The notes below the pieces were generated by a model, which had not been told where the DNA came from, made no database searches, and saw only the letters and a list, made by a program, of their open reading frames with translations. 64,000 nucleotides of DNA. Origin: Defluviitalea phaphyphila. GTDB lineage: Bacteria; Bacillota; Clostridia; Lachnospirales; Defluviitaleaceae. The stretch spans positions 126,186-190,185 of the forward strand of contig NZ_JWID01000003.1 of NCBI RefSeq assembly GCF_001466305.1. The letters are read 5' to 3'. How positions within the stretch are numbered: position 1 is the first letter of the stretch; every line of letters begins with the position of its first letter. Below, piece by piece: positions 1 through 64,000 of this stretch. A program made the position numbers and the translations under genes.

Positions 1-890
1 GTATGAGGAGATATATTTATATTAAGGTTTGAGCGATATTGATATTTTTTTAGCATTATTTGTACTGTTCTAGGACTAATTCTTTTTTTATGCAAAGAAA
101 TAAATAAAGCTCTTTCTTTTACATCAGCCATAGCCTTTCTATATTCTATATAGTTTTTTATATCTTTACACACTAAATCGGGAAGGTCTACTAAATGTTC
201 ATCTCCTCCCTTTCGGATTACTTTTATTTTTTGTTCTTCCATAGATACATCTTCTATATCTAGTTGAACCAATTCAGATATTCTAATTCCAGTAAAGCCT
301 AGGATTAAGACTATTATATAATCTCTGAATTTGACTCTTTCATGGAATTTCATACTTCTTTGATTTTCAATTCCTATATCTTTTCTTATGGTATCTAAAA
401 ATTTTTGAATTTCTTCTCCAGTAAGTTTATTTTTTATTTCTTTCTTTTTATTTACTTTTAAATTTACATTAGCAGCAACATCTTTTATATAAGGATATTC
501 TTTTGAAAGATATTTATAAAATGTTCTTAAACTAGCTAATTTTCTATTTTTAGATATTCTAGTATTACTTACAGTTTTATTGATTATTTTACCTTTTTTA
601 GATATAACTTGTACGGTATAATAATCAAGATATTTTAGGTAATCTCTTATCTCTTTTTCAGTAATATTTTTCAAATCTTTAGGAGATATATTTTTTATTT
701 CTATGTTTTTAAATTCAGGGAGTTCTTTTAGAAATCTAAAAAATATTGTTAAATCTAAAAGATATGCATTTATGGTTTGTAATGATTTTTCTAATTCTAT
801 GCTATCAATAAATTCGCCTACAAAATTAGGAAAAGTTTTCAATTTCGCTCGTATATTTTTTTTGAGTTTAATTTCTAAATCTGATTTCAA
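1..890 (-). CDS. Tyrosine recombinase/integrase (XerC/D-like), 3' end outside window
   Basis: Site-specific tyrosine recombinase. I translated 296 codons from a TTG at 888-890, preceded by AGGAGG seven bases upstream; the reading frame is open to the left window edge. An N-terminal SAM-like core-binding domain (about residues 20-135) precedes the catalytic domain. Visible catalytic elements are the first Arg in TGIRISEL and the Lys in a RKGG beta-hairpin. The HxxR box is cut after its His (ISPH), so HxxR, the last His/Trp and the nucleophilic Tyr lie outside. It resembles the complete recombinase at 18059-19129 in order and motifs (KKRISPRTVQ versus NRRITVRSVQ), so the two are probably paralogues. 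Whether it acts in mobile-element integration or is a domesticated Xer-like enzyme cannot be told from this part. Confidence 0.9.
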   Translation of the reverse strand, partial: MKSDLEIKLKKNIRAKLKTFPNFVGEFIDSIELEKSLQTINAYLLDLTIFFRFLKELPEFKNIEIKNISPKDLKNITEKEIRDYLKYLDYYTVQVISKKGKIINKTVSNTRISKNRKLASLRTFYKYLSKEYPYIKDVAANVNLKVNKKKEIKNKLTGEEIQKFLDTIRKDIGIENQRSMKFHERVKFRDYIIVLILGFTGIRISELVQLDIEDVSMEEQKIKVIRKGGDEHLVDLPDLVCKDIKNYIEYRKAMADVKERALFISLHKKRISPRTVQIMLKKYQYRSNLNINISPH

Positions 891-934
891 GTCTATTCCT
901 CCTAAAATGAAAATAATATAGTATATTATATCAT

Positions 935-970
935 AATAATTTCGCAAAAGGTTAGTTTTGCGAAATTATT
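935..970. repeat. Perfect 15-bp inverted repeat with 6-bp centre
   Basis: Two perfectly complementary 15-base arms (935-949 and 956-970) flank the asymmetric hexamer ggttag. The repeat lies 45 bases upstream of the recombinase start and next to a TATAAT-like element (925-930, minus strand). Neither side has a U-run, so it is a poor terminator. Possible roles are an operator or a binding/crossover site for the adjacent recombinase. Confidence 0.75.
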
Positions 971-980
971 TTCAATTTAT

Positions 981-1012
981 AAAAATCGCCAGAATTTTAT
1001 CCGACGATTTTT
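981..1012 (-). terminator. Rho-independent terminator of the ABC exporter operon
   Basis: On the minus strand a 10-bp stem (one G-U pair) ending in five U residues lies directly after the stop of the 614-residue ABC subunit. Confidence 0.7.
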
Positions 1013-1014
1013 AT

Positions 1015-2859
1015 TTATATATTTTCTTCAAACTGACTATTATATAAATCTGCATAAAATCCTTTTTGTTTTAATAATTCTGTATGGGTTCCTTTTTCTA
1101 TAATATCTCCATTTTTCATTACTAAAATCATATCCGCTTCTTTAATAGTAGATAATCTATGAGCAATAACAAAACTAGTACGCCCTTTCATTAAATTATT
1201 CATAGCTTTTTGAATAAGCAGTTCGGTTCTTGTATCTACACTGGAAGTAGCTTCATCTAAAATTAAAATAGGTTTATTAGCTAAAATAGCTCTAGCAATA
1301 GTTAATAATTGTTTTTGTCCTTGAGAAATATTACTGGCATCTTCATTAAGCTCCATATTATATCCTTCTGGTAAAGTTTTAATAAAATGATGAGCATGAG
1401 CAGCTTTAGCAGCCGCAATAACTTCTTGGTCCGTTGCATCAAGTCTACCATATCTAATGTTTTCCATGATACTGCCTTTAAATAACCAAGTATCTTGTAA
1501 AACCATTCCAAAAGCTTTTCGTAAATCCTTACGATTAAAATTACGGATATCATGCCCATCTATTTTGATACTACCATTATTTATATCATAAAATCTCATT
1601 AACAATTTAACTATGGTTGTTTTACCTGCTCCTGTAGGCCCTACAATTGCCACTGTTTGGCCTGGCTTTACTTCGCAGCTAAAATTATTAATAATAATTT
1701 TATCCGCATTATATCCAAAGCATACATTTTCAAAACTCACTTCTCCTTTAATATTATCTACTAATACAGGGTTTGCTACAGTTTGATTTTCTTCTTCTTC
1801 AGCTAAAAATTCAAAAACTCTCTCTGCAGCGGCTGCCATACTTTGAAGCATATTAGAAACTTGAGCCATTTGAGCAATAGGTTGCGTAAAATTTCTTACA
1901 TACTGAATAAATGCTTGAATATCCCCTACTGTAATAACACTTTTTATAGCTAATATGCTTCCAGAAATCGCAACTCCCACATATCCTAGATTTCCAACAA
2001 AATTCATAATAGGTTGCATTAGTCCTGAAAAAAACTGGCTTTTCCATGCAGAACTAAATAATATATTATTAGTTTCTTCAAACTCAGATAAAACATCATT
2101 TTCTCTATTAAAAGCTTTAATTACATTATGGCCACTATATACTTCTTCTACTTGACCATTAATTGTTCCCAGGTATTCTTGTTGCGTCTTAAAGTATTTT
2201 TGACTAAATTTGATAACTACACTTATTAAAAATGATGATACAGGAAGAATTATAAAAACTATTAAAGTCATAATGGGACTTATGGTAAGCATCATAATTA
2301 AAACACCAATTATTGTAGTAAAACTAGTAATAAGCTGTGTTATACTTTGGTTCAAATTCTGTCCTAAAGTATCTACGTCATTGGTAATTCGAGATAATAC
2401 TTCTCCTACTGTCTTACTTTCAAAATATTTCATAGGTATGCGATTTATTTTTTCGCTTATTTCTCGGCGCATTCTATAGCTAATTTTTTGAGATACTCCA
2501 GTCATAATCCACCTTTGTATAAAATTAAAAATCGAACTAATAATATATACAATCAAAAGAAGAACTAAAATATTTCCTATTTCTTTAAAATTTATTTCAC
2601 CCGTTTCTGAAATTTTAGCTACTAGCCCATTAAATAATTCTGTTATTGCTTTACTCAAAATCTTAGGACCTATTATATTAAATATTGTACTTCCCGTAGA
2701 AAATATAACTACAAAAATAATTGCTATTTTATATTTTCCCATATAAGAAATTAATTTTTTTATACTTCCTTTAAAATCTTTAGGTTTTTCTCCTGGAACC
2801 ATGCCTCTACCAGGACCTTTTATAGAGCTACTCGTAGAATTTGCATTATCTTTATTCAT
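1015..2859 (-). CDS. Heterodimeric ABC exporter, catalytic subunit
   Basis: Type IV ABC exporter half-transporter of 614 residues: a cytoplasmic N-terminal tail, a six-helix membrane domain (about 35-330) and one nucleotide-binding domain. The NBD has an intact Walker A (GPTGAGKTT), a signature of the form ISQGQKQ, Walker B with catalytic Glu (LDEATSSVD) and the switch His (IAHRLST). It overlaps the upstream partner by one base (TAATG), so the two are translationally coupled. By analogy with BmrC/BmrD and TM287/288, this subunit carries the consensus catalytic residues while its partner is degenerate. Drug or lipid/peptide export is likely; the substrate cannot be read from sequence. Confidence 0.93.
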   Translation of the reverse strand: MNKDNANSTSSSIKGPGRGMVPGEKPKDFKGSIKKLISYMGKYKIAIIFVVIFSTGSTIFNIIGPKILSKAITELFNGLVAKISETGEINFKEIGNILVLLLIVYIISSIFNFIQRWIMTGVSQKISYRMRREISEKINRIPMKYFESKTVGEVLSRITNDVDTLGQNLNQSITQLITSFTTIIGVLIMMLTISPIMTLIVFIILPVSSFLISVVIKFSQKYFKTQQEYLGTINGQVEEVYSGHNVIKAFNRENDVLSEFEETNNILFSSAWKSQFFSGLMQPIMNFVGNLGYVGVAISGSILAIKSVITVGDIQAFIQYVRNFTQPIAQMAQVSNMLQSMAAAAERVFEFLAEEEENQTVANPVLVDNIKGEVSFENVCFGYNADKIIINNFSCEVKPGQTVAIVGPTGAGKTTIVKLLMRFYDINNGSIKIDGHDIRNFNRKDLRKAFGMVLQDTWLFKGSIMENIRYGRLDATDQEVIAAAKAAHAHHFIKTLPEGYNMELNEDASNISQGQKQLLTIARAILANKPILILDEATSSVDTRTELLIQKAMNNLMKGRTSFVIAHRLSTIKEADMILVMKNGDIIEKGTHTELLKQKGFYADLYNSQFEENI

Positions 2860-5012
2860 TATAGTTCACCTTCTTTCATTCCAAGTTCTTTCGGACTTAA
2901 CTGACTTTTAGCAATTTCTTTATATGTTTCACAATTTAATAATAATTGTTTATGAGTGCCTATTCCTACTATTTTCCCTTCATCTAAAACTATAATCTGG
3001 TCTGCATTCATAATAGTTGAAATACGCTGAGATACAATAATTACTGTAGCATCCTTAACTTTTTTATTTAAAGCTCGACGCAGTATTACATCAGTTTTAT
3101 AATCAAGTGCTGAAAAACTATCATCAAATAAAAATATTTTTGGATTTTTGGCTATAGCTCTTGCTATAGATAATCTTTGTTTTTGTCCTCCAGATACGTT
3201 TTTCCCTCCTTGAGAAATTTGACTTTTATATTTTTGGGACTTTCCTTCAATAAATTGAGATACCTGAGCAATCTTTGCAGCTTCTATCATTGCTTCATCA
3301 GAAATATTATTTCCTCCAAATTTTAAATTAGATTCTATATTTCCACTAAATAAAATGCTTTTTTGAGGAACTAATCCTAATAAATCATGTAAAGTTTTTT
3401 GACTAATATCTCTAATATCTATTCCATCAATAGTAATTTTCCCAATAGTTACATCATAAAATCTAGGAATTAAATTTATTAGTGTAGATTTACCACTTCC
3501 TGTACCTCCAATGATGGCAGTTACTTTTCCAGGCTTAGCAATAAAATTAATATTTTCTAATACATTTTCCTCAGCTCCTGGAAAATGAAAAGAAACATTA
3601 TGAAATTCTAATACTCCATTCCAGTGTTCCTTTTCTTTTTCTATAGCATCAGGTTTATTTAAAATAGAAGATTCTGTATTTAATACTTCTTTAATACGAT
3701 TTGCAGAAACATTTGCTCTAGGTAGCATAATTGAAATCATAGTAAGCATCATAAAAGACATAACTATTTGCATAGTATAAGTAATAAAAGCCATCATATC
3801 TCCCACTTGAAGATTTCCTAAATCGATTCCCTTTGCTCCAAACCATACAATTATTATGGTAATAGTATTCATTATTAACAGCATAATTGGGAACATAAAA
3901 CTCATAACACGACTTGTAAATAATTGTGTTTTCATTAATTTGCGATTTGCATTATCAAATCGTTTTTCTTCATATCTTTCACGGCTAAATGCTCTAACAA
4001 CAGAAATTCCTGTTAAAATTTCACGACTAACCAAATTTAAATTATCAACAAATTCCTGCATCCTTTTAAATTTTGGCATGGCAATCTTAATTAAAATTGA
4101 AATCAATATTAAAATAGTCCCTACTGCTGCAGCAATAATCCAACCCATACCTGTTTTAGTATTATATACTTTTATTACTCCTCCAATCCCCAGTATGGGA
4201 GCATATAAAACCATACGCAATAAAATAACTATTGTCTGTTGTATTTGCTGTACATCATTGGTTGTTCTCGTAATAAGAGAAGCTGTAGAAAATTTATCTA
4301 ATTCATTTTTAGAAAAAGAAATAACTTTTTTAAATACATTTTGTCGCAATTCCATTCCAATTTTTGCAGCAACTCTACTTGCTATTAATCCCACTAAAAT
4401 TGAAGCTAATGCCATGAGTAAAGTTACTCCCAACATTTTAGCTCCTGTAATTAATAAATATTTTATTTGTATATCTCCAATATTAATTCCCATTGCCTCA
4501 TATTCTTTTTGTATAAATAAAACAGCTTTTTGCTGAATAAAATTACTATTTAAATTCCCCATTGATTCAATGGCAGAATCTTTCATATCGATAAGTTGTT
4601 CCTTTGATATAATTCCATTATTTAAAGCTATTTTTATATCTTCTAACTTAGTGGTTGAATTATTTTCCAATTGAGATAAAATTAATATTGGAATTTCTAA
4701 AATATAATTTAATTTCTCAATATATTCTTTATCATCTAAATATAATTTATAATACCCTGTATCATCTAAACGATAAGAATTTTCTATTATCTGTATTTCT
4801 TCATCTTTCATAAATAACTTTAAATTTTCTAAAGTTTCTGCTCTAATTTGATTTGGTACTGCATTAGGAATACCTTTTTGCTGAATTCCAATATCTACAA
4901 TATCGCTAGTATAAGAAGGTAAAGATAAGTCGGATAAAGCTCTAATTATTAGTAAAAATAATATAATAAGAATGGACATTTTTGAGTTTTTTAAGTATAT
5001 TAAAATTTCCAA
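2859..5012 (-). CDS. Heterodimeric ABC exporter, degenerate-site subunit
   Basis: Partner half-transporter of 717 residues, longer than usual because about 150 residues (roughly 35-180) are inserted between TM1 and TM2, probably facing outside. The NBD has Walker A GGTGSGKST and signature VSGGQKQ, but Walker B ends in Asp-Asp (LFDDSFSALD) instead of Asp-Glu, and the switch His is Gln (VSQRIST). This is the Asp/Gln pair known from the degenerate site of TM287-type subunits. AGGAAGGAG stands six bases before the ATG. It is the first gene of the pair. A terminator hairpin (5053-5086) ends only about 40 bases upstream, leaving little space for a separate promoter. Confidence 0.92.
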   Translation of the reverse strand: MEILIYLKNSKMSILIILFLLIIRALSDLSLPSYTSDIVDIGIQQKGIPNAVPNQIRAETLENLKLFMKDEEIQIIENSYRLDDTGYYKLYLDDKEYIEKLNYILEIPILILSQLENNSTTKLEDIKIALNNGIISKEQLIDMKDSAIESMGNLNSNFIQQKAVLFIQKEYEAMGINIGDIQIKYLLITGAKMLGVTLLMALASILVGLIASRVAAKIGMELRQNVFKKVISFSKNELDKFSTASLITRTTNDVQQIQQTIVILLRMVLYAPILGIGGVIKVYNTKTGMGWIIAAAVGTILILISILIKIAMPKFKRMQEFVDNLNLVSREILTGISVVRAFSRERYEEKRFDNANRKLMKTQLFTSRVMSFMFPIMLLIMNTITIIIVWFGAKGIDLGNLQVGDMMAFITYTMQIVMSFMMLTMISIMLPRANVSANRIKEVLNTESSILNKPDAIEKEKEHWNGVLEFHNVSFHFPGAEENVLENINFIAKPGKVTAIIGGTGSGKSTLINLIPRFYDVTIGKITIDGIDIRDISQKTLHDLLGLVPQKSILFSGNIESNLKFGGNNISDEAMIEAAKIAQVSQFIEGKSQKYKSQISQGGKNVSGGQKQRLSIARAIAKNPKIFLFDDSFSALDYKTDVILRRALNKKVKDATVIIVSQRISTIMNADQIIVLDEGKIVGIGTHKQLLLNCETYKEIAKSQLSPKELGMKEGEL

Positions 5013-5052
5013 TATATAACTCCTTCCTGTATTTTTTATAAAAATAAAAAAA

Positions 5053-5086
5053 TAAAGTGTTTATACTTATAAGCATAAACACTTTA
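5053..5086 (-). terminator. Terminator after the MIF-like gene
   Basis: A perfect 12-bp stem with a 10-base loop is followed on the minus strand by a U-rich run. It ends the tautomerase transcript and lies just before the ABC exporter RBS, so read-through through it could feed the exporter genes. Confidence 0.75.
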
Positions 5087-5107
5087 CTATTTTTTATAAT
5101 TATTTTT

Positions 5108-5449
5108 TTAAAAATTTGTTCCGTTCCATCCCCAATGCTCTACTTCTTCATATTTTACATATACACAATCTGGTTGTATTTGCAATTCTTCATTTAAAAT
5201 ATTTGTGATTTCTTTAGTAAGATTTGAATATACTTCTTTAGAAGCTTTTCCTAATAATTTAACTTCAACAAAGGCTAAAGGCTTTTCGTTGCTTCCTTTA
5301 AAATACATATATGCATTATCTTTAAAAGAAAGCATAAGAAAATTTTCACTTTTACCTATTAGCTCAATAGCTTTTCCTAATTTTGTTTTAATAGCTTCTC
5401 TTTTTTTCTCATCCATAGTTACTGTTGTTGTTGTGCTAATATATGGCAT
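5108..5449 (-). CDS. MIF-like tautomerase
   Basis: A 113-residue protein of the macrophage migration inhibitory factor/phenylpyruvate tautomerase family, matching the usual length of about 114. The start at 5447-5449 puts Pro directly after Met (MPYIS), as needed for the N-terminal catalytic proline, and has GGGG seven bases upstream; an in-frame ATG eight codons earlier lacks both. The C-terminus keeps the MIF pattern with aromatic residues and WGWNG. The family acts as trimers that tautomerise keto/enol substrates. It is monocistronic, with its own terminator. Its physiological substrate in bacteria is uncertain. Confidence 0.88.
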   Translation of the reverse strand: MPYISTTTTVTMDEKKREAIKTKLGKAIELIGKSENFLMLSFKDNAYMYFKGSNEKPLAFVEVKLLGKASKEVYSNLTKEITNILNEELQIQPDCVYVKYEEVEHWGWNGTNF

Positions 5450-5504
5450 AATATAACCCCTTTCTATCAACATATTAATTTATTTTTATACTAAATAATT
5501 TATA

Positions 5505-5547
5505 ATAAAATTCTATATTTTTCAAATCTGTTTTTATAAAATTCTAT
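5505..5547. repeat. 12-bp direct repeat at the broken end of the PLD gene
   Basis: The 12-mer ataaaattctat occurs at 5505-5516 and 5536-5547. The stop codon of the truncated PLD gene (5544-5546) lies inside the second copy. Short direct repeats at a gene break are compatible with a deletion scar, but a 12-mer repeat in A+T-rich DNA is also possible by chance. Confidence 0.5.
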
Positions 5548-5987
5548 TGTGATTTTAGAATTCTATAATTCCATTCTACTCCATTAGTTAAGGCAGACTT
5601 AGACATATTAGACGAACCTATAAATATCTCTCCATCATTTTCATATTCGAATATATATGCTTTTGGGTGAAAAGATTTATTAGGAACGTTATAAAATCTA
5701 ATATCAACTTTATCATTAGTAATATCTTTAATAAGATATAGAGCCTGTGGTTGAGTTATATTTAAATAATTACCTGTTAAGATACGAATTGGTATATTCA
5801 TATTTGCTGCTTTTTTTAATTCAGGTTGCAACAGCCAAACTCCTGATTCCATTAAAAATGAAACATTTATATCGACTGTTTTTAATTTTTTATTAAATGC
5901 CTCTTTAATGGCACATATTAAATAATCATCATCTCCTGTAAAACAGTTTTTATCTTGAGACTTTAAAGTTCTTAAAGGTTTTTGCAT
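5544..5987 (-). CDS. PLD-domain stump of a DUF3427-type DEAD/DEAH helicase
   Basis: A 147-residue protein matching only the N-terminal phospholipase D-like domain that normally precedes a long DEAD/DEAH helicase with a C-terminal DUF3427. Visible blocks are a predicted sensing/strand region (VSFLMESGVWLLQPELKKA), RILTGNYLNITQP, then SFHPKAYIF and GSSNMSKSALT, which contain the HxK-type active-site element. The protein stops right after the domain (VEWNYRILKSQ) and no helicase follows, so it is probably a truncated remnant, though a free-standing PLD domain is possible. ATG at 5985-5987 has AAGGG eight bases upstream. It lies 22 bases after the methyltransferase and is probably the last gene of the helicase cassette. 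Confidence 0.8.
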   Translation of the reverse strand: MQKPLRTLKSQDKNCFTGDDDYLICAIKEAFNKKLKTVDINVSFLMESGVWLLQPELKKAANMNIPIRILTGNYLNITQPQALYLIKDITNDKVDIRFYNVPNKSFHPKAYIFEYENDGEIFIGSSNMSKSALTNGVEWNYRILKSQ

Positions 5988-6009
5988 ATATTTCACCCTT
6001 TAATTTTGC

Positions 6010-6591
6010 CTATTTTTTTATAAGCCATGCATTAAGCCAATATTCATTAGGTCTATTTTCTCTAACGTCCTTTGTCTTATCTAGTTTTATCAACTCAAAT
6101 CCTTTATGATTTTGTATCAGTTTATTAAAACTCTTTTCATTGTGATATCTAAAATATCTTCCATCACGCCATTCTTTTTTATCTCCATATTTAAAAGAAG
6201 AATAAAAAATCCCTTTAGGTTTTAAACTGTTATAAATACGATTTAATACATCATCTATTTCAGAATCATTTATATGAAGTAGACTAGCACAAGCCCAAAC
6301 TCCATCAAATTCTTCAAAAAAATTTATTTCTTGAAATTTTATATTTAATACAGGTTGTTTTATAAATTTAGACCCTAATTTAGCCATTTCCTTTGAGCCA
6401 TCTACAGCTGTAACTTTATATCCATTGTTTATAAAAAATAAACTATCTCTTCCTGATCCACAACCTAGATCTAAAATATGACCTTTTGATTTTATATATT
6501 GTAAGAAAAAAACGTAAAGACTACTCATATCTGCTTTAACCGTATTTATAAAAAATTCTTTTGCATTTTTATTGTAATATTCAATACTCAT
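6010..6591 (-). CDS. Class I SAM-dependent methyltransferase
   Basis: A 193-residue Rossmann-fold methyltransferase. Motif I is LDLGCGSGRDS (SAM binding), followed by an acidic motif II at VTAVDGS and an ACASLLH block resembling small-molecule or tRNA-type methyltransferases; no DNA methyltransferase catalytic motif such as DPPY or PCQ is present. The ATG at 6589-6591 is preceded by AAGGTG at six bases. An in-frame GTG three codons upstream is less well spaced. It begins ten bases after the stop of the helicase-peptidase gene, so it is co-transcribed with it. The substrate is unknown; the tight linkage suggests it serves the same pathway. Confidence 0.85.
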   Translation of the reverse strand: MSIEYYNKNAKEFFINTVKADMSSLYVFFLQYIKSKGHILDLGCGSGRDSLFFINNGYKVTAVDGSKEMAKLGSKFIKQPVLNIKFQEINFFEEFDGVWACASLLHINDSEIDDVLNRIYNSLKPKGIFYSSFKYGDKKEWRDGRYFRYHNEKSFNKLIQNHKGFELIKLDKTKDVRENRPNEYWLNAWLIKK

Positions 6592-6601
6592 ATTATACAC
6601 C

Positions 6602-9049
6602 TTATTTTTTCGATTTTAGTATTCCAATTACTACTCCATTTATAAATACATCAGTCTTTTTCATTTGAATAGGTTCATAGTTTTCATTTTCAGGAATTAA
6701 GAGAACGTAGTCTCCCATATTCATATATTTTTTTAAAGTAGCATTTTCATCTATAGTTACAACTACTATATCCATATTTTTAGCTGTATTTTGTTTATGA
6801 ACTACTACATAATCGCCATATTCAATGTCAGCCCCCTGCATACTATCCCCTACTACTTTTAATAAAAAACATTCATTATTTCCTTCTAACCAATCTGATG
6901 GAATTCTAAAATCTTCTCCTAATTCTTCATTAACAATTTTAGGAACTCCTGCTACAATTTCTCCATACACATTTAATTTTTCTAAATTTTCATAAATTAA
7001 TTCTTCATTTTCTCCTTCTCTATTTATAATAATATCTTCTGAATTTTCACGATCTCTTGAAAATATATATCTTTGTCTATGTTTTATATCTATATAAGTA
7101 TATGTTTCTATACTAGAAGGAAGCATTGAAGGATGAAAAGAAGGTATTTCTTCTATTTTTTCAAAATCCTTATTAATTATAACTAAATCATATCCATCTG
7201 TTACTATTCCATATTGACAGGTTTTACTTACGTTCATATAAGACTTTAGTTGACACAATGCATTTTCTATGCCTGTTTTTAATGCTTTAGTTTCTATATA
7301 AATATAAGGAATCTTTTCATTATTTTTATAAATATAAACAACTATATCTACAAATCCTACTTTAGAAAAATTGTAAACTTTTTGTTCTATATCAATTAAA
7401 CTTTTTGGATAATTATAAGTATTTATTAGTTCTGAAATTACCCACTGTCTTATTTTTTCTTCATTAGAATAAATATCTTTTATTTTATCAGAAAAATAAT
7501 AATTATGTATTTGTATAGGATAATATTTTCTCATTTTACTTTCCATACGCATTTTTAAATATCTGGGGTTTATTTCATTGATAAATTTAGATGGTTTACC
7601 ACTACTTGTTAAATACAATAATTCATTAGATCTTGTCATACCAACATATAATAATTTTCTTTCATTACTTTCTATTGCTTTTTCATCTATAAAATCTCCT
7701 TGAGTATATGACGGTATAATATCCTCATTTAAACCACAAATAAACACCACTTTAAATTCTAACCCCTTTATAGAATGCATAGTTAATAATTTAACTGCTT
7801 CATCTTCAAAATTAGGATTAGTTCTATCTATCATTTTTGATATTATATTTTTTTCATTTAAATATTCTTTAATAGTTATAAGTTGATTTCTTGTTTTTGC
7901 AATGACTGCAATATCACTTATTTTATATCCATTAGAAAATTTTTTCTTTATTTCTAAAGCTATATATTCTGCTTCATCTTTAACATTTTTAAATAGTCGA
8001 TAAACAGGATATTCTCCTTTTCTATCAATTAATGATGGTTTTACAAAATTTTCATCATCTAAAATATTCTCATCTTTTTCTAATAAACTATAAGCTGCTT
8101 CTGCTATTTGAGTAGTAGTACGATAATTTTTACTTAAAGAATTACTTTTTCCAGTCATATTAAATCCAATACTACTAAAACTTCTTCCTTTTACTAGCCA
8201 AGAATGGGGATAAATACTTTGTGCTGTGTCAGCAATAAAACAAAAACTAGAATATTCTTTTTCATTATATAATTCTTTTAAAAGTTCAATTTGAACTCTT
8301 GTTAAATCTTGGCTTTCATCTACAATAATATGAGTATATTTTTCATTTACTTTTCTTTTTGCTTCTTTTAAAGCTAAAAGTGCCATAGTTTTACCGTCAA
8401 TAAATCCTTGTTCCATTAACACTTTATCAAAAAGATTCATTAATTGAAAAATTATTCGTCTTGTATCAGAATTTTTATGTAGCCTTTGAGGCCCTTCTGA
8501 AGCACCGTTAGTCCTTCCTAATCTATCAACATTCTGATATTCTTCTAATTCCATATAATTACAAGATTTTATCCAATCAATTTCATCCAATATAAATTTC
8601 ATATTTTTTTGATCTAATATTTTAATATTTGGATTTTGTTTTTTTAACATTTCTATACATCTATTCATTGTATTGTAAATAATTTTATTATCATAAGTAA
8701 GCTCATAGGGGAAGTTAGTTCTTTTTTTATAAATTTTAAAATAACTATATAATATCTGATCTATGGTATATATTTTAACTTTGTCTTTTTTATCTATAAA
8801 TAAGTCATCAAAACTCATTTGATCTTGATCTTCAATTTTAGAATATATATATTTTATATAATTAATTAAAGTTCTATTGTATGTAACCATAAGAATTTTA
8901 TCATCTTCTCCGTAACAATAATGATTTAAAAGATGTGGTATTCTATGTACTGCTACGGTTGTTTTTCCACTTCCAGCGACTCCTTTAATTAACATGTGAC
9001 CATTTGGTTTGCTTGATACTAATCTATTTTGTTCCATATTGAGTTTCAT
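6602..9049 (-). CDS. UvrD-type helicase fused to HsdR-like nuclease and LexA-like S24 peptidase
   Basis: An 815-residue three-part protein. Residues 1-500 are a superfamily I helicase: Walker A GVAGSGKTT (23-31), Walker B VDESQD (243-248), KNYRTT (307-312), TMHSIKGLEF (423-432) and LLYVGMTRS (466-474). Residues 520-650 resemble the type I restriction HsdR N-terminal nuclease of PD-(D/E)XK fold, with candidate metal residues Glu555, Asp568 and Glu586-x-Lys588 (FVDIVV, IETKA). Residues 690-815 are a LexA/UmuD-type S24 peptidase: possible cleavage bond Ala700-Gly701 (IVAGVP), Ser736 (VGDSMQG) and Lys773 (ATLKKY). Ser-Lys spacing is 37, as in the LexA at 19613. GGGGAG precedes the ATG. It is first in an operon with the methyltransferase and PLD stump. 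The function is inferred as DNA repair or defence under control of DNA damage. Confidence 0.9.
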   Translation of the reverse strand: MKLNMEQNRLVSSKPNGHMLIKGVAGSGKTTVAVHRIPHLLNHYCYGEDDKILMVTYNRTLINYIKYIYSKIEDQDQMSFDDLFIDKKDKVKIYTIDQILYSYFKIYKKRTNFPYELTYDNKIIYNTMNRCIEMLKKQNPNIKILDQKNMKFILDEIDWIKSCNYMELEEYQNVDRLGRTNGASEGPQRLHKNSDTRRIIFQLMNLFDKVLMEQGFIDGKTMALLALKEAKRKVNEKYTHIIVDESQDLTRVQIELLKELYNEKEYSSFCFIADTAQSIYPHSWLVKGRSFSSIGFNMTGKSNSLSKNYRTTTQIAEAAYSLLEKDENILDDENFVKPSLIDRKGEYPVYRLFKNVKDEAEYIALEIKKKFSNGYKISDIAVIAKTRNQLITIKEYLNEKNIISKMIDRTNPNFEDEAVKLLTMHSIKGLEFKVVFICGLNEDIIPSYTQGDFIDEKAIESNERKLLYVGMTRSNELLYLTSSGKPSKFINEINPRYLKMRMESKMRKYYPIQIHNYYFSDKIKDIYSNEEKIRQWVISELINTYNYPKSLIDIEQKVYNFSKVGFVDIVVYIYKNNEKIPYIYIETKALKTGIENALCQLKSYMNVSKTCQYGIVTDGYDLVIINKDFEKIEEIPSFHPSMLPSSIETYTYIDIKHRQRYIFSRDRENSEDIIINREGENEELIYENLEKLNVYGEIVAGVPKIVNEELGEDFRIPSDWLEGNNECFLLKVVGDSMQGADIEYGDYVVVHKQNTAKNMDIVVVTIDENATLKKYMNMGDYVLLIPENENYEPIQMKKTDVFINGVVIGILKSKK

Positions 9050-9134
9050 TTTGTCATCTCCCCTCGAGACATTAAAGGTTATTTTTTATCATCGAATTAA
9101 GTAATATATTGTATTTTCTTGTATCTTTTATACT

Positions 9135-9163
9135 ATTATAAATTATTAGAAATGATTTTACAA
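9135..9163 (-). promoter_or_regulatory. Sigma-A promoter of the helicase cassette
   Basis: Minus strand -35 TTGTAA (9158-9163), 17-bp spacer and -10 TATAAT (9135-9140), giving a leader of roughly 80 bases before the helicase start. I found no LexA box here. Confidence 0.55.
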
Positions 9164-9215
9164 TAATATATACAAAAACCACAAATATTAGTACTAGTTT
9201 TAATATAAAATAAAA

Positions 9216-9255
9216 AGGGCTTGTATCAGCAAATTTTTGCTAACACAGTAGCCCT
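9216..9255 (-). terminator. Terminator of the cobalamin operon
   Basis: An outer AGGGCT/AGCCCT stem encloses an inner imperfect stem with GCAAA/TTTGC, followed by a U-rich tract on the minus strand. It lies just after the stop of the SLH protein. Confidence 0.7.
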
Positions 9256-9262
9256 ATTATTT

Positions 9263-12019
9263 TTATTCAACTACTAAATTATATAGGTTATATAATATTA
9301 TAGCAACTTCTGCTCTTGTTGCATTTTGATTAATAGTTTCATAATTTGAAGTATCTAATACTCCTTCTCTTTCTGCCATGGCCACACTTGATTTTGCCCA
9401 GTCAGGAATATTCTTATATTCCTCTTTAATTATTTCTTCTTCTTTTATAGGTTTATACCCTTCATTTAATAAAATATTTTCAACGATTTTTATAACTTCT
9501 TGTTTTGTTATATTCCCTTTAGGGTCGAAAGTTTTTTCATCTTTTCCGTTTATAATATCATTTTCATAAGCTAATTTTATGGTATCATAATACCATTTAT
9601 CTTCTTTTACATCTTCAAAAGGCATTTCCATATCTTTTGAAGTATATTTTAACATTCTCACTATTAAAGTGGCAACTTCTGCCCTAGTTATATTAGCATT
9701 AGGGTCAAAAGTATCTTCAGTTCTACCATTGATTATACCCTTAGATGCTAAAGCTTCTATTTTATCTTTTGCTTCTTTTACTTCATTTAGATCATTAAAA
9801 GTTTTATTGTTTTCTTTTATAAAATATTTTCCAAAGTTATTGGTTATAAATGTAATTTTTTCATCATTATCATTATAAACTCCACCCATATTTTCAATAG
9901 TACCATCATCTTTTAACTGAAAAACTGTTAAATCGTCTTTCTTATCTATATATTCATCATAATTTATACTTATAGTTATTGGATTTTTAAGATTTATAAC
10001 ATCATTTTCATCAGTTTTTATATTTAAATCGATTAAAGAAACTTCTTCGGGAATTAAAGCTTTTTCATTTTCTTTTAAATTAGAGACATCTATTTCTTCT
10101 ATATTTAAAGTTATACTTTTTTCTTTAACATCTTCTGTTAAATCTTTAGTATCTATATTAAGTATCACCTTATCTGCTTGCACTACTATTTTATCAACTT
10201 CTTTTTCAAATAATTTTTCCATTAATATTGCTGGTAATGTTACTGAATTTTGATTTTTATCAGTTTTTATTTTAAATTGGCTTTGTGCTAATTTATTCGT
10301 AGTATTAATATCACTATATTTTTCTTTTGCCTCAAGAGTAATATCTATCATATCATCTATAATTTCTTCTATTCTATCTTTATCTTCCATGTCATTTATT
10401 AATAATAAAGCATCATTTATATATGAAGAAGATATTCTTGTAAATTCTTCAAAACCTTCTTCTGTTTTTACTATATTTAATGAATCATTTATTACGTCAT
10501 TTACTTCTAAAATATAATTTTTAAAACTTTCTTTATCATTTACTATTTCATTTATTAAATCATCCAAAGAAATTAATGTTTTTTCTTCATCTTTGCTTTT
10601 TAAAATTTCCTTTATATCATCTACCATCTTCTCTGGAGAACTATTATTTATCAATCCTCCTCCACTTGCACTACTAGTATTTCTGCTATCGCTGGTATAG
10701 TCAGAAGTATAAAACCAGTGTATATAATCACCATCAGAAACCTCATAATTTGCGGCAGATACAGCTACTGTTTCCCCATTTACATTAAACATCCAACCAC
10801 TCATAGGGCCTTTATCAAACTCTGATAATCCATTTATACTTTTTACATATGCATTTCCAACAATAGTATAAGAAATCCTTCTATCACTTAATACTTTTTC
10901 TAATACATCTAATATAGTATCTCCTTCATTTACGGTTATATTAGTTTTAGAGATAATTGTCTCATCATATCCTGTTATTTTTATAGATACTGTAATTGTA
11001 CCTGTACTATTTTGTATATTATCATTATTAGAGTTATTATCGGAAGTATCATTAGATAAATCAACTATACCTCCTAATCTTAAATACCCTTCTAAAGCCT
11101 TTGTATTATTCTTTATTCCGCCATATAATCCAAAACTTCCATCTTCATTTAAAGCATTTTCTATTAAATAATCCTTAGGCCCTCTTCCATTACTTTTCCA
11201 TGAATTTAAATCTTTATCTAATAAATCTAATATATTAATTACTTCTACAGTATCTGTTAATGGATCATCCCATCCATACACAAAACTACCATCATCTTGC
11301 TGATTTGATTTTATCCATTCTAATCCCTTATCAATAGCTGTTTGTACTTCTTCTTTATTAGATACATAATCTTTTAAATAAATTAAAGAACGTATAGCTT
11401 GAGCGGTAGACATAAAATCAGGGCCCCAAGAACTTTCCCAAGTGCCTGTTTCTTGATTCTGAGTATTTAATATATATTCAACAGCTTTTTGAGTATTAAT
11501 TTGATTAATTACTCCTGCTCTTCCTAAAGCTTCAAAAGCTGGCATATCAATATAAATATTATTTGCAAAAGACCCATCATCATTTTGTTTTTCTTTTAAT
11601 AGGTCTAATAGTTCATTTGCTCTAGAATTTTCTCCTATGCTTTTCATAGCTAAATAAGAATGGCTTATGTTCTTAGCATCATAACTAGGATTTCCTAATA
11701 TTTCATCTACTAAATCAATACAATTATCTTTTAAACTCTTTCCATCATACACATATGTATCTACATCAATATCTACTTTTGCTTCATTTAACATATAAAT
11801 ATCATAAACTCCTAAATTAACATATTTTGTATCTACAGGAGTGCCTGACATAAATGCCTCTATATTATTTTTTGCTGCTTTAGTTGCTAGTTTAGACAAA
11901 ATATCTTCTTCTTGTGCTAAAACAGTATTTAAGCCTAATTGTGCTGGTAATATATTAACTAATGTCATTATAAAAATAATAGTTGCTAATATAAACTTAT
12001 TTTTTCTTATAGTTTTCAT
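9263..12019 (-). CDS. Surface-anchored intrinsic factor/transcobalamin-like protein with SLH domains
   Basis: 918 residues. A signal peptide (cleavage likely after VLA, residue 35) is followed by an alpha/alpha-toroid of prenyltransferase/squalene-cyclase repeats (about 60-320, with QNDDGSF, QDDGSF and NEDGSF repeat ends). Next come a Ser/Asn-rich linker, a DUF4430/transcobalamin C-terminal-like beta domain (about 340-441, with SGWMFNVNG and DGDYIHWFY), an unrecognised middle part (460-735), and three SLH domains (741-795, 800-855, 870-918) that would bind cell-wall polymer. The toroid plus DUF4430 order matches the alpha and beta domains of mammalian intrinsic factor and transcobalamin. It is the last gene of a cobalamin-riboswitch operon with an ECF importer, so I infer that it captures corrinoids outside the cell. 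Binding is not proven by sequence. Confidence 0.88.
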   Translation of the reverse strand: MKTIRKNKFILATIIFIMTLVNILPAQLGLNTVLAQEEDILSKLATKAAKNNIEAFMSGTPVDTKYVNLGVYDIYMLNEAKVDIDVDTYVYDGKSLKDNCIDLVDEILGNPSYDAKNISHSYLAMKSIGENSRANELLDLLKEKQNDDGSFANNIYIDMPAFEALGRAGVINQINTQKAVEYILNTQNQETGTWESSWGPDFMSTAQAIRSLIYLKDYVSNKEEVQTAIDKGLEWIKSNQQDDGSFVYGWDDPLTDTVEVINILDLLDKDLNSWKSNGRGPKDYLIENALNEDGSFGLYGGIKNNTKALEGYLRLGGIVDLSNDTSDNNSNNDNIQNSTGTITVSIKITGYDETIISKTNITVNEGDTILDVLEKVLSDRRISYTIVGNAYVKSINGLSEFDKGPMSGWMFNVNGETVAVSAANYEVSDGDYIHWFYTSDYTSDSRNTSSASGGGLINNSSPEKMVDDIKEILKSKDEEKTLISLDDLINEIVNDKESFKNYILEVNDVINDSLNIVKTEEGFEEFTRISSSYINDALLLINDMEDKDRIEEIIDDMIDITLEAKEKYSDINTTNKLAQSQFKIKTDKNQNSVTLPAILMEKLFEKEVDKIVVQADKVILNIDTKDLTEDVKEKSITLNIEEIDVSNLKENEKALIPEEVSLIDLNIKTDENDVINLKNPITISINYDEYIDKKDDLTVFQLKDDGTIENMGGVYNDNDEKITFITNNFGKYFIKENNKTFNDLNEVKEAKDKIEALASKGIINGRTEDTFDPNANITRAEVATLIVRMLKYTSKDMEMPFEDVKEDKWYYDTIKLAYENDIINGKDEKTFDPKGNITKQEVIKIVENILLNEGYKPIKEEEIIKEEYKNIPDWAKSSVAMAEREGVLDTSNYETINQNATRAEVAIILYNLYNLVVE

Positions 12020-12029
12020 CTAAATCCCC

Positions 12030-12896
12030 CTATTGTATAGTATTTAATAAGTTTTTATTTTTTTTAATAAAATTAGTAGCATTATGTAATCTAGTAAATA
12101 TTGATATTCCTCTTTCATAATCATTAATAGCAATTAATCCATGCCATGTAGATATATAATTACTTTTATTTAATGTTTTTAAATGTTTAAATCCACCATC
12201 AGGCAATTTATACTCTAATAGCTTGTCATATAAAGACTTTTCAACTTCTAATCCTAACATAGTTTTTGCCATAATATACCAAGCTACAGATTCACAGGTA
12301 CTTTTTTTATCTATATTGTTCTCAATAAAGTTTAAAGCTTTTTTTACTTCAATGGAATTTTCATCTAATCCAAGAATTTTATAAGCCACTATTGCCATAG
12401 CTGTCATATCTATATCTGAGTTATCAGAATTTACAAAAACAGCAAATCCACCATCTTCATTTTGATTTTGTTTTAACCATTTTAACGCTTTTTCTTTGTC
12501 ATAATTATCTTCTCCTGCAACATACAAAGAAATAATTCCCCATATATGAGCATTTATTAACTCATTTCCTGTTCCATCTATATTATCAGCAAACTTTCCT
12601 CTATAATTTTGCGAATTTATAACTTTTTTTATTTCCTTTGATACATCTATTCCTAATGGAAGTGCTCCTACAATATAAGCTTCATAATCGGTAGTTATTG
12701 TAGATGTTATTTTTTCTAATGTTTTGTCCTTAACATTATTAGCATTAGAATATAATGCTAATATTCCCCATTCATCTAATTCGTAATTGTTTAAAACTTC
12801 AACTGTATCTTTATTATTAGTTAAAGCAAAGGAAATATTTGTAATAAATATTGAAAATATTAATATTAAACTAGTAATTCTTTTTATTTTTTTCAT
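12030..12896 (-). CDS. Secreted alpha/alpha-toroid (prenyltransferase-repeat) protein
   Basis: A 288-residue protein with an N-terminal signal peptide (cleavage probably after SFA, near residue 24) and then helical repeats of the terpenoid-cyclase/prenyltransferase toroid type, with repeat marks such as LKQNQNEDGGFAVF and KLPDGGFKHL. It corresponds to the alpha domain alone of the intrinsic factor architecture, and lacks both DUF4430 and a wall anchor. It lies two bases after the S-component gene and ten bases before the large SLH protein. Catalysis is unlikely: no cyclase DxDD-type acid motif is evident. I infer a role in extracellular corrinoid handling, perhaps pairing with the DUF4430 lipoprotein. 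Confidence 0.8.
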   Translation of the reverse strand: MKKIKRITSLILIFSIFITNISFALTNNKDTVEVLNNYELDEWGILALYSNANNVKDKTLEKITSTITTDYEAYIVGALPLGIDVSKEIKKVINSQNYRGKFADNIDGTGNELINAHIWGIISLYVAGEDNYDKEKALKWLKQNQNEDGGFAVFVNSDNSDIDMTAMAIVAYKILGLDENSIEVKKALNFIENNIDKKSTCESVAWYIMAKTMLGLEVEKSLYDKLLEYKLPDGGFKHLKTLNKSNYISTWHGLIAINDYERGISIFTRLHNATNFIKKNKNLLNTIQ

Positions 12897-12898
12897 AT

Positions 12899-13516
12899 TT
12901 ATACCTCCTCTTCTTCTTTAATAAAATTTAATCTATATTTAAATCTTTTAAGTATAGTAATAAAATCTTTCCCAAAAAAATACATAAAACCAAAATTCCC
13001 AAGGGCATGCATCAAATCAAAATAAAATGATGTCGAATAAACAAGAATAAAACTTTTTAAAGTATGAGGATACACAAAAGTTATAAAATGCCACAAATTC
13101 ATAATATAATCAAATAAAAAGCCCCATAAAAATGCAAATATACTTAGAAAGATTCTAGAAGGATTTTTAAAAAATTTATTTAATATTCCAGCGCTTAATC
13201 CTGCTAAACCCCAACTTAACATTTGCCATGGTGTCCAAGGTCCATGTCCTAAAAATCCATTAGAGACCAAAGTAGCTATAAATCCAACCATAAATCCATA
13301 GAACGGTCCTAATACATATCCAGAAATAATAACTAGAAAAGTCGTAGGTTGAACATTTGGAATAGCACTAAAAGGAACTCTAGATACTCCTGCTAATCCT
13401 GACAAAGTGGCTAATAGGGATATTTCCTTAATAGATATTTTTCTTCTTTCATATGATACAACAATAATAATAAATAAAATTAATAAACTTAATCCTAATA
13501 TTAGACCATAATTCAC
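12899..13516 (-). CDS. ECF transporter S component, probably cobalamin (CbrT-like)
   Basis: A hydrophobic 205-residue integral membrane protein with about six segments and the ECF S-component pattern ending SRVPFSAIPNVQPTTFLV, followed by GHGPWTPWQMLSWGL, a block I associate with CbrT-like S components. The substrate-specific S subunit binds vitamin and topples in the membrane when coupled to EcfT. The start is GTG at 13514-13516, directly after the EcfA stop codon, with GGAG eight bases upstream. Its position in a cobalamin-riboswitch operon makes corrinoid the best substrate guess; queuosine-precursor or another vitamin is the alternative. Confidence 0.85.
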   Translation of the reverse strand: MNYGLILGLSLLILFIIIVVSYERRKISIKEISLLATLSGLAGVSRVPFSAIPNVQPTTFLVIISGYVLGPFYGFMVGFIATLVSNGFLGHGPWTPWQMLSWGLAGLSAGILNKFFKNPSRIFLSIFAFLWGFLFDYIMNLWHFITFVYPHTLKSFILVYSTSFYFDLMHALGNFGFMYFFGKDFITILKRFKYRLNFIKEEEEV

Positions 13517-15106
13517 CTAACTGACTCCTTTATTTATATGTAAAAAATTAATAGCGTCATCTTCAGTTAATACAAAATCATTGTATCCTCTAAATAGTTT
13601 GTTAATTTGAGTAGAATAATATATTCCTGAAGTAAGAACTTCATACTTCGAACCTATTTGAGCTATTTCTCCATTAAAAATCAATCCTACCCGATCACAA
13701 AATTTGCTAACAAATTCTACATCATGGGTCACTACTATAATGGTTGTTTCTTTTTTTCTAATATCTAATAAAATATTTCCTAAATTATCAATTAATTCTA
13801 AATTTAGCCCCCTAGTTGGTTCATCTAATATTAATATATCTGGTCTCATAACTAGTATAGAAGCTAAAGCCACTCTCTGTTTTTCTCCACTACTTAAATC
13901 TCTAGGATTTTTATTTTTATATTTATAAATATCTAATTGTTTTAATATTTCTTCTATTATTCTATCATCTTTTATACCCTTATTATCTAAAGTAAATTTT
14001 AATTCTTCATAAACAGTATCATTAAATAAATAATCATTAGGATTTTGAGATAAATATCCTATACTTCCATTAACCAAACGTTTCCCTCTAAAGTTTTTTA
14101 ATAATCCTGCAATAAGTTTTATTAATGTTGTTTTTCCACTACCATTTGCGCCCATTAATCCTAAAATTTCATTTTGATATATAGTTAAATTTATATTATT
14201 CAATACATTTTTTTTATTGTCATAAGAAAAATTTATTTTTTTTAGTTCTATTATAGGAGATAGACTATTTTCTTTTGATTTTTTCATTTTAATTTTCTTA
14301 TTAGATGTTAAAAATTGATTTTTATCTATTATATTTTTTATTAATTTTCTCCCTTCTTTTATATTAAGAGGGATGTCTTTAATATCTAATTTTGAAAAAA
14401 AATGAGAGATTGAAGGTAAAAAGTTTACTTTATATCTATAGGCCCAAGAGATAAAAGATCGTGGCTCTCCATCATATACTATTTCTCCATTTTCCATAAA
14501 TAAAATTCTATCTGCTAGATGAAAACATCTATCTATTTTTTGTTCTATTAAAAATATAGTATAACCTAATTCATCATTTAATCTTTTTAAAATAGTCATT
14601 ATTTCTGCAGAACTTGAAGGATCGAGCTGTGATGTTGGTTCATCTAAAACTAAAAAATTATTTCCTAATGCAAGCATAGCACCAATAGCAACTTTTTGTT
14701 TTTGTCCTCCTGATAATTCATAGGTATTACTTTGTTTTATATCATCTATATTTAAAAAACTTAAAGTTTCCATTACTCTTTTTTTCATATATTTTGTTTC
14801 TAGTCCTATATTTTCAAGTCCAAAAGCTAATTCTCTTTCTACTTTATCCATAACAAGTTGTCTTTCTGGATCTTGAAAAACCATTCCAACTTCTATATTG
14901 CCATATATATTTCCTTTTATTTTCCCTCCATAAAATTCTGGAACTATTTTATTAAAAATTCTTCCTAAAGTAGTTTTACCTGAACCTGAATTTCCTAACA
15001 GTAATATAAACTCACCTTCATTTATAGAAAGATTAATATTTTTTAATGCCGGATTTTTTTCTTGAGGATAATAATAAGTTAAATCTCTGATTTTAAAGAT
15101 TTCCAT
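13517..15106 (-). CDS. ecfA: ECF transporter ATPase, fused EcfA-EcfA'
   Basis: 529 residues containing two complete ABC ATPase domains in one chain, equivalent to EcfA1 plus EcfA2. The first has Walker A GNSGSGKTT (38-46), signature LSGGQKQ and Walker B LVLDEPTSQLD. The second has Walker A GANGSGKTT, signature LSSGEKQR and Walker B LILDEPTRGLN. It overlaps ecfT upstream by 28 bases and abuts the S-component GTG downstream. The protein powers the vitamin importer through EcfT coupling helices. The fused arrangement and operon position suggest a dedicated (group I) ECF transporter rather than a shared module. Confidence 0.92.
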   Translation of the reverse strand: MEIFKIRDLTYYYPQEKNPALKNINLSINEGEFILLLGNSGSGKTTLGRIFNKIVPEFYGGKIKGNIYGNIEVGMVFQDPERQLVMDKVERELAFGLENIGLETKYMKKRVMETLSFLNIDDIKQSNTYELSGGQKQKVAIGAMLALGNNFLVLDEPTSQLDPSSSAEIMTILKRLNDELGYTIFLIEQKIDRCFHLADRILFMENGEIVYDGEPRSFISWAYRYKVNFLPSISHFFSKLDIKDIPLNIKEGRKLIKNIIDKNQFLTSNKKIKMKKSKENSLSPIIELKKINFSYDNKKNVLNNINLTIYQNEILGLMGANGSGKTTLIKLIAGLLKNFRGKRLVNGSIGYLSQNPNDYLFNDTVYEELKFTLDNKGIKDDRIIEEILKQLDIYKYKNKNPRDLSSGEKQRVALASILVMRPDILILDEPTRGLNLELIDNLGNILLDIRKKETTIIVVTHDVEFVSKFCDRVGLIFNGEIAQIGSKYEVLTSGIYYSTQINKLFRGYNDFVLTEDDAINFLHINKGVS

Positions 15107-15963
15107 TTTTTATACCACCATATAAATAACAAATTCAAATATAAAATGAAATTGAAAACTAATAAAAAGATAAGCTCATGATAAGAAAAGTTTCTTAATG
15201 TAGGATAAAAATCATAATCTCCATAATTTAGCATAAAACTTATAATAAAAATTATTATTAATAATAAATTTGTCATATTAATCATATAATCAATTTTTCT
15301 AAATCTTAATATGTAATAATTAGTTCTTTTTGCTTTACCATACAATCTTGAATGAAGAGCTTCTGCTCTATCCAAAGACCCTTCTAATGAGGATATAAAT
15401 ATAATTTTTATAATAGGGTATACTGCTCTAACTTTTTTAAAAATATTTTTTTGATTAAAATTTACTCCCCTTAATACCATTACTTCTTTTATTCTTTTTA
15501 AATCAATGCTTAATTTATGAATTATATTTATTGTCATAGAAGATATAATTGTAAGTTTATTTAAATATTTAGCAAAAAAACTAAAAATATCATCTCTTTC
15601 ACTTAATAAGCTATAAAATACAAAAACAGTTGTTATACATGTTAACTTTAACCCCATATTTAATCCAAAAGCTATGGATTCTAAAGTTATTTTTATTCTC
15701 CCTAAAAATGGAACATACGAAGCTTTAAAAATTATTGTTCTACCATTTTGGGATATTAAAGGATTTAATAATATTAAAAAAATAATATTAAACTTGCTGT
15801 ATTTTAAAACTTTTATCAAAGAACTTCTTTCACCTATTATCAATGTACCTATTACTATAAATAATAATATTGAAATTATATACAAAGGATTATTATATAA
15901 CAAAGTCAAAAAAAATAATAATAAACATAATATTATAGAAGTAGCTGGATGTAATTTCAACAT
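15079..15963 (-). CDS. ecfT: ECF transporter transmembrane component EcfT
   Basis: A 294-residue membrane protein with hydrophobic segments in the N-terminal half and at the C-terminus, and a central cytoplasmic helical region bearing the two EcfT coupling motifs in variant form (KEVMVLRGVN and RAEALHSRLYGK, of the x-R-G/A type) that contact the ATPases. It connects the S component to the fused EcfA. The ATG has AGGTGAT upstream and the gene starts eight bases after the lipoprotein stop. Its 3' end overlaps ecfA by 28 bases, typical of translational coupling. Confidence 0.9.
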   Translation of the reverse strand: MLKLHPATSIILCLLLFFLTLLYNNPLYIISILLFIVIGTLIIGERSSLIKVLKYSKFNIIFLILLNPLISQNGRTIIFKASYVPFLGRIKITLESIAFGLNMGLKLTCITTVFVFYSLLSERDDIFSFFAKYLNKLTIISSMTINIIHKLSIDLKRIKEVMVLRGVNFNQKNIFKKVRAVYPIIKIIFISSLEGSLDRAEALHSRLYGKAKRTNYYILRFRKIDYMINMTNLLLIIIFIISFMLNYGDYDFYPTLRNFSYHELIFLLVFNFILYLNLLFIWWYKKWKSLKSEI

Positions 15964-15971
15964 GGTATCAC

Positions 15972-16904
15972 CTAATTATTTACAATAGGTAAATTCACAA
16001 TTTTATCTTCTGTAATCAATAAAGATGTTTTTCCTTTTATTTCTTCAGGATTTTCATTTAAAATTTTTATAGCTTTTTTTATTAAATTTTCATCATTTCC
16101 AGTAATCATCCATATAACAGATAAAGAATTATATTCTTTTTGAACACTAGAAATTATTGCTCCTTTTTCATAGGTTTCTACAGTTTTTCTATCAAAACTA
16201 TATATATTTATATTTTCTTCTATATCATAGAAAATACCAAAATTTTCTTTATTATCAAAAACATTTTTTATCATAGGAATATTCTTTATATCTTTATATT
16301 TTCCAATTATTATTGAATTTATTTCTATATTTTCAATATCATTTTTATCATAAGTATTAACTGTTATATTTTTTAATCCCTCATCTTTTAAATATTTTTT
16401 TAATTCGTCTATTTCTGATGTATAATCTCCATTTTCAATTATTTCTAAATCTAATCCACTATTAATAAAATTAATAGGATATGCCCCTATTATATTAGAA
16501 ACATAATTATCATTTCCCCAGCTATGATAATCCCATATAACCACATCTTCACTAGATAAAACATATTCATTAGCACCGATGTTTGCTAAATTTCCATTTA
16601 CATAATAAAACCAATCTAATTGTTCTTTATTTGTTTTATTAGTAAAACCTGATTCTATTCCATTAATAGAATTTACAAATCCTCCACCATAAGCTGTCTC
16701 TATTTCAAAATTTTCTTCTAAATAATCAATCACAGTATAATTTTCTTTATATTCTAGAAATTTATTGTCTATTATTTGGTTCCCAAAATTTTTGCTAATT
16801 ATAAAATTTACTTTTCCAGAACTTTTTTCATCTTTAATTTGTCCACAAGAAACTAATATTAAAAATATTAAATTAAATATTAAGACTTTTGTTATTTTTT
16901 TCAT
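15972..16904 (-). CDS. DUF4430 (transcobalamin beta-like) lipoprotein
   Basis: A 310-residue lipoprotein: MKKITK, a hydrophobic stretch and lipobox ILVSC with the acylated Cys at residue 20. A DUF4430-type domain follows (about 27-125, with TVIDYLEENF, YGGGFVNSINGI, DWFYYVNG and VIWDYHSW), then about 180 residues I do not recognise. It corresponds to the beta domain alone of the intrinsic factor family. ATG at 16902-16904 lies six bases from GGAGG (16911-16915); another ATG at 16908-16910 touches that RBS and is less likely. It is the first gene after the cobalamin riboswitch, so it probably holds corrinoid at the membrane for the ECF importer. Confidence 0.85.
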   Translation of the reverse strand: MKKITKVLIFNLIFLILVSCGQIKDEKSSGKVNFIISKNFGNQIIDNKFLEYKENYTVIDYLEENFEIETAYGGGFVNSINGIESGFTNKTNKEQLDWFYYVNGNLANIGANEYVLSSEDVVIWDYHSWGNDNYVSNIIGAYPINFINSGLDLEIIENGDYTSEIDELKKYLKDEGLKNITVNTYDKNDIENIEINSIIIGKYKDIKNIPMIKNVFDNKENFGIFYDIEENINIYSFDRKTVETYEKGAIISSVQKEYNSLSVIWMITGNDENLIKKAIKILNENPEEIKGKTSLLITEDKIVNLPIVNN

Positions 16905-16919
16905 AATCATCCTCCAAAT

Positions 16920-16952
16920 AAAAACTCTTCCTCGACTTGAGAAAGAGTTTTT
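16920..16952 (-). terminator. Riboswitch expression-platform terminator
   Basis: A stem of about 14 bp with one U-G pair and loop AAGUC ends in five U, placed just before the RBS of the first gene. Bases of its loop and upper stem (AAGUCGA) are complementary to UCGACUU at about 17032-17038 in the leader, giving a candidate antiterminator pairing. Confidence 0.7.
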
Positions 16953-16966
16953 AGACATACAAAAAT

Positions 16967-17002
16967 AATTTTAAGTTATTAAGTACTTAATAACTTAAAA
17001 TT
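16967..17002. repeat. 36-bp perfect palindrome in the riboswitch leader
   Basis: A perfect palindrome centred between 16984 and 16985. It extends by nine more pairs (16958-16966 with 17006-17014) across a three-base bulge, giving one very long hairpin between the aptamer and the terminator. Confidence 0.85.
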
Positions 17003-17052
17003 AAAATTTTTGTATATCTTCAAATTCTTTTAAGTCGAAAGAAATATGAAGA

Positions 17053-17198
17053 TTGTTAACCTAGGTATTCTGGCTTCCGCTTCATCTTCGGATTATCCCT
17101 TCCCACACATAAAGTGCAGTGGATACCATAATCCTTATCCACGGTTACAGCTGCGACTACAGCAAGGGATTTTCACCCTTTTCCCTAGAATTAACAAC
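17053..17198 (-). promoter_or_regulatory. Cobalamin riboswitch aptamer
   Basis: Read on the minus strand it has the AdoCbl aptamer series: GGGAAAAGGGUGAAAAUCCC, GCUGUAGUCGCAGCUGUAA, CCACUGCAC..GUGUGGGAAGG, and the B12 box AAGCCAGAAUACCU. Flanking GUUGUUAA and UUAACAA pair as P1. It lies in the leader of the DUF4430-ecfT-ecfA-S component-toroid-SLH operon and predicts repression when cobalamin is plentiful. Confidence 0.95.
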
Positions 17199-17221
17199 AT
17201 TTTTATATAATATTATTTTAA

Positions 17222-17250
17222 ATAATACCATTAACTTTTATAAAAGTCAA
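17222..17250 (-). promoter_or_regulatory. Sigma-A promoter of the cobalamin operon
   Basis: Minus strand -35 TTGACT (17245-17250), 17-bp spacer and -10 TATTAT (17222-17227). Transcription would begin about 15 bases before the riboswitch P1. The rest of 17251-17367 is A+T-rich and shows no gene. Confidence 0.7.
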
Positions 17251-17367
17251 ATAGATATATAATAAGGATAGCGTCAAATAATTGTAGGAAAAATCATTAT
17301 TTAATATTCCATACAATAAAATAAATTATTTAATTTATAATTTCAATTAAAAATTTAATAAAAATTA

Positions 17368-17394
17368 GCTCTGGAGATTAAGAGTTTCCAGAGC
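17368..17394 (-). terminator. Terminator after the Fe-S membrane gene
   Basis: An 8-bp G+C-rich stem (GCTCTGGA/TCCAGAGC) is followed on the minus strand by TAATTTTT. Confidence 0.75.
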
Positions 17395-17403
17395 CACAAA
17401 GTT

Positions 17404-17886
17404 TTAAGATTTATTTTTATTTGTTTGTGTTTTTTTAATTAAAGCTGTTGCATGCCCCATTGGACATATTTGGCACCAACTTCTTGGCTTAAAAAATACT
17501 CCCATTAAAATAGATACAATAGATGAAACTAACATAAATCTAAACATAGTCATTGCGATTTTATTAAAATTCATTCCTGCATTTAATAAAGAAATTCCAA
17601 ACACCGTAAGCATAAATATTAAAACACCATTCCTAAATTTAGGAGTATTTATTTTTTTAGGAAGAGCATTATCAATGGTAACATATTTTAAAAAATTTCC
17701 TAAAAAAGAACCTCTAGGACAATATTTAGCACAATGAATTTTCCCTTTTCCTCTAAGAGCAAGATAAAGAGGAGTTCCCATACATATAAAACCTAATATT
17801 CCAAAACGAATATCTAATATAGATAATATAAAAAATGTTACCATTAAAATCCATGTCCAAGACATATGAGACCTTACTTTTTTCAT
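17404..17886 (-). CDS. Small membrane protein with two 4Fe-4S-type cysteine motifs (NapH-like)
   Basis: 160 residues with about four hydrophobic segments and two cysteine clusters, CAKYCPRGSF and CQICPMGHA, close to the CxxxCP signatures seen at the cytoplasmic end of NapH/RnfH-like 4Fe-4S membrane proteins. The start at 17884-17886 has AGGAGG six bases upstream; the longer open frame has no RBS. It has its own promoter and terminator, so it is monocistronic. It probably takes part in membrane electron transfer or metal-centre chemistry. Its place just upstream of the B12 operon may be incidental. Confidence 0.7.
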   Translation of the reverse strand: MKKVRSHMSWTWILMVTFFILSILDIRFGILGFICMGTPLYLALRGKGKIHCAKYCPRGSFLGNFLKYVTIDNALPKKINTPKFRNGVLIFMLTVFGISLLNAGMNFNKIAMTMFRFMLVSSIVSILMGVFFKPRSWCQICPMGHATALIKKTQTNKNKS

Positions 17887-17932
17887 TATCTTCCTCCTTA
17901 AAATTATAATTAAATCGATATAATACGATAAC

Positions 17933-17961
17933 ATAATAATATAATATTTGGATATAGTCAA
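17933..17961 (-). promoter_or_regulatory. Promoter of the Fe-S membrane gene
   Basis: Minus strand -35 TTGACT (17956-17961), 17-bp spacer and -10 TATTAT (17933-17938). Hexamers and spacing are identical to those of the cobalamin operon promoter. Confidence 0.6.
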
Positions 17962-17996
17962 TATATTAACAACTTTTTTGTATAAATTTAATTAAT

Positions 17997-18025
17997 TTGA
18001 TATTTAGAACATTCATTTGTATAAT
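17997..18025 (+). promoter_or_regulatory. Promoter of the second tyrosine recombinase, with LexA-box-like spacer
   Basis: -35 TTGATA (17997-18002), 17-bp spacer and -10 TATAAT (18020-18025). The spacer carries AGAACATTCATTTG (18006-18019), which resembles the LexA boxes at 19467 and 19545 but has an imperfect right half. Confidence 0.6.
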
Positions 18026-18058
18026 AATTTTATACTAATATTTAGGGGGAATGATTCA

Positions 18059-19129
18059 ATGTCTGAATTTAATTATCATGAACAAGAAAAACAAAAAAAC
18101 TCTATTAGACTTCGTTCTCTTCTTTCCTATCTTCCACCTTTTGCTTTTGAATTTTTTAGAGGAATTGAGCCCACTACTTCTCCTAAAACAAGAATTGGAT
18201 ATGCATATGATTTAAGAATTTTTTTTGAATATATATTAAAAGTCCATCCAAGTTTAAAAAATAAAAATATAAAAGACTTAGAAATAAAAGATTTAGAAGC
18301 TATTACTCCAGACCATATTGAAATGTTTTTAGAATATCTTTCATATTATACAAAGCCTCATCCTCAAAATCCTAATAAATTAATTGAATATCAAAATGAT
18401 GAAAGAGGAAAAGCTAGAAAATTAGCCGCTGTTAGAACTTTTTTTTCGTACTTTTATAAAAAACGAAAAATATCTATTAATCCCTCTATGCTAGTTGAAA
18501 TGCCTAAAATCCATGAAAAAAACATTGTTAGATTAGAAGTTGATGAAGTGGCTAAACTTTTAGATGAAGTGGAAAATGGGGAAAAATTAACAACTACCCA
18601 AAAAAGATATCATAATTATACAAAACTAAGAGATTTAGCACTAATTACTGTGCTACTAGGAACAGGAATTCGTGTATCTGAATGTGTTGGATTAAATATA
18701 GAAGATATAGATTTTAATGTAAATGGATTAAAAATTACTAGAAAAGGGGGAAATGAAATGGTAATTTATTTTGGAGAGGAAGTTGAAGAAGCATTAAATA
18801 ATTATTTAGAAGAAAGACTAAAAAAGACTCCTAAGCCTGGTCATGAAAGAGCACTTTTTCTCTCTTTACAAAATCGCAGGATAACCGTTCGTTCTGTACA
18901 AAATTTAGTTAAAAAATATGCTTCCTTAGTTACTAAACTAAAAAAAATTTCCCCCCATAAACTTAGAAGTACTTATGGAACTAATTTATATCAAGAAACC
19001 GGTGATATATATCTCGTAGCTGATGTATTAGGGCATAAAGATGTAAATACTACCAGAAAACATTATGCTCAAATAGATGACCAAAGAAGAAGGTCTGCTG
19101 CTAAGGCAGTTAAATTAAGAAAAATATAA
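18059..19129 (+). CDS. Tyrosine recombinase (XerC/D-like), complete
   Basis: 356 residues starting at ATG 18059 with AGGGGGA eight bases upstream; the upstream in-frame ATG at 18017 has no RBS. The N-terminal core-binding domain (about 30-150) and C-terminal catalytic domain carry all active-site residues: Arg in GTGIRVSE, Lys in RKGG, HKLR, the HxxH/W region at LGHKDVNTTRKHY and the Tyr nucleophile in that last block. It is convergent with the yneA-like gene (seven-base gap). Such recombinases sit beside lexA in several clostridial genomes. It could act at dif or be an orphan recombinase. Confidence 0.9.
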   Translation: MSEFNYHEQEKQKNSIRLRSLLSYLPPFAFEFFRGIEPTTSPKTRIGYAYDLRIFFEYILKVHPSLKNKNIKDLEIKDLEAITPDHIEMFLEYLSYYTKPHPQNPNKLIEYQNDERGKARKLAAVRTFFSYFYKKRKISINPSMLVEMPKIHEKNIVRLEVDEVAKLLDEVENGEKLTTTQKRYHNYTKLRDLALITVLLGTGIRVSECVGLNIEDIDFNVNGLKITRKGGNEMVIYFGEEVEEALNNYLEERLKKTPKPGHERALFLSLQNRRITVRSVQNLVKKYASLVTKLKKISPHKLRSTYGTNLYQETGDIYLVADVLGHKDVNTTRKHYAQIDDQRRRSAAKAVKLRKI

Positions 19130-19136
19130 TATATTA

Positions 19137-19454
19137 TTATTTTTCTTTATAAATGGGAATTATAATATTATCTCCTGCATAAATATCATAACTTTTCATA
19201 TTATTAAATTCTTTTATATAATTTATATATTGGTTTATACTTTGATTTTCAGGCTTGTACTCTTTTGCAATATCCCAAAGAGTATCTCCTTTTTTTATTC
19301 TAACTTGCTTATATTTTTTAATGGGATTATATGTTTGCTTTTTTTCTTCAGTAAAACTATAAGTAACAACTATAAAAAAAACTTGGAATATACATATAAA
19401 TAAAACTAACAATAAGAATAAACGGTATTTTTTAAATAATTTTTTTATTCTCAT
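19137..19454 (-). CDS. yneA: SOS cell-division suppressor, YneA-like LysM protein
   Basis: 105 residues: a basic N-terminus (MRIKKLFKKYR), one membrane segment and a C-terminal LysM domain (IKKGDTLWDIAKEY .. YAGDNIIIP) that should bind peptidoglycan. Start at 19452-19454 with GGAGGG six bases upstream; an upstream in-frame ATG lies within the operator. It is divergent from lexA with two LexA boxes in its promoter region, exactly the arrangement of B. subtilis yneA-lexA, where YneA blocks division during SOS. Sequence identity to YneA is low outside LysM, so the name rests on architecture and context. Confidence 0.82.
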   Translation of the reverse strand: MRIKKLFKKYRLFLLLVLFICIFQVFFIVVTYSFTEEKKQTYNPIKKYKQVRIKKGDTLWDIAKEYKPENQSINQYINYIKEFNNMKSYDIYAGDNIIIPIYKEK

Positions 19455-19466
19455 ATCAATCCCTCC

Positions 19467-19480
19467 GGAACATTTGTTTG
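19467..19480. promoter_or_regulatory. LexA box 1 (yneA-proximal)
   Basis: GGAACATTTGTTTG matches the Gram-positive LexA consensus GAAC-N4-GTTY. It lies downstream of the yneA -10 and abuts the RBS. Confidence 0.7.
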
Positions 19481-19485
19481 TATAT

Positions 19486-19514
19486 ATTATATGCGAACAA
19501 ATATTCTTAGTCAA
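19486..19514 (-). promoter_or_regulatory. yneA-like promoter
   Basis: -35 TTGACT (19509-19514), 17-bp spacer and -10 TATAAT (19486-19491) on the minus strand; a LexA box fills the spacer. Confidence 0.7.
19494..19507. promoter_or_regulatory. LexA box 2 (yneA spacer)
   Basis: CGAACAAATATTCT has one perfect half (CGAAC) and one weaker half. It sits between the -35 and -10 of the yneA promoter. Confidence 0.55.
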
Positions 19515-19544
19515 TATAAATTTTTTGATATTATAAGTTTATAT

Positions 19545-19558
19545 CGAACATAAGTTTG
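19545..19558. promoter_or_regulatory. LexA box 3 (lexA promoter)
   Basis: CGAACATAAGTTTG matches the B. subtilis-type consensus CGAACRNRYGTTYG at all but one position and overlaps the lexA -35, so lexA should be autoregulated. Confidence 0.85.
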
Positions 19559-19584
19559 ATATTTTGTAATATATATGATATAAT
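19556..19584 (+). promoter_or_regulatory. lexA promoter
   Basis: -35 TTGATA (19556-19561), 17-bp spacer and -10 TATAAT (19579-19584), about 29 bases before the lexA start. Confidence 0.7.
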
Positions 19585-19612
19585 AAGCTATACTATATAG
19601 TGAGGTGACTAT

Positions 19613-20221
19613 ATGAAAAAAATTGGTGATAAACAACAAGAAATTTTAAATTATTTAAAAAAAGAAATTAAAGAAAAAGGATATCCACCATCCGTTAGAG
19701 AAATATGTGATGCCGTAGGGCTAAAGTCTACTTCAACAGTTCATGGTCATTTAAATCGTTTGGAAAAAAAAGGTTTAATACGTCGTGATCCTACAAAACC
19801 AAGAGCTATTGAAATACTGGATGATGGATTTTATAATATTCGTCGTGAATTAGTTAATGTTCCTATAGTAGGGAATGTAACAGCTGGGCAACCTATTTTA
19901 GCTGTTGAGAATATAGAAGATTATTTTCCTTTACCAGTTGATTATGTTAAAAATGATACTGTTTATATGTTAAATGTACAAGGAGATAGTATGATAGAAG
20001 CAGGAATTTTTGATAATGATTTAGTTTTAGTTAGAAAACAAAGTACAGCTGAAAATGGAGATATTGTAGTTGCTATGATTGAAGATTCTGCTACTATAAA
20101 AAGATTTTTTAGAGAAAAAGATCATATCCGTTTACAGCCGGAAAATTCAACAATGAATCCAATTATAGTTTCTAATGTCGATATATTAGGTAAAGTAATA
20201 GGTTTATTTAGAAAATTTTAA
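19613..20221 (+). CDS. lexA: LexA repressor
   Basis: 202 residues, full length. The N-terminal winged helix ([23 protein letters not shown]) reads the SOS box. The C-terminal S24 peptidase has the self-cleavage bond Ala91-Gly92 (NVTAGQP), Ser126 (QGDSM) and Lys163 (ATIKRF). RecA filaments trigger cleavage after DNA damage. GAGGTG precedes the ATG. It represses itself and yneA through the boxes at 19467-19558. No terminator is visible before nadE, 29 bases downstream. Confidence 0.97.
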
Positions 20222-20250
20222 CTAAGGAAAGCTTTTAGGAGATGATAATA

Positions 20251-22212
20251 TTGAGTAATGGATTTATAAGAATAGGTGCAGCTGTTCCCAAAGTTACAGT
20301 TTGTGATTGTAAAAAGAATGTAGATGAAATTATCAAGCTTATTAAACAAGCTAAAGAAAATTTAGTACAAATTTTAGCTTTTCCTGAATTATGTATTACA
20401 GGATATACTTGTGGTGATTTATTTAATAATGAACTTCTTTTAAATGAATCCATAAAAGAATTAAAACGTATTATAGATTATTCTGCTAATCTTAATATGT
20501 TAATATTGGTAGGAATACCTTTAATGGTAGATGATCAACTTTTTAATTGTGGAGTTTTTATACTAAACGGAAAAATTTTAGGGGTAATTCCTAAAACAGC
20601 TATCCCTAATCATGGAGAATTTTATGAAAAAAGGTGGTTTGCATCTTCTACTAATGCAATTAGTAAGGAAATAAAATTATGTGATCAAATTGTTCCTTTT
20701 GGAACTGACCTTTTATTTAAAAGTACTAATAATAAAAATCTTTGTATTGGAATAGAAATTTGTGAAGATTTATGGACTCCTATTCCTCCTAGTTCATTTC
20801 AATGTCTTCATGGAGCTACCCTTATATTAAATCCTTCTGCTAGTAATGAAGCTGTTGGTAAAAGTAATTATAGAAAATCATTAGTTAAACAACAATCAGC
20901 AAGATGTATGACAGGATATTTATATGTATCCTGTGGATATGGAGAATCTACAACTGATTTAGTTTTTGGCGGACATGCTATGATTTATGAAAATGGAAGT
21001 CTTTTAAAAGAAAGACGTCCTTTTGAAGATAATATTCCCATAATATATAGTGAATTAGATTTAGATAGACTAATTTCAGATAGAAGAAAATCTTCCAGTT
21101 TTAAAACATTAATAGGTAGTGATGAAAATTATTCTAAAAATTTTAGAACAATTTATTTTGAATTATCTTTTAATAAACTTTCTAATTTAACGAGATATAT
21201 TAATCCTTATCCTTTTGTTCCATCTAATATACAAACAAAAAATGAACGTTGTAGTGAAATTTTTTCTATTCAAGTCAATGGGCTTATTAAGCGATTAGAA
21301 CATACAAAAGCTAAAACTGTGGTTTTAGGAATATCTGGAGGACTTGATTCTACTCTTGCTTTACTAGTTTGCGTTGAAGCATTTGATAAATTAAAAATGA
21401 ATAGAAAAAATATTTTAGGAATTACTATGCCAGGTTTTGGAACTACTGATCGAACTTATAAAAATGCTATTAATCTAATGAAAAATTTAGGAGTTACTAT
21501 AAAAGAAATTTCAATTAAAGATGCCTGCTTACAACATTTTAAAGATATTGATCATAATCCTGAAATTCATAATTCAACTTATGAAAATGGGCAAGCAAGG
21601 GAAAGAACTCAAATATTAATGGACCTAGCTAATAAAGAAAATGGTTTAGTAATAGGAACTGGTGATCTTTCTGAGTTGGCTTTAGGATGGGCGACATATA
21701 ATGGAGATCATATGTCTATGTATGGAGTAAATACAAGTATTCCTAAAACTTTAGTAAGAACTCTTATTTCATGGATTAACGATGTTAAAATGCCAAAAAA
21801 TATAAAATCAATTTTAATAGATATTATGGATACTCCTGTAAGCCCAGAATTATTACCCCCTACTAAAGATGGTAATATTAATCAAAAAACTGAAGATATC
21901 GTAGGCCCTTATGAATTACATGATTTTTTCTTATATTATCTAATACGTTTTGGATTTACTCCATCTAAAATTATATTTTTAGCACAAATTGCTTTTAAAG
22001 GGATATATGATAAACAAACCATTTTAAAATGGATTAAAGTATTCTATAAAAGATTTTTCTCTCAACAATTTAAACGTTCCTGTTTACCGGATGGACCGAA
22101 AGTAGGCTCTATTTCTTTATCTCCTAGAGGAGATTGGAGAATGCCTAGTGATGCTTCTTCTAGAATATGGTTGGATGAAATAGAATCAATTATAAAAAAA
22201 GAGAATGTATAA
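20251..22212 (+). CDS. nadE: Glutamine-dependent NAD+ synthase
   Basis: About 653 residues: N-terminal nitrilase-fold glutaminase (Glu in AFPELCI, catalytic Cys in EICEDLW) and C-terminal NAD synthetase with PP-loop GISGGLDST. It amidates deamido-NAD with glutamine-derived ammonia. I prefer the TTG at 20251, nine bases after AGGAG (20237-20241); the in-frame ATG at 20242 touches that RBS. It lies 29 bases behind lexA without an obvious terminator, so it may be partly SOS-induced by read-through. Its stop lies in the loop of a bidirectional terminator. Confidence 0.95.
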   Translation: MSNGFIRIGAAVPKVTVCDCKKNVDEIIKLIKQAKENLVQILAFPELCITGYTCGDLFNNELLLNESIKELKRIIDYSANLNMLILVGIPLMVDDQLFNCGVFILNGKILGVIPKTAIPNHGEFYEKRWFASSTNAISKEIKLCDQIVPFGTDLLFKSTNNKNLCIGIEICEDLWTPIPPSSFQCLHGATLILNPSASNEAVGKSNYRKSLVKQQSARCMTGYLYVSCGYGESTTDLVFGGHAMIYENGSLLKERRPFEDNIPIIYSELDLDRLISDRRKSSSFKTLIGSDENYSKNFRTIYFELSFNKLSNLTRYINPYPFVPSNIQTKNERCSEIFSIQVNGLIKRLEHTKAKTVVLGISGGLDSTLALLVCVEAFDKLKMNRKNILGITMPGFGTTDRTYKNAINLMKNLGVTIKEISIKDACLQHFKDIDHNPEIHNSTYENGQARERTQILMDLANKENGLVIGTGDLSELALGWATYNGDHMSMYGVNTSIPKTLVRTLISWINDVKMPKNIKSILIDIMDTPVSPELLPPTKDGNINQKTEDIVGPYELHDFFLYYLIRFGFTPSKIIFLAQIAFKGIYDKQTILKWIKVFYKRFFSQQFKRSCLPDGPKVGSISLSPRGDWRMPSDASSRIWLDEIESIIKKENV

Positions 22213-22228
22213 GCATTCTCTTTTTTTA
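22198..22228. terminator. Bidirectional terminator between nadE and the PLP lyase gene
   Basis: An AGAGAATG/CATTCTCT stem flanked by A-run and T-run serves both convergent transcripts. Confidence 0.85.
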
Positions 22229-23509
22229 TATTTTTATATTTCCTTTTTCAATCATATTTTGTAATGCCATCATTATTCCTATTTTGGCATGATGCCAAGA
22301 TAATCCTCCTTGTAAAAATACGGTATACGGTGGTTTAATAGGAGCATCAGCGCTTAATTCTATAGATGATCCTTGTACAAAAGCTCCTGCAGCCATAATT
22401 ACAGGGCTATCATATCCTGGCATGTCCCAAGGTTCAGGAACAACAAAACTATCCACTGGAGACCCTTTTTGAATTCCCTGACAAAATGCAATTACATTTT
22501 CAGAATTTTTCATTTGAATAGCTTGAATAATATCATGTCTTTTCTCATTAGACTTAGGCATTACTTCAAATCCAATTTTTTCAAATATTCTAGAAGCAAA
22601 TACAGCTCCCTTTAGACTTCCAGATACTACTTGTGGTGCAAAGAAAAGCCCTTGTAATATTGACCTATTTAATCCTAAAGTAGCTCCTACTTCCTTTCCT
22701 AAACCTGGTGCTGTTAAACGAACGGCTGCATTTTCTACATATTCTTCTTTACCAACTATGTATCCTCCAGTTGGAGCTATTCCTCCACCTGGATTTTTTA
22801 TAAGAGACCCTACAACTATATCTGCCCCTACTTCAGTTGGTTCAATTATATCTACAAATTCTCCATAACAATTATCTACCATGCAAATAATATCTTTTTT
22901 TATACTTTTAATAAAGGACATGAGTTCTTTTATTTGGTCTACAGATAAAGTTGGTCTCCAAAGATACCCTTTTGAACGTTGAATAGTTACCATTTTGGTT
23001 TTTGATGTTATGGCCTTTTTAATTTCATCATAGTCAAAACCATCATCTTTTAATTCTACTTGTTTATATGTTACTCCATATTCTTTAAGCGAACCTTTTG
23101 TTTTTCTTATACCAATAACTCCTTCTAAAGTATCATAGGGTTTACCTACAGGAGAAAGCAACTCATCTCCTGGACGTAAATTCCCGAATAATGCTACAGT
23201 CAAAGCATGAGTTCCTGACATAAGCTGAGGTCGAACTAAACCACTTTCAGTTTTAAATACATCTGCATAAATGTTTTCTATAGTTTCTCTTCCTAAATCA
23301 TTATATCCATACCCTGTAGTAGCTGCAAAATGAACATCACTTAATTTATTTTTTTGCATAGCATGTAAAACTTTTAATTGATTATATTCTGCTATTGAAT
23401 CAATTTTTTTAAACTGGGGTTCTATATCTGTTTCAACTTCTTTACAAAATTCAATTACTTTAAAACTTAGTCCAAATTGATTATGTAAAATTGCATCCAT
23501 ATTTATCAT
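22226..23509 (-). CDS. Methionine gamma-lyase family PLP protein (YnbB, aluminium-resistance family)
   Basis: 427 residues with the fold-type I PLP enzyme layout: GTHALTVALFG near the cofactor phosphate, MVDNCYGEF with the Asp that contacts the pyridine, and DIVVGSLIKNPGGG with the Schiff-base Lys. This matches the methionine gamma-lyase/YnbB family often found after hfq in Firmicutes. GGGAG lies eight bases before the ATG. The reaction is not established for most members; C-S lyase activity is only inferred from the family. Confidence 0.85.
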   Translation of the reverse strand: MINMDAILHNQFGLSFKVIEFCKEVETDIEPQFKKIDSIAEYNQLKVLHAMQKNKLSDVHFAATTGYGYNDLGRETIENIYADVFKTESGLVRPQLMSGTHALTVALFGNLRPGDELLSPVGKPYDTLEGVIGIRKTKGSLKEYGVTYKQVELKDDGFDYDEIKKAITSKTKMVTIQRSKGYLWRPTLSVDQIKELMSFIKSIKKDIICMVDNCYGEFVDIIEPTEVGADIVVGSLIKNPGGGIAPTGGYIVGKEEYVENAAVRLTAPGLGKEVGATLGLNRSILQGLFFAPQVVSGSLKGAVFASRIFEKIGFEVMPKSNEKRHDIIQAIQMKNSENVIAFCQGIQKGSPVDSFVVPEPWDMPGYDSPVIMAAGAFVQGSSIELSADAPIKPPYTVFLQGGLSWHHAKIGIMMALQNMIEKGNIKI

Positions 23510-23538
23510 TAAAAATCTCCCTTTAAAACCTTAATACT

Positions 23539-23573
23539 TAATTAAGACCACCTTTTTTAGGTGGTCATAATTA
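23539..23573 (-). terminator. Hairpin between hfq and the PLP lyase gene
   Basis: A GACCACC/GGTGGTC core stem, extended by TAATTA arms with one mismatch. The following U tract is weak, so it may only partly terminate or may protect an mRNA end. Confidence 0.5.
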
Positions 23574-23577
23574 GCCA

Positions 23578-23823
23578 TTATTCCTCTTCATTTTTTTCTT
23601 GATTATAGTTAAAGTAAATTGATTTAGAAGGAACAATAGTAGAAATTGCATGTTTATAAATCATTTGTTGTTTTCCTTCACTATCTAGTATGACAGTAAA
23701 ATTATCAAAACCTTTAACTAATCCTTTTAATTGAAAACCATTGGTTAAAAAAATTGTTACCATTGTTTTTTCTTTGCGAACTTGATTTAAAAATACATCT
23801 TGAAGGTTTATGGTTTTACCCAA
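23578..23823 (-). CDS. hfq: RNA chaperone Hfq
   Basis: 81 residues with both Sm motifs: Sm1 ([21 protein letters not shown]) region and Sm2 with [10 protein letters not shown]. Hfq hexamers bind U-rich sRNA and mRNA ends. The variable C-terminus is short and acidic, as in Gram-positive members. It follows miaA by about 47 bases, as in many Firmicutes, in the miaB-mutS-mutL-miaA-hfq operon. Confidence 0.95.
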
Positions 23824-23870
23824 TTAAATCCACTCCTCTTTTAATTTAAATATATATATATAATTATATT

Positions 23871-24818
23871 CTATATTATAATACCAAAATCTTCAATACA
23901 TTTCATCATATTTATTACAATTTTCTCCACATCAAATTCCATATCTTCTACATTAATCCAATATGGAGTTTCTTGTCTTCTAAACCATGTTAGTTGCCTT
24001 TTAGCAAAATGCCTAGTATCTCGTTTAATTATATATATAGCTTCTTCAAGAGAAATTTTCCCTTCTAAATACCATACTATTTCCTTATATCCAAGTCCCT
24101 GCATAGATATCAACTTAGGACTATATCCTCTATCTAAAAGATTTTCAACCTCTTCTACTAATCCTGCCTCTATCATACTATCTACTCTTTTATTAATTCT
24201 TTTATATAAGGTTTTTCTATTCATAGTTAAACAAAAAAATAATGTATTATAAGGACTATTTTTATTTTTTTGTTCTTTATTATGTTCAGAAATAGGTTTA
24301 TTGGTTTGTTTATAATATTCTAAAGCTCTAATTACTCTTTTTACATTATTTGGGTGAATTGCTTTAGCAGAAACAGGGTCTACTTTAAAAAGCATATTAT
24401 GGAGATATTGATTTCCATTTTTTTTTGCTAACTGTTGCAATGAATTTCTATATTCTATATCTATATTTGTTTCTGTAAAATCGATATCATAAACAACTGA
24501 TTGAATATAAAAACCAGTTCCACCAATCAATATAGGAATCTTATTTTTATCATATATTTTTTTTATATAATCTTTAGCTTTTTGCTTAAAAATAGCTACA
24601 CTAAATTCTTCTTTGGGGTCTATTTCATCTATTAAATAATGAGGAATTCCTTCCATTTCTTCTCTAGTGGGTTTTGCTGTCCCAATATTCATATATTTAT
24701 AAACTTGCATAGAATCCCCAGATATAATTTCTCCATTAATTCTTTTAGCTAGTTCAATAGAAACTTTAGTTTTTCCTGAAGCAGTAGGTCCTGCAATAAC
24801 AATTAATGGTTTTTTCAT
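23871..24818 (-). CDS. miaA: tRNA dimethylallyltransferase MiaA
   Basis: About 315 residues. P-loop GPTASGKT, the DSMQVYKY tRNA/DMAPP motif and the GGTGFYIQS motif define MiaA, which adds a dimethylallyl group to A37 of tRNAs reading U-initial codons. ATG 24816-24818 sits close behind GGAGGG; an in-frame GTG at 24830 overlaps the mutL stop. The product is the substrate of MiaB, encoded at the head of the same operon. Confidence 0.95.
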   Translation of the reverse strand: MKKPLIVIAGPTASGKTKVSIELAKRINGEIISGDSMQVYKYMNIGTAKPTREEMEGIPHYLIDEIDPKEEFSVAIFKQKAKDYIKKIYDKNKIPILIGGTGFYIQSVVYDIDFTETNIDIEYRNSLQQLAKKNGNQYLHNMLFKVDPVSAKAIHPNNVKRVIRALEYYKQTNKPISEHNKEQKNKNSPYNTLFFCLTMNRKTLYKRINKRVDSMIEAGLVEEVENLLDRGYSPKLISMQGLGYKEIVWYLEGKISLEEAIYIIKRDTRHFAKRQLTWFRRQETPYWINVEDMEFDVEKIVINMMKCIEDFGIII

Positions 24819-24829
24819 TATTCCCTCCA

Positions 24830-26725
24830 CTATTGAATTCTTTTAAATTTTTTTTCTATTTCATATTTATTCATAGATATTATAGTAGGTCTTCCATGGG
24901 GACATGTATATGGATTTTCCAAAGCAAGTAACTGCTCTATTAAAGCTTTACTTTCTTCAAAACTTAAATTATCTTTTGCTTTTACAGCACTTTTACAAGA
25001 AATGGTGGCAATAGTATTTAATTTCATATCATAGGCATTTCTAATTTTAATATCATTTAAAAATGTATCTACTATTTCTAAAAAAAAGCCACTATCTATA
25101 GGACCATCAAAAAGTATAGGTAAGGAACGAATTACATAAGCTAATTCTCCAAATTCTTCTATTTCAAACCCAAATTTTAAAAATAATTCTTTATTTTCTT
25201 CTATTATATCTTTTTCTCTTGGTGAAACATTAATAACTAAAGGTTCTAACAAGGTCTGAGAATGAATATTTTGAGTTTTAAAATCATTAATAAATTTTTC
25301 ATATAGTATTCTTTCATGAGCTGCATGTTGATCTATAACATACATAGTATTTTCCTGTTCTACTATCCAATAAGTTTTAAAAACTTGTCCTATAATCTTA
25401 TAATTTTTAACTGAAGAGTCAGTTTGAATATCTTCTATTTTTATATTTTCTATATCTTTTATTATTTTTTCATCTTTTTTTTCAATATCTCGTTTTTTTG
25501 AGTTTTCTTTTCTTATAGCTCCTAATTTATTATTTTGTTGTGAATCTTTTGTAAAATTATTTCTTTTAGAATTATTATCATTTTTAGATTCTAGTATTAT
25601 ATTTTCTTCACGAACCACTTCTTTAGAAACGTTATTATTTTCTATTTCAAAAGGTTCAGGTAAATTATTAGATTTAGAAATTGGTTTAAATAAATTTTCT
25701 TTTTTAGAAGATTCCCATGTAACTTCTGGAATCAAAACTTTATTTTTTAAATTTTGTTTTATAGAATTAAGTACAAAATTATAAATTATTTCTTCTTCAC
25801 GAAAACGAACTTCCATTTTTGTAGGATGAACATTAACATCAATTTTACTGGGATTTATAAAAATATGAATTACCACTATGGGAAATTTATTAATTGGAAG
25901 GAGTGTTTTATAAGCTTCTTCCACAGCTTGTTCTAATAATTTACTTTTAATATATCTTCCATTAATATAAAAACTTTCGTATGTACGATTAGAACGATTT
26001 ATTTCTGGTTTTCCAATTAATCCTGTTATTTTTAAATCTCCATTTTCTTCATTTATTTCAATCATTTTTTTTGCAATTTCTTTTCCATATACATTAAATA
26101 TGCAATTTTTTAAATCATTATTCCCTGAAGTATGGAATATAATAGAATTATTATTAATATATTTAAAAGATACTTCCGGATGTCCTAGAGCAGTTTTGTA
26201 CACAATATCACTAATATATGAAGCTTCTGTAGAAGGTTTTTTTAGAAATTTTTTCCTTGCTGGTACATTGTAAAATAAATTTCGTACTATTAATGTAGTC
26301 CCTTCTGGACATCCTATTTCTTGTTCTTCTTTAAAATGTCCTCCGTGTATTTCTAATCTTTTTCCTGTAATATCTCCTAAAACTTTTGTTATTATTTCTA
26401 ACTGTGACACAGCAGCAATACTAGCTAATGCTTCTCCTCTAAATCCTAAAGAAGATATACTTTCTAGGTCTTCCGCTGTATTAATTTTACTTGTACTATG
26501 TCTTAAAAAAGCTGTTTTTACATCATTTTTAGGAATTCCTATACCATTATCAGTTATTCTAATAAGGGATATCCCACCATTCTTAATCTCTACAGTAATT
26601 GCACTAGCTTTAGCATCTATAGAATTTTCAATTAATTCTTTTACAACTGAAGCCGGTCTTTCTACTACCTCTCCAGCAGCAATTTTATTAATAGTACTTT
26701 CATCTAATTTATGTATTGAATTCAA
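24830..26725 (-). CDS. mutL: DNA mismatch repair protein MutL
   Basis: 631 residues with an N-terminal GHKL ATPase (ENSIDAKA, DNGIGI, FRGEALASI) and a C-terminal dimerisation domain holding the metal-dependent nickase motif DQHAAHERI and CPHGRPT, as expected in a genome without MutH. A long Lys/Asn/Glu-rich linker (about 345-440) separates them. AAGGAG precedes the ATG. It starts four bases after the mutS stop. Confidence 0.96.
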   Translation of the reverse strand: MNSIHKLDESTINKIAAGEVVERPASVVKELIENSIDAKASAITVEIKNGGISLIRITDNGIGIPKNDVKTAFLRHSTSKINTAEDLESISSLGFRGEALASIAAVSQLEIITKVLGDITGKRLEIHGGHFKEEQEIGCPEGTTLIVRNLFYNVPARKKFLKKPSTEASYISDIVYKTALGHPEVSFKYINNNSIIFHTSGNNDLKNCIFNVYGKEIAKKMIEINEENGDLKITGLIGKPEINRSNRTYESFYINGRYIKSKLLEQAVEEAYKTLLPINKFPIVVIHIFINPSKIDVNVHPTKMEVRFREEEIIYNFVLNSIKQNLKNKVLIPEVTWESSKKENLFKPISKSNNLPEPFEIENNNVSKEVVREENIILESKNDNNSKRNNFTKDSQQNNKLGAIRKENSKKRDIEKKDEKIIKDIENIKIEDIQTDSSVKNYKIIGQVFKTYWIVEQENTMYVIDQHAAHERILYEKFINDFKTQNIHSQTLLEPLVINVSPREKDIIEENKELFLKFGFEIEEFGELAYVIRSLPILFDGPIDSGFFLEIVDTFLNDIKIRNAYDMKLNTIATISCKSAVKAKDNLSFEESKALIEQLLALENPYTCPHGRPTIISMNKYEIEKKFKRIQ

Positions 26726-26729
26726 GAAA

Positions 26730-29372
26730 TCACTCCTTAATTAGAGTTTTGGCTTTTTTATTTAACTCATAAAGCTTCTGAATAGCTTCCATAGGAGTCA
26801 TATCTAAAACATCTAAGTTTATTAAATCTTTTATAAATTTTACTTGTTCCGAATAAAATAAATCTAATTGAATAGGTTCTTTAACCTTTTCTTCTTTTTT
26901 GATTTCATATTTTTCATGAATTTGTTTTGTAGACTTTGAAATATCTGTTTCTTCTATTTTTGCTAGTATGGCCTTTGCTCTATTAATTACTTCTTGTGGC
27001 AACCCAGCTAATTTTGCCACTTCTATCCCATAACTATGATTAGCTCCTCCTCTTTTAATTTTACGCAGGAAAATTATATCGTCTCCTTTTTCTAATACAT
27101 CAATACAATAATTTTTTACTCCTTCAATTTTCCCTTCTAATTCCGTTAATTCATGATAATGAGTTGCAAATAAAGTTTTTGATCCTAATTTTTTATTATT
27201 ACTAATATATTCAGTAACTGCCCAAGCAATACTTAATCCATCAAATGTACTAGTTCCTCTTCCTATTTCATCTAATATAATAAGACTTTTTTTAGTAGCA
27301 TTATTGAGTATATTAGCAACTTCTGACATTTCAACCATAAAAGTACTTTGTCCTGAAGCTAAATCATCAGAAGCACCAACCCTAGTAAAAATTCTATCTA
27401 CAAGCCCTATTTTAGCAGATTTAGCAGGAATAAAACTTCCTATTTGAGCCATTAGTACAATAAGAGCAACTTGTCTCATATAAGTAGATTTTCCAGCCAT
27501 ATTAGGTCCTGTAATAATAATAAAACGGTTTTCTTTTTCATCTAAATAAGTATCATTAGGAATAAATTGTTCCATAGACATCATTTTTTCTACTACCGGA
27601 TGTCTACCTTCTTCAATCCAAATAATATCTTCTTCTGTAATCTCTGGTTTTACATAACCTTGCTTTTCAGCTACTTCTCCTAAAGATTGTAATACATCTA
27701 TTATAGCAATTTCTTTAGCAGTTTTCTGTATTCTAGTCACTTCTTTTGCAATGTGTTCACGAATTTCAGTAAAAAGATTATATTCTAATTCCACTACTTT
27801 TTCTTCTGCTCCTAATATAGTATCTTCTATTTCTTTTAGTTCTGGAGTAATATATCTTTCTGAATTAGCTAATGTTTGTTTTCTTACATAATGTTCTGGA
27901 ACAGAATCTAAATTGGATTTTGTTATTTCAATAAAATATCCAAAAACTTTATTATATTTTATTTTAAGATTTTTAATTCCCGTTTTTTCTTTTTCTTCTT
28001 TTTCTAAAGTTGCAATCCATTGTTTTCCTTCTTTTTTAGCCTTCCTTAATTTGTCTACTTCTTCATTATATCCTTCACGGATTAAATCTCCTTCTTTTAT
28101 AGAAATAGGAGGTTCTGGTATAATTGATTTTTCTATTAATTCATAAATATCTTCTAAAGTATCCATAGAATTATAAATTTCTTTTTGATAACTCGCATCA
28201 CATTCCGACAATAAACTTTTAATATGAGGAAGTACAGAAATAGAATTTTTTAATGCAATTAAATCTCTTCCATTTACAGTGCCATAAATTATTTTACTCA
28301 TTAATCTTTCTAAATCATATATTTTATTTAAAAGTTCTTTTAATTCTTCTCTTAACATAGGATTATTTTTAAAATTTTCTACCCCATCTAACCGTTTTTT
28401 TATTTCTTCTTTTTTTAATAAAGGTTGTTCTAACCATTTTCTAAGAAGTCTTGCTCCCATAGCTGTTTTAGTTTTATCTAATACCCAAAGCAAGCTTCCT
28501 TTCCTAGTTTTTTCTCTTAAAGTTTCAGTTAATTCTAAATTTCTTCTTGAAGAAATATCAAGTCTCATAAATTCATCTATAAAATAAGGAGTAATTCCTG
28601 TTATATTCCCCATACTAATTTTTTGAGTTTCACTCAAATATTCTAAAAGAGAACCAGCAGCACAAATTCCAAAATTAAATTCTTTAAGCCCTAATCCATC
28701 TAAACTTTGTACCTTAAAATGATTTAGTAATTTTTTATAACAAATTTCATAATCAAAACTCCACTCATGATATTGATTAATATAAGTATGAAATCTATTT
28801 TTTATTTCTTTTATTATTTCCTTAGAATTTATAAATTCTTCATTACATATTATTTCAGAAGGTTTATACTTTGCTATTTCATCTAGAAGTTTTCTATTAG
28901 AATTAACTCCTGTAATTTCTGTTACATGAAACTCTCCTGTTGTTACATCTACAATTCCTATTCCATAAGAATTAATATTACTATATACACTTATTAAAAA
29001 ATTATTTTTATCATCTTCTAGAGCATTAGGATCTATTATTGTTCCAGGAGTTACTATTCTAATTATTTCTCTCTTTACAATTCCTTTTGATGATTTAGGA
29101 TCTTCTACTTGCTCACATATAGCTACTTTATACCCTTTATCAATTAATTTATTTATATAAGTTTCTGCAGAATGATAAGGAACCCCACACATAGGGGCTC
29201 TTTCTTCTAATCCACAATCTCTTCCTGTTAAAGTAATCTCTAACTCTCTTGATGCTGTTAAAGCATCTTCAAAAAACATTTCATAAAAGTCTCCAAGACG
29301 GAAAAAAAGAAGACAATCTTTACATTTTTCTTTTATTTCTAAATACTGTTGCATCATTGGTGTTAATGGCAA
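26730..29372 (-). CDS. mutS: DNA mismatch repair protein MutS
   Basis: About 880 residues. N-terminal mismatch-binding domain with the FYEMF motif (FRLGDFYEMFFEDA), connector, lever and clamp, and C-terminal ABC-type ATPase with GPNMAGKST and DEIGRGTST. I chose TTG at 29370-29372 because GGAGGG stands seven bases upstream, and it gives the usual MutS length beginning PLTPMMQQYLE. Upstream in-frame ATGs (29387, 29444) lack an RBS, and the longest frame overlaps miaB. Partner of MutL downstream. Confidence 0.95.
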   Translation of the reverse strand: MPLTPMMQQYLEIKEKCKDCLLFFRLGDFYEMFFEDALTASRELEITLTGRDCGLEERAPMCGVPYHSAETYINKLIDKGYKVAICEQVEDPKSSKGIVKREIIRIVTPGTIIDPNALEDDKNNFLISVYSNINSYGIGIVDVTTGEFHVTEITGVNSNRKLLDEIAKYKPSEIICNEEFINSKEIIKEIKNRFHTYINQYHEWSFDYEICYKKLLNHFKVQSLDGLGLKEFNFGICAAGSLLEYLSETQKISMGNITGITPYFIDEFMRLDISSRRNLELTETLREKTRKGSLLWVLDKTKTAMGARLLRKWLEQPLLKKEEIKKRLDGVENFKNNPMLREELKELLNKIYDLERLMSKIIYGTVNGRDLIALKNSISVLPHIKSLLSECDASYQKEIYNSMDTLEDIYELIEKSIIPEPPISIKEGDLIREGYNEEVDKLRKAKKEGKQWIATLEKEEKEKTGIKNLKIKYNKVFGYFIEITKSNLDSVPEHYVRKQTLANSERYITPELKEIEDTILGAEEKVVELEYNLFTEIREHIAKEVTRIQKTAKEIAIIDVLQSLGEVAEKQGYVKPEITEEDIIWIEEGRHPVVEKMMSMEQFIPNDTYLDEKENRFIIITGPNMAGKSTYMRQVALIVLMAQIGSFIPAKSAKIGLVDRIFTRVGASDDLASGQSTFMVEMSEVANILNNATKKSLIILDEIGRGTSTFDGLSIAWAVTEYISNNKKLGSKTLFATHYHELTELEGKIEGVKNYCIDVLEKGDDIIFLRKIKRGGANHSYGIEVAKLAGLPQEVINRAKAILAKIEETDISKSTKQIHEKYEIKKEEKVKEPIQLDLFYSEQVKFIKDLINLDVLDMTPMEAIQKLYELNKKAKTLIKE

Positions 29373-29403
29373 AACTTGTCCCTCCATATTGCATAAAATT
29401 ATT

Positions 29404-30816
29404 TTAACAAATCTTTCCAATAAGATAAAAAGTTTTTGGTTCAATTATTTCAACATTTACAAATTCTCCAACTAAGGAACTATCTCCTTTAAAATGAACT
29501 AAATGCCCTCCTTCAGTTCTTCCAGTAAGAAATTCTTTATGATTTTTACTTCTTCCTTCAACTAATATTTCAACTTTTTTACCAAGCATAGCCTTATTTT
29601 TTTCAGTAATAATAGGTATTAATACTTCTTGAAGTTTATTAAATCTTTTAGTAGCTATTTTTTCGTCAACTTGTTCTTCCATAGTAGCTGCTGGAGTTCC
29701 TGTTCTTTTAGAATATAAAAAAGTAAATGCTCCATTAAATCTAATTTTTCGTACTATATCTAAAGTATCTTCAAAATCTTGTTCAGTTTCTCCTGGAAAT
29801 CCTACTATAATATCTGTAGTTAATGTAATATCAGGAATTTCTTTTTGAATTTTTGTTGCTAATTCTAAATATTGTTCTTTAGAATATTTTCTATTCATCT
29901 TCTCTAAAATTTTGGTGCTTCCTGCTTGGAAAGGTAAATGAAGAGATTTGCATACCTTATCACATTCTTTTATTGTTTTTATTAATTCGTCTGAAAGATC
30001 TTTTGGATGAGATGTCATAAATCTTATTCTTTTTAATCCTTCTATTTCATTAACTTTTCTAAGTAACTCAGAAAAAGTTGTTTTATCTTTTAAAGTTTTT
30101 CCATAAGAATTTACATTTTGACCTAAAAGCATAACTTCCTTTACTCCATCATTTACCAAATCTTTAATTTCATTTAAAATATCATCAACTTCTCTACTTC
30201 TTTCTCTACCCCTTACATATGGCACAATACAATAAGTGCAAAAATTATTACATCCATACATAATATTAACACTGGCTTTAAATTTATATTTTCTTATACT
30301 TGGTAAATCTTCTACTATATCCTTATGTTCTTTCCAAATATCAATAATCATTTCTCTTGTTTCTAAATATGTTTGAAAAAGTTCTGGCATTTTATATAAA
30401 TTAAATGTGCCAAAAATAATATCTACATGATTATACTTTGTTTTAATTGTTTTAAGAACAGATTCCTGTTGCATCATACATCCACATATAGCAATAATTA
30501 AATTTTTATTTTTTTCTTTAAGAGTTTTTAAATACCCTAATTTACCATACACCTTTTGTTCAGCATTTTCCCTCACACAACAGGTATTATAAATAATAAA
30601 ATCTGCTTCTTTTTCTTTATCTGCTTTTTCATATCCTATTTGTTTTAACATTCCTTCTAATTTTTCTGAATCATGAGCATTCATTTGGCAACCAAACGTC
30701 TGTATAAAATATTTAAGTCCTTTTCCTTTAAATATAAGTGATAATTGCTTTATAATTTCTTGCTGACGAACAGTTTCATCAACTGAAACTTCCTCCAAAG
30801 ATTCTCTTTTACTCAT
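29404..30816 (-). CDS. miaB: tRNA methylthiotransferase MiaB
   Basis: 470 residues: N-terminal UPF0004 domain with three Cys (TFGCQMNAHDSE, TCCVRENAE, CGCMMQ), radical SAM domain with CNNFCTYC, and C-terminal TRAM domain (VLVEGRSKN-type). It methylthiolates i6A37 made by MiaA. AGGAGG precedes the ATG. It is the first gene of the mismatch repair/tRNA modification operon. Confidence 0.96.
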   Translation of the reverse strand: MSKRESLEEVSVDETVRQQEIIKQLSLIFKGKGLKYFIQTFGCQMNAHDSEKLEGMLKQIGYEKADKEKEADFIIYNTCCVRENAEQKVYGKLGYLKTLKEKNKNLIIAICGCMMQQESVLKTIKTKYNHVDIIFGTFNLYKMPELFQTYLETREMIIDIWKEHKDIVEDLPSIRKYKFKASVNIMYGCNNFCTYCIVPYVRGRERSREVDDILNEIKDLVNDGVKEVMLLGQNVNSYGKTLKDKTTFSELLRKVNEIEGLKRIRFMTSHPKDLSDELIKTIKECDKVCKSLHLPFQAGSTKILEKMNRKYSKEQYLELATKIQKEIPDITLTTDIIVGFPGETEQDFEDTLDIVRKIRFNGAFTFLYSKRTGTPAATMEEQVDEKIATKRFNKLQEVLIPIITEKNKAMLGKKVEILVEGRSKNHKEFLTGRTEGGHLVHFKGDSSLVGEFVNVEIIEPKTFYLIGKIC

Positions 30817-30878
30817 TTATAATTAACCTCCTTAAGCGATATACATTCTAGTTAAATAAATGAAACATCTTAAATTCC

Positions 30879-30907
30879 ATTGTACAAAATTAAAGAAAGA
30901 ATTGCAA
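30879..30907 (-). promoter_or_regulatory. Promoter of miaB-mutS-mutL-miaA-hfq
   Basis: Minus strand -35 TTGCAA (30902-30907), 17-bp spacer and -10 TACAAT (30879-30884). Confidence 0.5.
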
Positions 30908-30945
30908 CTAAAAAGGTAGGAAATACAATAAATAGATTAATTCTG

Positions 30946-31392
30946 TTACTCTATAGCTTCTTTTAATACAGGCAAATTTACATAATTTATAGGATCAATT
31001 AACACACCATTTTTTGATATCTCATAATGTAAATGAGGTCCAGTTGATAGCCCTCCTGTATTTCCTACGCTAGCTACAATTTGACCTTTTTCAATAAATT
31101 CATCTTTTTTTACAAAAATATCTTTACAATGAGCATATATAATTACATATCCATCTTCTGTTTCATACTTTAATATATTTCCATAAGTTGAAGATAATTT
31201 TATCTCTAATACTTTTCCTTTTTTTACTGCAATAATATAACTTCCTTCTTCAGCTCCAATATCAATCCCTTTATGAAATTCTTCTTTGTTTAATATGGGA
31301 TTTATTCTCTTCCCAAAGGTTGATGTGATAATACCATCTACAGGATTTAACCATATATCATTAAAATCTTCTGTTTCTATTTTAGAATTCAT
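30946..31392 (-). CDS. M23 peptidase domain (C-terminal half of a split SpoIVFA/SpoIIQ-like gene)
   Basis: 148 codons encoding an LytM/M23 peptidase domain with apparently complete zinc ligands: HKGIDIG, YAHC and GPHLHYE. It has no membrane segment and no convincing RBS before its ATG. Its reading frame is open upstream through GGVIEENS, directly continuing the membrane protein encoded just before it if one base is restored in a G-run (31412-31416). I infer one original protein of about 290 residues, SpoIVFA/SpoIIQ-like by architecture and by its place after mgsA. No spoIVFB follows. If it is truly separate, it would be a cytoplasmic peptidase domain, which makes little sense. Confidence 0.75.
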   Translation of the reverse strand: MNSKIETEDFNDIWLNPVDGIITSTFGKRINPILNKEEFHKGIDIGAEEGSYIIAVKKGKVLEIKLSSTYGNILKYETEDGYVIIYAHCKDIFVKKDEFIEKGQIVASVGNTGGLSTGPHLHYEISKNGVLIDPINYVNLPVLKEAIE

Positions 31393-31403
31393 ACTGTTTT
31401 CTT

Positions 31404-31826
31404 CTATGACTCCCCCAATTCTGATTCCAATAGGAATATATCTTCAGCATTATCAGACTTGTCATCTATTATGACATCTTTTTCTAAAGAGTTATCTTGA
31501 AAGAGTTCTTTTTCTGAATTGTCTTGTTCTATTTCATCATTTTCTTTTATCCAATTCTTTACTAAAGGAATATAAGTAACAGTATTTTTTATAGTTTTAA
31601 TTACTTCACCCCATGTCATAGTATAATTAATTTTTTTATTTATATCTTCCATGATTAAAGTTGTACTTTTTAAAGGAATAAATTGAAAAATTATAATTAA
31701 AACAAACAAAAATATACTAATAGATAATTGTTTTAAAAAAATATTTATTATAAATTCTTTTGTATTTTTTTGATAACTTCTATTTTTTCTTCTTGTAGTT
31801 CTTCGTATATTGTTTTTTTTTCTCAT
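31404..31826 (-). CDS. Membrane-anchored N-terminal half of the split M23 protein
   Basis: 140 codons: a very basic N-terminus (RKKNNIRRTTRRKNR), one transmembrane segment (about 33-51) and an acidic, probably extracytoplasmic linker ending LLESELGES. AGGAGGGG precedes the ATG. This matches the N-terminal part of SpoIVFA-type sporulation proteins. It stops 11 bases before the ATG of the M23 domain because of a one-base frame difference at a run of five G. It is separated from mgsA by a terminator. Confidence 0.7.
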   Translation of the reverse strand: MRKKNNIRRTTRRKNRSYQKNTKEFIINIFLKQLSISIFLFVLIIIFQFIPLKSTTLIMEDINKKINYTMTWGEVIKTIKNTVTYIPLVKNWIKENDEIEQDNSEKELFQDNSLEKDVIIDDKSDNAEDIFLLESELGES

Positions 31827-31892
31827 TAAGCCCCTCCTATATTTATTTTAATATAATAAAATATATTATTAATAGGGCTTTTTTATGAAAAA

Positions 31893-31922
31893 ATAAAAGA
31901 CTTTTTTAACAAAGTCTTTTAT
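31893..31922 (-). terminator. Terminator after mgsA
   Basis: A 12-bp stem ATAAAAGACTTT/AAAGTCTTTTAT with a six-base loop and a following U6 run on the minus strand, adjoining the mgsA stop. It closes the mreB-to-mgsA gene run. Confidence 0.85.
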
Positions 31923-32318
31923 CTATCTAACAATATCTCTCCATTCTAAATCTCCCCGTTCTAAAGCTTTAATAAGAAGCTCTGCTGTAGCTAAATTTGT
32001 TGCAATTGGAATATTGTGAATATCACATAATCTTATTAAAGCATTAATATCTGGTTCATGATTCTTTTTAGATACAGGGTCTCTCAGAAAAATTACCATG
32101 TCAATTTGATTATGGGCAATTTGAGTTCCTAACTGTTGTTCTCCACCTAAATGCCCAGCAAGATATTTGTGTACGGTTAAATTTGCTGCTTCTTCTACTA
32201 ACCTTCCTGTAGTTCCCGTTGCATAAAGATTATGTTTAATTAATATATGACGATAAGCAATGGCTAAATTTTCCATCAATTTTTTTTTAGCATCATGAGC
32301 AACTAATCCAATATTCAT
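31923..32318 (-). CDS. mgsA: Methylglyoxal synthase
   Basis: 131 residues. It converts dihydroxyacetone phosphate to methylglyoxal and phosphate. Family marks are [15 protein letters not shown] for phosphate binding, GGEQQ, FLRDP with the catalytic Asp, and NHEPD with the essential His. It starts five bases after the rodA stop, a linkage common in Clostridia. Confidence 0.95.
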
Positions 32319-32323
32319 AAACC

Positions 32324-33457
32324 TTACCTCCTAAAAAATAACTTCTGTCTTCTCATGCCTACATTTAATATTAGTCCTATTCCTATCATATTAGTCCATA
32401 ATGAACTCCCTCCAAAACTAATAAAAGGTAAAGGAATTCCTGTATTAGGAAGTAAACCTGTAACAACACCTATATTTACAAATGTTTGAAAAGCTATCAT
32501 TGTTACAACTCCCACAATTAATAATTTGCCAAATAAATCCTTTGAGTATCTTGCAATCCAAAGACTTTTTAAAATAAGTAAAAATATAAGACTTATTATA
32601 GAAATACATCCAATAAAACCAAATTCTTCTCCTATTACAGAAAATATGAAATCTGTATGAGGCTCTGGTAAATAACTTAATTGATTTAATGTTCCTTTAT
32701 ATAAACCTTTTCCATAAAGTTGTCCAGAACCTATAGCATGTATAGATTGTTGAGTTTGAAAATAATCATCAGAATATTCCGCTTCCTCTTTATAAATCAT
32801 AGCCATAATTCTTTCTCTTTGATAATCTTTCAAAAGTTTTTGATTCGGATTTTGTATATAAATAAATAATAACATTATAAGAGGGACCCCTATAATAAAA
32901 GAGCCAAATATATATTTATAACTAATACCTCCTATATATAATAATACCAAAAAAATAACGATAAAAACAAGACTAGTAGATAAATCTGGTTGTTTTAATA
33001 TCATAAAAACAGGTAAACCTAAAAAAATTACTAATAATATTAAGGTACTAAATTTATTAATTTTTTCTTTTTTCTTATCAATTAATTTAGACATAAATAA
33101 AATTATACTTATTTTAGAAAACTCGGAAGGTTGTATTCTTATAGGTCCGATATTCAACCACCTTACTGCACCTTTAGCATCATCTCCAAAAAATATTACT
33201 GCTATAAGAAGTCCTAAACTAACTACATATGCTATTATATATAATTCTCCTAACGTATTATAATCAATAAAAGCCGTTATAAGCATTAAAATAAAACCAA
33301 TTATAAACCATATAATTTGTTTACGAACATATATAGGGTCAGCTCCTGAATTAACATGTTGAGCACTACTTATAGCAATAAGTCCTATTATTACCAAAAC
33401 CGTCACTAAAAAAACTATTAATATGTCAAAAAATTTAAGTTGTTGTTTGGAAATCAT
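32324..33457 (-). CDS. rodA: Rod-shape SEDS glycosyltransferase RodA
   Basis: 377 residues with about ten membrane segments and SEDS marks: [25 protein letters not shown] (with the catalytic Asp region) and FISFGGSS. It polymerises lipid II in the elongasome with a class B PBP and MreBCD. It follows minE and precedes mgsA. The family also contains FtsW and SpoVE; RodA is preferred from its place beside mre and min genes. Confidence 0.9.
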
Positions 33458-33476
33458 TTCTATTCACCATTACAAT

Positions 33477-33507
33477 GAATTAAGCAGGATTAAATCCTGC
33501 TTAATTC
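33477..33507. repeat. Inverted repeat across the minE stop codon
   Basis: Fifteen-base arms around a single A (effectively a 13-bp stem with a five-base loop) contain the last codons of minE (Glu-Leu-Ser-Arg-Ile-stop). There is no U-run, so it is likelier an mRNA processing or stability hairpin than a strong terminator. Confidence 0.6.
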
Positions 33508-33786
33508 ATTATTATTCGCCTTTCTTATATTTTTTATAGGAATATTAGCATATAAAACTGGAACTGTCCCATTATTTTCTTCCGACTTTGTTTGAGAAAT
33601 TTGTATATCTAATTCAGTTTCATCTATATCCATATAATTTGAAATTACTTTAATAATATCTGTTTTCATCATTTCAAGAAGTTCTGAAGAACAATTAATT
33701 CTGTCATGAATTAGTAAAAGTTTTAATCTATCCTTAGCTACATTTCCTGATTTTGTTTTTTTGTTAAAAAAATTTAATAATTCCAT
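33490..33786 (-). CDS. minE: Cell division topological factor MinE
   Basis: 98 residues. N-terminal anti-MinCD region (AKDRLKLLLIHDR) and C-terminal dimerisation region. With MinD it makes the membrane oscillation that places MinC away from mid-cell. Presence of MinE rather than only DivIVA is common in Clostridia. Directly downstream of minD with a 15-base gap. Confidence 0.93.
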   Translation of the reverse strand: MELLNFFNKKTKSGNVAKDRLKLLLIHDRINCSSELLEMMKTDIIKVISNYMDIDETELDIQISQTKSEENNGTVPVLYANIPIKNIRKANNNELSRI

Positions 33787-33801
33787 GGTAATTCACATCC
33801 T

Positions 33802-34599
33802 TTAATTACCTATTCCAAATAATTTTTTTATTTTAGCCATAAAACCATCATTTGTATCTAAGTTTAAAAGTGGAACTTCTTTTCCAGTAATTCTATCCAC
33901 AATATTCCTAAAAGCTTGTCCTGCCAAAGAAGAAGCGTCTACTACAGCAGGTTCTCCCTTATTAGTAGAGATAACAATATTTTCATCATCAGGAACAACT
34001 CCCAATAAATCAATAGCTAAAATATCTACAACATCTTCCATGGCCATCATATCCCCTCTCTTCACCATATTCATACGAATACGATTTAAAATTAAGTTGG
34101 GATTTCTCAGTTCACTTGCTTCTAATAGACCTATAATTCTATCTGCATCGCGAACTGCAGATACTTCTGGAGTTGTAACTACAATAGCTTTATCTGCACC
34201 AGCAATTGCATTTTTAAATCCCTGTTCAATTCCTGCAGGGCAATCAATAATTACATAATCAAATTCTTCTCGTAATTGATCACATAATTTTTGCATTTGC
34301 TCAGGACTAACAGCATTTTTATCTCTTGTTTGCGCAGCTGGCAGCAAACATAAATTAGGATATCTTTTATCTTTTATTAAAGCTTGTTTAATTCTACAAT
34401 GGCCTTCTACCACATCAACTAAATCATAAACTATCCGATTTTCTAACCCCATAACAACATCTAAATTTCTAAGACCTATATCTGCGTCAACTAATGCTAC
34501 TTTCTTTCCTATCAATGCAAGACCTGTTCCTATATTAGCTGTTGTAGTAGTTTTGCCAACGCCTCCTTTACCAGACGTTACTACAATAACCTCACTCAT
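33802..34599 (-). CDS. minD: Septum site-determining ATPase MinD
   Basis: 265 residues. Deviant Walker A GKGGVGKTT, switch regions, and a C-terminal amphipathic membrane-targeting helix (AKIKKLFGIG). ATP-bound dimers recruit MinC to the membrane. AGGGGGAA precedes the ATG. An intergenic stretch of 124 bases separates it from minC. Confidence 0.96.
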   Translation of the reverse strand: MSEVIVVTSGKGGVGKTTTTANIGTGLALIGKKVALVDADIGLRNLDVVMGLENRIVYDLVDVVEGHCRIKQALIKDKRYPNLCLLPAAQTRDKNAVSPEQMQKLCDQLREEFDYVIIDCPAGIEQGFKNAIAGADKAIVVTTPEVSAVRDADRIIGLLEASELRNPNLILNRIRMNMVKRGDMMAMEDVVDILAIDLLGVVPDDENIVISTNKGEPAVVDASSLAGQAFRNIVDRITGKEVPLLNLDTNDGFMAKIKKLFGIGN

Positions 34600-34723
34600 T
34601 AAATTTCCCCCTTGTTAGCAAAACATAATCTCTATATAATCTATATATATAATATTCTAACAGAAATATTAAAAAAATGCATCATTTTTATTTTTACAAA
34701 ATTCATCAATATCCATGAAAATA

Positions 34724-35386
34724 CTACAAATTTCCTAGTGTTTTGTAATCTATTGGTTCAATGTATATATTCCCATTATGTAAATAAGCTATTTGTGGAA
34801 CTGCTTTTGAATTATCAATAATATCTTTATTATCAGGAGCTCGTGCTATTATACTTCCAATACGAAGCTGCATGGGTTTCATATTTAAAGCAGCAACAAA
34901 AGCTTTTTCATCCCCGATACTTCCCGCATGAACAATACCTTTTAATGCTCCAAGTATAATAATATTACCACCCGCTATAATTTCTCCTCCTGGATTTACA
35001 TCTCCAATTATTACTATACTTTCTTCAGTTTTAATACATTGTCCTGAACGAATTGTTCCTTTATAATATTTAGTTTTATCTACTCGAAATTTACTATTAA
35101 CAGAAATATTTTCTGTGTCATTAATACTATCTTCTTCATCATAAATATAACTTATATTAAGTTCTGTTTGCTCTGAAATAATTTTTAGTAATTCGTATTG
35201 TTCTTCTTCATTTAAAGTTCTTCCTTTAAAAGTAAGACTGACTTTAGCTCCTTTAAAAAAAGCTTTAGCATCTTTTGTCTTTTTCTTCAAATATTTTTTT
35301 AAAGTATCAAAATCTATCTCTGAATTTAATAAAACTACTAATCCGTTTTTCGTGCCTTTAAACATTACACAATTTTCATCATTCAT
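34724..35386 (-). CDS. minC: Septum site-determining protein MinC
   Basis: 220 residues: N-terminal FtsZ-inhibiting domain and C-terminal beta-helix with the MinC signature (RSGQ, DVNPGGEI, GALKGIVHAG). It blocks Z-ring formation near poles. The RBS lies in a run of eight G (35391-35398, shown as C on the plus strand). Confidence 0.94.
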   Translation of the reverse strand: MNDENCVMFKGTKNGLVVLLNSEIDFDTLKKYLKKKTKDAKAFFKGAKVSLTFKGRTLNEEEQYELLKIISEQTELNISYIYDEEDSINDTENISVNSKFRVDKTKYYKGTIRSGQCIKTEESIVIIGDVNPGGEIIAGGNIIILGALKGIVHAGSIGDEKAFVAALNMKPMQLRIGSIIARAPDNKDIIDNSKAVPQIAYLHNGNIYIEPIDYKTLGNL

Positions 35387-35427
35387 ATTTCCCCCCCCTT
35401 ATTATATAAAACTTACAATTAATAATT

Positions 35428-35946
35428 TCATAATTTAAATAATTTTTTATATTTTTGTTCTCTTAATTCTAATTTTTTATTTAAATAATAAATCCCTTGA
35501 TATACTAATATAGAAATCACTCCTGTATATACTGCTTCTGGAATAATAATATTATTCAAAAAAAACTTAAAATCTACCTTACCTCTTACTAGATAACTAA
35601 ATATATATATATTTAAATCATAAAAAATTGTACTAACTACTGTCAATATAATAGGGAGTAAAAAATTTTCTCTATAAAATTTTTTATTTAATTTTCCACA
35701 AAAATATCCTATATACATACAAAGTAATGTATTAAATCCTAATGCCATCCCAAAATAAATATCTTGTATAAGTCCTGCAAAAAATCCTACAATTCCTCCT
35801 TCTTTTTCTCCTCTTAAAAGTGCAAAAGAAATGATAATTGTTATAAAAATATTAGGAATAGTTCCTCTTATTCTAATGTGTTGAAAATAAGTAGATTGAA
35901 GAACATTTGTTATTGTTAAAATTAAAGCTATACAAAATGCTCTCAC
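35428..35946 (-). CDS. mreD: Rod shape-determining protein MreD
   Basis: 172 residues with about five hydrophobic segments, matching MreD in length and in the motif GFFAGLIQDIYFG. GTG start at 35944-35946 with AGGAG eight bases upstream. Works with MreC in the elongasome. Confidence 0.88.
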   Translation of the reverse strand: MRAFCIALILTITNVLQSTYFQHIRIRGTIPNIFITIIISFALLRGEKEGGIVGFFAGLIQDIYFGMALGFNTLLCMYIGYFCGKLNKKFYRENFLLPIILTVVSTIFYDLNIYIFSYLVRGKVDFKFFLNNIIIPEAVYTGVISILVYQGIYYLNKKLELREQKYKKLFKL

Positions 35947-35963
35947 ATATATTACTCCTTTTA

Positions 35964-36809
35964 TTATTCATCTTTTTTATTCCATTTTTTATTTATTACT
36001 AATACTTCTTCTAAATGTTTAAAATCAACTACTGGCTCAATTATTGCATATTTGGTTAATCCATGACTTTCTGTTTCTATTTCTTTAACAGTTCCAATCA
36101 TAATTCCTGGAGGGTATATATCACTTAAATTAGATGTAACTATTTCATCATCTTTAATAATATCTGCTTCTACATCTATATATTCCATTTTACATAATCC
36201 ACTATCCATTAATTTTATATCTCCTTTTGTAACACCTAAATCACCTGTTCTTAAAACTTTTGAACTAACTGCATTTCTATCATCAATTATAGACAATACT
36301 TTTGAATAATTAGGAGCAGTTTCTATAATATGGCCTACTAATCCATTTCCTGAAATTACAACCATATCTACATCTAAACCGTCATTTGTTCCTTTATCTA
36401 TTAAAAATACATTATACCAGTTACCTGGATCTTTTCCTATAATTTCAGCTCCTATTTTAGGATAATCAGCATACTTTTTATCTAATTCCAGAAGGCTTCT
36501 TAATCTCTCATTTTCTTCTTTATATTGCTGTAATATTTTATTTTCATAAGTCAATTCATCAACTTTTTTTATAAGTTCTTGATTTTGTTTTTCTAAATTT
36601 TTTATATTTTTAATAAACTCTATTTGATTAGATGTCCATTCTCCTATCTCACTAACTCCTTTTTGAATAGGAATAATTATATATCCTAATCCTTTTTCAA
36701 TAAAAGAAAGATTATTTCTTTTATTAAACGTAAGGATAATTGTAATAATTAATATTATAGTTACAAAAATTATAATTTGTTTGTTTGAAATCTTAGATAG
36801 CCACTTCAA
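35964..36809 (-). CDS. mreC: Rod shape-determining protein MreC
   Basis: 281 residues: one N-terminal membrane helix, coiled coil (about 55-95) and periplasmic-type beta-barrel domains with GNWYNVFLIDKG and NGLVGHI. I place the start at TTG 36807-36809, eight bases after GGAGGAG (36818-36824). A longer open frame reaching 36917 would overlap the end of mreB and lacks an RBS. MreC links MreB filaments to wall synthases. Confidence 0.93.
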   Translation of the reverse strand: MKWLSKISNKQIIIFVTIILIITIILTFNKRNNLSFIEKGLGYIIIPIQKGVSEIGEWTSNQIEFIKNIKNLEKQNQELIKKVDELTYENKILQQYKEENERLRSLLELDKKYADYPKIGAEIIGKDPGNWYNVFLIDKGTNDGLDVDMVVISGNGLVGHIIETAPNYSKVLSIIDDRNAVSSKVLRTGDLGVTKGDIKLMDSGLCKMEYIDVEADIIKDDEIVTSNLSDIYPPGIMIGTVKEIETESHGLTKYAIIEPVVDFKHLEEVLVINKKWNKKDE

Positions 36810-36835
36810 AAAAAATTCTCCTCCTTTTAGATTTA

Positions 36836-37855
36836 TTATAATCTTTTTGGAGATATTAATACATTTTTTAATGTATCGAGATGTTCTAACGCAAGACCTG
36901 TACCTAATGCTACACAATTTAATGGCTCATCAGCTATATTAACTGGCATACCTGTTTCTTTATTTATTAATTTATCTAAACCAGAAAGTAAAGCCCCTCC
37001 TCCAGTTAACATAATCCCTGATTCCATAATATCTGCCGCTAATTCAGGAGGAGTTTTTTCTAAAGTATATTTTATTGCATCTATAATAGCATTAACAGGT
37101 TCTTTAATAGCTTCCATAATTTCAGTAGATGTAATATTCATGGTTTTAGGTAACCCTGTTACCAAATCTCTTCCTCTAATTTCTTTACTTTCTTCACTTT
37201 CTTTTGGAAATGCAGACCCTATAGTCATTTTTATTTCTTCTGCTGTTCTTTCCCCAATCATAAGATTATATTCTTTTTTAATGTAATTTACAATATATTC
37301 ATCTAACTCATCTCCTGCAACTCTTAAAGATTTACTGGTAACAATTCCTCCTAAAGAAATCACGGCTACTTCACTAGTTCCACCACCAATATCAACTACC
37401 ATATTCCCTGTTGGTTCTTCTACTGGAAGTCCTGCTCCAATTGCAGCCGCCATAGGTTCTTCTATTAAATGAGCTTCCCTCGCTCCAGCATTTTTTGTAG
37501 CTTCATATACTGCTCTCATTTCCACTGCAGTTACCCCTGAAGGAACACAAACAATAACTCTTGGCTTTGACCCAAATACTCCTTTTTTATATGCTTTTTT
37601 AATAAAATATTTAAGCATTGCTTCAGTAGTTGCAAAATCTGCAATAACTCCGTCTTTTAAAGGTCTAGTAGCTATAATATTTCCAGGAGTTCTTCCTATC
37701 ATCTGTTTTGCTTCATCCCCTACAGCTAATACTTCTTTACTTATTGTATTTATAGCCACAACCGATGGTTCGTTAACTATAATCCCTTTTCCTTTCATAA
37801 ATACTAATGTATTTGCTGTTCCTAAATCTATTCCCATGTCTTTTGAAAAAAACAT
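36836..37855 (-). CDS. mreB: Actin-like rod shape protein MreB
   Basis: 339 residues of the actin fold. DLGTANTLV is phosphate 1, [13 protein letters not shown] phosphate 2 and [10 protein letters not shown] the adenosine motif. It forms membrane filaments that guide elongation. First gene of mreB-mreC-mreD-minC-minD-minE-rodA-mgsA. Confidence 0.97.
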
Positions 37856-37957
37856 TCCTTTTCCTCCTAGTTTTTAATTTAAAATAATTCAATTTATTAT
37901 TTTTTATATTCTTTTTTTATTATTTATTATAGACCATATTTTTAAAATCCATCAAAT

Positions 37958-37986
37958 ATAATACATTTATTTTATATAATTTTCAA
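37958..37986 (-). promoter_or_regulatory. Promoter of the mreB operon
   Basis: Minus strand -35 TTGAAA (37981-37986), 17-bp spacer and -10 TATTAT (37958-37963), about 100 bases before mreB. Confidence 0.5.
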
Positions 37987-38066
37987 TCATATTTAATATA
38001 CTTATTATATACTAGTAACATCATACTCTTTTTTACTATTTTTTTCAACAAAAATAACAATAAAAA

Positions 38067-38084
38067 AGAGTCTATTAAGACTCT
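38067..38084 (-). terminator. Terminator after radC
   Basis: An AGAGTCT/AGACTCT stem with ATTA loop, then U6 on the minus strand; the radC stop codon lies in the stem. Confidence 0.8.
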
Positions 38085-38775
38085 ATATTATCCCTTTTTC
38101 TTTTAAACTTATATATATCCCATCTCCTATAATAATATGATCTAATATGTTAATTCCAAGTAATTCTCCTCCATCAACTATTCTTTTAGTTACTTGAATA
38201 TCTTCTTTACTAGGATTAGGATCTCCACTGGGATGATTATGAATCATAATAATACTAGTGGCACTTTTTTTAATAGCATATTTAAATATTTCTCTTGGAT
38301 GAACAATGGATGAATTTATACTTCCTTTTGTAATATTCTTGTCTCCTATAATTTGATTTTTAGTATTAAGAATTACTATTTTAAAATATTCTTGTTTTAA
38401 ATATCTCATTTCTTCCATATAAATTGAGGCTATGCTTTTAGGAGAATTAATTTTATATTTTAACATACCCTGTCGTTTAGAAATCCTTTTAGATAATTCT
38501 AATACAGCCTTTATTTGAAGAGCTTTTACTTTTCCTATCCCATTTATATTCATTAATTCTTCTATGGAATATTGATAAAGACCATAAAGTCCTTCTTGTT
38601 TTTCTAAAGCTAAAAGTTTTTGAGCCAATTCTACTGCTCGTATATTTTTAGAACCAGTTCTAAATATAATAGCTAATAGTTCTGCATCAGATAATACTTC
38701 TGAGCCATAATACTCAAGTTTTTCATAAGGTCTTTCAAATTCTGGTAAATCCTTCATAGACATATGTAACCCCAT
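38083..38775 (-). CDS. radC: RadC family JAB/MPN metalloprotein
   Basis: 230 residues: N-terminal helix-hairpin-helix (GIGKVKALQIKA) and C-terminal JAMM domain with HNHPSGDPNPSKED as the zinc-binding set. AGGAGG lies six bases before the ATG. The name comes from an old genetic assignment; biochemical function is unsettled. It is in the maf-radC pair typical of Firmicutes, upstream of mreB. Confidence 0.93.
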   Translation of the reverse strand: MGLHMSMKDLPEFERPYEKLEYYGSEVLSDAELLAIIFRTGSKNIRAVELAQKLLALEKQEGLYGLYQYSIEELMNINGIGKVKALQIKAVLELSKRISKRQGMLKYKINSPKSIASIYMEEMRYLKQEYFKIVILNTKNQIIGDKNITKGSINSSIVHPREIFKYAIKKSATSIIMIHNHPSGDPNPSKEDIQVTKRIVDGGELLGINILDHIIIGDGIYISLKEKGII

Positions 38776-38785
38776 TATTTTCCTC

Positions 38786-39385
38786 CTAAAGTTTGAAAAT
38801 ATAATCCTTAAAAATATTAATACCTATTTCTTCTAATAATTTAGAAAGTAAATTTAATGGAAGTCCTACTACATTATTATAATCACCATGTATTTTATCA
38901 ATTAAAACTGCTCCTTTTCCTTGTATTCCATAAGCTCCAGCTTTATCCATAGGCTCATTAGTTTCTATATAAGAGTTTATAAGATCAGATGATAATTCTC
39001 TCATATATACTTCTGTTTTTTCTACTCCAGTTTTTATTAATTTATCTTTAGTTCTTATTATAGTAATCCCTGTATATACTTCATGAATATTCCCTTGAAG
39101 CATAGATAACATACAAAAAGCTTCTTTTTTATCTTTAGGTTTTCCAAGAATTTTCCCTTTATATACTACTACCGTATCTGCACCGATTACTATAAAATCT
39201 CCCTTTAAATTATTTGATACATTTTCCGCCTTTTGTTTTGATAAACTTTTTACCAATTCACTAGGCGAAATATTAGAATTAATAATTTCCTCTACATTAC
39301 TAATTATAATATTAAAAGGAATTCCTATTTGCTCTAAAAGCATTTTTCTTCGAGGAGAAGAGGATGCTAAAATTATTTTATCCAT
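38786..39385 (-). CDS. maf: Maf-like nucleoside triphosphate pyrophosphatase
   Basis: 199 residues with the ASSSPRR N-terminal motif, GADTVV and KAGAYGIQGKGA of the Maf/YhdE family, which hydrolyse dTTP/UTP and modified nucleotides. AGGAGG before the ATG. Usual neighbour of radC and mreB. Confidence 0.93.
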   Translation of the reverse strand: MDKIILASSSPRRKMLLEQIGIPFNIIISNVEEIINSNISPSELVKSLSKQKAENVSNNLKGDFIVIGADTVVVYKGKILGKPKDKKEAFCMLSMLQGNIHEVYTGITIIRTKDKLIKTGVEKTEVYMRELSSDLINSYIETNEPMDKAGAYGIQGKGAVLIDKIHGDYNNVVGLPLNLLSKLLEEIGINIFKDYIFKL

Positions 39386-39407
39386 TTACATACCTCCTAG
39401 AATTATT

Positions 39408-39677
39408 TTACAATTTCCTATATATAAGTATAGCCGCTATAATTCCTAATATACTTGCTATTGTAAATTCTATTGTAATACTAAATTGGATATATAATAT
39501 ATCTAAATCTAATGTTAAAGGATTCTTTAATCCAAATTCTTTACCATAGTTAATCCACTGCATATAGGGTACTTGCCCAAGATAATGACCTATGAAACCT
39601 CCAAGTACTATACCTCCTAACAAAAGTAAAAAAAGTGCCCAACTATTTTTATCTTTTCCTCCATACAAATTTATCAT
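39408..39677 (-). CDS. DUF4321 family membrane protein
   Basis: 89 residues with two hydrophobic segments; the first has LLLLGGIVLGGFIGHYLG. It matches the small DUF4321 proteins that sit before maf in clostridial genomes. Function unknown. The ATG at 39675-39677 touches an AAAGG; a TTG three codons later (39666-39668) would be better spaced and may be the true start. Confidence 0.75.
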   Translation of the reverse strand: MINLYGGKDKNSWALFLLLLGGIVLGGFIGHYLGQVPYMQWINYGKEFGLKNPLTLDLDILYIQFSITIEFTIASILGIIAAILIYRKL

Positions 39678-39733
39678 CCTTTCATAATATGCTTTTTATA
39701 TTTTAACATATTTATAGAAAAAACGGTTATAAA

Positions 39734-39768
39734 AAAAGAATGTACTAATTTTAAAAGTACATTCTTTT
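39734..39768 (-). terminator. Terminator of the rnf operon
   Basis: A 13-bp stem around AAAGAATGTACT/AGTACATTCTTT followed by U7 on the minus strand. Confidence 0.85.
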
Positions 39769-39789
39769 ATAAAATATTTTAACCATATA

Positions 39790-40617
39790 TTAAGCACTTA
39801 TATTATCATCTTTTGATAATAATTGTCCTTGTATAGCTTTTGTAGGACATTTTTTTACACATGCCATACATTGTGTACATTTATCATATTTAATATGAGC
39901 AAGATTATTATTAAAATCAATCGCATCATATTCACAAGCCTTTACACACATTCTGCAACCAATACAGCCTACAGAACAACTTTGCTTTACATCTTTCCCT
40001 TTATCTTGAGAATTACATAAAACCCTTACCCTATTTTTTATAGGTACCAACTCTATAACAGCTTTAGGACACGCATCTACACAATTCCCACAAGCAGTAC
40101 ACTTATCTTCATTAATAACTGCTATTCCATTTTCAATTTCAATTGCTCCAAAAGGACATACCTTTTTACAAGTTCCAAGTCCAAGACAACCATAACTACA
40201 ACTTTTAGCTCCTCCCCCTGGGATTAAAGCAGCATCTCTACAATCAGTAATTCCATAATACTCATATTTATTTTTGCTATTTTCACATGTTCCATTACAT
40301 TTTACTACTGCAACCTTTTTTTCTCCTTGTTCTACTTTTAGCCCCATAAGAGAAGCTATTTTCTCTATAGACTCAGAATTATTAACAGGACATCCTTCGG
40401 GAGTTACTTTTCCTTCTACTACTGCTTTTGCAAAAGCATCACAACCAGCAAAACCACAACCCCCACAATTTGCTCCTGGAAGTAAATCACGAACTTGTGG
40501 AATTCTTTCATCTACTTCTACTGCAAATTTTTTTGAAGCATAACCTAAACCAGTTCCAAATAGTAAACCTAATCCACCTATACTAATGACAGGATAAATT
40601 ATACTGGTTATATCCAT
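39790..40617 (-). CDS. rnfB: Rnf complex Fe-S subunit RnfB
   Basis: 275 residues: N-terminal membrane helix, a GANCGGCGFAGC four-Cys cluster motif, and ferredoxin-type CxxCxxCxxxCP motifs (for example CTACGNCVDACP, CIGCRMCVKAC, CTQCMACVKKCP). It is the likely entry point for electrons from ferredoxin. Last gene of rnfCDGEAB, followed by a strong terminator. Confidence 0.96.
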   Translation of the reverse strand: MDITSIIYPVISIGGLGLLFGTGLGYASKKFAVEVDERIPQVRDLLPGANCGGCGFAGCDAFAKAVVEGKVTPEGCPVNNSESIEKIASLMGLKVEQGEKKVAVVKCNGTCENSKNKYEYYGITDCRDAALIPGGGAKSCSYGCLGLGTCKKVCPFGAIEIENGIAVINEDKCTACGNCVDACPKAVIELVPIKNRVRVLCNSQDKGKDVKQSCSVGCIGCRMCVKACEYDAIDFNNNLAHIKYDKCTQCMACVKKCPTKAIQGQLLSKDDNISA

Positions 40618-40634
40618 TTTTATTCACCTCTTTA

Positions 40635-41207
40635 TTATAGTAATCCTTGAAAACCTAAAAATGATATAGACATTAATCCGGCTGTAATTAATGCAATAGG
40701 AAAACCTTGAAATGCATTTAAAATACTATTTTTTTCAATTCTTTCTCTTATTCCTGCAAAAAGTACAATAGCCAAAGTAAATCCAAGAGCTGCTCCAACG
40801 CCATGTACAATACTTTCAATTAAATTGTAACCTTCATTCATATTTAAGACAGCTACTCCTAATACTGCACAATTAGTTGTAATTAATGGAAGATATACTC
40901 CTAACGCTTGATAAAGAGTAGGACTTACTTTTTGAATAAACATTTCTACAAATTGCACTAATGAAGCTATAACTAAAATAAAAGCTATTGTATACAAATA
41001 AGTAATATTATTAGGAACTAATATCCAATTATATGCTATATAAGAAATCATAGAAGCTAATGTCATTACAAATGTTACAGCAACTCCCATTCCAAGAGCT
41101 GTTTCTACTTTTTTAGACACCCCAAGAAATGGACATATACCTAAAAATCTTGATAATACAAAATTATTTACTAAAATAGCACTTAAAAATAAAATAAACA
41201 AATTCAT
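40635..41207 (-). CDS. rnfA: Rnf complex membrane subunit RnfA
   Basis: 190 residues, about six membrane helices, with the conserved [18 protein letters not shown] segment carrying the Cys that helps bind a membrane 2Fe-2S centre with RnfE. I chose ATG 41205-41207 with GGAGGG upstream rather than a start six codons earlier inside rnfE. Confidence 0.95.
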
Positions 41208-41208
41208 T

Positions 41209-41823
41209 TTATCCCTCCATATCATTCTTGACAGTTTTATTCTTTATATGATTTAAAATTGCCATAAGTATTCCTAAGGTAAAAAATGCTCCTGGAGCTA
41301 AAATCATAACTAAAGCTGGTTTATATGATGAAGGCATAATTTGAGCTCCAAATATTGTTCCTGCCCCAAGTAATTCTCTAACCATTCCTAAAACTGTCAA
41401 TGCAATAGCAAATCCTAATCCCATGCCTAATCCATCTAAAATAGATGATAAAATATTATTTTTAGATGCATAAGCTTCTGCTCTCGCTAAAATAAGACAA
41501 TTAACAACAATCAAAGGGATAAATAATCCTAATTGAGCATGTAAATCAGGAATAAAAGCTTGTAAAGATAAATCAACCATAGTCACTAAACTAGCAATAA
41601 TAACAATATAAGCAGGAATACGTATTTTAGATGGTATAATTTTTCTTAACAAAGATATAAATAAATTCGAACCAACCAATACTGCTGTAGTTGCTAAACC
41701 CATTCCTAGTCCATTTTTAGCACCTGTAGTAACAGCTAAAGTAGGACACATTCCTATTACTTGAACAAAAATTGGATTTTCTTCTATAATTCCATTTTTT
41801 AATCTTTCTATTAATTTATTCAA
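41209..41823 (-). CDS. rnfE: Rnf complex membrane subunit RnfE
   Basis: About 204 residues, homologous in fold to RnfA, with [17 protein letters not shown] at 41821-41823 is eight bases behind GAGGGG; an upstream GTG in frame (41832) lies in that RBS. Forms the pseudosymmetric membrane core with RnfA. Confidence 0.94.
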
Positions 41824-41837
41824 CTTTATCACCCCTC

Positions 41838-42419
41838 TTAATTAAAATCAAATGTTACTTCATCTGCATCTAAAAGATGATTTAAAAGTTCTATCACTTC
41901 ATTAACTCCATCTGTCACAGCTTGGGATGTAATAGTTGCTCCTGTAATAGCTTGTATTTCATTATCTTCAGTTGGAGCTGTCTTAGTTACTACAAGCTGT
42001 CCAGATTTGCCTTCATATTGAGATGAAAAAGAAGGGTTTTCTGCATTAGCTCCTAAACCTGGAGTTTCAGCATGACTTAATATTCTAACTCCTTGTATAA
42101 CACCATCTTTAGAAATACCAACCATCATTTCAACAGCACCACCAAATCCTTTAGGTGATACTTTAACTGCAAATCCTTCTAAATTATCCCCTTTATATCC
42201 TGCATTTACTTCTAAAATTGTTGAATCTTCTGGTAAATCAACATCTATACTTTGAAATGTATCTGCTTGTGGTAAAGTTTGATTCATAGCTTCTTTTTTA
42301 GCTAATTGCACTTGTTCTTCTATAGGTCCTTTAGTAATTTCATAAGTAAACCCAAGAACTGCTGAAGCACAAGCTGTAATGATAAATAATATTAGTCCAA
42401 GTTTAATAATTTCTTTCAT
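41838..42419 (-). CDS. rnfG: Rnf complex flavoprotein RnfG
   Basis: 193 residues: an N-terminal membrane anchor and an FMN-binding domain whose ITGATITS motif holds the Thr for covalent FMN. Two adjacent ATGs are possible; the second (42417-42419) is better spaced from GGAGG. It overlaps the rnfD stop. Confidence 0.94.
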   Translation of the reverse strand: MKEIIKLGLILFIITACASAVLGFTYEITKGPIEEQVQLAKKEAMNQTLPQADTFQSIDVDLPEDSTILEVNAGYKGDNLEGFAVKVSPKGFGGAVEMMVGISKDGVIQGVRILSHAETPGLGANAENPSFSSQYEGKSGQLVVTKTAPTEDNEIQAITGATITSQAVTDGVNEVIELLNHLLDADEVTFDFN

Positions 42420-43336
42420 CATTTCACCTCCCCAAAAATTCGAGGTCTTGTATATCTATCAATAAGTGGAACTGCTAAATTCATAATGAGTATGGAATAA
42501 GATACTCCTTCTGGATATCCTCCATAAAGACGAATTACTGTTGTAATAATTCCACATCCTAATCCCATTATATACTGTCCTACAGGAGTAACAGGAGAAG
42601 ATGAATAATCTGTAGCCATAAAAAATGCTCCTAATATAAGTCCTCCTGCAAAAACTTCGTATAACGCATTAGGATCAAACATTCCATTTCTTCCCAAAAT
42701 AAAGGTAAGCATAAATACTGTTCCAATAAAAGTAGCCGGAATTCTTATAGAAATAACTCTTTTATAAAGTAAATATGCAGCTCCTATTAAAAGAGCAATA
42801 GCAGAAGTTTCTCCTATACATCCTCCAATATTACCTATAATTAAATCAATAAAGGAAGGCAAATTTCCTCCTTCTTTTAAAATACCTAATGGTGTGGCTC
42901 CACTAACTCCATCTATAGTCCAAGTAGTCATTTCCACTGGCCATGAAGCTAAAAGAAATGCTCTAGCAGCTAAAGCTGGATTAATAAAGTTTTGTCCTAG
43001 TCCTCCAAATACTTGTTTTGCAATAATAATAGCAAAAGCTCCTCCTACAATAGGAATCCAAAAAGGAACTGAAGGAGGCAAATTCATTGCAAGAAGTAAT
43101 CCTGTAACTGCTGCACTAAAATCATTAATTGTTATTTTTTGTTTAGTTAATTTTTGCCATAAAGCTTCTGCCCCAACACAAGAAGTAATAGATAAAATAA
43201 TAACAATTAAAGCTTGAAATTTAAAAAACCATATCCCTGCCAATGCTGCAGGAAGTAATGCTATAAAAACATCCCTCATAATACTTTGAATTGATTCTTT
43301 TGAGTGTATATGAGGAGATGAAGATACTGTATACAT
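42419..43336 (-). CDS. rnfD: Rnf complex membrane subunit RnfD
   Basis: 305 residues with about nine to ten membrane segments and GVSGATPLG, the motif with the covalent FMN Thr. Thought to carry electron and ion translocation steps. AGGGGGAT precedes the ATG. Confidence 0.95.
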   Translation of the reverse strand: MYTVSSSPHIHSKESIQSIMRDVFIALLPAALAGIWFFKFQALIVIILSITSCVGAEALWQKLTKQKITINDFSAAVTGLLLAMNLPPSVPFWIPIVGGAFAIIIAKQVFGGLGQNFINPALAARAFLLASWPVEMTTWTIDGVSGATPLGILKEGGNLPSFIDLIIGNIGGCIGETSAIALLIGAAYLLYKRVISIRIPATFIGTVFMLTFILGRNGMFDPNALYEVFAGGLILGAFFMATDYSSSPVTPVGQYIMGLGCGIITTVIRLYGGYPEGVSYSILIMNLAVPLIDRYTRPRIFGEVK

Positions 43337-43349
43337 TATACATCCCCCT

Positions 43350-44678
43350 TTATGCTTTCTTTTTTCTATTATTTAATATTGTTCTTTTTGCTGTACGAAT
43401 AGATTGAACTAAATGTCTTTTTGCTGGACAAATAAATGAACAACTTCCACATTCAATACAGTCCATTCCATGGGCTTTTTCAAATTTATCTAATTCATAA
43501 TTTATAGAATAACTATTAAGTTGAAGTGGTAATAAATTCATTGGACAAACAGATACACATTTTCCACATCGAATACAATTTTGCTCTTCGGGTAAATCTG
43601 CTTCTTCTTTTGATAAACATAAAATTGCTGAAGTTCCTTTTACTACTGGTACATCCAATGATGAAAGTGCTGTTCCCATCATAGGGCCACCTGAGATAAT
43701 TTTTACAGGTTCAGATATAAAGCCTCCTGCTGCTTCTATTAAAGCTTTATAAGAAGTTCCTATTCTTACTTTAAGATTTTTAGGTTCTTTAATAGCTCCT
43801 CCTGTTACGGTAACAATTCTTCTCATTAAAGGTCTCCCACGAACAATCGCTCTTTGAATTGCAACTGTTGTATCTATATTTTGAACAATACAACCTACAT
43901 CTGCTGGAAGTCCTCCAGAAGGAACTTCTCTTCCTGTAATAGCATAAATTAATTGTTTTTCTGCCCCTTGAGGATACTTCGTTTTAAGAACCTTTACTTC
44001 AATATTTTCAATTTTTTCTGTTGCTTTTATAAGTGCATTTACTGCATTCATTTTATTATTTTCAACACCAATATAACCTTTAGCTTCTGGAAACATTTTC
44101 AGAATAATTTGTAATCCTTCAACTACTCTTTCTGTTTCTTCTAACATAACTCTATGGTCTGAAGTTAGATATGGTTCACATTCTGCACCATTTATAATGA
44201 TTGTATCAATCTTTTTTTCCGGTGGTGGTGAAAGTTTTATATGTGTTGGAAATCCTGCTCCGCCCATTCCAACTATTCCGGCCTCTTTTATAATTTCAAT
44301 CATTTCTTGTTTTGATAATTTGTTATAATCTTTTTTTACATTAATAGATGGATCTTCTTCATACATACCATCATTTTCAATAATAACTGAAAGTACTTTA
44401 TTCCCATTAGGATGAAGCATGGGCGCTATATTTTTTACTGTACCAGATATAGAACTATGAATTGGAGACGAAACAAAAGCCTTGGATTCCCCTATTTTTT
44501 GTCCTACCAAGACTCTATCTCCCTTCTTAACTATTGGCTCACATGGAGCTCCAATATGTTGCACCATGGGAAATACGAATTCTCCTCCTTCAGGGAAAAA
44601 AACTTCAATTGGTTTTTTTTCAGTAAAATGTTTCCCATGTGGAGGATGAATACCCTTTTTAAATGTTAATAAACTCAT
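43350..44678 (-). CDS. rnfC: Rnf complex NADH-side subunit RnfC
   Basis: 442 residues: a barrel-sandwich N-terminus, NuoF-like flavin/NAD domain with GMGGAGFPTHIK, SLBB region, and two 4Fe-4S motifs (CIRCGKCVSVCP and CIECGSCSFICP). It exchanges electrons with NAD. First gene of the operon, AGGAGG before the ATG. Confidence 0.96.
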   Translation of the reverse strand: MSLLTFKKGIHPPHGKHFTEKKPIEVFFPEGGEFVFPMVQHIGAPCEPIVKKGDRVLVGQKIGESKAFVSSPIHSSISGTVKNIAPMLHPNGNKVLSVIIENDGMYEEDPSINVKKDYNKLSKQEMIEIIKEAGIVGMGGAGFPTHIKLSPPPEKKIDTIIINGAECEPYLTSDHRVMLEETERVVEGLQIILKMFPEAKGYIGVENNKMNAVNALIKATEKIENIEVKVLKTKYPQGAEKQLIYAITGREVPSGGLPADVGCIVQNIDTTVAIQRAIVRGRPLMRRIVTVTGGAIKEPKNLKVRIGTSYKALIEAAGGFISEPVKIISGGPMMGTALSSLDVPVVKGTSAILCLSKEEADLPEEQNCIRCGKCVSVCPMNLLPLQLNSYSINYELDKFEKAHGMDCIECGSCSFICPAKRHLVQSIRTAKRTILNNRKKKA

Positions 44679-44714
44679 ATGTTTCCTCCTATCTAATAAA
44701 ATATCACTATAAAA

Positions 44715-44736
44715 AGTTTATTATATATAATAAACT
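44715..44736. repeat. Palindrome in the rnf leader
   Basis: A 22-bp perfect palindrome AGTTTATTATA/TATAATAAACT between the predicted rnf promoter and the rnfC RBS. Candidate mRNA-stabilising stem or operator. Confidence 0.6.
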
Positions 44737-44767
44737 TAATCTACTTTATGATAAGTATCATAATTAT

Positions 44768-44796
44768 ATAATAATATAAATGCTTTAATTCCTCAA
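44768..44796 (-). promoter_or_regulatory. Candidate promoter of the rnf operon
   Basis: Minus strand -35 TTGAGG (44791-44796), 17-bp spacer and -10 TATTAT (44768-44773), leaving a leader of about 80 bases. The remaining 44797-44951 has no visible gene. Confidence 0.45.
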
Positions 44797-44951
44797 CTAA
44801 TGATAAAAAATGCACAAAGATTTTTACCAATTTTTATTAATGAATTGGTTTAGTTTATAGCAATAAAATTACATGTATTATGTAGATTGTATACAAAATA
44901 CTTTGTTTATTTTTTTTTAATATCTTTTGAAAAATATCATAAAAAATAGTT

Positions 44952-45506
44952 TTAAATATCAAAAGTTTGTCTAATTTTTATCAAACTTTTATTTATATAT
45001 TCTTTAATCCACTTAATTACTGAAAGATCGCTAATGGAAATTTCACCTAATATCTTTTTTATTTCTTTTGTATCAATATTAAAAGATTTATTATTATATT
45101 TATGTACATATGTAAATTCAATTTGTGGATTTGATAAAATTAAATTACTTATTGTTGAAGCAATATCTCCTAAAGGAGCTCTATCAATATGATTATATTC
45201 CATAAAAACTATAATTTCTGTACCTTTTCCAACATGACTTTTTACTTCTAATTTTCCATTACATCTTTTCGCAGCTGAATCTAATAAAGGAATTCCTAAT
45301 CCTACTTTTCTTGTTGTTCTCGTAGTTTTAAAAGGGCTCCTAACATTTTTAATAAAATCTGCATCCATACCTATCCCATTGTCTTTTATTTTAAAAGAAA
45401 AAATATTATTTTTTAAATCTTCATTTATTTCTATATTAATTTCCGTTGCTTTAGCTCTTATACTATTTTCTACAATGTCTAAAATATGTAAAGATAATTC
45501 TTTCAT
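44952..45506 (-). CDS. Stand-alone HATPase-fold ATP-binding protein
   Basis: 184 residues with a GHKL/histidine-kinase ATPase domain only: N-box DIVENSIRAKA, DNGIGM and GLGIPLLDSAAKR. No phospho-acceptor His domain or membrane part is seen. The C-terminal 65 residues are not recognised. Such small proteins accompany hydrogenase or redox operons in anaerobes and may be anti-sigma-type kinases, but the partner is not visible here. It is monocistronic between rnf and pdx. Function unknown. Confidence 0.75.
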   Translation of the reverse strand: MKELSLHILDIVENSIRAKATEINIEINEDLKNNIFSFKIKDNGIGMDADFIKNVRSPFKTTRTTRKVGLGIPLLDSAAKRCNGKLEVKSHVGKGTEIIVFMEYNHIDRAPLGDIASTISNLILSNPQIEFTYVHKYNNKSFNIDTKEIKKILGEISISDLSVIKWIKEYINKSLIKIRQTFDI

Positions 45507-45570
45507 AAAATTCTCCTTTCGCTGTTTAATTCTCCTATGTTTAACTTTTACTTAAAATTATATATTAAAA

Positions 45571-45611
45571 AAGAAAAATCCGATAGAATTTTTAACTATC
45601 GGATTTTTCTT
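45571..45611 (-). terminator. Terminator of pdxS-pdxT
   Basis: A perfect 16-bp stem with G+C core CCGATAG/CTATCGG and nine-base loop; the pdxT stop lies in it and a U-rich tract follows on the minus strand. Confidence 0.9.
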
Positions 45612-46183
45612 TTTATTTCTTTCACAAAATATTTATGGAAAGATATATCATTGGTTAATTCCGGATGAAAAGATGTTACAATCATATTATCTTGTTTTGC
45701 AGCAACAATTTTATCATTTATTTTATATAAAGCTTCAACATTTTTCCCGATTTTTTCTATATAAGGGGCTCTAATAAATACTACTGGAATTGCTTTATTA
45801 GAAACCTCTGGAATTACAATATTAGTAGAAAAACTATTTAATTGACTTCCATAGGCATTTCTTTTAACTATTATATCCATAACTCCCAAATGTACTTTGG
45901 AATCATTAGATATTTTTTTTGCTAATAATATCATTCCTGCACATGTACCCCAAACTATCATACCATTTTTTATTTTATCAATTAACGGGTCTTTTAGATT
46001 AAAATCTTTAATTAATTTCCCAATAGTTGTACTTTCTCCTCCTGGAAGAATCAATCCTTGAATTTTATCTAAATCCTCTTTTCTCTTTACTATATATACT
46101 TTTACATCTTTAATTTTTTCTAACATTTTTTGATGTTCTATAATAGCTCCTTGTAATCCTAAGATTCCTATATTTATCTTCAT
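45596..46183 (-). CDS. pdxT: Pyridoxal 5'-phosphate synthase glutaminase PdxT
   Basis: 195 residues, class I glutaminase with GGEST, the catalytic Cys in WGTCAGM and the His-x-Glu in SFHPEL. It supplies ammonia to PdxS. Start at ATG 46181-46183 eight bases behind AGGAG, overlapping the end of pdxS slightly upstream. Confidence 0.95.
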   Translation of the reverse strand: MKINIGILGLQGAIIEHQKMLEKIKDVKVYIVKRKEDLDKIQGLILPGGESTTIGKLIKDFNLKDPLIDKIKNGMIVWGTCAGMILLAKKISNDSKVHLGVMDIIVKRNAYGSQLNSFSTNIVIPEVSNKAIPVVFIRAPYIEKIGKNVEALYKINDKIVAAKQDNMIVTSFHPELTNDISFHKYFVKEIKRKIR

Positions 46184-46197
46184 ATCTTTTTCTCCTA

Positions 46198-47070
46198 TTA
46201 CCAACCTCTTTTTTCATAAGATATGTTAATTTCATCACAATTTATTCCGACCATAGCTTCTCCTAAATCTTCTGAAACTTCTGCTAAAACTTTAGGATCA
46301 TTAAAATAAGTTACTGCTTTTACAATTGCTTTAGCCCTTTTTATAGGATCTTTTGATTTAAATATTCCAGAACCTACAAAGACACCATCACTTCCTAACT
46401 GCATCATTAAAGCTGCATCTGCTGGAGTCGCCACCCCTCCTGCAGCAAAATTAACTACCGGAAGTTTACCCAATTCTGCTACCTGTTCTACTAAATTAAG
46501 TGGAGCTCCTAATTCTTTTGAAAATAATATTCTTTCTTCTTTAGTCATAGCTTTTAATTTTCTTATTTGAGAAGTCATAGTTCTCATATGTCGTACTGCT
46601 TGGATTATATCTCCCGTTCCTGCTTCTCCCTTTGTTCTAATCATAGAAGCACCTTCATTTATTCTTCTTAAAGCTTCTCCTAAATCCCTAGCACCACACA
46701 CAAAGGGAATTTTAAAAGATTTTTTATCAATATGATATTGATCATCAGCTGGAGTTAAAACTTCACTTTCATCTATGTAATCTATGTCTAAAGCTTCTAA
46801 AATTTGTGCTTCTACAAAATGACCTATTCTACATTTAGCCATAACTGGAATGCTAACTGCTTTTTTTATTTCTTTAATTAATTTAGGGTCTGACATTCTT
46901 GCCACGCCCCCTTGCTTTCTTATATCTGCCGGAACTCTTTCAAGTGCCATAACTGCTACTGCTCCAGCTTCTTCAGCTATTTTAGCTTGTTCTGCATTGG
47001 TTACATCCATAATTACTCCGCCCTTTAACATTTGGGCTAAATTTTTATTTAACTCATATTGGGTGCTCAT
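46198..47070 (-). CDS. pdxS: Pyridoxal 5'-phosphate synthase lyase PdxS
   Basis: 290 residues of TIM-barrel fold with the near-invariant [20 protein letters not shown]-type N-terminus, [14 protein letters not shown] with active Lys and [14 protein letters not shown]. It makes PLP from ribose 5-phosphate, glyceraldehyde 3-phosphate and ammonia. AGGAGG before the ATG. Divergent from its likely activator pdxR. Confidence 0.97.
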
Positions 47071-47116
47071 TTTTATCCTCCTTATTTAACATAATAATAA
47101 AAATTTTAATTTTTTC

Positions 47117-47144
47117 AGAATATCAAATACAAGTTTATAGACAA
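47117..47144 (-). promoter_or_regulatory. Candidate pdxS promoter
   Basis: -35 TTGTCT (47139-47144), 16-bp spacer and -10 TATTCT (47117-47122) on the minus strand. The 22-bp operator starts 20 bases upstream of the -35, a typical activator position. Confidence 0.45.
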
Positions 47145-47163
47145 CATTAATTTATGATGATAA

Positions 47164-47185
47164 AATATTGTATCGATACAATATT
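47164..47185. promoter_or_regulatory. PdxR operator, intergenic copy
   Basis: A perfect 22-bp palindrome with core TTGTATCGATACAA between pdxS and pdxR. The same 14-base core occurs again at the start of pdxR. Confidence 0.75.
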
Positions 47186-47274
47186 ATAACTTTTATATAA
47201 AAATGCATTTTTATATATTCTTTATTATAATTATATAATAGTCTTAATCAATACAAAAAGGAGGATTTTATAAA

Positions 47275-48732
47275 ATGAATCATTTTGTATCGATACAATT
47301 GGATAAAAAAAGCAAAACTCCTCTTTATAAACAATTAGGCGATGCTTTATATAATTTTATTCAAAAAGGAGTTTTAAAACCTAATACAAAACTTCCTACC
47401 ATCCGTACCCTTGCAAGTCAATTAAAAATTAATAATGTAACTGTTGTAAATGCATATAAATATTTGGAAAATAAAGGAGTAGTATATGCACAAATAGGTA
47501 GTGGTACCTATGTTTCTCCTCTACCTTCTGAAATTATTTCGCCTCCAATATCTAGAAAAATTGATACAGATATACAATTAAAACAAATTACTATAACAAA
47601 AAATACAATTAACTTTGCCAGCATTTCTCCTACTACTAATTTATTTCCCGTAGAAGATTTTAAAGAAGTTTTTAATCAAGTTTTAGAACGAGATAAAGGA
47701 GATGCATTTAGCTATCAAGAAAGTCAAGGATATTATGGTCTTAGAGAATCCATAGTAGACTATTTAAAAAATTATGGAATTAATACTAAATCAGATAATA
47801 TACAAATAATTTCCGGTGCTCAACAGGGAATAGATATATTATCAAAAGCATTACTTCAATTTGGAGATATTTTATTTGTTGAACAACCTACTTATCATGG
47901 TGCAATAGCTGTCTTTCAAAACCGTGGAGCAAGAATTGTAGAAATTCCTTTAGAATCCGATGGAATAAATATCCCTTTATTAGAAGATTATTTAAAAATA
48001 TATAATCCTAAATTTATATATATGATGTCTTATTATCAAAATCCCACAGGATATTCTTATTCTTTAAATAAAAAAAGAAAATTATTAGATTTAGCTGAAA
48101 AATATAATACTTACATAATAGAAGATGATTATTTAAGTGATTTAAATTATTCAAAAGAACCTAATATCCCTCTAAAAGCATTAGATCATAGAAATCGAGT
48201 TATATATATAAAAAGTTTTTCTAAAATATTAATGCCAGGACTTAGATTAGGTTTTTTAGTCGCCCCAAAACCTCTTCTAAATCATATATTATCTGCTAAA
48301 CATACAACAGATATCTCTACATCTAGTTTTATACAAAGAGTATTTGATTTATATCTAAGAAAAGAATTATGGAAAAATCATATAAATAAAATTTGTAATA
48401 TATATAATAAAAGATATGATTGTTTTATACATAACATAAATAAATATTTAGATAATTATGTTACTTATACTAAACCTAATGGTGGTCTAAGTTTATGGTT
48501 AAAATTAATACCTTCTATATCTACCAAAACTCTATGTGATAAATTATTATCAAAAGACGTTATTATTTCTCCCGGTTCATTATTTTCAACTTCTCAAAAT
48601 TTTTCTTCTTTTATAAGACTTAGCTTTGCAGCAGTAGATGAAAAAGAAATAGAAAAGGGATTAAAAATAATAAAAGATGTAATAGAAAAAATGATCGATA
48701 ATTCACCATCTTCTACTACACCTTTTCTTTAA
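47275..48732 (+). CDS. pdxR: MocR/GntR-family PLP-binding regulator PdxR
   Basis: 485 residues: GntR winged helix (about 12-80, with TIRTLASQLKINNVTVVNAYKYLE) and an aminotransferase-like domain with QNPTGYSYSL, DDYLSDL and the Schiff-base Lys in SFSKILMPGLRLG. MocR regulators sense PLP and activate pdxST while repressing themselves. AGGAGG precedes the ATG. Codons 4-8 contain a second operator copy, which fits autorepression. It ends immediately next to the convergent DUF1189 gene. Confidence 0.93.
   Translation: MNHFVSIQLDKKSKTPLYKQLGDALYNFIQKGVLKPNTKLPTIRTLASQLKINNVTVVNAYKYLENKGVVYAQIGSGTYVSPLPSEIISPPISRKIDTDIQLKQITITKNTINFASISPTTNLFPVEDFKEVFNQVLERDKGDAFSYQESQGYYGLRESIVDYLKNYGINTKSDNIQIISGAQQGIDILSKALLQFGDILFVEQPTYHGAIAVFQNRGARIVEIPLESDGINIPLLEDYLKIYNPKFIYMMSYYQNPTGYSYSLNKKRKLLDLAEKYNTYIIEDDYLSDLNYSKEPNIPLKALDHRNRVIYIKSFSKILMPGLRLGFLVAPKPLLNHILSAKHTTDISTSSFIQRVFDLYLRKELWKNHINKICNIYNKRYDCFIHNINKYLDNYVTYTKPNGGLSLWLKLIPSISTKTLCDKLLSKDVIISPGSLFSTSQNFSSFIRLSFAAVDEKEIEKGLKIIKDVIEKMIDNSPSSTTPFL
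47285..47298. promoter_or_regulatory. PdxR operator, copy inside the pdxR coding start
   Basis: TTGTATCGATACAA repeats the core of the intergenic palindrome, 117 bp away centre to centre, within the first codons of pdxR (Phe-Val-Ser-Ile-Gln). Placed for roadblock autorepression. Confidence 0.7.
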
Positions 48733-49542
48733 TTAATTTACAGTATTATTTATATTTTGAGATAAATTTATCTCATTTTCTTTTTTTATTTCAGTAATAG
48801 CTTTTATTAAATAAAGTATAACTATTATATAATAAGCAAAGAACAATAAAAAATTTAAATTTGGAAAATCTATTTGACCTATTATAGATATTAATATAGA
48901 AGGTAATGTCATACAATAAATACCTATTTTGTATATGTCTTTATATTCTAAATTAGCCTTATAAATTAAATTTACAATTACTCCAACTACATTAATAAAT
49001 AAAGAATTCATCAATTTATGTATAATAGTTGATAATACAACCCATAATATACATAGAATAATTACTATAAATTTAATAATAAATAATATTAATTTTAAAT
49101 CATCTTTATTAAAATCTTTAATCTTTAAATTCTTGAGTAAAATTTCTCTGTATTGCGTTCCTATTCTTCCAGAAATCTTTTTATTTGTTATTAAAAATAC
49201 TCTTTTATGTTGGAAATTATTTAATATAGATTCATTTGTTTGATTTGTAGTATCAATAATGGCTAAATTATCATAAATTTCTATAAAGATTGGCATATCA
49301 CCAACTACATTTAATTCTCCATTTTTTAATTCAAAATATGAAATCTTTTGTTCTATATAATTAATTTCATCATTTATTAAATAAGCAATTTTAATAGAAG
49401 GTAATATGGACAACAACATTGATAAAAATATCAAGTAAATTATAGCTTTTCCTGTGGACTCTTGAATTATAACTTTGTAAAAACTAAAATCCGTAATACT
49501 CATATTTATTTTTTTAAAAAAACCAATTTTACTTATCGCCAT
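48733..49542 (-). CDS. DUF1189 family membrane protein, copy 1
   Basis: 269 residues, with one N-terminal membrane helix, an extracytoplasmic domain of about 110 residues and four or so C-terminal helices. The family block SFYKVIIQES-GKA is near the N-terminus. It is the most divergent of three tandem copies (NLIYKANLEYKDIYKIGIY in the helical half). Function unknown; DUF1189 proteins are thought to be membrane proteins involved in envelope or maltodextrin-related loci, without direct proof. Its end abuts pdxR with no visible terminator. GGAG precedes the ATG. Confidence 0.8.
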   Translation of the reverse strand: MAISKIGFFKKINMSITDFSFYKVIIQESTGKAIIYLIFLSMLLSILPSIKIAYLINDEINYIEQKISYFELKNGELNVVGDMPIFIEIYDNLAIIDTTNQTNESILNNFQHKRVFLITNKKISGRIGTQYREILLKNLKIKDFNKDDLKLILFIIKFIVIILCILWVVLSTIIHKLMNSLFINVVGVIVNLIYKANLEYKDIYKIGIYCMTLPSILISIIGQIDFPNLNFLLFFAYYIIVILYLIKAITEIKKENEINLSQNINNTVN

Positions 49543-49733
49543 ATTTATTCTCCTTTGTTTTGTATTTTATATATAACAATATTTTGTAAATTATATAAAA
49601 TAAAATTTGTATATTTATAAAATATATTACTGATTTTTATTTTTCATAAAATTATTTAAATTAAAATATTATTTATAATTAATTTTTAATTTTTTAAGTT
49701 AATAATACTATTTATAAAAAAAGTATTTATTAA

Positions 49734-50537
49734 TTAAATATTAATATCCTGAGATAAATTTATTTCATATTCTTTCTTTATTTCTTTAATAGCTTTTGTT
49801 ATATAAAATACAATAACTCCATAATAAACAAATAAAAACAATAAATGAAAAAATGGAATTTCAATTGATAATTGATTTATTGCAATCTTTATTATAGAAG
49901 ATAATGTCATAGAATAAACCCCTATTTTATATATTGCTTTATATCTTAGATTAGCTTTATAAATTACATTTATAATTAATCCAATCAAACTAACAAATAA
50001 TGATCCTATCAATTTAACTATAATAGTTAATAATACTATTATCAAACCATAAAAAGGTATTACTATAAATTTAAAAAAACTTAAAAAATTTATTAAATTT
50101 TGTTTGTTTAATACTTCGTTTTTCCATATATTAAATAAATAAGATTTTTTCGTGTTTGTTGAATATTTTATGAATATTTCTCTTTTTGTGACTAAGATTC
50201 CTTGCTTATAATTATAAAGTATATTTTCATCAGTTCCTTCTCTTGTATCAACAATAATTACATCATCAAAATCTCCCATTATAATAGGCATCCTTGCATC
50301 TACATTTAACTTTCCATTTTTTAATGTAATATTAGGAATGATTTGTTCAAATTTTTTTATACTTTTGTTAATTTCATAAAAGGGTTTTATATAATTTAAT
50401 ATACCTAAAATTAATGATAATAATATTAAATAAACTACAGCTTTTCCTATGGATTCTTGAACTATAACCTTATAAAAACTAAAATCTGATAAACTTTTTT
50501 TTACCCTTTGTAAAAAAATAATTTTAGTATTTTCCAT
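49734..50537 (-). CDS. DUF1189 family membrane protein, copy 2
   Basis: 267 residues, closely similar to copy 3: LSDFSFYKVIVQES at the start and NLRYKAIYKIGVYSMTLSSI in the membrane part, with divergence in the extracytoplasmic domain (about 55-150). GGAGAG precedes the ATG. It has its own promoter at 50582-50610, nearly identical to that of copy 3. A weak AATACT/AGTATT hairpin lies downstream near 49710. Confidence 0.82.
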   Translation of the reverse strand: MENTKIIFLQRVKKSLSDFSFYKVIVQESIGKAVVYLILLSLILGILNYIKPFYEINKSIKKFEQIIPNITLKNGKLNVDARMPIIMGDFDDVIIVDTREGTDENILYNYKQGILVTKREIFIKYSTNTKKSYLFNIWKNEVLNKQNLINFLSFFKFIVIPFYGLIIVLLTIIVKLIGSLFVSLIGLIINVIYKANLRYKAIYKIGVYSMTLSSIIKIAINQLSIEIPFFHLLFLFVYYGVIVFYITKAIKEIKKEYEINLSQDINI

Positions 50538-50581
50538 AACCTTCTCTCCTACATTTATGTTAATATTTCTACATTTAAAAT

Positions 50582-50610
50582 ATTATATGTTAAATATAAC
50601 ATTTTTTCAA
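50582..50610 (-). promoter_or_regulatory. Promoter of DUF1189 copy 2
   Basis: -35 TTGAAA (50605-50610), 17-bp spacer holding TGTTATATTTAACA and -10 TATAAT (50582-50587). It differs from the copy 3 promoter by one base over 29. Confidence 0.75.
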
Positions 50611-50611
50611 G

Positions 50612-50646
50612 AAAAATAGCAGTATAATATCTATACTGCTATTTTT
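50612..50646 (-). terminator. Terminator after DUF1189 copy 3
   Basis: A 15-bp stem AAAAATAGCAGTATA/TATACTGCTATTTTT with five-base loop, immediately before the copy 2 promoter; U-rich on both strands. Confidence 0.88.
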
Positions 50647-50700
50647 TATTTTCAAATAAATATTAATGGCTCTCTAACTAAAATTATGTATTTAAATATT

Positions 50701-51489
50701 TTAAGACAAATTTACTTCTTTTTCTTTTTTTATTTCAGTAATAGCTTTTATCATATAGAATATAATTACTCCGTAATAAATAAATAATAATAATAAATAA
50801 AAAAATGGAATTTCAAATGATAATTGATTTATTGCGACTTTTATTATGGAAGATAATGTCATAGAATAAACTCCTATTTTATATATTGCTTTATATCTTA
50901 GATTAGCTTTATAAATCTCATTTATAATTAATCCAATCAAGCTAACAAATAAAGAACCTATTAACTTTCCTATAATAACTGATAATACTGTTCCCAAACC
51001 ATAAATAGGCATTAATATCAATTTAAAAATAAATAAAAAATTTTTGAATTTTTCTTTATCAAATTCTGCATATTTTATTTCATTAAATGAATAAACCTCT
51101 TGTATACTAAATCCATTTTTAAATAATATTTGTTTTCTTGTAATTAATAAACCTGTATTATAATCATTAATTATGTCTTTATTAATTCCTTCTCTAGTAT
51201 CAATAATAATTACACTATCGTCACTATTTAGTATAATCGGCATCTTTGTATTTATATTTAACTCTCCATTTTTTATAATAACATCTGGAATATTTTCTTC
51301 ATACTCTTTCATTTCTTCATTGATTTCATAAAGAGGTTTTATAATACTTATTATACCTAAAATAAATGATAATAATATTAAGTAACCGATAGCTTTTCCT
51401 ACAGATTCTTGTACTATAACTTTATAAAAACTAAAATCTGATAAGCTTTTTTCTACTCTTTGTAAAAAATTAATTTTTGCATTTTTCAT
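50701..51489 (-). CDS. DUF1189 family membrane protein, copy 3
   Basis: 262 residues. Same layout as copy 2, with long identical blocks at both ends (LSDFSFYKVIVQES, YKAIYKIGVYSMTLSSI) and a variable extracytoplasmic part. AGGGGGAA precedes the ATG. Own promoter (51534-51562) and terminator (50612-50646), so the duplication copied the whole transcription unit. Confidence 0.82.
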   Translation of the reverse strand: MKNAKINFLQRVEKSLSDFSFYKVIVQESVGKAIGYLILLSFILGIISIIKPLYEINEEMKEYEENIPDVIIKNGELNINTKMPIILNSDDSVIIIDTREGINKDIINDYNTGLLITRKQILFKNGFSIQEVYSFNEIKYAEFDKEKFKNFLFIFKLILMPIYGLGTVLSVIIGKLIGSLFVSLIGLIINEIYKANLRYKAIYKIGVYSMTLSSIIKVAINQLSFEIPFFYLLLLFIYYGVIIFYMIKAITEIKKEKEVNLS

Positions 51490-51533
51490 AACATTCCCCC
51501 TATACTTTTCCTACTATTTTTGGTATTAAAAAT

Positions 51534-51562
51534 ATTATATGTTAAATATAATATTTTTTCAA
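51534..51562 (-). promoter_or_regulatory. Promoter of DUF1189 copy 3
   Basis: -35 TTGAAA (51557-51562), 17-bp spacer with TATTATATTTAACA and -10 TATAAT (51534-51539). Confidence 0.75.
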
Positions 51563-51568
51563 GTATAT

Positions 51569-51614
51569 AAAAAAGAAGCTATCTCAGAATGATTTCTGAA
51601 ATAGCTCCTTTTTT
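51569..51614 (-). terminator. Terminator of serC-serA
   Basis: A stem of about 21 bp with two wobble pairs and loop TGAT-like, followed by a U tract on the minus strand; overlaps the serA stop. Confidence 0.85.
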
Positions 51615-52776
51615 ATATACTTCTAACCAAAACAATTCCATTGATTCCTTTTAATTTTTCTACAACTTCTTTATTTACCTTTTTATCACAATCTATTATA
51701 GTATACGCCCATTGTTTTTTACTTTTATTTACCATATCCATAATATTAACATCAGCGTTTGCAAGAATTGTAGCAATTTGTCCAACCATATTAGGAATAT
51801 TTTTATGAGCTACAACTATACGATTATCAGTAGACCTCTCTTTTTCACAGTCTGGAAAGTTCACTGAATTTTTAATATTACCATGTTCCAAATAGTTTCT
51901 TAGTTCTTGTACTGCCATTATTGCACAGTTATCTTCTGATTCGGGAGTAGAAGCACCTAGATGAGGAATTGTAATAACATTTTCTACATCAAGTAAATCT
52001 TCACTTGGAAAATCTGTTACATAAGTTGATACAATTCCAGATTTAATAGCTTCTTTTAAATCACAATTATTTACTAATTCTCCTCTTGAAAAATTAAGAA
52101 GTTTTACTCCTTTTTTCATTAAAGCAAAAGTATCTTTATTAAACATATTTTTCGTTTCATCGAGTAAAGGAACATGAACTGTGATATAATCACATTCACT
52201 AATTAATGCTTCTAAACTAACTGCTCTATTAACTGCTCTTGATAATCCCCAAGCAGCATCTACAGAAATATAAGGGTCATATCCTTGTACATCCATTCCA
52301 AGGGAATGAGCTGCATTAGCTACCAAAACTCCTATTGCTCCTAATCCAATTACACCTAATTTTTTACCCATTATTTCTGGTCCTGCAAAATTTTTTTTCC
52401 CTTTTTCTATTAATTTAGGAACTTCTGCTCCTTTTCCTTTTAAACTTTTTGTCCACATAATTCCATCTACAATTTTTCTAGAAGAAAGTAAAAGACCTGC
52501 TAAAACTAATTCTTTTACTCCATTAGCATTGGCGCCAGGAGTATTAAAAACAACAATTCCTTTTTCAGAACATTTATCTATTGGAATATTATTTACTCCA
52601 GCTCCAGCTCTTGCAATTGCTTTTAATGAATCTGGAAGTTCCATATCATGCATTTTTGCGCTTCTAACCAATATTCCATCTGGTTCATTAAAATCGTCTG
52701 AAATCTCATAATTATCCTTTGGAAACAATTCTAATCCTTTTTCAGAAATATTATTTAAAGTTTTTATTTTAAACAT
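51613..52776 (-). CDS. serA: D-3-phosphoglycerate dehydrogenase
   Basis: 387 residues: NAD-binding domain (GLGAIGVLVANAA), catalytic Arg (NFSRGEL), Glu/Asp region (DFPSEDLL) and His (IPHLGAS), then a C-terminal ACT domain (about 317-387) for probable serine feedback. First step of serine synthesis. Ten-base gap after serC. Confidence 0.95.
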   Translation of the reverse strand: MFKIKTLNNISEKGLELFPKDNYEISDDFNEPDGILVRSAKMHDMELPDSLKAIARAGAGVNNIPIDKCSEKGIVVFNTPGANANGVKELVLAGLLLSSRKIVDGIMWTKSLKGKGAEVPKLIEKGKKNFAGPEIMGKKLGVIGLGAIGVLVANAAHSLGMDVQGYDPYISVDAAWGLSRAVNRAVSLEALISECDYITVHVPLLDETKNMFNKDTFALMKKGVKLLNFSRGELVNNCDLKEAIKSGIVSTYVTDFPSEDLLDVENVITIPHLGASTPESEDNCAIMAVQELRNYLEHGNIKNSVNFPDCEKERSTDNRIVVAHKNIPNMVGQIATILANADVNIMDMVNKSKKQWAYTIIDCDKKVNKEVVEKLKGINGIVLVRSI

Positions 52777-52786
52777 ACTTACCCCC

Positions 52787-53869
52787 CTAACGATTTTCTA
52801 TTTCAAATTCTTTCATAAATTCCACTAATGCCTTTACTCCTTCAATAGGCATAGCATTATAAATACTAGCTCTCATTCCTCCAACAGTTCTATGTCCTTT
52901 TAAATTAACTAACCCTTTTTTAGCCGCTTCTTTAACGAATTTTTCATCTAATTCTTTAGAATTTGTAACAAAAGGTATATTCATTAATGAACGGTCTTTA
53001 GGAACAACAGTACCTTTATAAAAATTAGAATTATCTAAAAAATCATATAAAATAGACGCTTTTTCTTTATTTATTTTTTCTAAAGCAGATACTCCACCCA
53101 TTTTTTTTACCCATTCAAAAACTAGTTTTGCTATATAAATACTATACGTTGGAGGGGTATTAAACATAGATCCATTATCTGCATGAGTCTTATAATTAAA
53201 CATAGTGGGTGTAATGTCCATTGCATGTCCTATCAAATCTTCACGTATAATAACAACAGTAAGTCCTGCAGGTCCCATATTTTTTTGTGCTCCTGCAAAA
53301 ATTACTCCAAATTTAGTAACATCATATTCTTCAGAAAGAATATTAGAAGACATGTCAGCAACTAAAGGAATATCCCCTGTATCTGGAATTTCAGTATATC
53401 TTGTTCCATAAATTGTGTTATTAGTAGTTATGTAAAAATAATCTGCATCTTTAGAAAAAGTATTTGGGTCTAATTCTGGAATATAATTAAAAGTTGAATC
53501 TTCAGATGAAGCAACTATATTTACTGTCCCATATCTTTTAGCTTCAGCAATAGCTTTTCTAGACCATTGTCCTGTATTTACATAATCAGCTTTTTTACTA
53601 TTTCTAAAAAGATTTAAAGGAACCATAGCAAATTGACTAGATGCTCCCCCTTGTAAAAAAAGCACCTTGTAATTATCTGGAATATTCATGATTTCTCTTA
53701 ACAGACTTTCCGCTTCATCAATAATATCTTTAAAATCCTTTGAGCGATGGCTCATCTCCATTACAGACATTCCTGTATCACCATAAACAACTAGTTCCTT
53801 TTGGGCCTGTTTTAATACTTCTTCTGGAAGCATAGAAGGTCCTGCTGAAAAATTATAAACTCTATTCAT
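52787..53869 (-). CDS. serC: Phosphoserine aminotransferase
   Basis: 360 residues, PLP fold-type I. NFSAGPSMLPEEVL start, GGASSQFAM and the Schiff-base Lys in FAGAQKNMGPAG. AGGAGGGG lies upstream of ATG 53867-53869; a start six codons earlier is unlikely. It makes phosphoserine with glutamate and feeds from SerA. Needs PLP made by the nearby pdxST. Confidence 0.96.
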   Translation of the reverse strand: MNRVYNFSAGPSMLPEEVLKQAQKELVVYGDTGMSVMEMSHRSKDFKDIIDEAESLLREIMNIPDNYKVLFLQGGASSQFAMVPLNLFRNSKKADYVNTGQWSRKAIAEAKRYGTVNIVASSEDSTFNYIPELDPNTFSKDADYFYITTNNTIYGTRYTEIPDTGDIPLVADMSSNILSEEYDVTKFGVIFAGAQKNMGPAGLTVVIIREDLIGHAMDITPTMFNYKTHADNGSMFNTPPTYSIYIAKLVFEWVKKMGGVSALEKINKEKASILYDFLDNSNFYKGTVVPKDRSLMNIPFVTNSKELDEKFVKEAAKKGLVNLKGHRTVGGMRASIYNAMPIEGVKALVEFMKEFEIENR

Positions 53870-53934
53870 TTTACCCCTCCTAAACAATAATTATTTTAAA
53901 TTATTTGATATTTTGATAACAATGTTTGTTGAAA

Positions 53935-53963
53935 ATTATATCTAAAAATATAAATTTAGTCAA
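53935..53963 (-). promoter_or_regulatory. serC-serA promoter
   Basis: -35 TTGACT (53958-53963), 17-bp spacer and -10 TATAAT (53935-53940). Confidence 0.7.
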
Positions 53964-54012
53964 TGTATTATTATTTTATATTGTTTCAAACTTTTATAAG
54001 ATAAATTTAATT

Positions 54013-54033
54013 CTTAAAATAATAACTTTTAAG
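54013..54033 (-). terminator. Weak hairpin at the argF stop
   Basis: A 7-bp A+T-rich stem CTTAAAA/TTTTAAG containing the argF stop codon, with only a loose U-rich tail. It may be the operon end. Confidence 0.4.
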
Positions 54034-54970
54034 ATAATGTGGCAACCATTACTGCTTTTATAGTGTGCATTCTATTTTCTGCTTCATCAAATACTACAGA
54101 AGCATCACTTTCAAAGACTTCTTCCGTTACTTCATTACCTTTTACTGCAGGAAGACAATGCATAAAAATAGTTGTATTTTTTTCTGTTTTCTTCATCAAT
54201 GAAGTATTAACTTGATAAGGTTTTAAAAGTTTAATTCTTTCTTTTGCCTTTTCTTCTTCTCCCATAGAGCACCATACATCTGTATAAATTACATCTGCTC
54301 CAATCACTACAGAATTAACATCTTCTGTAATAGTAATTTTAGCTTCTGATTTTTCTGCGAATTTTTTACATTCTAAAACAAGTTCTTCTTTTGGCCATAA
54401 ATTCTTAGGAGCAGCTATAGAAAAATCCATACCCATTTTTGAGGCTCCTATCATTAAACTATTGGCCATATTATTTCTTCCATCTCCTACATAAACAAAA
54501 CGAATACCTTTTAAATGCCCAAATTTTTCTTTTATTGTTAAAAAGTCAGCAAGAACTTGTGTTGGATGATAAAGATCCGTTAATCCATTCCAAACTGGAA
54601 CTCCACTATATTTAGCTAATTTTTCTACTGTTTCTTGCTTAAATCCCCTAAATTGTATTCCATCAAACAATCTTCCTAATACTCTTGCAGTATCTTCTAT
54701 AGATTCTTTATGTCCTAATTGTATATCATCTTTTCCTAAATATTCTGGATGAGCCCCTTCATCAATACATCCTATTGTAAAAGCACATCTTGTTCTAGTT
54801 GAAGGTTTCTCAAAAATTAAAGCTATATTTTTTCCTTTTAGAAGTTCTCCTCGTATTCCCATTCTTTTTTTTCTTTTTAAATCTTCTGCTAAATCTAATA
54901 AATATTCAATATCTTTAAAAGTAAAATCTTTTAAAGTTAATAAACTCCTGCCTTTTAAATTTATTCCCAT
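54029..54970 (-). CDS. argF: Ornithine carbamoyltransferase
   Basis: 313 residues. Carbamoyl-phosphate motif STRTRCAF, and ornithine-side [11 protein letters not shown]. Makes citrulline from ornithine and carbamoyl phosphate supplied by CarAB, encoded directly upstream. It could also act catabolically, but the argD-carAB setting favours biosynthesis. Confidence 0.95.
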
Positions 54971-55015
54971 TATGTTCCTCCTTAAATAAACTATTATTTA
55001 AAATCTATTTTATAT

Positions 55016-58000
55016 TTACATATAGTAATCTAAAGTATCATAAGTTAAAGAATTTTTAGAATTATAAATTTTATAAGCTAATATATAAGCTTTTATTGTA
55101 TCTAATGAAGTAAAACATGGGATTTTCATTTGTTCTGCTGTAGTACGAATTTTAAATCCATTTTTACTTGGATCTCTTCCCTGAGTTGGAGTATTAAGAA
55201 CAATAGATATTTCTTTATTTTTCATCATTTCATAAATTGTATCAAAATTATTTATTGAAATTATTTCTACTTCTATACCACAATTTTTAAAATATTTTGC
55301 TGTTCCATCAGTTGCAATAATTTCAAATCCAAAATTTATAAAATCTTTTACTATTTTTAAAGCTTCTTCTCTATCTTTTTTTCGTAAAGATACAAAAACT
55401 TTACCTTTATTAGGAAATGTATATCCTGCTCCACTAAAAGCTTTGAACAATGCTTTGTCATAAACAGAATCTACTCCTAATACTTCGCCTGTGGATTTCA
55501 TTTCAGGAGTTAAGGCAACATCTACATTATGAAGCTTTTGAAATGAAAATACAGGAGCTTTAACAGCAATTAAATTGGTTGATTTATAAAGACCAACTCC
55601 ATATCCTTGATCTATTATTTTTTCTCCTAAAATAACTTTTATTGCCACTTTAACCATGGGTATTTTGGTTACTTTACTTAAAATAGGCACTGTTCTAGAA
55701 GCTCTTGGATTAACTTCTATTACATATACTTTTTCATCTTTTACTACAAATTGTATGTTCATAAGTCCTATTACTTGTAAAGCTTTAGCTATTTTTTTAG
55801 TGTATAAAATTATAGTATCAATAACTTCTTTAGAAAGAGTTTGAGATGGATATACACAAATACTATCGCCAGAATGAACTCCTGTTCTTTCAATATGTTC
55901 CATGATTCCTGGAATAAGTATATCTTCTTTATCTGAAATAGCATCTACTTCTACTTCTTTTCCTTCTATATATTGGTCAATTAAAATAGGATGTTCTGTT
56001 GAAATAGAAGCTGCTTCTTTTACATATTCTATTAATTCTTCTTCTGAATACACTACTTGCATAGCTCTTCCACCAATAACATATGAAGGCCTAACTAATA
56101 CCGGATATCCTATTTCTTTTGCAGCATTTATAGCTTCATCCATATTAGTTACTGCACATCCTTTAGGTTGTGGAATATTAATTTCACGAAGTAATTCTTC
56201 AAAAAGTTTTCTATCTTCAGCCATATTTATAGAATCTACCGATGTTCCTAATATTTGTACTCCTCTTTTTAAAAGCTTTGGTGCTAAATTAATTGCTGTT
56301 TGTCCTCCAAATTGCACAATAACTCCCTTAGGCATTTCTTTTCTAATAACATTATAAACATCTTCAATATATAAAGGCTCAAAGTAAAGTTTTCCTGCAG
56401 TATCAAAATCTGTACTTACAGTTTCAGGATTATTATTAATAATTATAGATTGATAACCAGCTTCTTCAATAGCCCAAACTGCATGAACAGAACAATAATC
56501 AAATTCTATTCCTTGTCCTATTCTTATAGGTCCAGAACCTATAACAATAATCTTTTCCTTCTTACTTATTATATTTTCATCTTCTTGTTCATAAGTGGAA
56601 TAATAATAAGGAGTATTTGATTCAAATTCAGCCGAACAAGTGTCAACCATTTTGTATACTGGATACATATTGTGAGCTCTTCTTAAAGTATCTAACATGG
56701 AAATAGGTTGTTTTGATAATGATTGAATTTCTATATCAGTAAATCCCATCTCTTCTGCTTCTTTTAATAATTCTGCAGTTAATGGTTCTTTAGAAAGTTT
56801 TTTCTCAAGTTCTATTATATGATTTATTTTATGTAAAAACCATTTATCAATCTTTGTTATATCATAAATAATATCAATATTTATTCCTCTTCTTAAAGCT
56901 TCAGCTACTACAAAAATTCTTTGATCATCTGGAATATTTAACTTATCTTTTATTTTTTCATCAGGTAGTTTTGCTAAATCTTCTCTTCTTAATCCTGTAT
57001 CTTTTCCTTCTAATGAAATAACAGCTTTTAAAAAAGAACTTTCAAAATTTCTATCAATTGCCATAACTTCTCCTGTAGCTTTCATTTGTGTTCCTAATAA
57101 CCTATCCGCATAACTAAACTTATCAAAAGGCCATTTAGGAATTTTAGTTACTACATAATCTAAAGTAGGTTCAAAAGAAGCTTTAGTTTTTCCTGTAACA
57201 TAATTGGGGATTTCATGCAAGTGTAATCCTATGGCAATTTTAGCTGCAATTTTAGCAATAGGATATCCAGCAGCTTTTGAAGCTAAAGCGGAAGACCTAC
57301 TTACTCTAGGATTTACTTCTATTACTACATACTCCATACTATTTGGGTTAAGGGCAAACTGTACATTACAACCTCCTTCTATCTTAAGAGCACGAATAAT
57401 TTTAATAGCAGAACTTCTTAGCATATGTACCTCTTCGTCTCTTAATGTTTGACAAGGAGCTACAACAATACTATCTCCTGTATGAATTCCTACAGGGTCT
57501 ATATTTTCCATATTACATACAATAATACAAGTATCATTACTATCTCGCATAACTTCATATTCTATTTCTTTCCATCCAGCAACACTTTGTTCTAAGAGGG
57601 CTTGATGAATCCTACTATGCATTAATCCTTTATAGAGAATTTTCTCTAATTCTTCCATATTATTAGCAATTCCTCCACCAGTCCCTCCTAAAGTATATGC
57701 CGGCCTTACTATTATAGGAAAACCTATTTCTTTTGCAAATTTTACTCCTTCCTCTATAGAAGATACTATTTTACTTTTTGGAATAGGCTCTCCTATAGCT
57801 TGCATTAATTCTTTAAACTTTTCTCTATCTTCTGCATTTTGAATAGCATCTAAAGATGTTCCTAAAAGTTTTACATTATATTTATCTAATATTTGTGCTT
57901 CTTTTAATTCTACAGCAAGATTTAACCCTGTTTGTCCTCCTAAAGTAGGAAGCAGACCATCAGGTCTTTCTTTATCAATAATATAAGAAAGAGCTTCTAT

Positions 58001-58210
58001 ATTTAAAGGCTGTATATATACCTTATCAGCTATATTTTCATCAGTCATAATAGTGGCAGGATTACTATTTACTAAAACAACTTCTATTCCTTCTTCTTTT
58101 AATGCTTTACAAGCTTGAGTCCCTGCATAATCAAATTCTGCGGCTTGACCAATAATAATAGGACCTGAACCAATTACTAATACTTTTTTTATGTCTTTAT
58201 TCTTAGGCAT
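55016..58210 (-). CDS. carB: Carbamoyl-phosphate synthase large subunit
   Basis: 1064 residues, full length, with two homologous ATP-grasp halves ([20 protein letters not shown] and [16 protein letters not shown] starts) and a C-terminal MGS-like allosteric domain. Makes carbamoyl phosphate for arginine and pyrimidines. It overlaps the end of carA by eight bases. Confidence 0.98.
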
Positions 58211-59270
58211 TGTCTCCCTCCTCTACTAAATCAACCCAATGTTTTAAAATTATACTGGCATCATTAGGACCTGGCCCTGCTTCAGGATGAAATTGAACCG
58301 CATTAATATTTAATCCTTTATTGCAAAATCCTTCTACGGTAGAATCATTTATATTAATATGAGTTATTTCTATTTCTTTTGTGATACTATCTTTTACAGC
58401 ATATCCATGATTTTGAGCGGTTATCATAATTTTATTAGTTCTTAAATCTAATACTGGATGATTTCCTCCTCTATGCCCAAATTTCATTTTATAAGTATCT
58501 CCTCCTAAAGCTAAAGCAAGAATTTGATGCCCTAAGCATATTCCAAATAATGGGATTTTGCCTATTAATTTTTCAGCTGTATTAATGGCAACTTTTACAT
58601 CTTTAGGATCTCCAGGGCCATTAGAAAATAAAACAGCATCTAAATTATAAGAAAGAATTTTTTCATAAGATGTATCCCATGGGAATATGGTAAGAGAACA
58701 TCCAAGATTTTTTAATTGTTTTTCTATACCTTTTTTTAATCCTAAATCAATTATTCCTATATGTTTACCCTTCCCTTTTATATTTTTTATATCTTTTATA
58801 GATACATTAGATACAATATTTTTAGGAAATGAATATTCTTTTAATTGTTTTTTTATGTTATCATCTATTTTTTCTGTTGTTAAAACACAATTCATAGTAC
58901 CTTGATTCCTAATTTTTTTAGTAAGCATTCTGGTATCAACATTAGAAATAGCAAATATTCCTTCTTTTTTTAAATAATCTGATAAATTTTCTTCGCTTTT
59001 CCAATTACTATCATGTTTAGAATATTCTTTAACCACAAATCCTCTAACTTGTATTTTATTTGATTCAACATCTTCTTTGTTAACCCCATAATTACCTATA
59101 AGGGGATAAGTCATTACTACTATTTGCCCTGCATAAGAAGGATCTGTAAGAATTTCTTGATATCCTGACATAGATGTATTAAAAACAATTTCTCCAAATA
59201 CCGTTTTATTTGCTCCAAAGGCTTTACCTTTAAAAACTGTTCCATCCTCTAGTAATATATATGCGTCCAT
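58203..59270 (-). CDS. carA: Carbamoyl-phosphate synthase small subunit
   Basis: 355 residues: N-terminal CarA-specific domain and class I glutaminase with Cys in GICLGHQIL and His/Glu in [10 protein letters not shown]. Starts two bases after the argD stop, so co-transcribed with it. Confidence 0.97.
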
Positions 59271-59272
59271 TT

Positions 59273-60463
59273 TTAAACCCCCTTTAAAACTTCCTCAAGT
59301 ATATCTATTGCTTCATTTATTTCATTTTCTTTTATTATAAGAGGGGGAACGAATCTAATAACATTCGACCCTGCTCCTACAAGTAATAACCCTTTTTCAA
59401 TACAAGATTTAATAATATCTCCTATAGGAATGGATAATTCAATACCTTGCATCAATCCTATTCCTCTAACATCTATAATTATGTTAAATTTTTCTTTTAA
59501 ATTTAAAAGTTTTTCTCTTAAATATTTTCCTTGTTCTTTTACATTTTTTAATATATTATCATTAATTAAAGTATTTAAAACTATTTTAGCTGCTGTACAT
59601 GCTGCTGGATTTCCTCCAAAGGTAGAGGCATGGTCTCCTGGTTGAAATACAGAAGAACATTTTTTATTTGCCATCATAGCTCCAATAGGAAATCCTCCTC
59701 CTAATCCTTTAGCAAGACAAATTACATCTGGAAATACTTCATAAGCTTCATAAGCAAACAAATAACCTGTACGACCTATTCCACATTGAACTTCATCATA
59801 CATAAGCAAAATATTTTTTTCATCACAAAGTTCTCGTATATTCTTTAAAAATTCTTTATCAGCTGGTCTTATTCCGCCTTCTCCTTGAATAGGTTCAAGA
59901 AGAATAGCACAAGTTTTATTAGAAATTATTTTTTTAACTGATTCAAAATTATTATACTCAGCATATAATATTCCATCTAAAAGAGGATTTAAATCCTTTT
60001 GATATTTACTTTGTCCTGTTGCTGTAATAGCTCCCATAGTCCTTCCATGAAATGATTGTTTCATAGTTATTATTTCATAACAATCTTCGCCATGAAATTT
60101 TTTACCGTATTTTCTTGCTAATTTTATAGCACTTTCTACAGCTTCTGCTCCACTATTACAAAAGAAAACCTTGTCGAAAATACTATTTTTTATTAAAATT
60201 TCTGCTGCTTCAATATTAGGAATATTCCAATATAGATTAGAACAATGTATTAAATTTTTCATCTGATTATAAAGAGCATTTATTAAGGTTTGATTTTTAT
60301 ATCCTAAACTATTAACGGCAATTCCTGAAACAAAATCTAAATATTTTTTACCATCAATATCTTTTAAATATACTCCTTCCCCATCGGATAATGTTATAGG
60401 AAATCTATTATATGTATTCATAATTACATTTTTACCTCGTTCTATCCATTTATCTTGTGCCAT
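59273..60463 (-). CDS. argD: Acetylornithine aminotransferase
   Basis: 396 residues, class III PLP aminotransferase: SGAEAVESAIKLAR, YDEVQCGIGRTG and Schiff-base Lys in CLAKGLGGGFPIGA. ATG 60461-60463 is eight bases behind GAGGAG. First gene of argD-carA-carB-argF, behind a promoter with an inverted repeat. Confidence 0.94.
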   Translation of the reverse strand: MAQDKWIERGKNVIMNTYNRFPITLSDGEGVYLKDIDGKKYLDFVSGIAVNSLGYKNQTLINALYNQMKNLIHCSNLYWNIPNIEAAEILIKNSIFDKVFFCNSGAEAVESAIKLARKYGKKFHGEDCYEIITMKQSFHGRTMGAITATGQSKYQKDLNPLLDGILYAEYNNFESVKKIISNKTCAILLEPIQGEGGIRPADKEFLKNIRELCDEKNILLMYDEVQCGIGRTGYLFAYEAYEVFPDVICLAKGLGGGFPIGAMMANKKCSSVFQPGDHASTFGGNPAACTAAKIVLNTLINDNILKNVKEQGKYLREKLLNLKEKFNIIIDVRGIGLMQGIELSIPIGDIIKSCIEKGLLLVGAGSNVIRFVPPLIIKENEINEAIDILEEVLKGV

Positions 60464-60517
60464 ATATATCACTCCTCTATATTAACTTAAATTCAATACC
60501 TTTTATATCTTTTTATA

Positions 60518-60546
60518 ATTATACATCTATTTGTTTTTTTATGCAA
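60518..60546 (-). promoter_or_regulatory. argD operon promoter
   Basis: -35 TTGCAT (60541-60546), 17-bp spacer and -10 TATAAT (60518-60523). Confidence 0.65.
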
Positions 60547-60589
60547 TAATTATCCTTTAATTCTTTTGAAAATCATAATTATTATGCAT
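60541..60589. promoter_or_regulatory. Inverted repeat at the argD promoter, candidate ArgR operator
   Basis: ATGCAATAATTAT (60541-60553) and ATAATTATTATGCAT (60575-60589) face each other across 21 bases; the first covers the -35. They recall A+T-rich ARG boxes (TGNAT..ATNCA) but do not match the Bacillus consensus exactly. Confidence 0.45.
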
Positions 60590-60594
60590 AAATA

Positions 60595-60624
60595 TAAAGA
60601 CCTGTGAAAACTCACAGGCCTTTA
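60595..60624 (-). terminator. Terminator after the HD-domain gene
   Basis: A CCTGTGA/TCACAGG core stem extended by AAAG/CTTT with one G-U pair. Confidence 0.8.
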
Positions 60625-60629
60625 TAAAT

Positions 60630-61196
60630 TTATATTAAACTTTCTCCTATTTTATTTAATTCTTTTTCTCTTTCTACTAATGCTTCTATCACTGTTTTTA
60701 TATGCTCATCCATTTCTACTCCTAATTCTTTAGCCCCTTGTTTTACAATTTCTCTATCTACTCCTCTTGCAAAAGCTTTATCTTTTAATTTTTTCTTAAT
60801 TGATTTTACTTTTATGCCTTCAAAACTTTTATTAGGTCTAACTAATATGTATGCTATTATAAAACTAGACAACTCATCTACTGCATAAAGCACTTTAGCT
60901 AAAAGAGTCTCTCTTGGCGTATTAGTATTATCGGCATGTCCTTTTACAGCATTTATAATATCTTCTGGATATCCTTTTTCTTTAAGGATCTCTACTCCTT
61001 TTAGAGGATGTTCTTTAGGATACATTTCATAATCTAGATCATGAATAAGACCGGTAATTCCCCAATATTCTACATCTTCATTATATTTTTTGGCATATCC
61101 TCGCATAGCAGCTTCTACAGCTAAAGCATGCTTTATTAAACTACGAGATTTGGTATATTCCATTAATAAATTTAAAGCTTCTTCTCTTGTAACCAT
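60630..61196 (-). CDS. HD-domain hydrolase
   Basis: 188 residues with an HD phosphohydrolase core: H in SLIKHALAVE, GLIHDLDYE with the His-Asp pair, VKGHAD and AVDELSS. ATG 61194-61196 stands nine bases behind AGGAG. Small HD proteins of this kind are usually nucleotide or phosphate-ester hydrolases; the substrate is not known. Monocistronic. Confidence 0.85.
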   Translation of the reverse strand: MVTREEALNLLMEYTKSRSLIKHALAVEAAMRGYAKKYNEDVEYWGITGLIHDLDYEMYPKEHPLKGVEILKEKGYPEDIINAVKGHADNTNTPRETLLAKVLYAVDELSSFIIAYILVRPNKSFEGIKVKSIKKKLKDKAFARGVDREIVKQGAKELGVEMDEHIKTVIEALVEREKELNKIGESLI

Positions 61197-61226
61197 AAAT
61201 ATCATCTCCTTTTATATTTAATTAAA

Positions 61227-61255
61227 AATTTAATTATTTTTTTTTAATATGTCAA
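61227..61255 (-). promoter_or_regulatory. HD-domain gene promoter
   Basis: -35 TTGACA (61250-61255), 17-bp spacer and -10 TAAATT (61227-61232). Confidence 0.5.
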
Positions 61256-61274
61256 TATTTTTTAAGCTAAATAC

Positions 61275-61303
61275 TTGACAATTTTTAAAAATATATTTAT
61301 TAT
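61275..61303 (+). promoter_or_regulatory. Patatin gene promoter
   Basis: -35 TTGACA (61275-61280), 17-bp spacer and -10 TATTAT (61298-61303). Confidence 0.65.
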
Positions 61304-61337
61304 TACAAATTGTTACAATATTTTAGGAGGTAAGCCT

Positions 61338-62204
61338 ATGAAAAAAATTGGGTTGGTATTAGAAGGAGGAGGAATGCGTGGCTTATATACTTCAGGAGTG
61401 CTAGATTTTTTCATTGATAATAACATATATTTCTCATATATAATAGGAGTTTCTACCGGAGCTTGTAATGCTATTTCGTATATTTTAAAACAAAAAGAAA
61501 AAAGCAAAGATATAAATGCTAATTATGTTAGAGATAAAAAATATATTAGTTTTAAAAATTTAATTAAAGATAAGGAACTTTTTGAAACTAAATTTCTTTT
61601 TGAAGATATTTCTAATAAATTATGCCCTTTTGATTATAATGCTTTTTATAATTCAAAAGAAACAGTTGTTGTATGTACAACTAATTGTAATACTGGTAAA
61701 CCTATGTATTTTTATAAAAATAAATCTGATAAATTTTTTGAAGCTATTAAAGCATCTATGAGCCTTCCATTTGTAAATAAAATAGTTAATTTAAATGGAT
61801 ATCCTCTATTAGATGGTGGAATTACAGATGCTATTCCTATTAAAAAATCTATATTTGACGGCAACAGTAAAAATGTAATTATTCTTACTAGACACAGAGG
61901 ATATAGAAAAAATCCTACTGAAATAAAAAAAATAGCAGATAAATTTTATCCCCAATATCCAAAATTAATAGAAGCACTTTGTAATCGTCATATTATGTAT
62001 AATAAAACATTAGAATATATTAGGATGCTAGAAAGAATAGGAAAAGTGTTTATTATCGCTCCGTCTGAACCTTTAAAAGTAAACAAAATAGATAGAAATC
62101 CTAAAAAACTTGCTGATTTATATAAAAAAGGTTATAAAGATGCTGAAAAAATATATTTTAAATTAAGTCAATGGTTAAAAAAACAGATAGAACTATTAAG
62201 TTAA
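61338..62204 (+). CDS. Patatin-like phospholipase
   Basis: 288 residues. Oxyanion loop LEGGGMRG, nucleophile Ser in GVSTG and Asp in the LLDGGITDAIP block form the patatin catalytic dyad. No signal peptide or membrane segment, so probably a cytoplasmic lipid acyl hydrolase of the YjjU/RssA-like kind. ATG 61338 lies seven bases behind AGGAGG. Monocistronic, divergent from the HD gene. Confidence 0.9.
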   Translation: MKKIGLVLEGGGMRGLYTSGVLDFFIDNNIYFSYIIGVSTGACNAISYILKQKEKSKDINANYVRDKKYISFKNLIKDKELFETKFLFEDISNKLCPFDYNAFYNSKETVVVCTTNCNTGKPMYFYKNKSDKFFEAIKASMSLPFVNKIVNLNGYPLLDGGITDAIPIKKSIFDGNSKNVIILTRHRGYRKNPTEIKKIADKFYPQYPKLIEALCNRHIMYNKTLEYIRMLERIGKVFIIAPSEPLKVNKIDRNPKKLADLYKKGYKDAEKIYFKLSQWLKKQIELLS

Positions 62205-62220
62205 ATAGTTCTATCTGTTT
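62181..62220. terminator. Terminator between the patatin and CDF genes
   Basis: A perfect 17-bp stem AAACAGATAGAACTATT with six-base loop holding the patatin stop. On the minus strand a U7 run follows, so it mainly serves the CDF gene; on the plus strand the tail is weaker. Confidence 0.85.
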
Positions 62221-62226
62221 AATATA

Positions 62227-63150
62227 TTATTTTTCTAACATATCTTCTGTTAATCCAAAACTCTCATCGTGTTCTACATTCCCTATAGGTTCAACATGAA
62301 CTATAACATCATATACATTTTCTACATTTTCTTTTATACTTTTTTCTACTTCCATTGCTATTTTATGTCCATCTAATACATTCAAATTTCCATCTACTTC
62401 AATATCTGTGTCCACAATATAAAAATTAGCAAGTTTTCTTACTCTTGTACGATGAGGATTATAGGCTCCTTTTATAGAATCAATAGCTCTAAATATTTCT
62501 TCATATATTGTCGTATCTTCAACTCCATCCATTAACTCTATATTTGTTTCTATAACTATATCATAAGCTACTTTTATAATCCATAAACTTATAATAGTTG
62601 CTGTTATAGAATCTAATATTGGAAGATTAAACCAAAATGTAAACATAAGACCAACTAATACACTACTTGAAATAATAATATCATTTCTCATATTTTGCCC
62701 ATTAGCTATAAGCATAGAACTATTTGTTTTCTTCCCTACTCTATATTGATAAAAAGCTAAAAATATTTTACCAATAATAGAAATAATAGTTATATATATG
62801 GATATATTAGAAGGCACTTCTATAGTTTTTTTAAAAAATATCTTACTTATTGAATTCATAAAAAGTTGCGCTCCTGCGAAAAAAATAATAAAAGCTAGTA
62901 TAATAGTTGCTATTGTTTCTGCTCTATGATGACCATAGGCATGTTCTCTATCCGGTGGCTTTGATATTATTTTAGCAGCAAATAAAGTAATAATACTTAT
63001 TACAATATCGGTAGATGAATCTATTCCATCACCTATTAATGCCATACTTCTTGAAATTATTCCAAATATTATTTTAAGTAAAGCTAATATACTGTTTCCT
63101 ATAATTCCAACCCAGGAAGCTTTCGTAATTTCTTTTTTTCTATCTTGCAT
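62227..63150 (-). CDS. Cation diffusion facilitator metal exporter
   Basis: 307 residues: six membrane helices with metal-site residues in DGIDSSTD and HAYGHHRAE, and a cytoplasmic C-terminal ferredoxin-like domain with HxD-type residues. Proton-coupled efflux of Zn2+, Fe2+, Mn2+ or Co2+; the metal is not resolved by sequence alone. AGGAG precedes the ATG. Confidence 0.93.
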   Translation of the reverse strand: MQDRKKEITKASWVGIIGNSILALLKIIFGIISRSMALIGDGIDSSTDIVISIITLFAAKIISKPPDREHAYGHHRAETIATIILAFIIFFAGAQLFMNSISKIFFKKTIEVPSNISIYITIISIIGKIFLAFYQYRVGKKTNSSMLIANGQNMRNDIIISSSVLVGLMFTFWFNLPILDSITATIISLWIIKVAYDIVIETNIELMDGVEDTTIYEEIFRAIDSIKGAYNPHRTRVRKLANFYIVDTDIEVDGNLNVLDGHKIAMEVEKSIKENVENVYDVIVHVEPIGNVEHDESFGLTEDMLEK

Positions 63151-63200
63151 TATATAACTCCTTTTTTAATTATATACATATTTTTATACATATAGCTATT

Positions 63201-63229
63201 ATAATACAAAAAATTAAAATCAAAGTAAA
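63201..63229 (-). promoter_or_regulatory. CDF gene promoter
   Basis: -35 TTTACT (63224-63229), 17-bp spacer and -10 TATTAT (63201-63206). Confidence 0.45.
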
Positions 63230-63266
63230 TATAAATAAAAAAAAAATTTATTCTTTTAATAAAAAA

Positions 63267-63285
63267 AGTGCGTCTTATACGCACT
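63267..63285 (-). terminator. Terminator after argB
   Basis: An AGTGCGT/ACGCACT stem with five-base loop followed by U7 on the minus strand. Confidence 0.88.
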
Positions 63286-63291
63286 CTTCCT

Positions 63292-64000
63292 TTATTTTTC
63301 AATCATAGTTCCTACACCTTTTTGAGTAAATATTTCAAGAAGTAAACAATGCTCTACCCTACCATCTAATATATGAACTGTTTCTACTCCTTCTTTTACT
63401 CCTTGTACACAACATTCTACTTTTGGAAGCATTCCTCCAGATATAATTCCGTTTTTAATATATTTATCAACTTCATTTATAGAGAGCCTAGAAATAATAG
63501 AAGAACTATCAGATACATCTTTTAGTACTCCTTCTACATCCGTTAGAAATACAAGTTTTTGAGCTTTTAAAGCTCCAGCTACTGCTACTGCAGCATAGTC
63601 TGCATTTATATTGTAAGAATTACCATTTTTATCAATGCCTATGGGAGCAACTACTGGTATGAAATCTGTTGCAATAAGTGTTTTAATTAATTTTGTATTA
63701 ACATTTACTACTTCTCCCACAAAGCCAACATCTATTCCATTAACCATCTTTTTTTCTACTTGTAAAGTGGCACCATCTTTACCGCTAATGCCTACTGCAT
63801 TAATTCCTTGATTTTGAATATGACTTACTATACTTTTATTAACTTTCCCTGCTAAAACCATTTCTACTATTTCCATAGTTTCTTTATCTGTAACCCTAAG
63901 ACCATTTATAAATTCAGACTTTTTATTCATTTTTTCTAAAGTCTTATTTATTTCTGGTCCTCCTCCATGAACAATTACAGGATTGATTCCAACTAATTTC
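63292..64000 (-). CDS. argB: Acetylglutamate kinase, 5' end outside window
   Basis: 236 codons of the amino-acid kinase fold. The frame is open beyond an internal ATG at 63930 to the window edge, where [11 protein letters not shown] is readable, so that ATG is not the start. Further marks are [23 protein letters not shown] and GGMLPKVE. It phosphorylates N-acetylglutamate, the committed arginine step. It ends at a strong terminator, so it is not in one operon with argD. Confidence 0.95.

Follow-up and report, generated by a model that had tools for sequence, protein, structure and literature searches.

The window, a stretch of 64,000 nucleotides from Defluviitalea phaphyphila (contig NZ_JWID01000003.1, positions 126,186 to 190,185 of the forward strand), holds a gene (P0001; 6602..9049, minus strand) whose 815-aa product joins a UvrD helicase, an HSDR_N-type nuclease, and a LexA-type S24 self-cleaving peptidase in a single polypeptide. 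Because the S24 module is intact across relatives, this architecture suggests that infection or DNA damage may toggle the activity of the enzyme through self-cutting. The best explanation, with a probability of about 40%, is that the fusion is a mobile defence enzyme controlled post-translationally by the SOS response, with cleavage tentatively read as an off-switch.

Pfam assigns the domains in the order UvrD-helicase (residues 3-280, 9.6e-25), UvrD_C (best stretch 417-483, 1.2e-28), HSDR_N_2 (529-636, 1.9e-21), and Peptidase_S24 (694-808, 9.9e-28). The SF1A helicase core (residues 1-500; 7550..9049) has all core motifs, including Walker A GVAGSGKT (region 22-30), motif II DESQDL (244-249), KNYRTT in the motif III/IV region, HSIKGLEF, and YVGMTR, and is followed by a PD-(D/E)XK nuclease domain (residues 529-636; 7142..7465) with D568 and E586-x-K588 in place. 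A linker with a predicted beta-hairpin (residues 640-690; 6980..7132) precedes the cleavage site, and the S24 domain (residues 694-808; 6626..6970) carries the predicted scissile bond Ala700-Gly701 (6947..6952), the nucleophile Ser736 in GDSM (6842..6844), and the general base Lys773 in ATLKK (6731..6733), all on the minus strand. The spacings from Ala to Ser and from Ser to Lys are 36 and 37 residues, compared with 35 and 37 in the LexA encoded in the window (19613-20221). The genome's own LexA combines LexA_DNA_bind with S24, whereas the Pfam search found no helix-turn-helix family in the fusion, whose S24 part is therefore not a repressor. The preliminary description had claimed an intact SF1 helicase, an intact HsdR-N-like nuclease, every autocleavage element at nearly the spacings of LexA, and no repressor function, all of which stands, as do its coordinates; the strand is added here, a reading on the plus strand being ruled out by stops along the whole length of 6602-9049.

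The alignment comprises 27 full-length sequences from two phyla, 26 from sampled Bacillota genomes and one from Ilyobacter polytropus (Fusobacteriota), whose copy is annotated solely as “S24 family peptidase”. All SF1 helicase motifs and the nuclease residues D568, E586, and K588 are invariant in 27/27 sequences, as are Ser736, Lys773, and Gly701; Ala700 is kept in 26/27, with Ser-Gly in Ilyobacter. Two genomes within the same family carry orthologues that are 76% identical to the Defluviitalea protein, and even a divergent member (31% identity) retains all helicase, nuclease, and S24 residues. The preliminary description had named homologues that lose Ser736, Lys773, or the Ala-Gly bond as counter-evidence; among the 27 full-length sequences there is no such loss, the Ser-Gly of Ilyobacter being the one departure. 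Mean pairwise identity in the family is 46% for S24, 46% for the nuclease, 50% for the helicase, and 23% for the linker, which is fast-evolving but nevertheless retained beside S24 in the truncated twins described below. In most close pairs, the dN/dS of S24 is 0.035-0.06, as low as that of the helicase; judged from these alignments, the domain is under strong purifying selection. Residue conservation, low dN/dS, and the modelled fit of the C-terminal part to LexA together indicate that the autocleavage set is more than a chance resemblance.

The model of the full-length protein (pLDDT 83) is PcrA/UvrD-like, and that of residues 510-815 (pLDDT 86.5) has LexA as its best match. The closest whole-domain match that includes the cleavage strand is LexA 1jhe (TM 0.84, rmsd 2.2 A, 121 columns), a hypercleavable mutant in the cleavable conformer; the other closest whole-domain matches are structures of LexA on RecA filaments (8gms, TM 0.84; 8s7g, 0.83), and the match to several other LexA forms spans only about 85 columns. 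Because AlphaFold has seen such structures, the fold match is supporting rather than decisive. The nuclease part of the model weakly resembles the folds of Cas4 and of restriction endonucleases.

The fusion can be counted among the S24 peptidases, the SF1A helicases, and the PD-(D/E)XK proteins, but it is neither LexA nor a PcrA/UvrD equivalog, and it belongs neither to Gabija nor to Type I restriction. With the autocleaving S24 peptidases (LexA, UmuD, phage CI, HdiR) it shares the fold, the Ala-Gly bond, the Ser-Lys dyad, and their spacing, but unlike LexA it carries S24 at the C-terminal end of a helicase-nuclease, lies outside the LexA clade, and scores below the cut-off of the NCBIfam lexA model (107.1 versus 110.95 bits), which matches the S24 half only. 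All core motifs of the PcrA/UvrD/Rep helicases are present, but the score against the PcrA/UvrD equivalogs is 138 bits, with an NCBIfam cut-off of 911, and the fusion adds the nuclease and S24. The best PADLOC scores are those of C3a187 (NERD+UvrD; 2.1e-41) and GajB of Gabija (2.9e-38), which share a UvrD helicase of defence type with the fusion; its nuclease, however, is HSDR_N_2 instead of NERD, it has S24, and neither GajA (OLD ATPase-TOPRIM) nor another required partner is found among its neighbours in the window. HsdR of Type I systems likewise combines an HSDR_N-family nuclease with a DNA motor, and its damage-linked shut-off is the analogy proposed here (PMC4231737), but its motor is SF2 and follows the nuclease, whereas that of the fusion is SF1 and precedes it; control of the fusion would be built in, and no HsdM or HsdS lies beside it, the neighbours in the window being a small methyltransferase and a PLD remnant. 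SauUSI-type Type IV enzymes (PLD-DEAD) occur next to the fusion as separate proteins, which represents association, not membership. AbpAB, a defence made up of a nuclease and a helicase, responds to complexes of ssDNA and to damage of the host DNA (PMC10732053), but it consists of two proteins with different domains and lacks S24. A literature search, in which subscription journals were thinly covered, found neither an S24-helicase fusion nor a named system of this architecture, as the preliminary description had surmised.

Transcriptional control by LexA is not apparent. A GAAC-N4-GTTY operator is present within 300 bp upstream of none of the 31 fusion copies, whose upstream regions contain one weak operator-like site with one mismatch. 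By contrast, almost every lexA locus retrieved from genomes of this kind has one to six operators. This rules out LexA control of the fusion gene, and any SOS input must therefore be post-translational; an S24 domain would provide just such control at the protein level.

Self-cleavage of S24 domains is known for repressors and the polymerase subunit UmuD. RecA-linked self-cleavage of the fusion, in whichever direction it acts, is the likelier case, and cleavage that turns the enzyme off is the tentatively preferred form of it. The attack on DNA would fall to the motor of UvrD type and the nuclease of HsdR-N type. In the unstressed cell the enzyme would remain uncut and would probably form pairs via S24, as LexA does. 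Once RecA filaments form, the S24 domain would be clamped in its cleavable state and Ser736 and Lys773 would cut Ala700-Gly701, thereby parting the helicase-nuclease (residues 1-700) from the S24 tail; degradation of this fragment via ClpXP would turn the enzyme off and spare the damaged chromosome, so that the alleviation of restriction after damage would be packed into a single protein. The lean toward this direction comes from the C-terminus exposed by the predicted cut (-IVA in the Defluviitalea protein, -IAA or -VAA in 14/27 sequences), which resembles the LexA fragment ends destroyed by ClpXP, where cleavage exposes ClpX signals according to Neher 2003 as cited in PMC9578287. It is strengthened by the RecA-dependent, damage-induced alleviation of Type I restriction (EcoKI), in which ClpXP destroys HsdR (PMC4231737), a precedent for the damage-induced shut-off of a motor-nuclease. 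An -AA end also belongs to the consensus for LexA cleavage and is not proof of a degron, and an off-switch for the nuclease does not explain the truncated twins, most of which occur in housekeeping surroundings and in genomes where no full-length copy was found.

Nearly as likely, and still well short of an even chance, is the opposite direction, in which the S24 tail silences the helicase-nuclease until RecA filaments induced by phage or by damage bring about its cleavage, and the freed nuclease destroys phage or host DNA. Anatomy and conservation are equally compatible with such an activation, and UmuD, which is activated and not destroyed by the same type of cut, provides a precedent for it. 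A second precedent is AbpAB, a helicase/nuclease pair that is activated by ssDNA-protein complexes or host DNA damage (PMC10732053). By contrast, a nuclease that everyday damage to the host DNA sets free would be a hazard to the cell, and the C-termini left by the cut look like LexA-type degradation ends.

The S24 tree places LexA from the same genomes in a clade with 100/100 support that excludes the fusions, which indicates that the fusion is old and not a stray lexA fragment, and rules out a recent capture of LexA. The fused domains also occur in truncated twins of about 500 aa, which consist of motor domain 1 and S24 without motor domain 2 and nuclease, and retain the P-loop G-x4-GK[ST] and intact Ala-Gly, Ser, and Lys residues. 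They are found in seven sampled species of one genus and separately in genome G747 (L115 5898-7367, minus strand; L053 8001-9488, plus strand; L118-L124), and must have arisen at least twice, because the S24 tree forces two or more origins. Their surroundings are housekeeping genes, and no full-length fusion was found in several of the genomes that bear them.

Because the twins join S24 to a P-loop domain, as if motor domain 1 and S24 were paired, self-cleavage might respond to a trigger other than RecA, such as the DNA- or ATP-bound motor domain or a phage protein; the position of the fused S24 domains in a lineage apart from LexA is in line with this rather unlikely alternative. The fusion nevertheless has the cleavage strand, dyad, and spacing of a RecA-responsive LexA, and its model superposes on LexA equally well whether the latter is free or bound to RecA. 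An older docking study suggests that the interface residues of RecA and LexA may vary among species. Returning to RecA as the trigger, the fusion may, with some hesitation, be considered a new regulatory class, in which S24 self-cleavage would act as a fuse on an enzyme that destroys DNA, read by RecA and independent of transcription. This would amount to restriction alleviation built into the protein, and the truncated P-loop-S24 proteins would form a side branch that uses the same fuse without helicase or nuclease activity.

The distribution of the fusion is patchy. It was detected in 14/392 sampled genomes of the order and 19/399 of the phylum, counts that take in a few partial or broken copies; its frequency is thus about 4-5% of the sampled genomes, and it is missing from most near relatives. 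The gene is broken in a single species of a genus that has otherwise retained it. Two broken copies (L050 8388-10851 and L052 7989-9525, both on the minus strand) are in one case split in the nuclease domain and in the other interrupted by a stop in the helicase, which is consistent with a dispensable gene. Phages contain no full-length fusion and there is none among the IMG/VR matches listed, so that a phage origin is rejected; the only copy of plasmid type is that in Ilyobacter. The UvrD matches from Fusobacterium and an E. coli plasmid cover the helicase part only, and inspection of the Fusobacterium sequence revealed no S24 motifs.

The fusion gene is followed by a gene for a small class I SAM methyltransferase (P0003; 6010..6600, minus strand; Pfam), which starts one base past the stop of the fusion and is therefore probably part of the same operon; homologues of this gene follow SauUSI-like genes in other loci. 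The next gene (P0002; 5544..5996, minus strand) encodes a 150-aa PLD-nuclease domain. It shares 57% identity with residues 29-161 of a SauUSI-like PLD/DEAD homologue of 836 aa, and thus looks like what is left of the N-terminal part of a Type IV restriction enzyme resembling SauUSI, the remainder of which is missing here. SauUSI-like genes adjoin the fusion also in L045, L049, L058, and L067, and its neighbours elsewhere include a GmrSD enzyme (L048), a UG10 reverse transcriptase (DRT-UG10; L057), a Z1/MzaC-like gene (L060), and a SauUSI-like DEAD helicase with an REase domain (L065). In L066, the fusion lies 16 bases upstream of a NERD-HRDC gene, which is followed by ZorA, ZorB, and ZorE of a Zorya II system; the whole set (8001-14979, plus strand), that is, Zorya II with two extra genes, is probably one operon.

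Defence genes lie beside the fusion in 9/22 loci, which are not all independent because four of them come from one genus. At least 10 of the 84 neighbours within three genes of the fusion are PADLOC-type defence proteins, whereas 20 arbitrary regions of the same genomes yielded no dedicated defence gene and at most 3/84 scoring proteins, whose families (UvrD helicase, mad3) look like housekeeping cross-hits. The fusion therefore clusters with known defence genes above chance and is probably an anti-phage enzyme, as far as gene context can tell. The 13/22 loci with no recognised defence gene close by count against this assignment.

A DNA-repair enzyme whose activity S24 tunes in the SOS response is slightly less plausible still than a non-RecA trigger, although the motor is of the UvrD/PcrA type and the fusion can stand alone on chromosomes amid housekeeping genes, for example in Ilyobacter. 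A repair function is difficult to reconcile with a gene that is present in so few of the sampled genomes, is broken in one species of a genus otherwise keeping it, and is enriched beside defence systems, including the probable Zorya II operon. The preliminary description had left the choice between defence and repair open; because of the patchy distribution and the defence neighbours, the first is favoured and the second has lost ground.

That S24 is a mere dimerisation module, uncut in life, is very improbable, because dimerisation, which is common to the C-terminal domains of the LexA family, would not by itself maintain a dyad or scissile bond with invariant Ser, Lys, and Gly, Ala in 26/27 sequences, and very low dN/dS. 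The twins, in which the enzyme was lost repeatedly and S24 was kept, likewise indicate that the domain does more than hold dimers together. If the proposed control is correct, an S24 switch on a defence nuclease would couple an effector enzyme directly to the SOS signal and would illustrate how a nuclease is stopped (or started) in a cell that has suffered breaks in its own DNA. It would also offer a one-protein model for the damage-linked control of restriction. The predicted cut at Ala700-Gly701, together with Ser736 and Lys773, makes the switch directly testable.

Two other features of the window deserve mention. The lexA gene is divergent from a gene encoding a LysM protein of 125 aa (19137-19557), with LexA-box-like sites at 19468, 19495, and 19546, between the two genes or just inside, a layout that corresponds to the yneA-lexA arrangement of Bacillus. 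A gene cluster on the minus strand (9263-16958) encodes a surface protein with alpha-toroid repeats, DUF4430, and SLH domains, a second toroid protein, parts of an ECF transporter, and a DUF4430 lipoprotein; the combination of toroid and DUF4430 domains recalls animal transcobalamin and intrinsic factor, and by this analogy the cluster may be a vitamin B12 uptake system.

Follow-up and report, generated by a model that had tools for sequence, protein, structure and literature searches.

An operon in the genome of Defluviitalea phaphyphila very probably encodes a cobalamin-repressed system for the capture and import of vitamin B12 (cobamide). An intrinsic factor/transcobalamin-like capture of corrinoids under cobalamin control had been proposed in a preliminary description of this DNA. 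That role is well supported by the homology of the S component of its importer to CbrT, the fold match to intrinsic factor, transcobalamin and haptocorrin, the conservation of a cobalamin riboswitch among relatives, and a host that uses B12 but apparently does not make it.

The operon occupies part of a 64,000-nucleotide window, the whole stretch of DNA analysed here, whose numbering we use throughout. Pfam, Rfam and open reading frames together delimit a single minus-strand operon that runs from a cobalamin riboswitch at 17210 to the last stop codon at 9263. In transcriptional order, the riboswitch is followed by genes for a lipoprotein of 310 residues (15972–16904), an energy-coupling factor (ECF) T component (15079–15963), a double ATPase (13517–15106), an S component (12899–13516), a secreted alpha toroid of 288 residues (12030–12896) and a wall protein of 918 residues (9263–12019). 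All genes lie on one strand, and the gaps between them are at most 10 bases where the genes do not overlap. The preliminary description had reported these genes, with the same lengths for the three surface proteins, and the reading frames bear it out. Its further structural claims also hold: Pfam and the lipobox LVSC confirm a wall protein that fuses a toroid to a DUF4430 domain, a secreted lone toroid and a lipoprotein with DUF4430 alone, and Pfam and NCBIfam confirm a complete, dedicated ECF importer. Whole-genome searching (76 contigs, 2.54 Mb, reported 100% complete) found two DUF4430 proteins, both encoded in this operon. A promoter-like site (TTGACT-17-TATTAT; 17222–17250, minus strand) lies 12 nucleotides before the riboswitch, with 10 of 12 consensus matches and a TG before the second hexamer; it is a consensus match only, equally frequent in shuffled sequences. 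At the other end, a terminator-like hairpin (9222–9247, minus strand) closes the operon, from a pattern scan that listed two such sites against 1.2 expected in shuffles.

The riboswitch is a full-length cobalamin aptamer (RF00174; 17041–17210, minus strand), matching positions 1–189 of the 189-position Rfam model with 81.3 bits (E 1.9e-18) against a gathering cut-off of 31.5. The B12 riboswitch of the preliminary description therefore exists, just outside the 9263–16904 interval to which that description referred. Our own cobalamin model, R1, scores it at 99 bits, the window sequence being one of the 31 used to train that model. A genome scan found no other cobalamin riboswitch in this organism. 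Between aptamer and first gene lies a strongly folding expression platform (16920–17019, minus strand; -48.7 kcal/mol, z -8.6), made up of a long AT-rich hairpin (17019–16953) and a terminator-like 14-bp hairpin with a U run (16952–16920). The latter abuts the Shine-Dalgarno sequence GGAGG (16915–16911) that precedes the ATG of the lipoprotein gene at 16904, and is not among the sites listed by the terminator-pattern scan. The natural reading of the hairpins is an OFF switch that would act by transcription termination. By its family, the RF00174 element is predicted to bind adenosylcobalamin (AdoCbl) and shut off expression.

The association of such riboswitches with this operon type extends well beyond the host. 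Of 291 genomes sampled from the host's class, 133 encode DUF4430, and we scanned 49 loci, picked for DUF4430 and not for riboswitches and drawn separately from the named loci described below, with all of Rfam. Cobalamin riboswitches were present in 29 of the 49, and in 28 they preceded, on the same strand, the genes for DUF4430, toroid or ECF proteins. Sometimes one unassigned large reading frame comes first between riboswitch and operon in this set. The preliminary description had named placement under another vitamin riboswitch as an observation that would count against its reading, and no such riboswitch leads the operon in any of the 49. Two candidates were set aside: in locus L065 an FMN riboswitch sits some 4 kb ahead of the ECF operon without leading it, and in L059 a sodium riboswitch comes after the S gene. 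Scanning named genomes with a profile of the S component gave at least 592 relatives, and among the best 80 of these, 56 cobalamin matches fell in 52 loci, all on the operon's strand. The riboswitch heads the operon in 51 of these 80 loci, usually 20–300 bases ahead. By chance, fewer than 1% of 18-kb stretches should hold such an element, a figure derived from the one element per 2.54 Mb of the host's own genome and somewhat higher in genomes with several cobalamin riboswitches. The 28 loci without a match do not serve as counter-examples, because they include several short contigs and several lactobacilli or archaeal metagenome-assembled genomes.

The importer provides the strongest sequence evidence on the substrate. 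The T component (294 residues) belongs to the CbiQ family (PF02361, 45.6 bits), and the 529-residue protein carries two ABC ATPase domains by Pfam and exceeds the NCBIfam cut-off for ECF_ATPase_1 at 361 bits. Together with the S component they form a dedicated ECF module within one operon. The S component (205 residues) matches the S-type Pfam families ECF-ribofla_trS and ECF_trnsprt, and as a single-sequence query its sole sequence match in the PDB is 6fnp_A (E 8.6e-14, residues 26–196), which we took as the S subunit from its chain length and description. A profile of 22 relatives reaches the same chain at E 9.5e-23, with the folate S component FolT far behind at 8.5e-4. The 6FNP structure is ECF-CbrT of Lactobacillus delbrueckii, which carries cobalamin and cobinamide (PMC5997447). 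This homology suggests that the S component transports cobalamin. No FecCD permease or solute-binding protein of the BtuFCD type was found among the reading frames and Pfam matches of the operon. FecCD-type permease genes do occur elsewhere in the genome, without a cobalamin riboswitch, and a second B12 importer may therefore exist.

The surface proteins of the operon point to the same ligand through their folds. The wall protein consists of a signal peptide, a 12-helix alpha6/alpha6 toroid (11066–11911, minus strand; model pLDDT mostly 90–98), a DUF4430 domain (residues 366–438; 10706–10924, minus strand; 62 bits, E 7e-17), a linker region and SLH repeats (9266–9802, minus strand; 83 bits) of the kind that anchor to secondary cell-wall polymer. 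CsaB pyruvyltransferase, needed for SLH anchoring, is encoded in the genome. Sequence comparison does not lead directly to the animal carriers: their Pfam model Cobalamin_bind (PF01122) was absent to E 0.1 from both the 918- and the 288-residue protein, and a PDB profile search with the toroid+DUF4430 alignment did not retrieve intrinsic factor or transcobalamin. For this reason, we term the toroids carrier-like rather than members of the carrier family. Squalene cyclases, and bacterial Ig-like inserts brought in with the relatives, dominated that profile search, which led us to search by structure instead.

A model of wall-protein residues 37–450, built on a 21-sequence alignment (mean pLDDT 92), shows twelve main helices arranged as a toroid, followed by a beta-grasp domain. 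Comparison of a predicted structure with transcobalamin had been suggested in advance, and in a Foldseek search of the PDB the first 15 places went to haptocorrin, transcobalamin and intrinsic factor (E 1e-11 to 3e-9), the next matches being terpene cyclases at E 7e-5. In VIA-align, both domains of the model span the carriers in a single alignment and in the same order. The two-domain superposition has an rmsd of 9–12, near 9.5 in the VIA-align match to the carriers, a high value because the model (pTM 0.72) leaves the relative placement of the domains unfixed. With the toroid alone, squalene cyclases (Z 21.8) and carriers (20.7) are nearly tied. Consequently, it is the pairing of the two domains, and not the toroid itself, that indicates B12. 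On the strength of this model, the wall protein may hold B12 between its toroid and its DUF4430 domain.

DUF4430 (PF14478), which has a beta-grasp fold like the beta domain of transcobalamin, is above cut-off in the wall protein and also in the lipoprotein (61 bits). The lipoprotein model (pLDDT 89) aligns its N-terminal domain with carrier beta domains at a VIA Z of about 13. Its second domain, of alpha/beta type, is similar to a domain of BcsB, a cellulose synthase subunit (Z about 12); relatives at loci L050, L059 and L140 share this domain, and many others are without it.

The economy of the host fits a need for the vitamin. Neither CbiC nor CobS was found in the genome, so both cobalamin synthesis and the completion of cobinamide look absent. 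B12 users are present, among them a MetH-like protein that combines B12-binding, pterin and methyltransferase domains, as well as a B12-binding radical SAM protein. The organism thus apparently uses B12 without making it. The genome encodes the adenosyltransferase CobA and lacks one of the PduO type; the presence of CobA fits an AdoCbl-sensing riboswitch.

We suggest the following sequence of events. When AdoCbl is scarce, the riboswitch would permit expression of the operon. The wall protein would then clamp a corrinoid between toroid and beta domain in the style of intrinsic factor, and the secreted lone toroid and the membrane-held DUF4430 lipoprotein would supply the same two halves separately. 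Such surface proteins, whose domains are likely to bind B12, would concentrate corrinoid near the membrane, where the lipoprotein could accept it from the wall protein or catch it directly. The CbrT-like S component would bind the corrinoid, the T component and double ATPase would drive its import, and AdoCbl made by CobA would shut the operon down. The anatomy of the system makes a strict order of hand-over, from wall protein to lipoprotein to S component, plausible, and we give it about an even chance. We speculate, more tentatively, that the lone toroid and the lipoprotein close round B12 as a two-piece intrinsic factor and deliver it to the S component, after a first catch by the fused wall protein.

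Gene content among relatives bears on these details. Among the best 80 of the at least 592 relatives, 69 loci combine the S component with DUF4430, T component and ATPase, and 59 have a toroid as well. The set seen in the window, namely a fused protein, a lone DUF4430 and a lone toroid, recurs in 10 of the 80, including those of Moorella stamsii and Desulfoscipio geothermicus. Another 10, some on short contigs, have a lone DUF4430 without any toroid, suggesting that the toroid may be dispensable in some systems. It is possible, if somewhat doubtful, that there is no three-protein relay at all, and that the lone toroid and the DUF4430 of the lipoprotein pair in trans at the membrane while the wall protein only stores B12. 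This arrangement is a variant of the capture and import system proposed here, and its probability overlaps with that of the system as a whole. Loci with split forms only (10 of 80, including Lentilactobacillus), in which lone toroid and lone DUF4430 occur without a fusion, are what such pairing would lead one to expect. However, half of the loci (40 of 80) lack a lone toroid while having a fused protein and a lone DUF4430; the lipoprotein can therefore evidently do without one.

Other substrates fit the evidence less well than complete cobamides do. Import of a B12 precursor or part, such as cobinamide or alpha-ribazole, or of free cobalt is improbable. The T component is CbiQ-like, and CbrT itself takes cobinamide as well (PMC5997447); yet the missing CobS and CbiC leave a precursor without an evident route to completion, the S protein has no Pfam match to the CbiM type expected for cobalt, and a toroid+beta clamp would seem suited to a large ligand. 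More improbable again is the import of another tetrapyrrole such as heme, with the riboswitch exerting indirect control only. The heme ECF importer of L. sakei reportedly has a transcobalamin-like partner, and a DUF4430-type ECF system in a lactobacillus may carry heme. ECF-type heme importers are described from staphylococci, streptococci and L. sakei (PMC7299338). Against heme stand the CbrT match as the only one of the S component in the PDB, the cobalamin riboswitch at the head of the operon in most readable relatives, and the host's apparent dependence on B12 that it does not make. That the toroid proteins are secreted terpene cyclase-like enzymes unrelated to B12 is very unlikely indeed: their best Pfam and sequence matches are squalene-hopene cyclase and prenyltransferase models (SQHop_cyclase_C, 28 bits, in the 918-residue protein; Prenyltrans, 36 bits, in the 288-residue protein; both over cut-off), but the DXDD acid motif of squalene-hopene cyclase is missing from both window toroids and from all but 6 of the 164 toroid domains of relatives, and the toroids are secreted, fused to DUF4430, encoded in a B12-riboswitch operon and, as a toroid+DUF4430 model, closest to the animal carriers.

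The cobamide capture and import system proposed here belongs to a known kind. In the accessible text of their 2007 paper (PMC1796856), Burroughs et al. describe surface proteins with toroid and DUF4430 domains in low-GC Gram-positive bacteria, encoded in CbiO/CbiQ operons together with a second, paralogous DUF4430 surface protein. They note that the carriers of these genes usually lack B12 synthesis, and propose both B12 scavenging and a transfer of the domains to animals. The present operon shares the fusions, the second DUF4430 paralog, the CbiO/CbiQ-type genes and the predicted scavenging role. It differs in its SLH anchor, its extra lone toroid and its modelled folds, and in the identification of a CbrT-like S component and a riboswitch leader, neither of which is named in the accessible text. 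The architecture and the scavenging idea were already published there, and operons of this type are widespread in Firmicutes: they are frequent in Clostridia, Bacilli, Paenibacillus and lactobacilli, and the window's gene set is found again in Moorella, Desulfoscipio and others. Within the close family it is patchy, as no ortholog of the S component was found in seven same-family genomes apart from a single weak match. What is added since 2007 is the identity of the S component, a count of riboswitch linkage, confirmation at the level of the fold and a list of architectures.

Three other known systems resemble parts of the operon. ECF-CbrT of L. delbrueckii (PMC5997447, 6FNP) shares the S family and the ECF T component and ATPases, with cobalamin and cobinamide as proven substrates; there, however, one ECF module is common to several S components, whereas here the module is encoded together with its S component and surface binders. 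Animal intrinsic factor, transcobalamin and haptocorrin share the order of alpha6/alpha6 toroid and beta-grasp domain and are the best fold matches, but identity is only about 12–18%, the animal Pfam toroid model is missed, and endocytosis takes the place of wall or lipid anchoring and an ABC-type importer. BtuG/BtuH with BtuBFCD in Bacteroidetes likewise form a riboswitch-linked surface capture of B12 that feeds a transporter, but they rely on a beta-propeller, a BtuH domain and the Gram-negative outer-membrane protein BtuB, and not on DUF4430 or an ECF importer (PMC8941943).

B12 acquisition in Firmicutes is still poorly known (PMC8941943), and the assignment of transporters has been called an open problem (PMC6593275). 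A literature search, largely confined to papers outside subscription, found no experimental test of the toroid/DUF4430 surface proteins. A test of any single member would give a role in B12 capture to the large gene class now called DUF4430 or squalene-cyclase-like. If the lone toroid and the lipoprotein do act as a two-piece intrinsic factor, the operon would be a working bacterial relay of the two domains of the animal carriers, and a living relative of the source from which these domains are proposed to have reached animals.

The first gene of the B12 capture and import operon encodes a 310-residue DUF4430 lipoprotein (15972-16904, minus strand), whose C-terminal half forms a second alpha/beta domain (15972-16490) common to about a dozen relatives. 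This second domain resembles both a domain of the cellulose synthase protein BcsB and the N-domains of GH67 and GH115 enzymes (VIA Z 8-12), and perhaps serves in docking to the importer.

Among the relatives' loci compared with the operon, many in Clostridia exhibit a natural fusion of the ECF ATPase and substrate-binding (S) components, in which a single ORF of 790-990 residues matches both the ATPase and an S component like CbrT of L. delbrueckii (L044, L046, L047, L051, L055, L058 and others). CbrT-like ECF genes also occur in lactobacilli (L152, L155, L181, L185, L194, L205, L208); DUF4430 is found at most of these seven loci and a split toroid at several, and no cobalamin riboswitch was detected at any of them. 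Further, DUF4430 together with the ECF transmembrane, ATPase and S components is present on two contigs labelled as archaeal MAGs (Aciduliprofundum and Euryarchaeota; L147 and L184), with neither a toroid nor a riboswitch match at either locus; their presence there may reflect transfer or misbinning.

The operon is adjoined on its downstream side by a gene for an 815-residue protein (6602-9049, minus strand), in which a UvrD-type helicase is joined to a nuclease-like HSDR_N_2 domain and, at the C-terminus, to a Peptidase_S24 domain resembling LexA.

The lipoprotein's other domain, which is like the beta domain of animal B12 carriers, has among its top structural matches the bacterial protein RUMGNA_00854, whose structure has been solved (PDB 3u7z) and whose description goes no further than putative metal binding. 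RUMGNA_00854 may be a further candidate for B12 binding.
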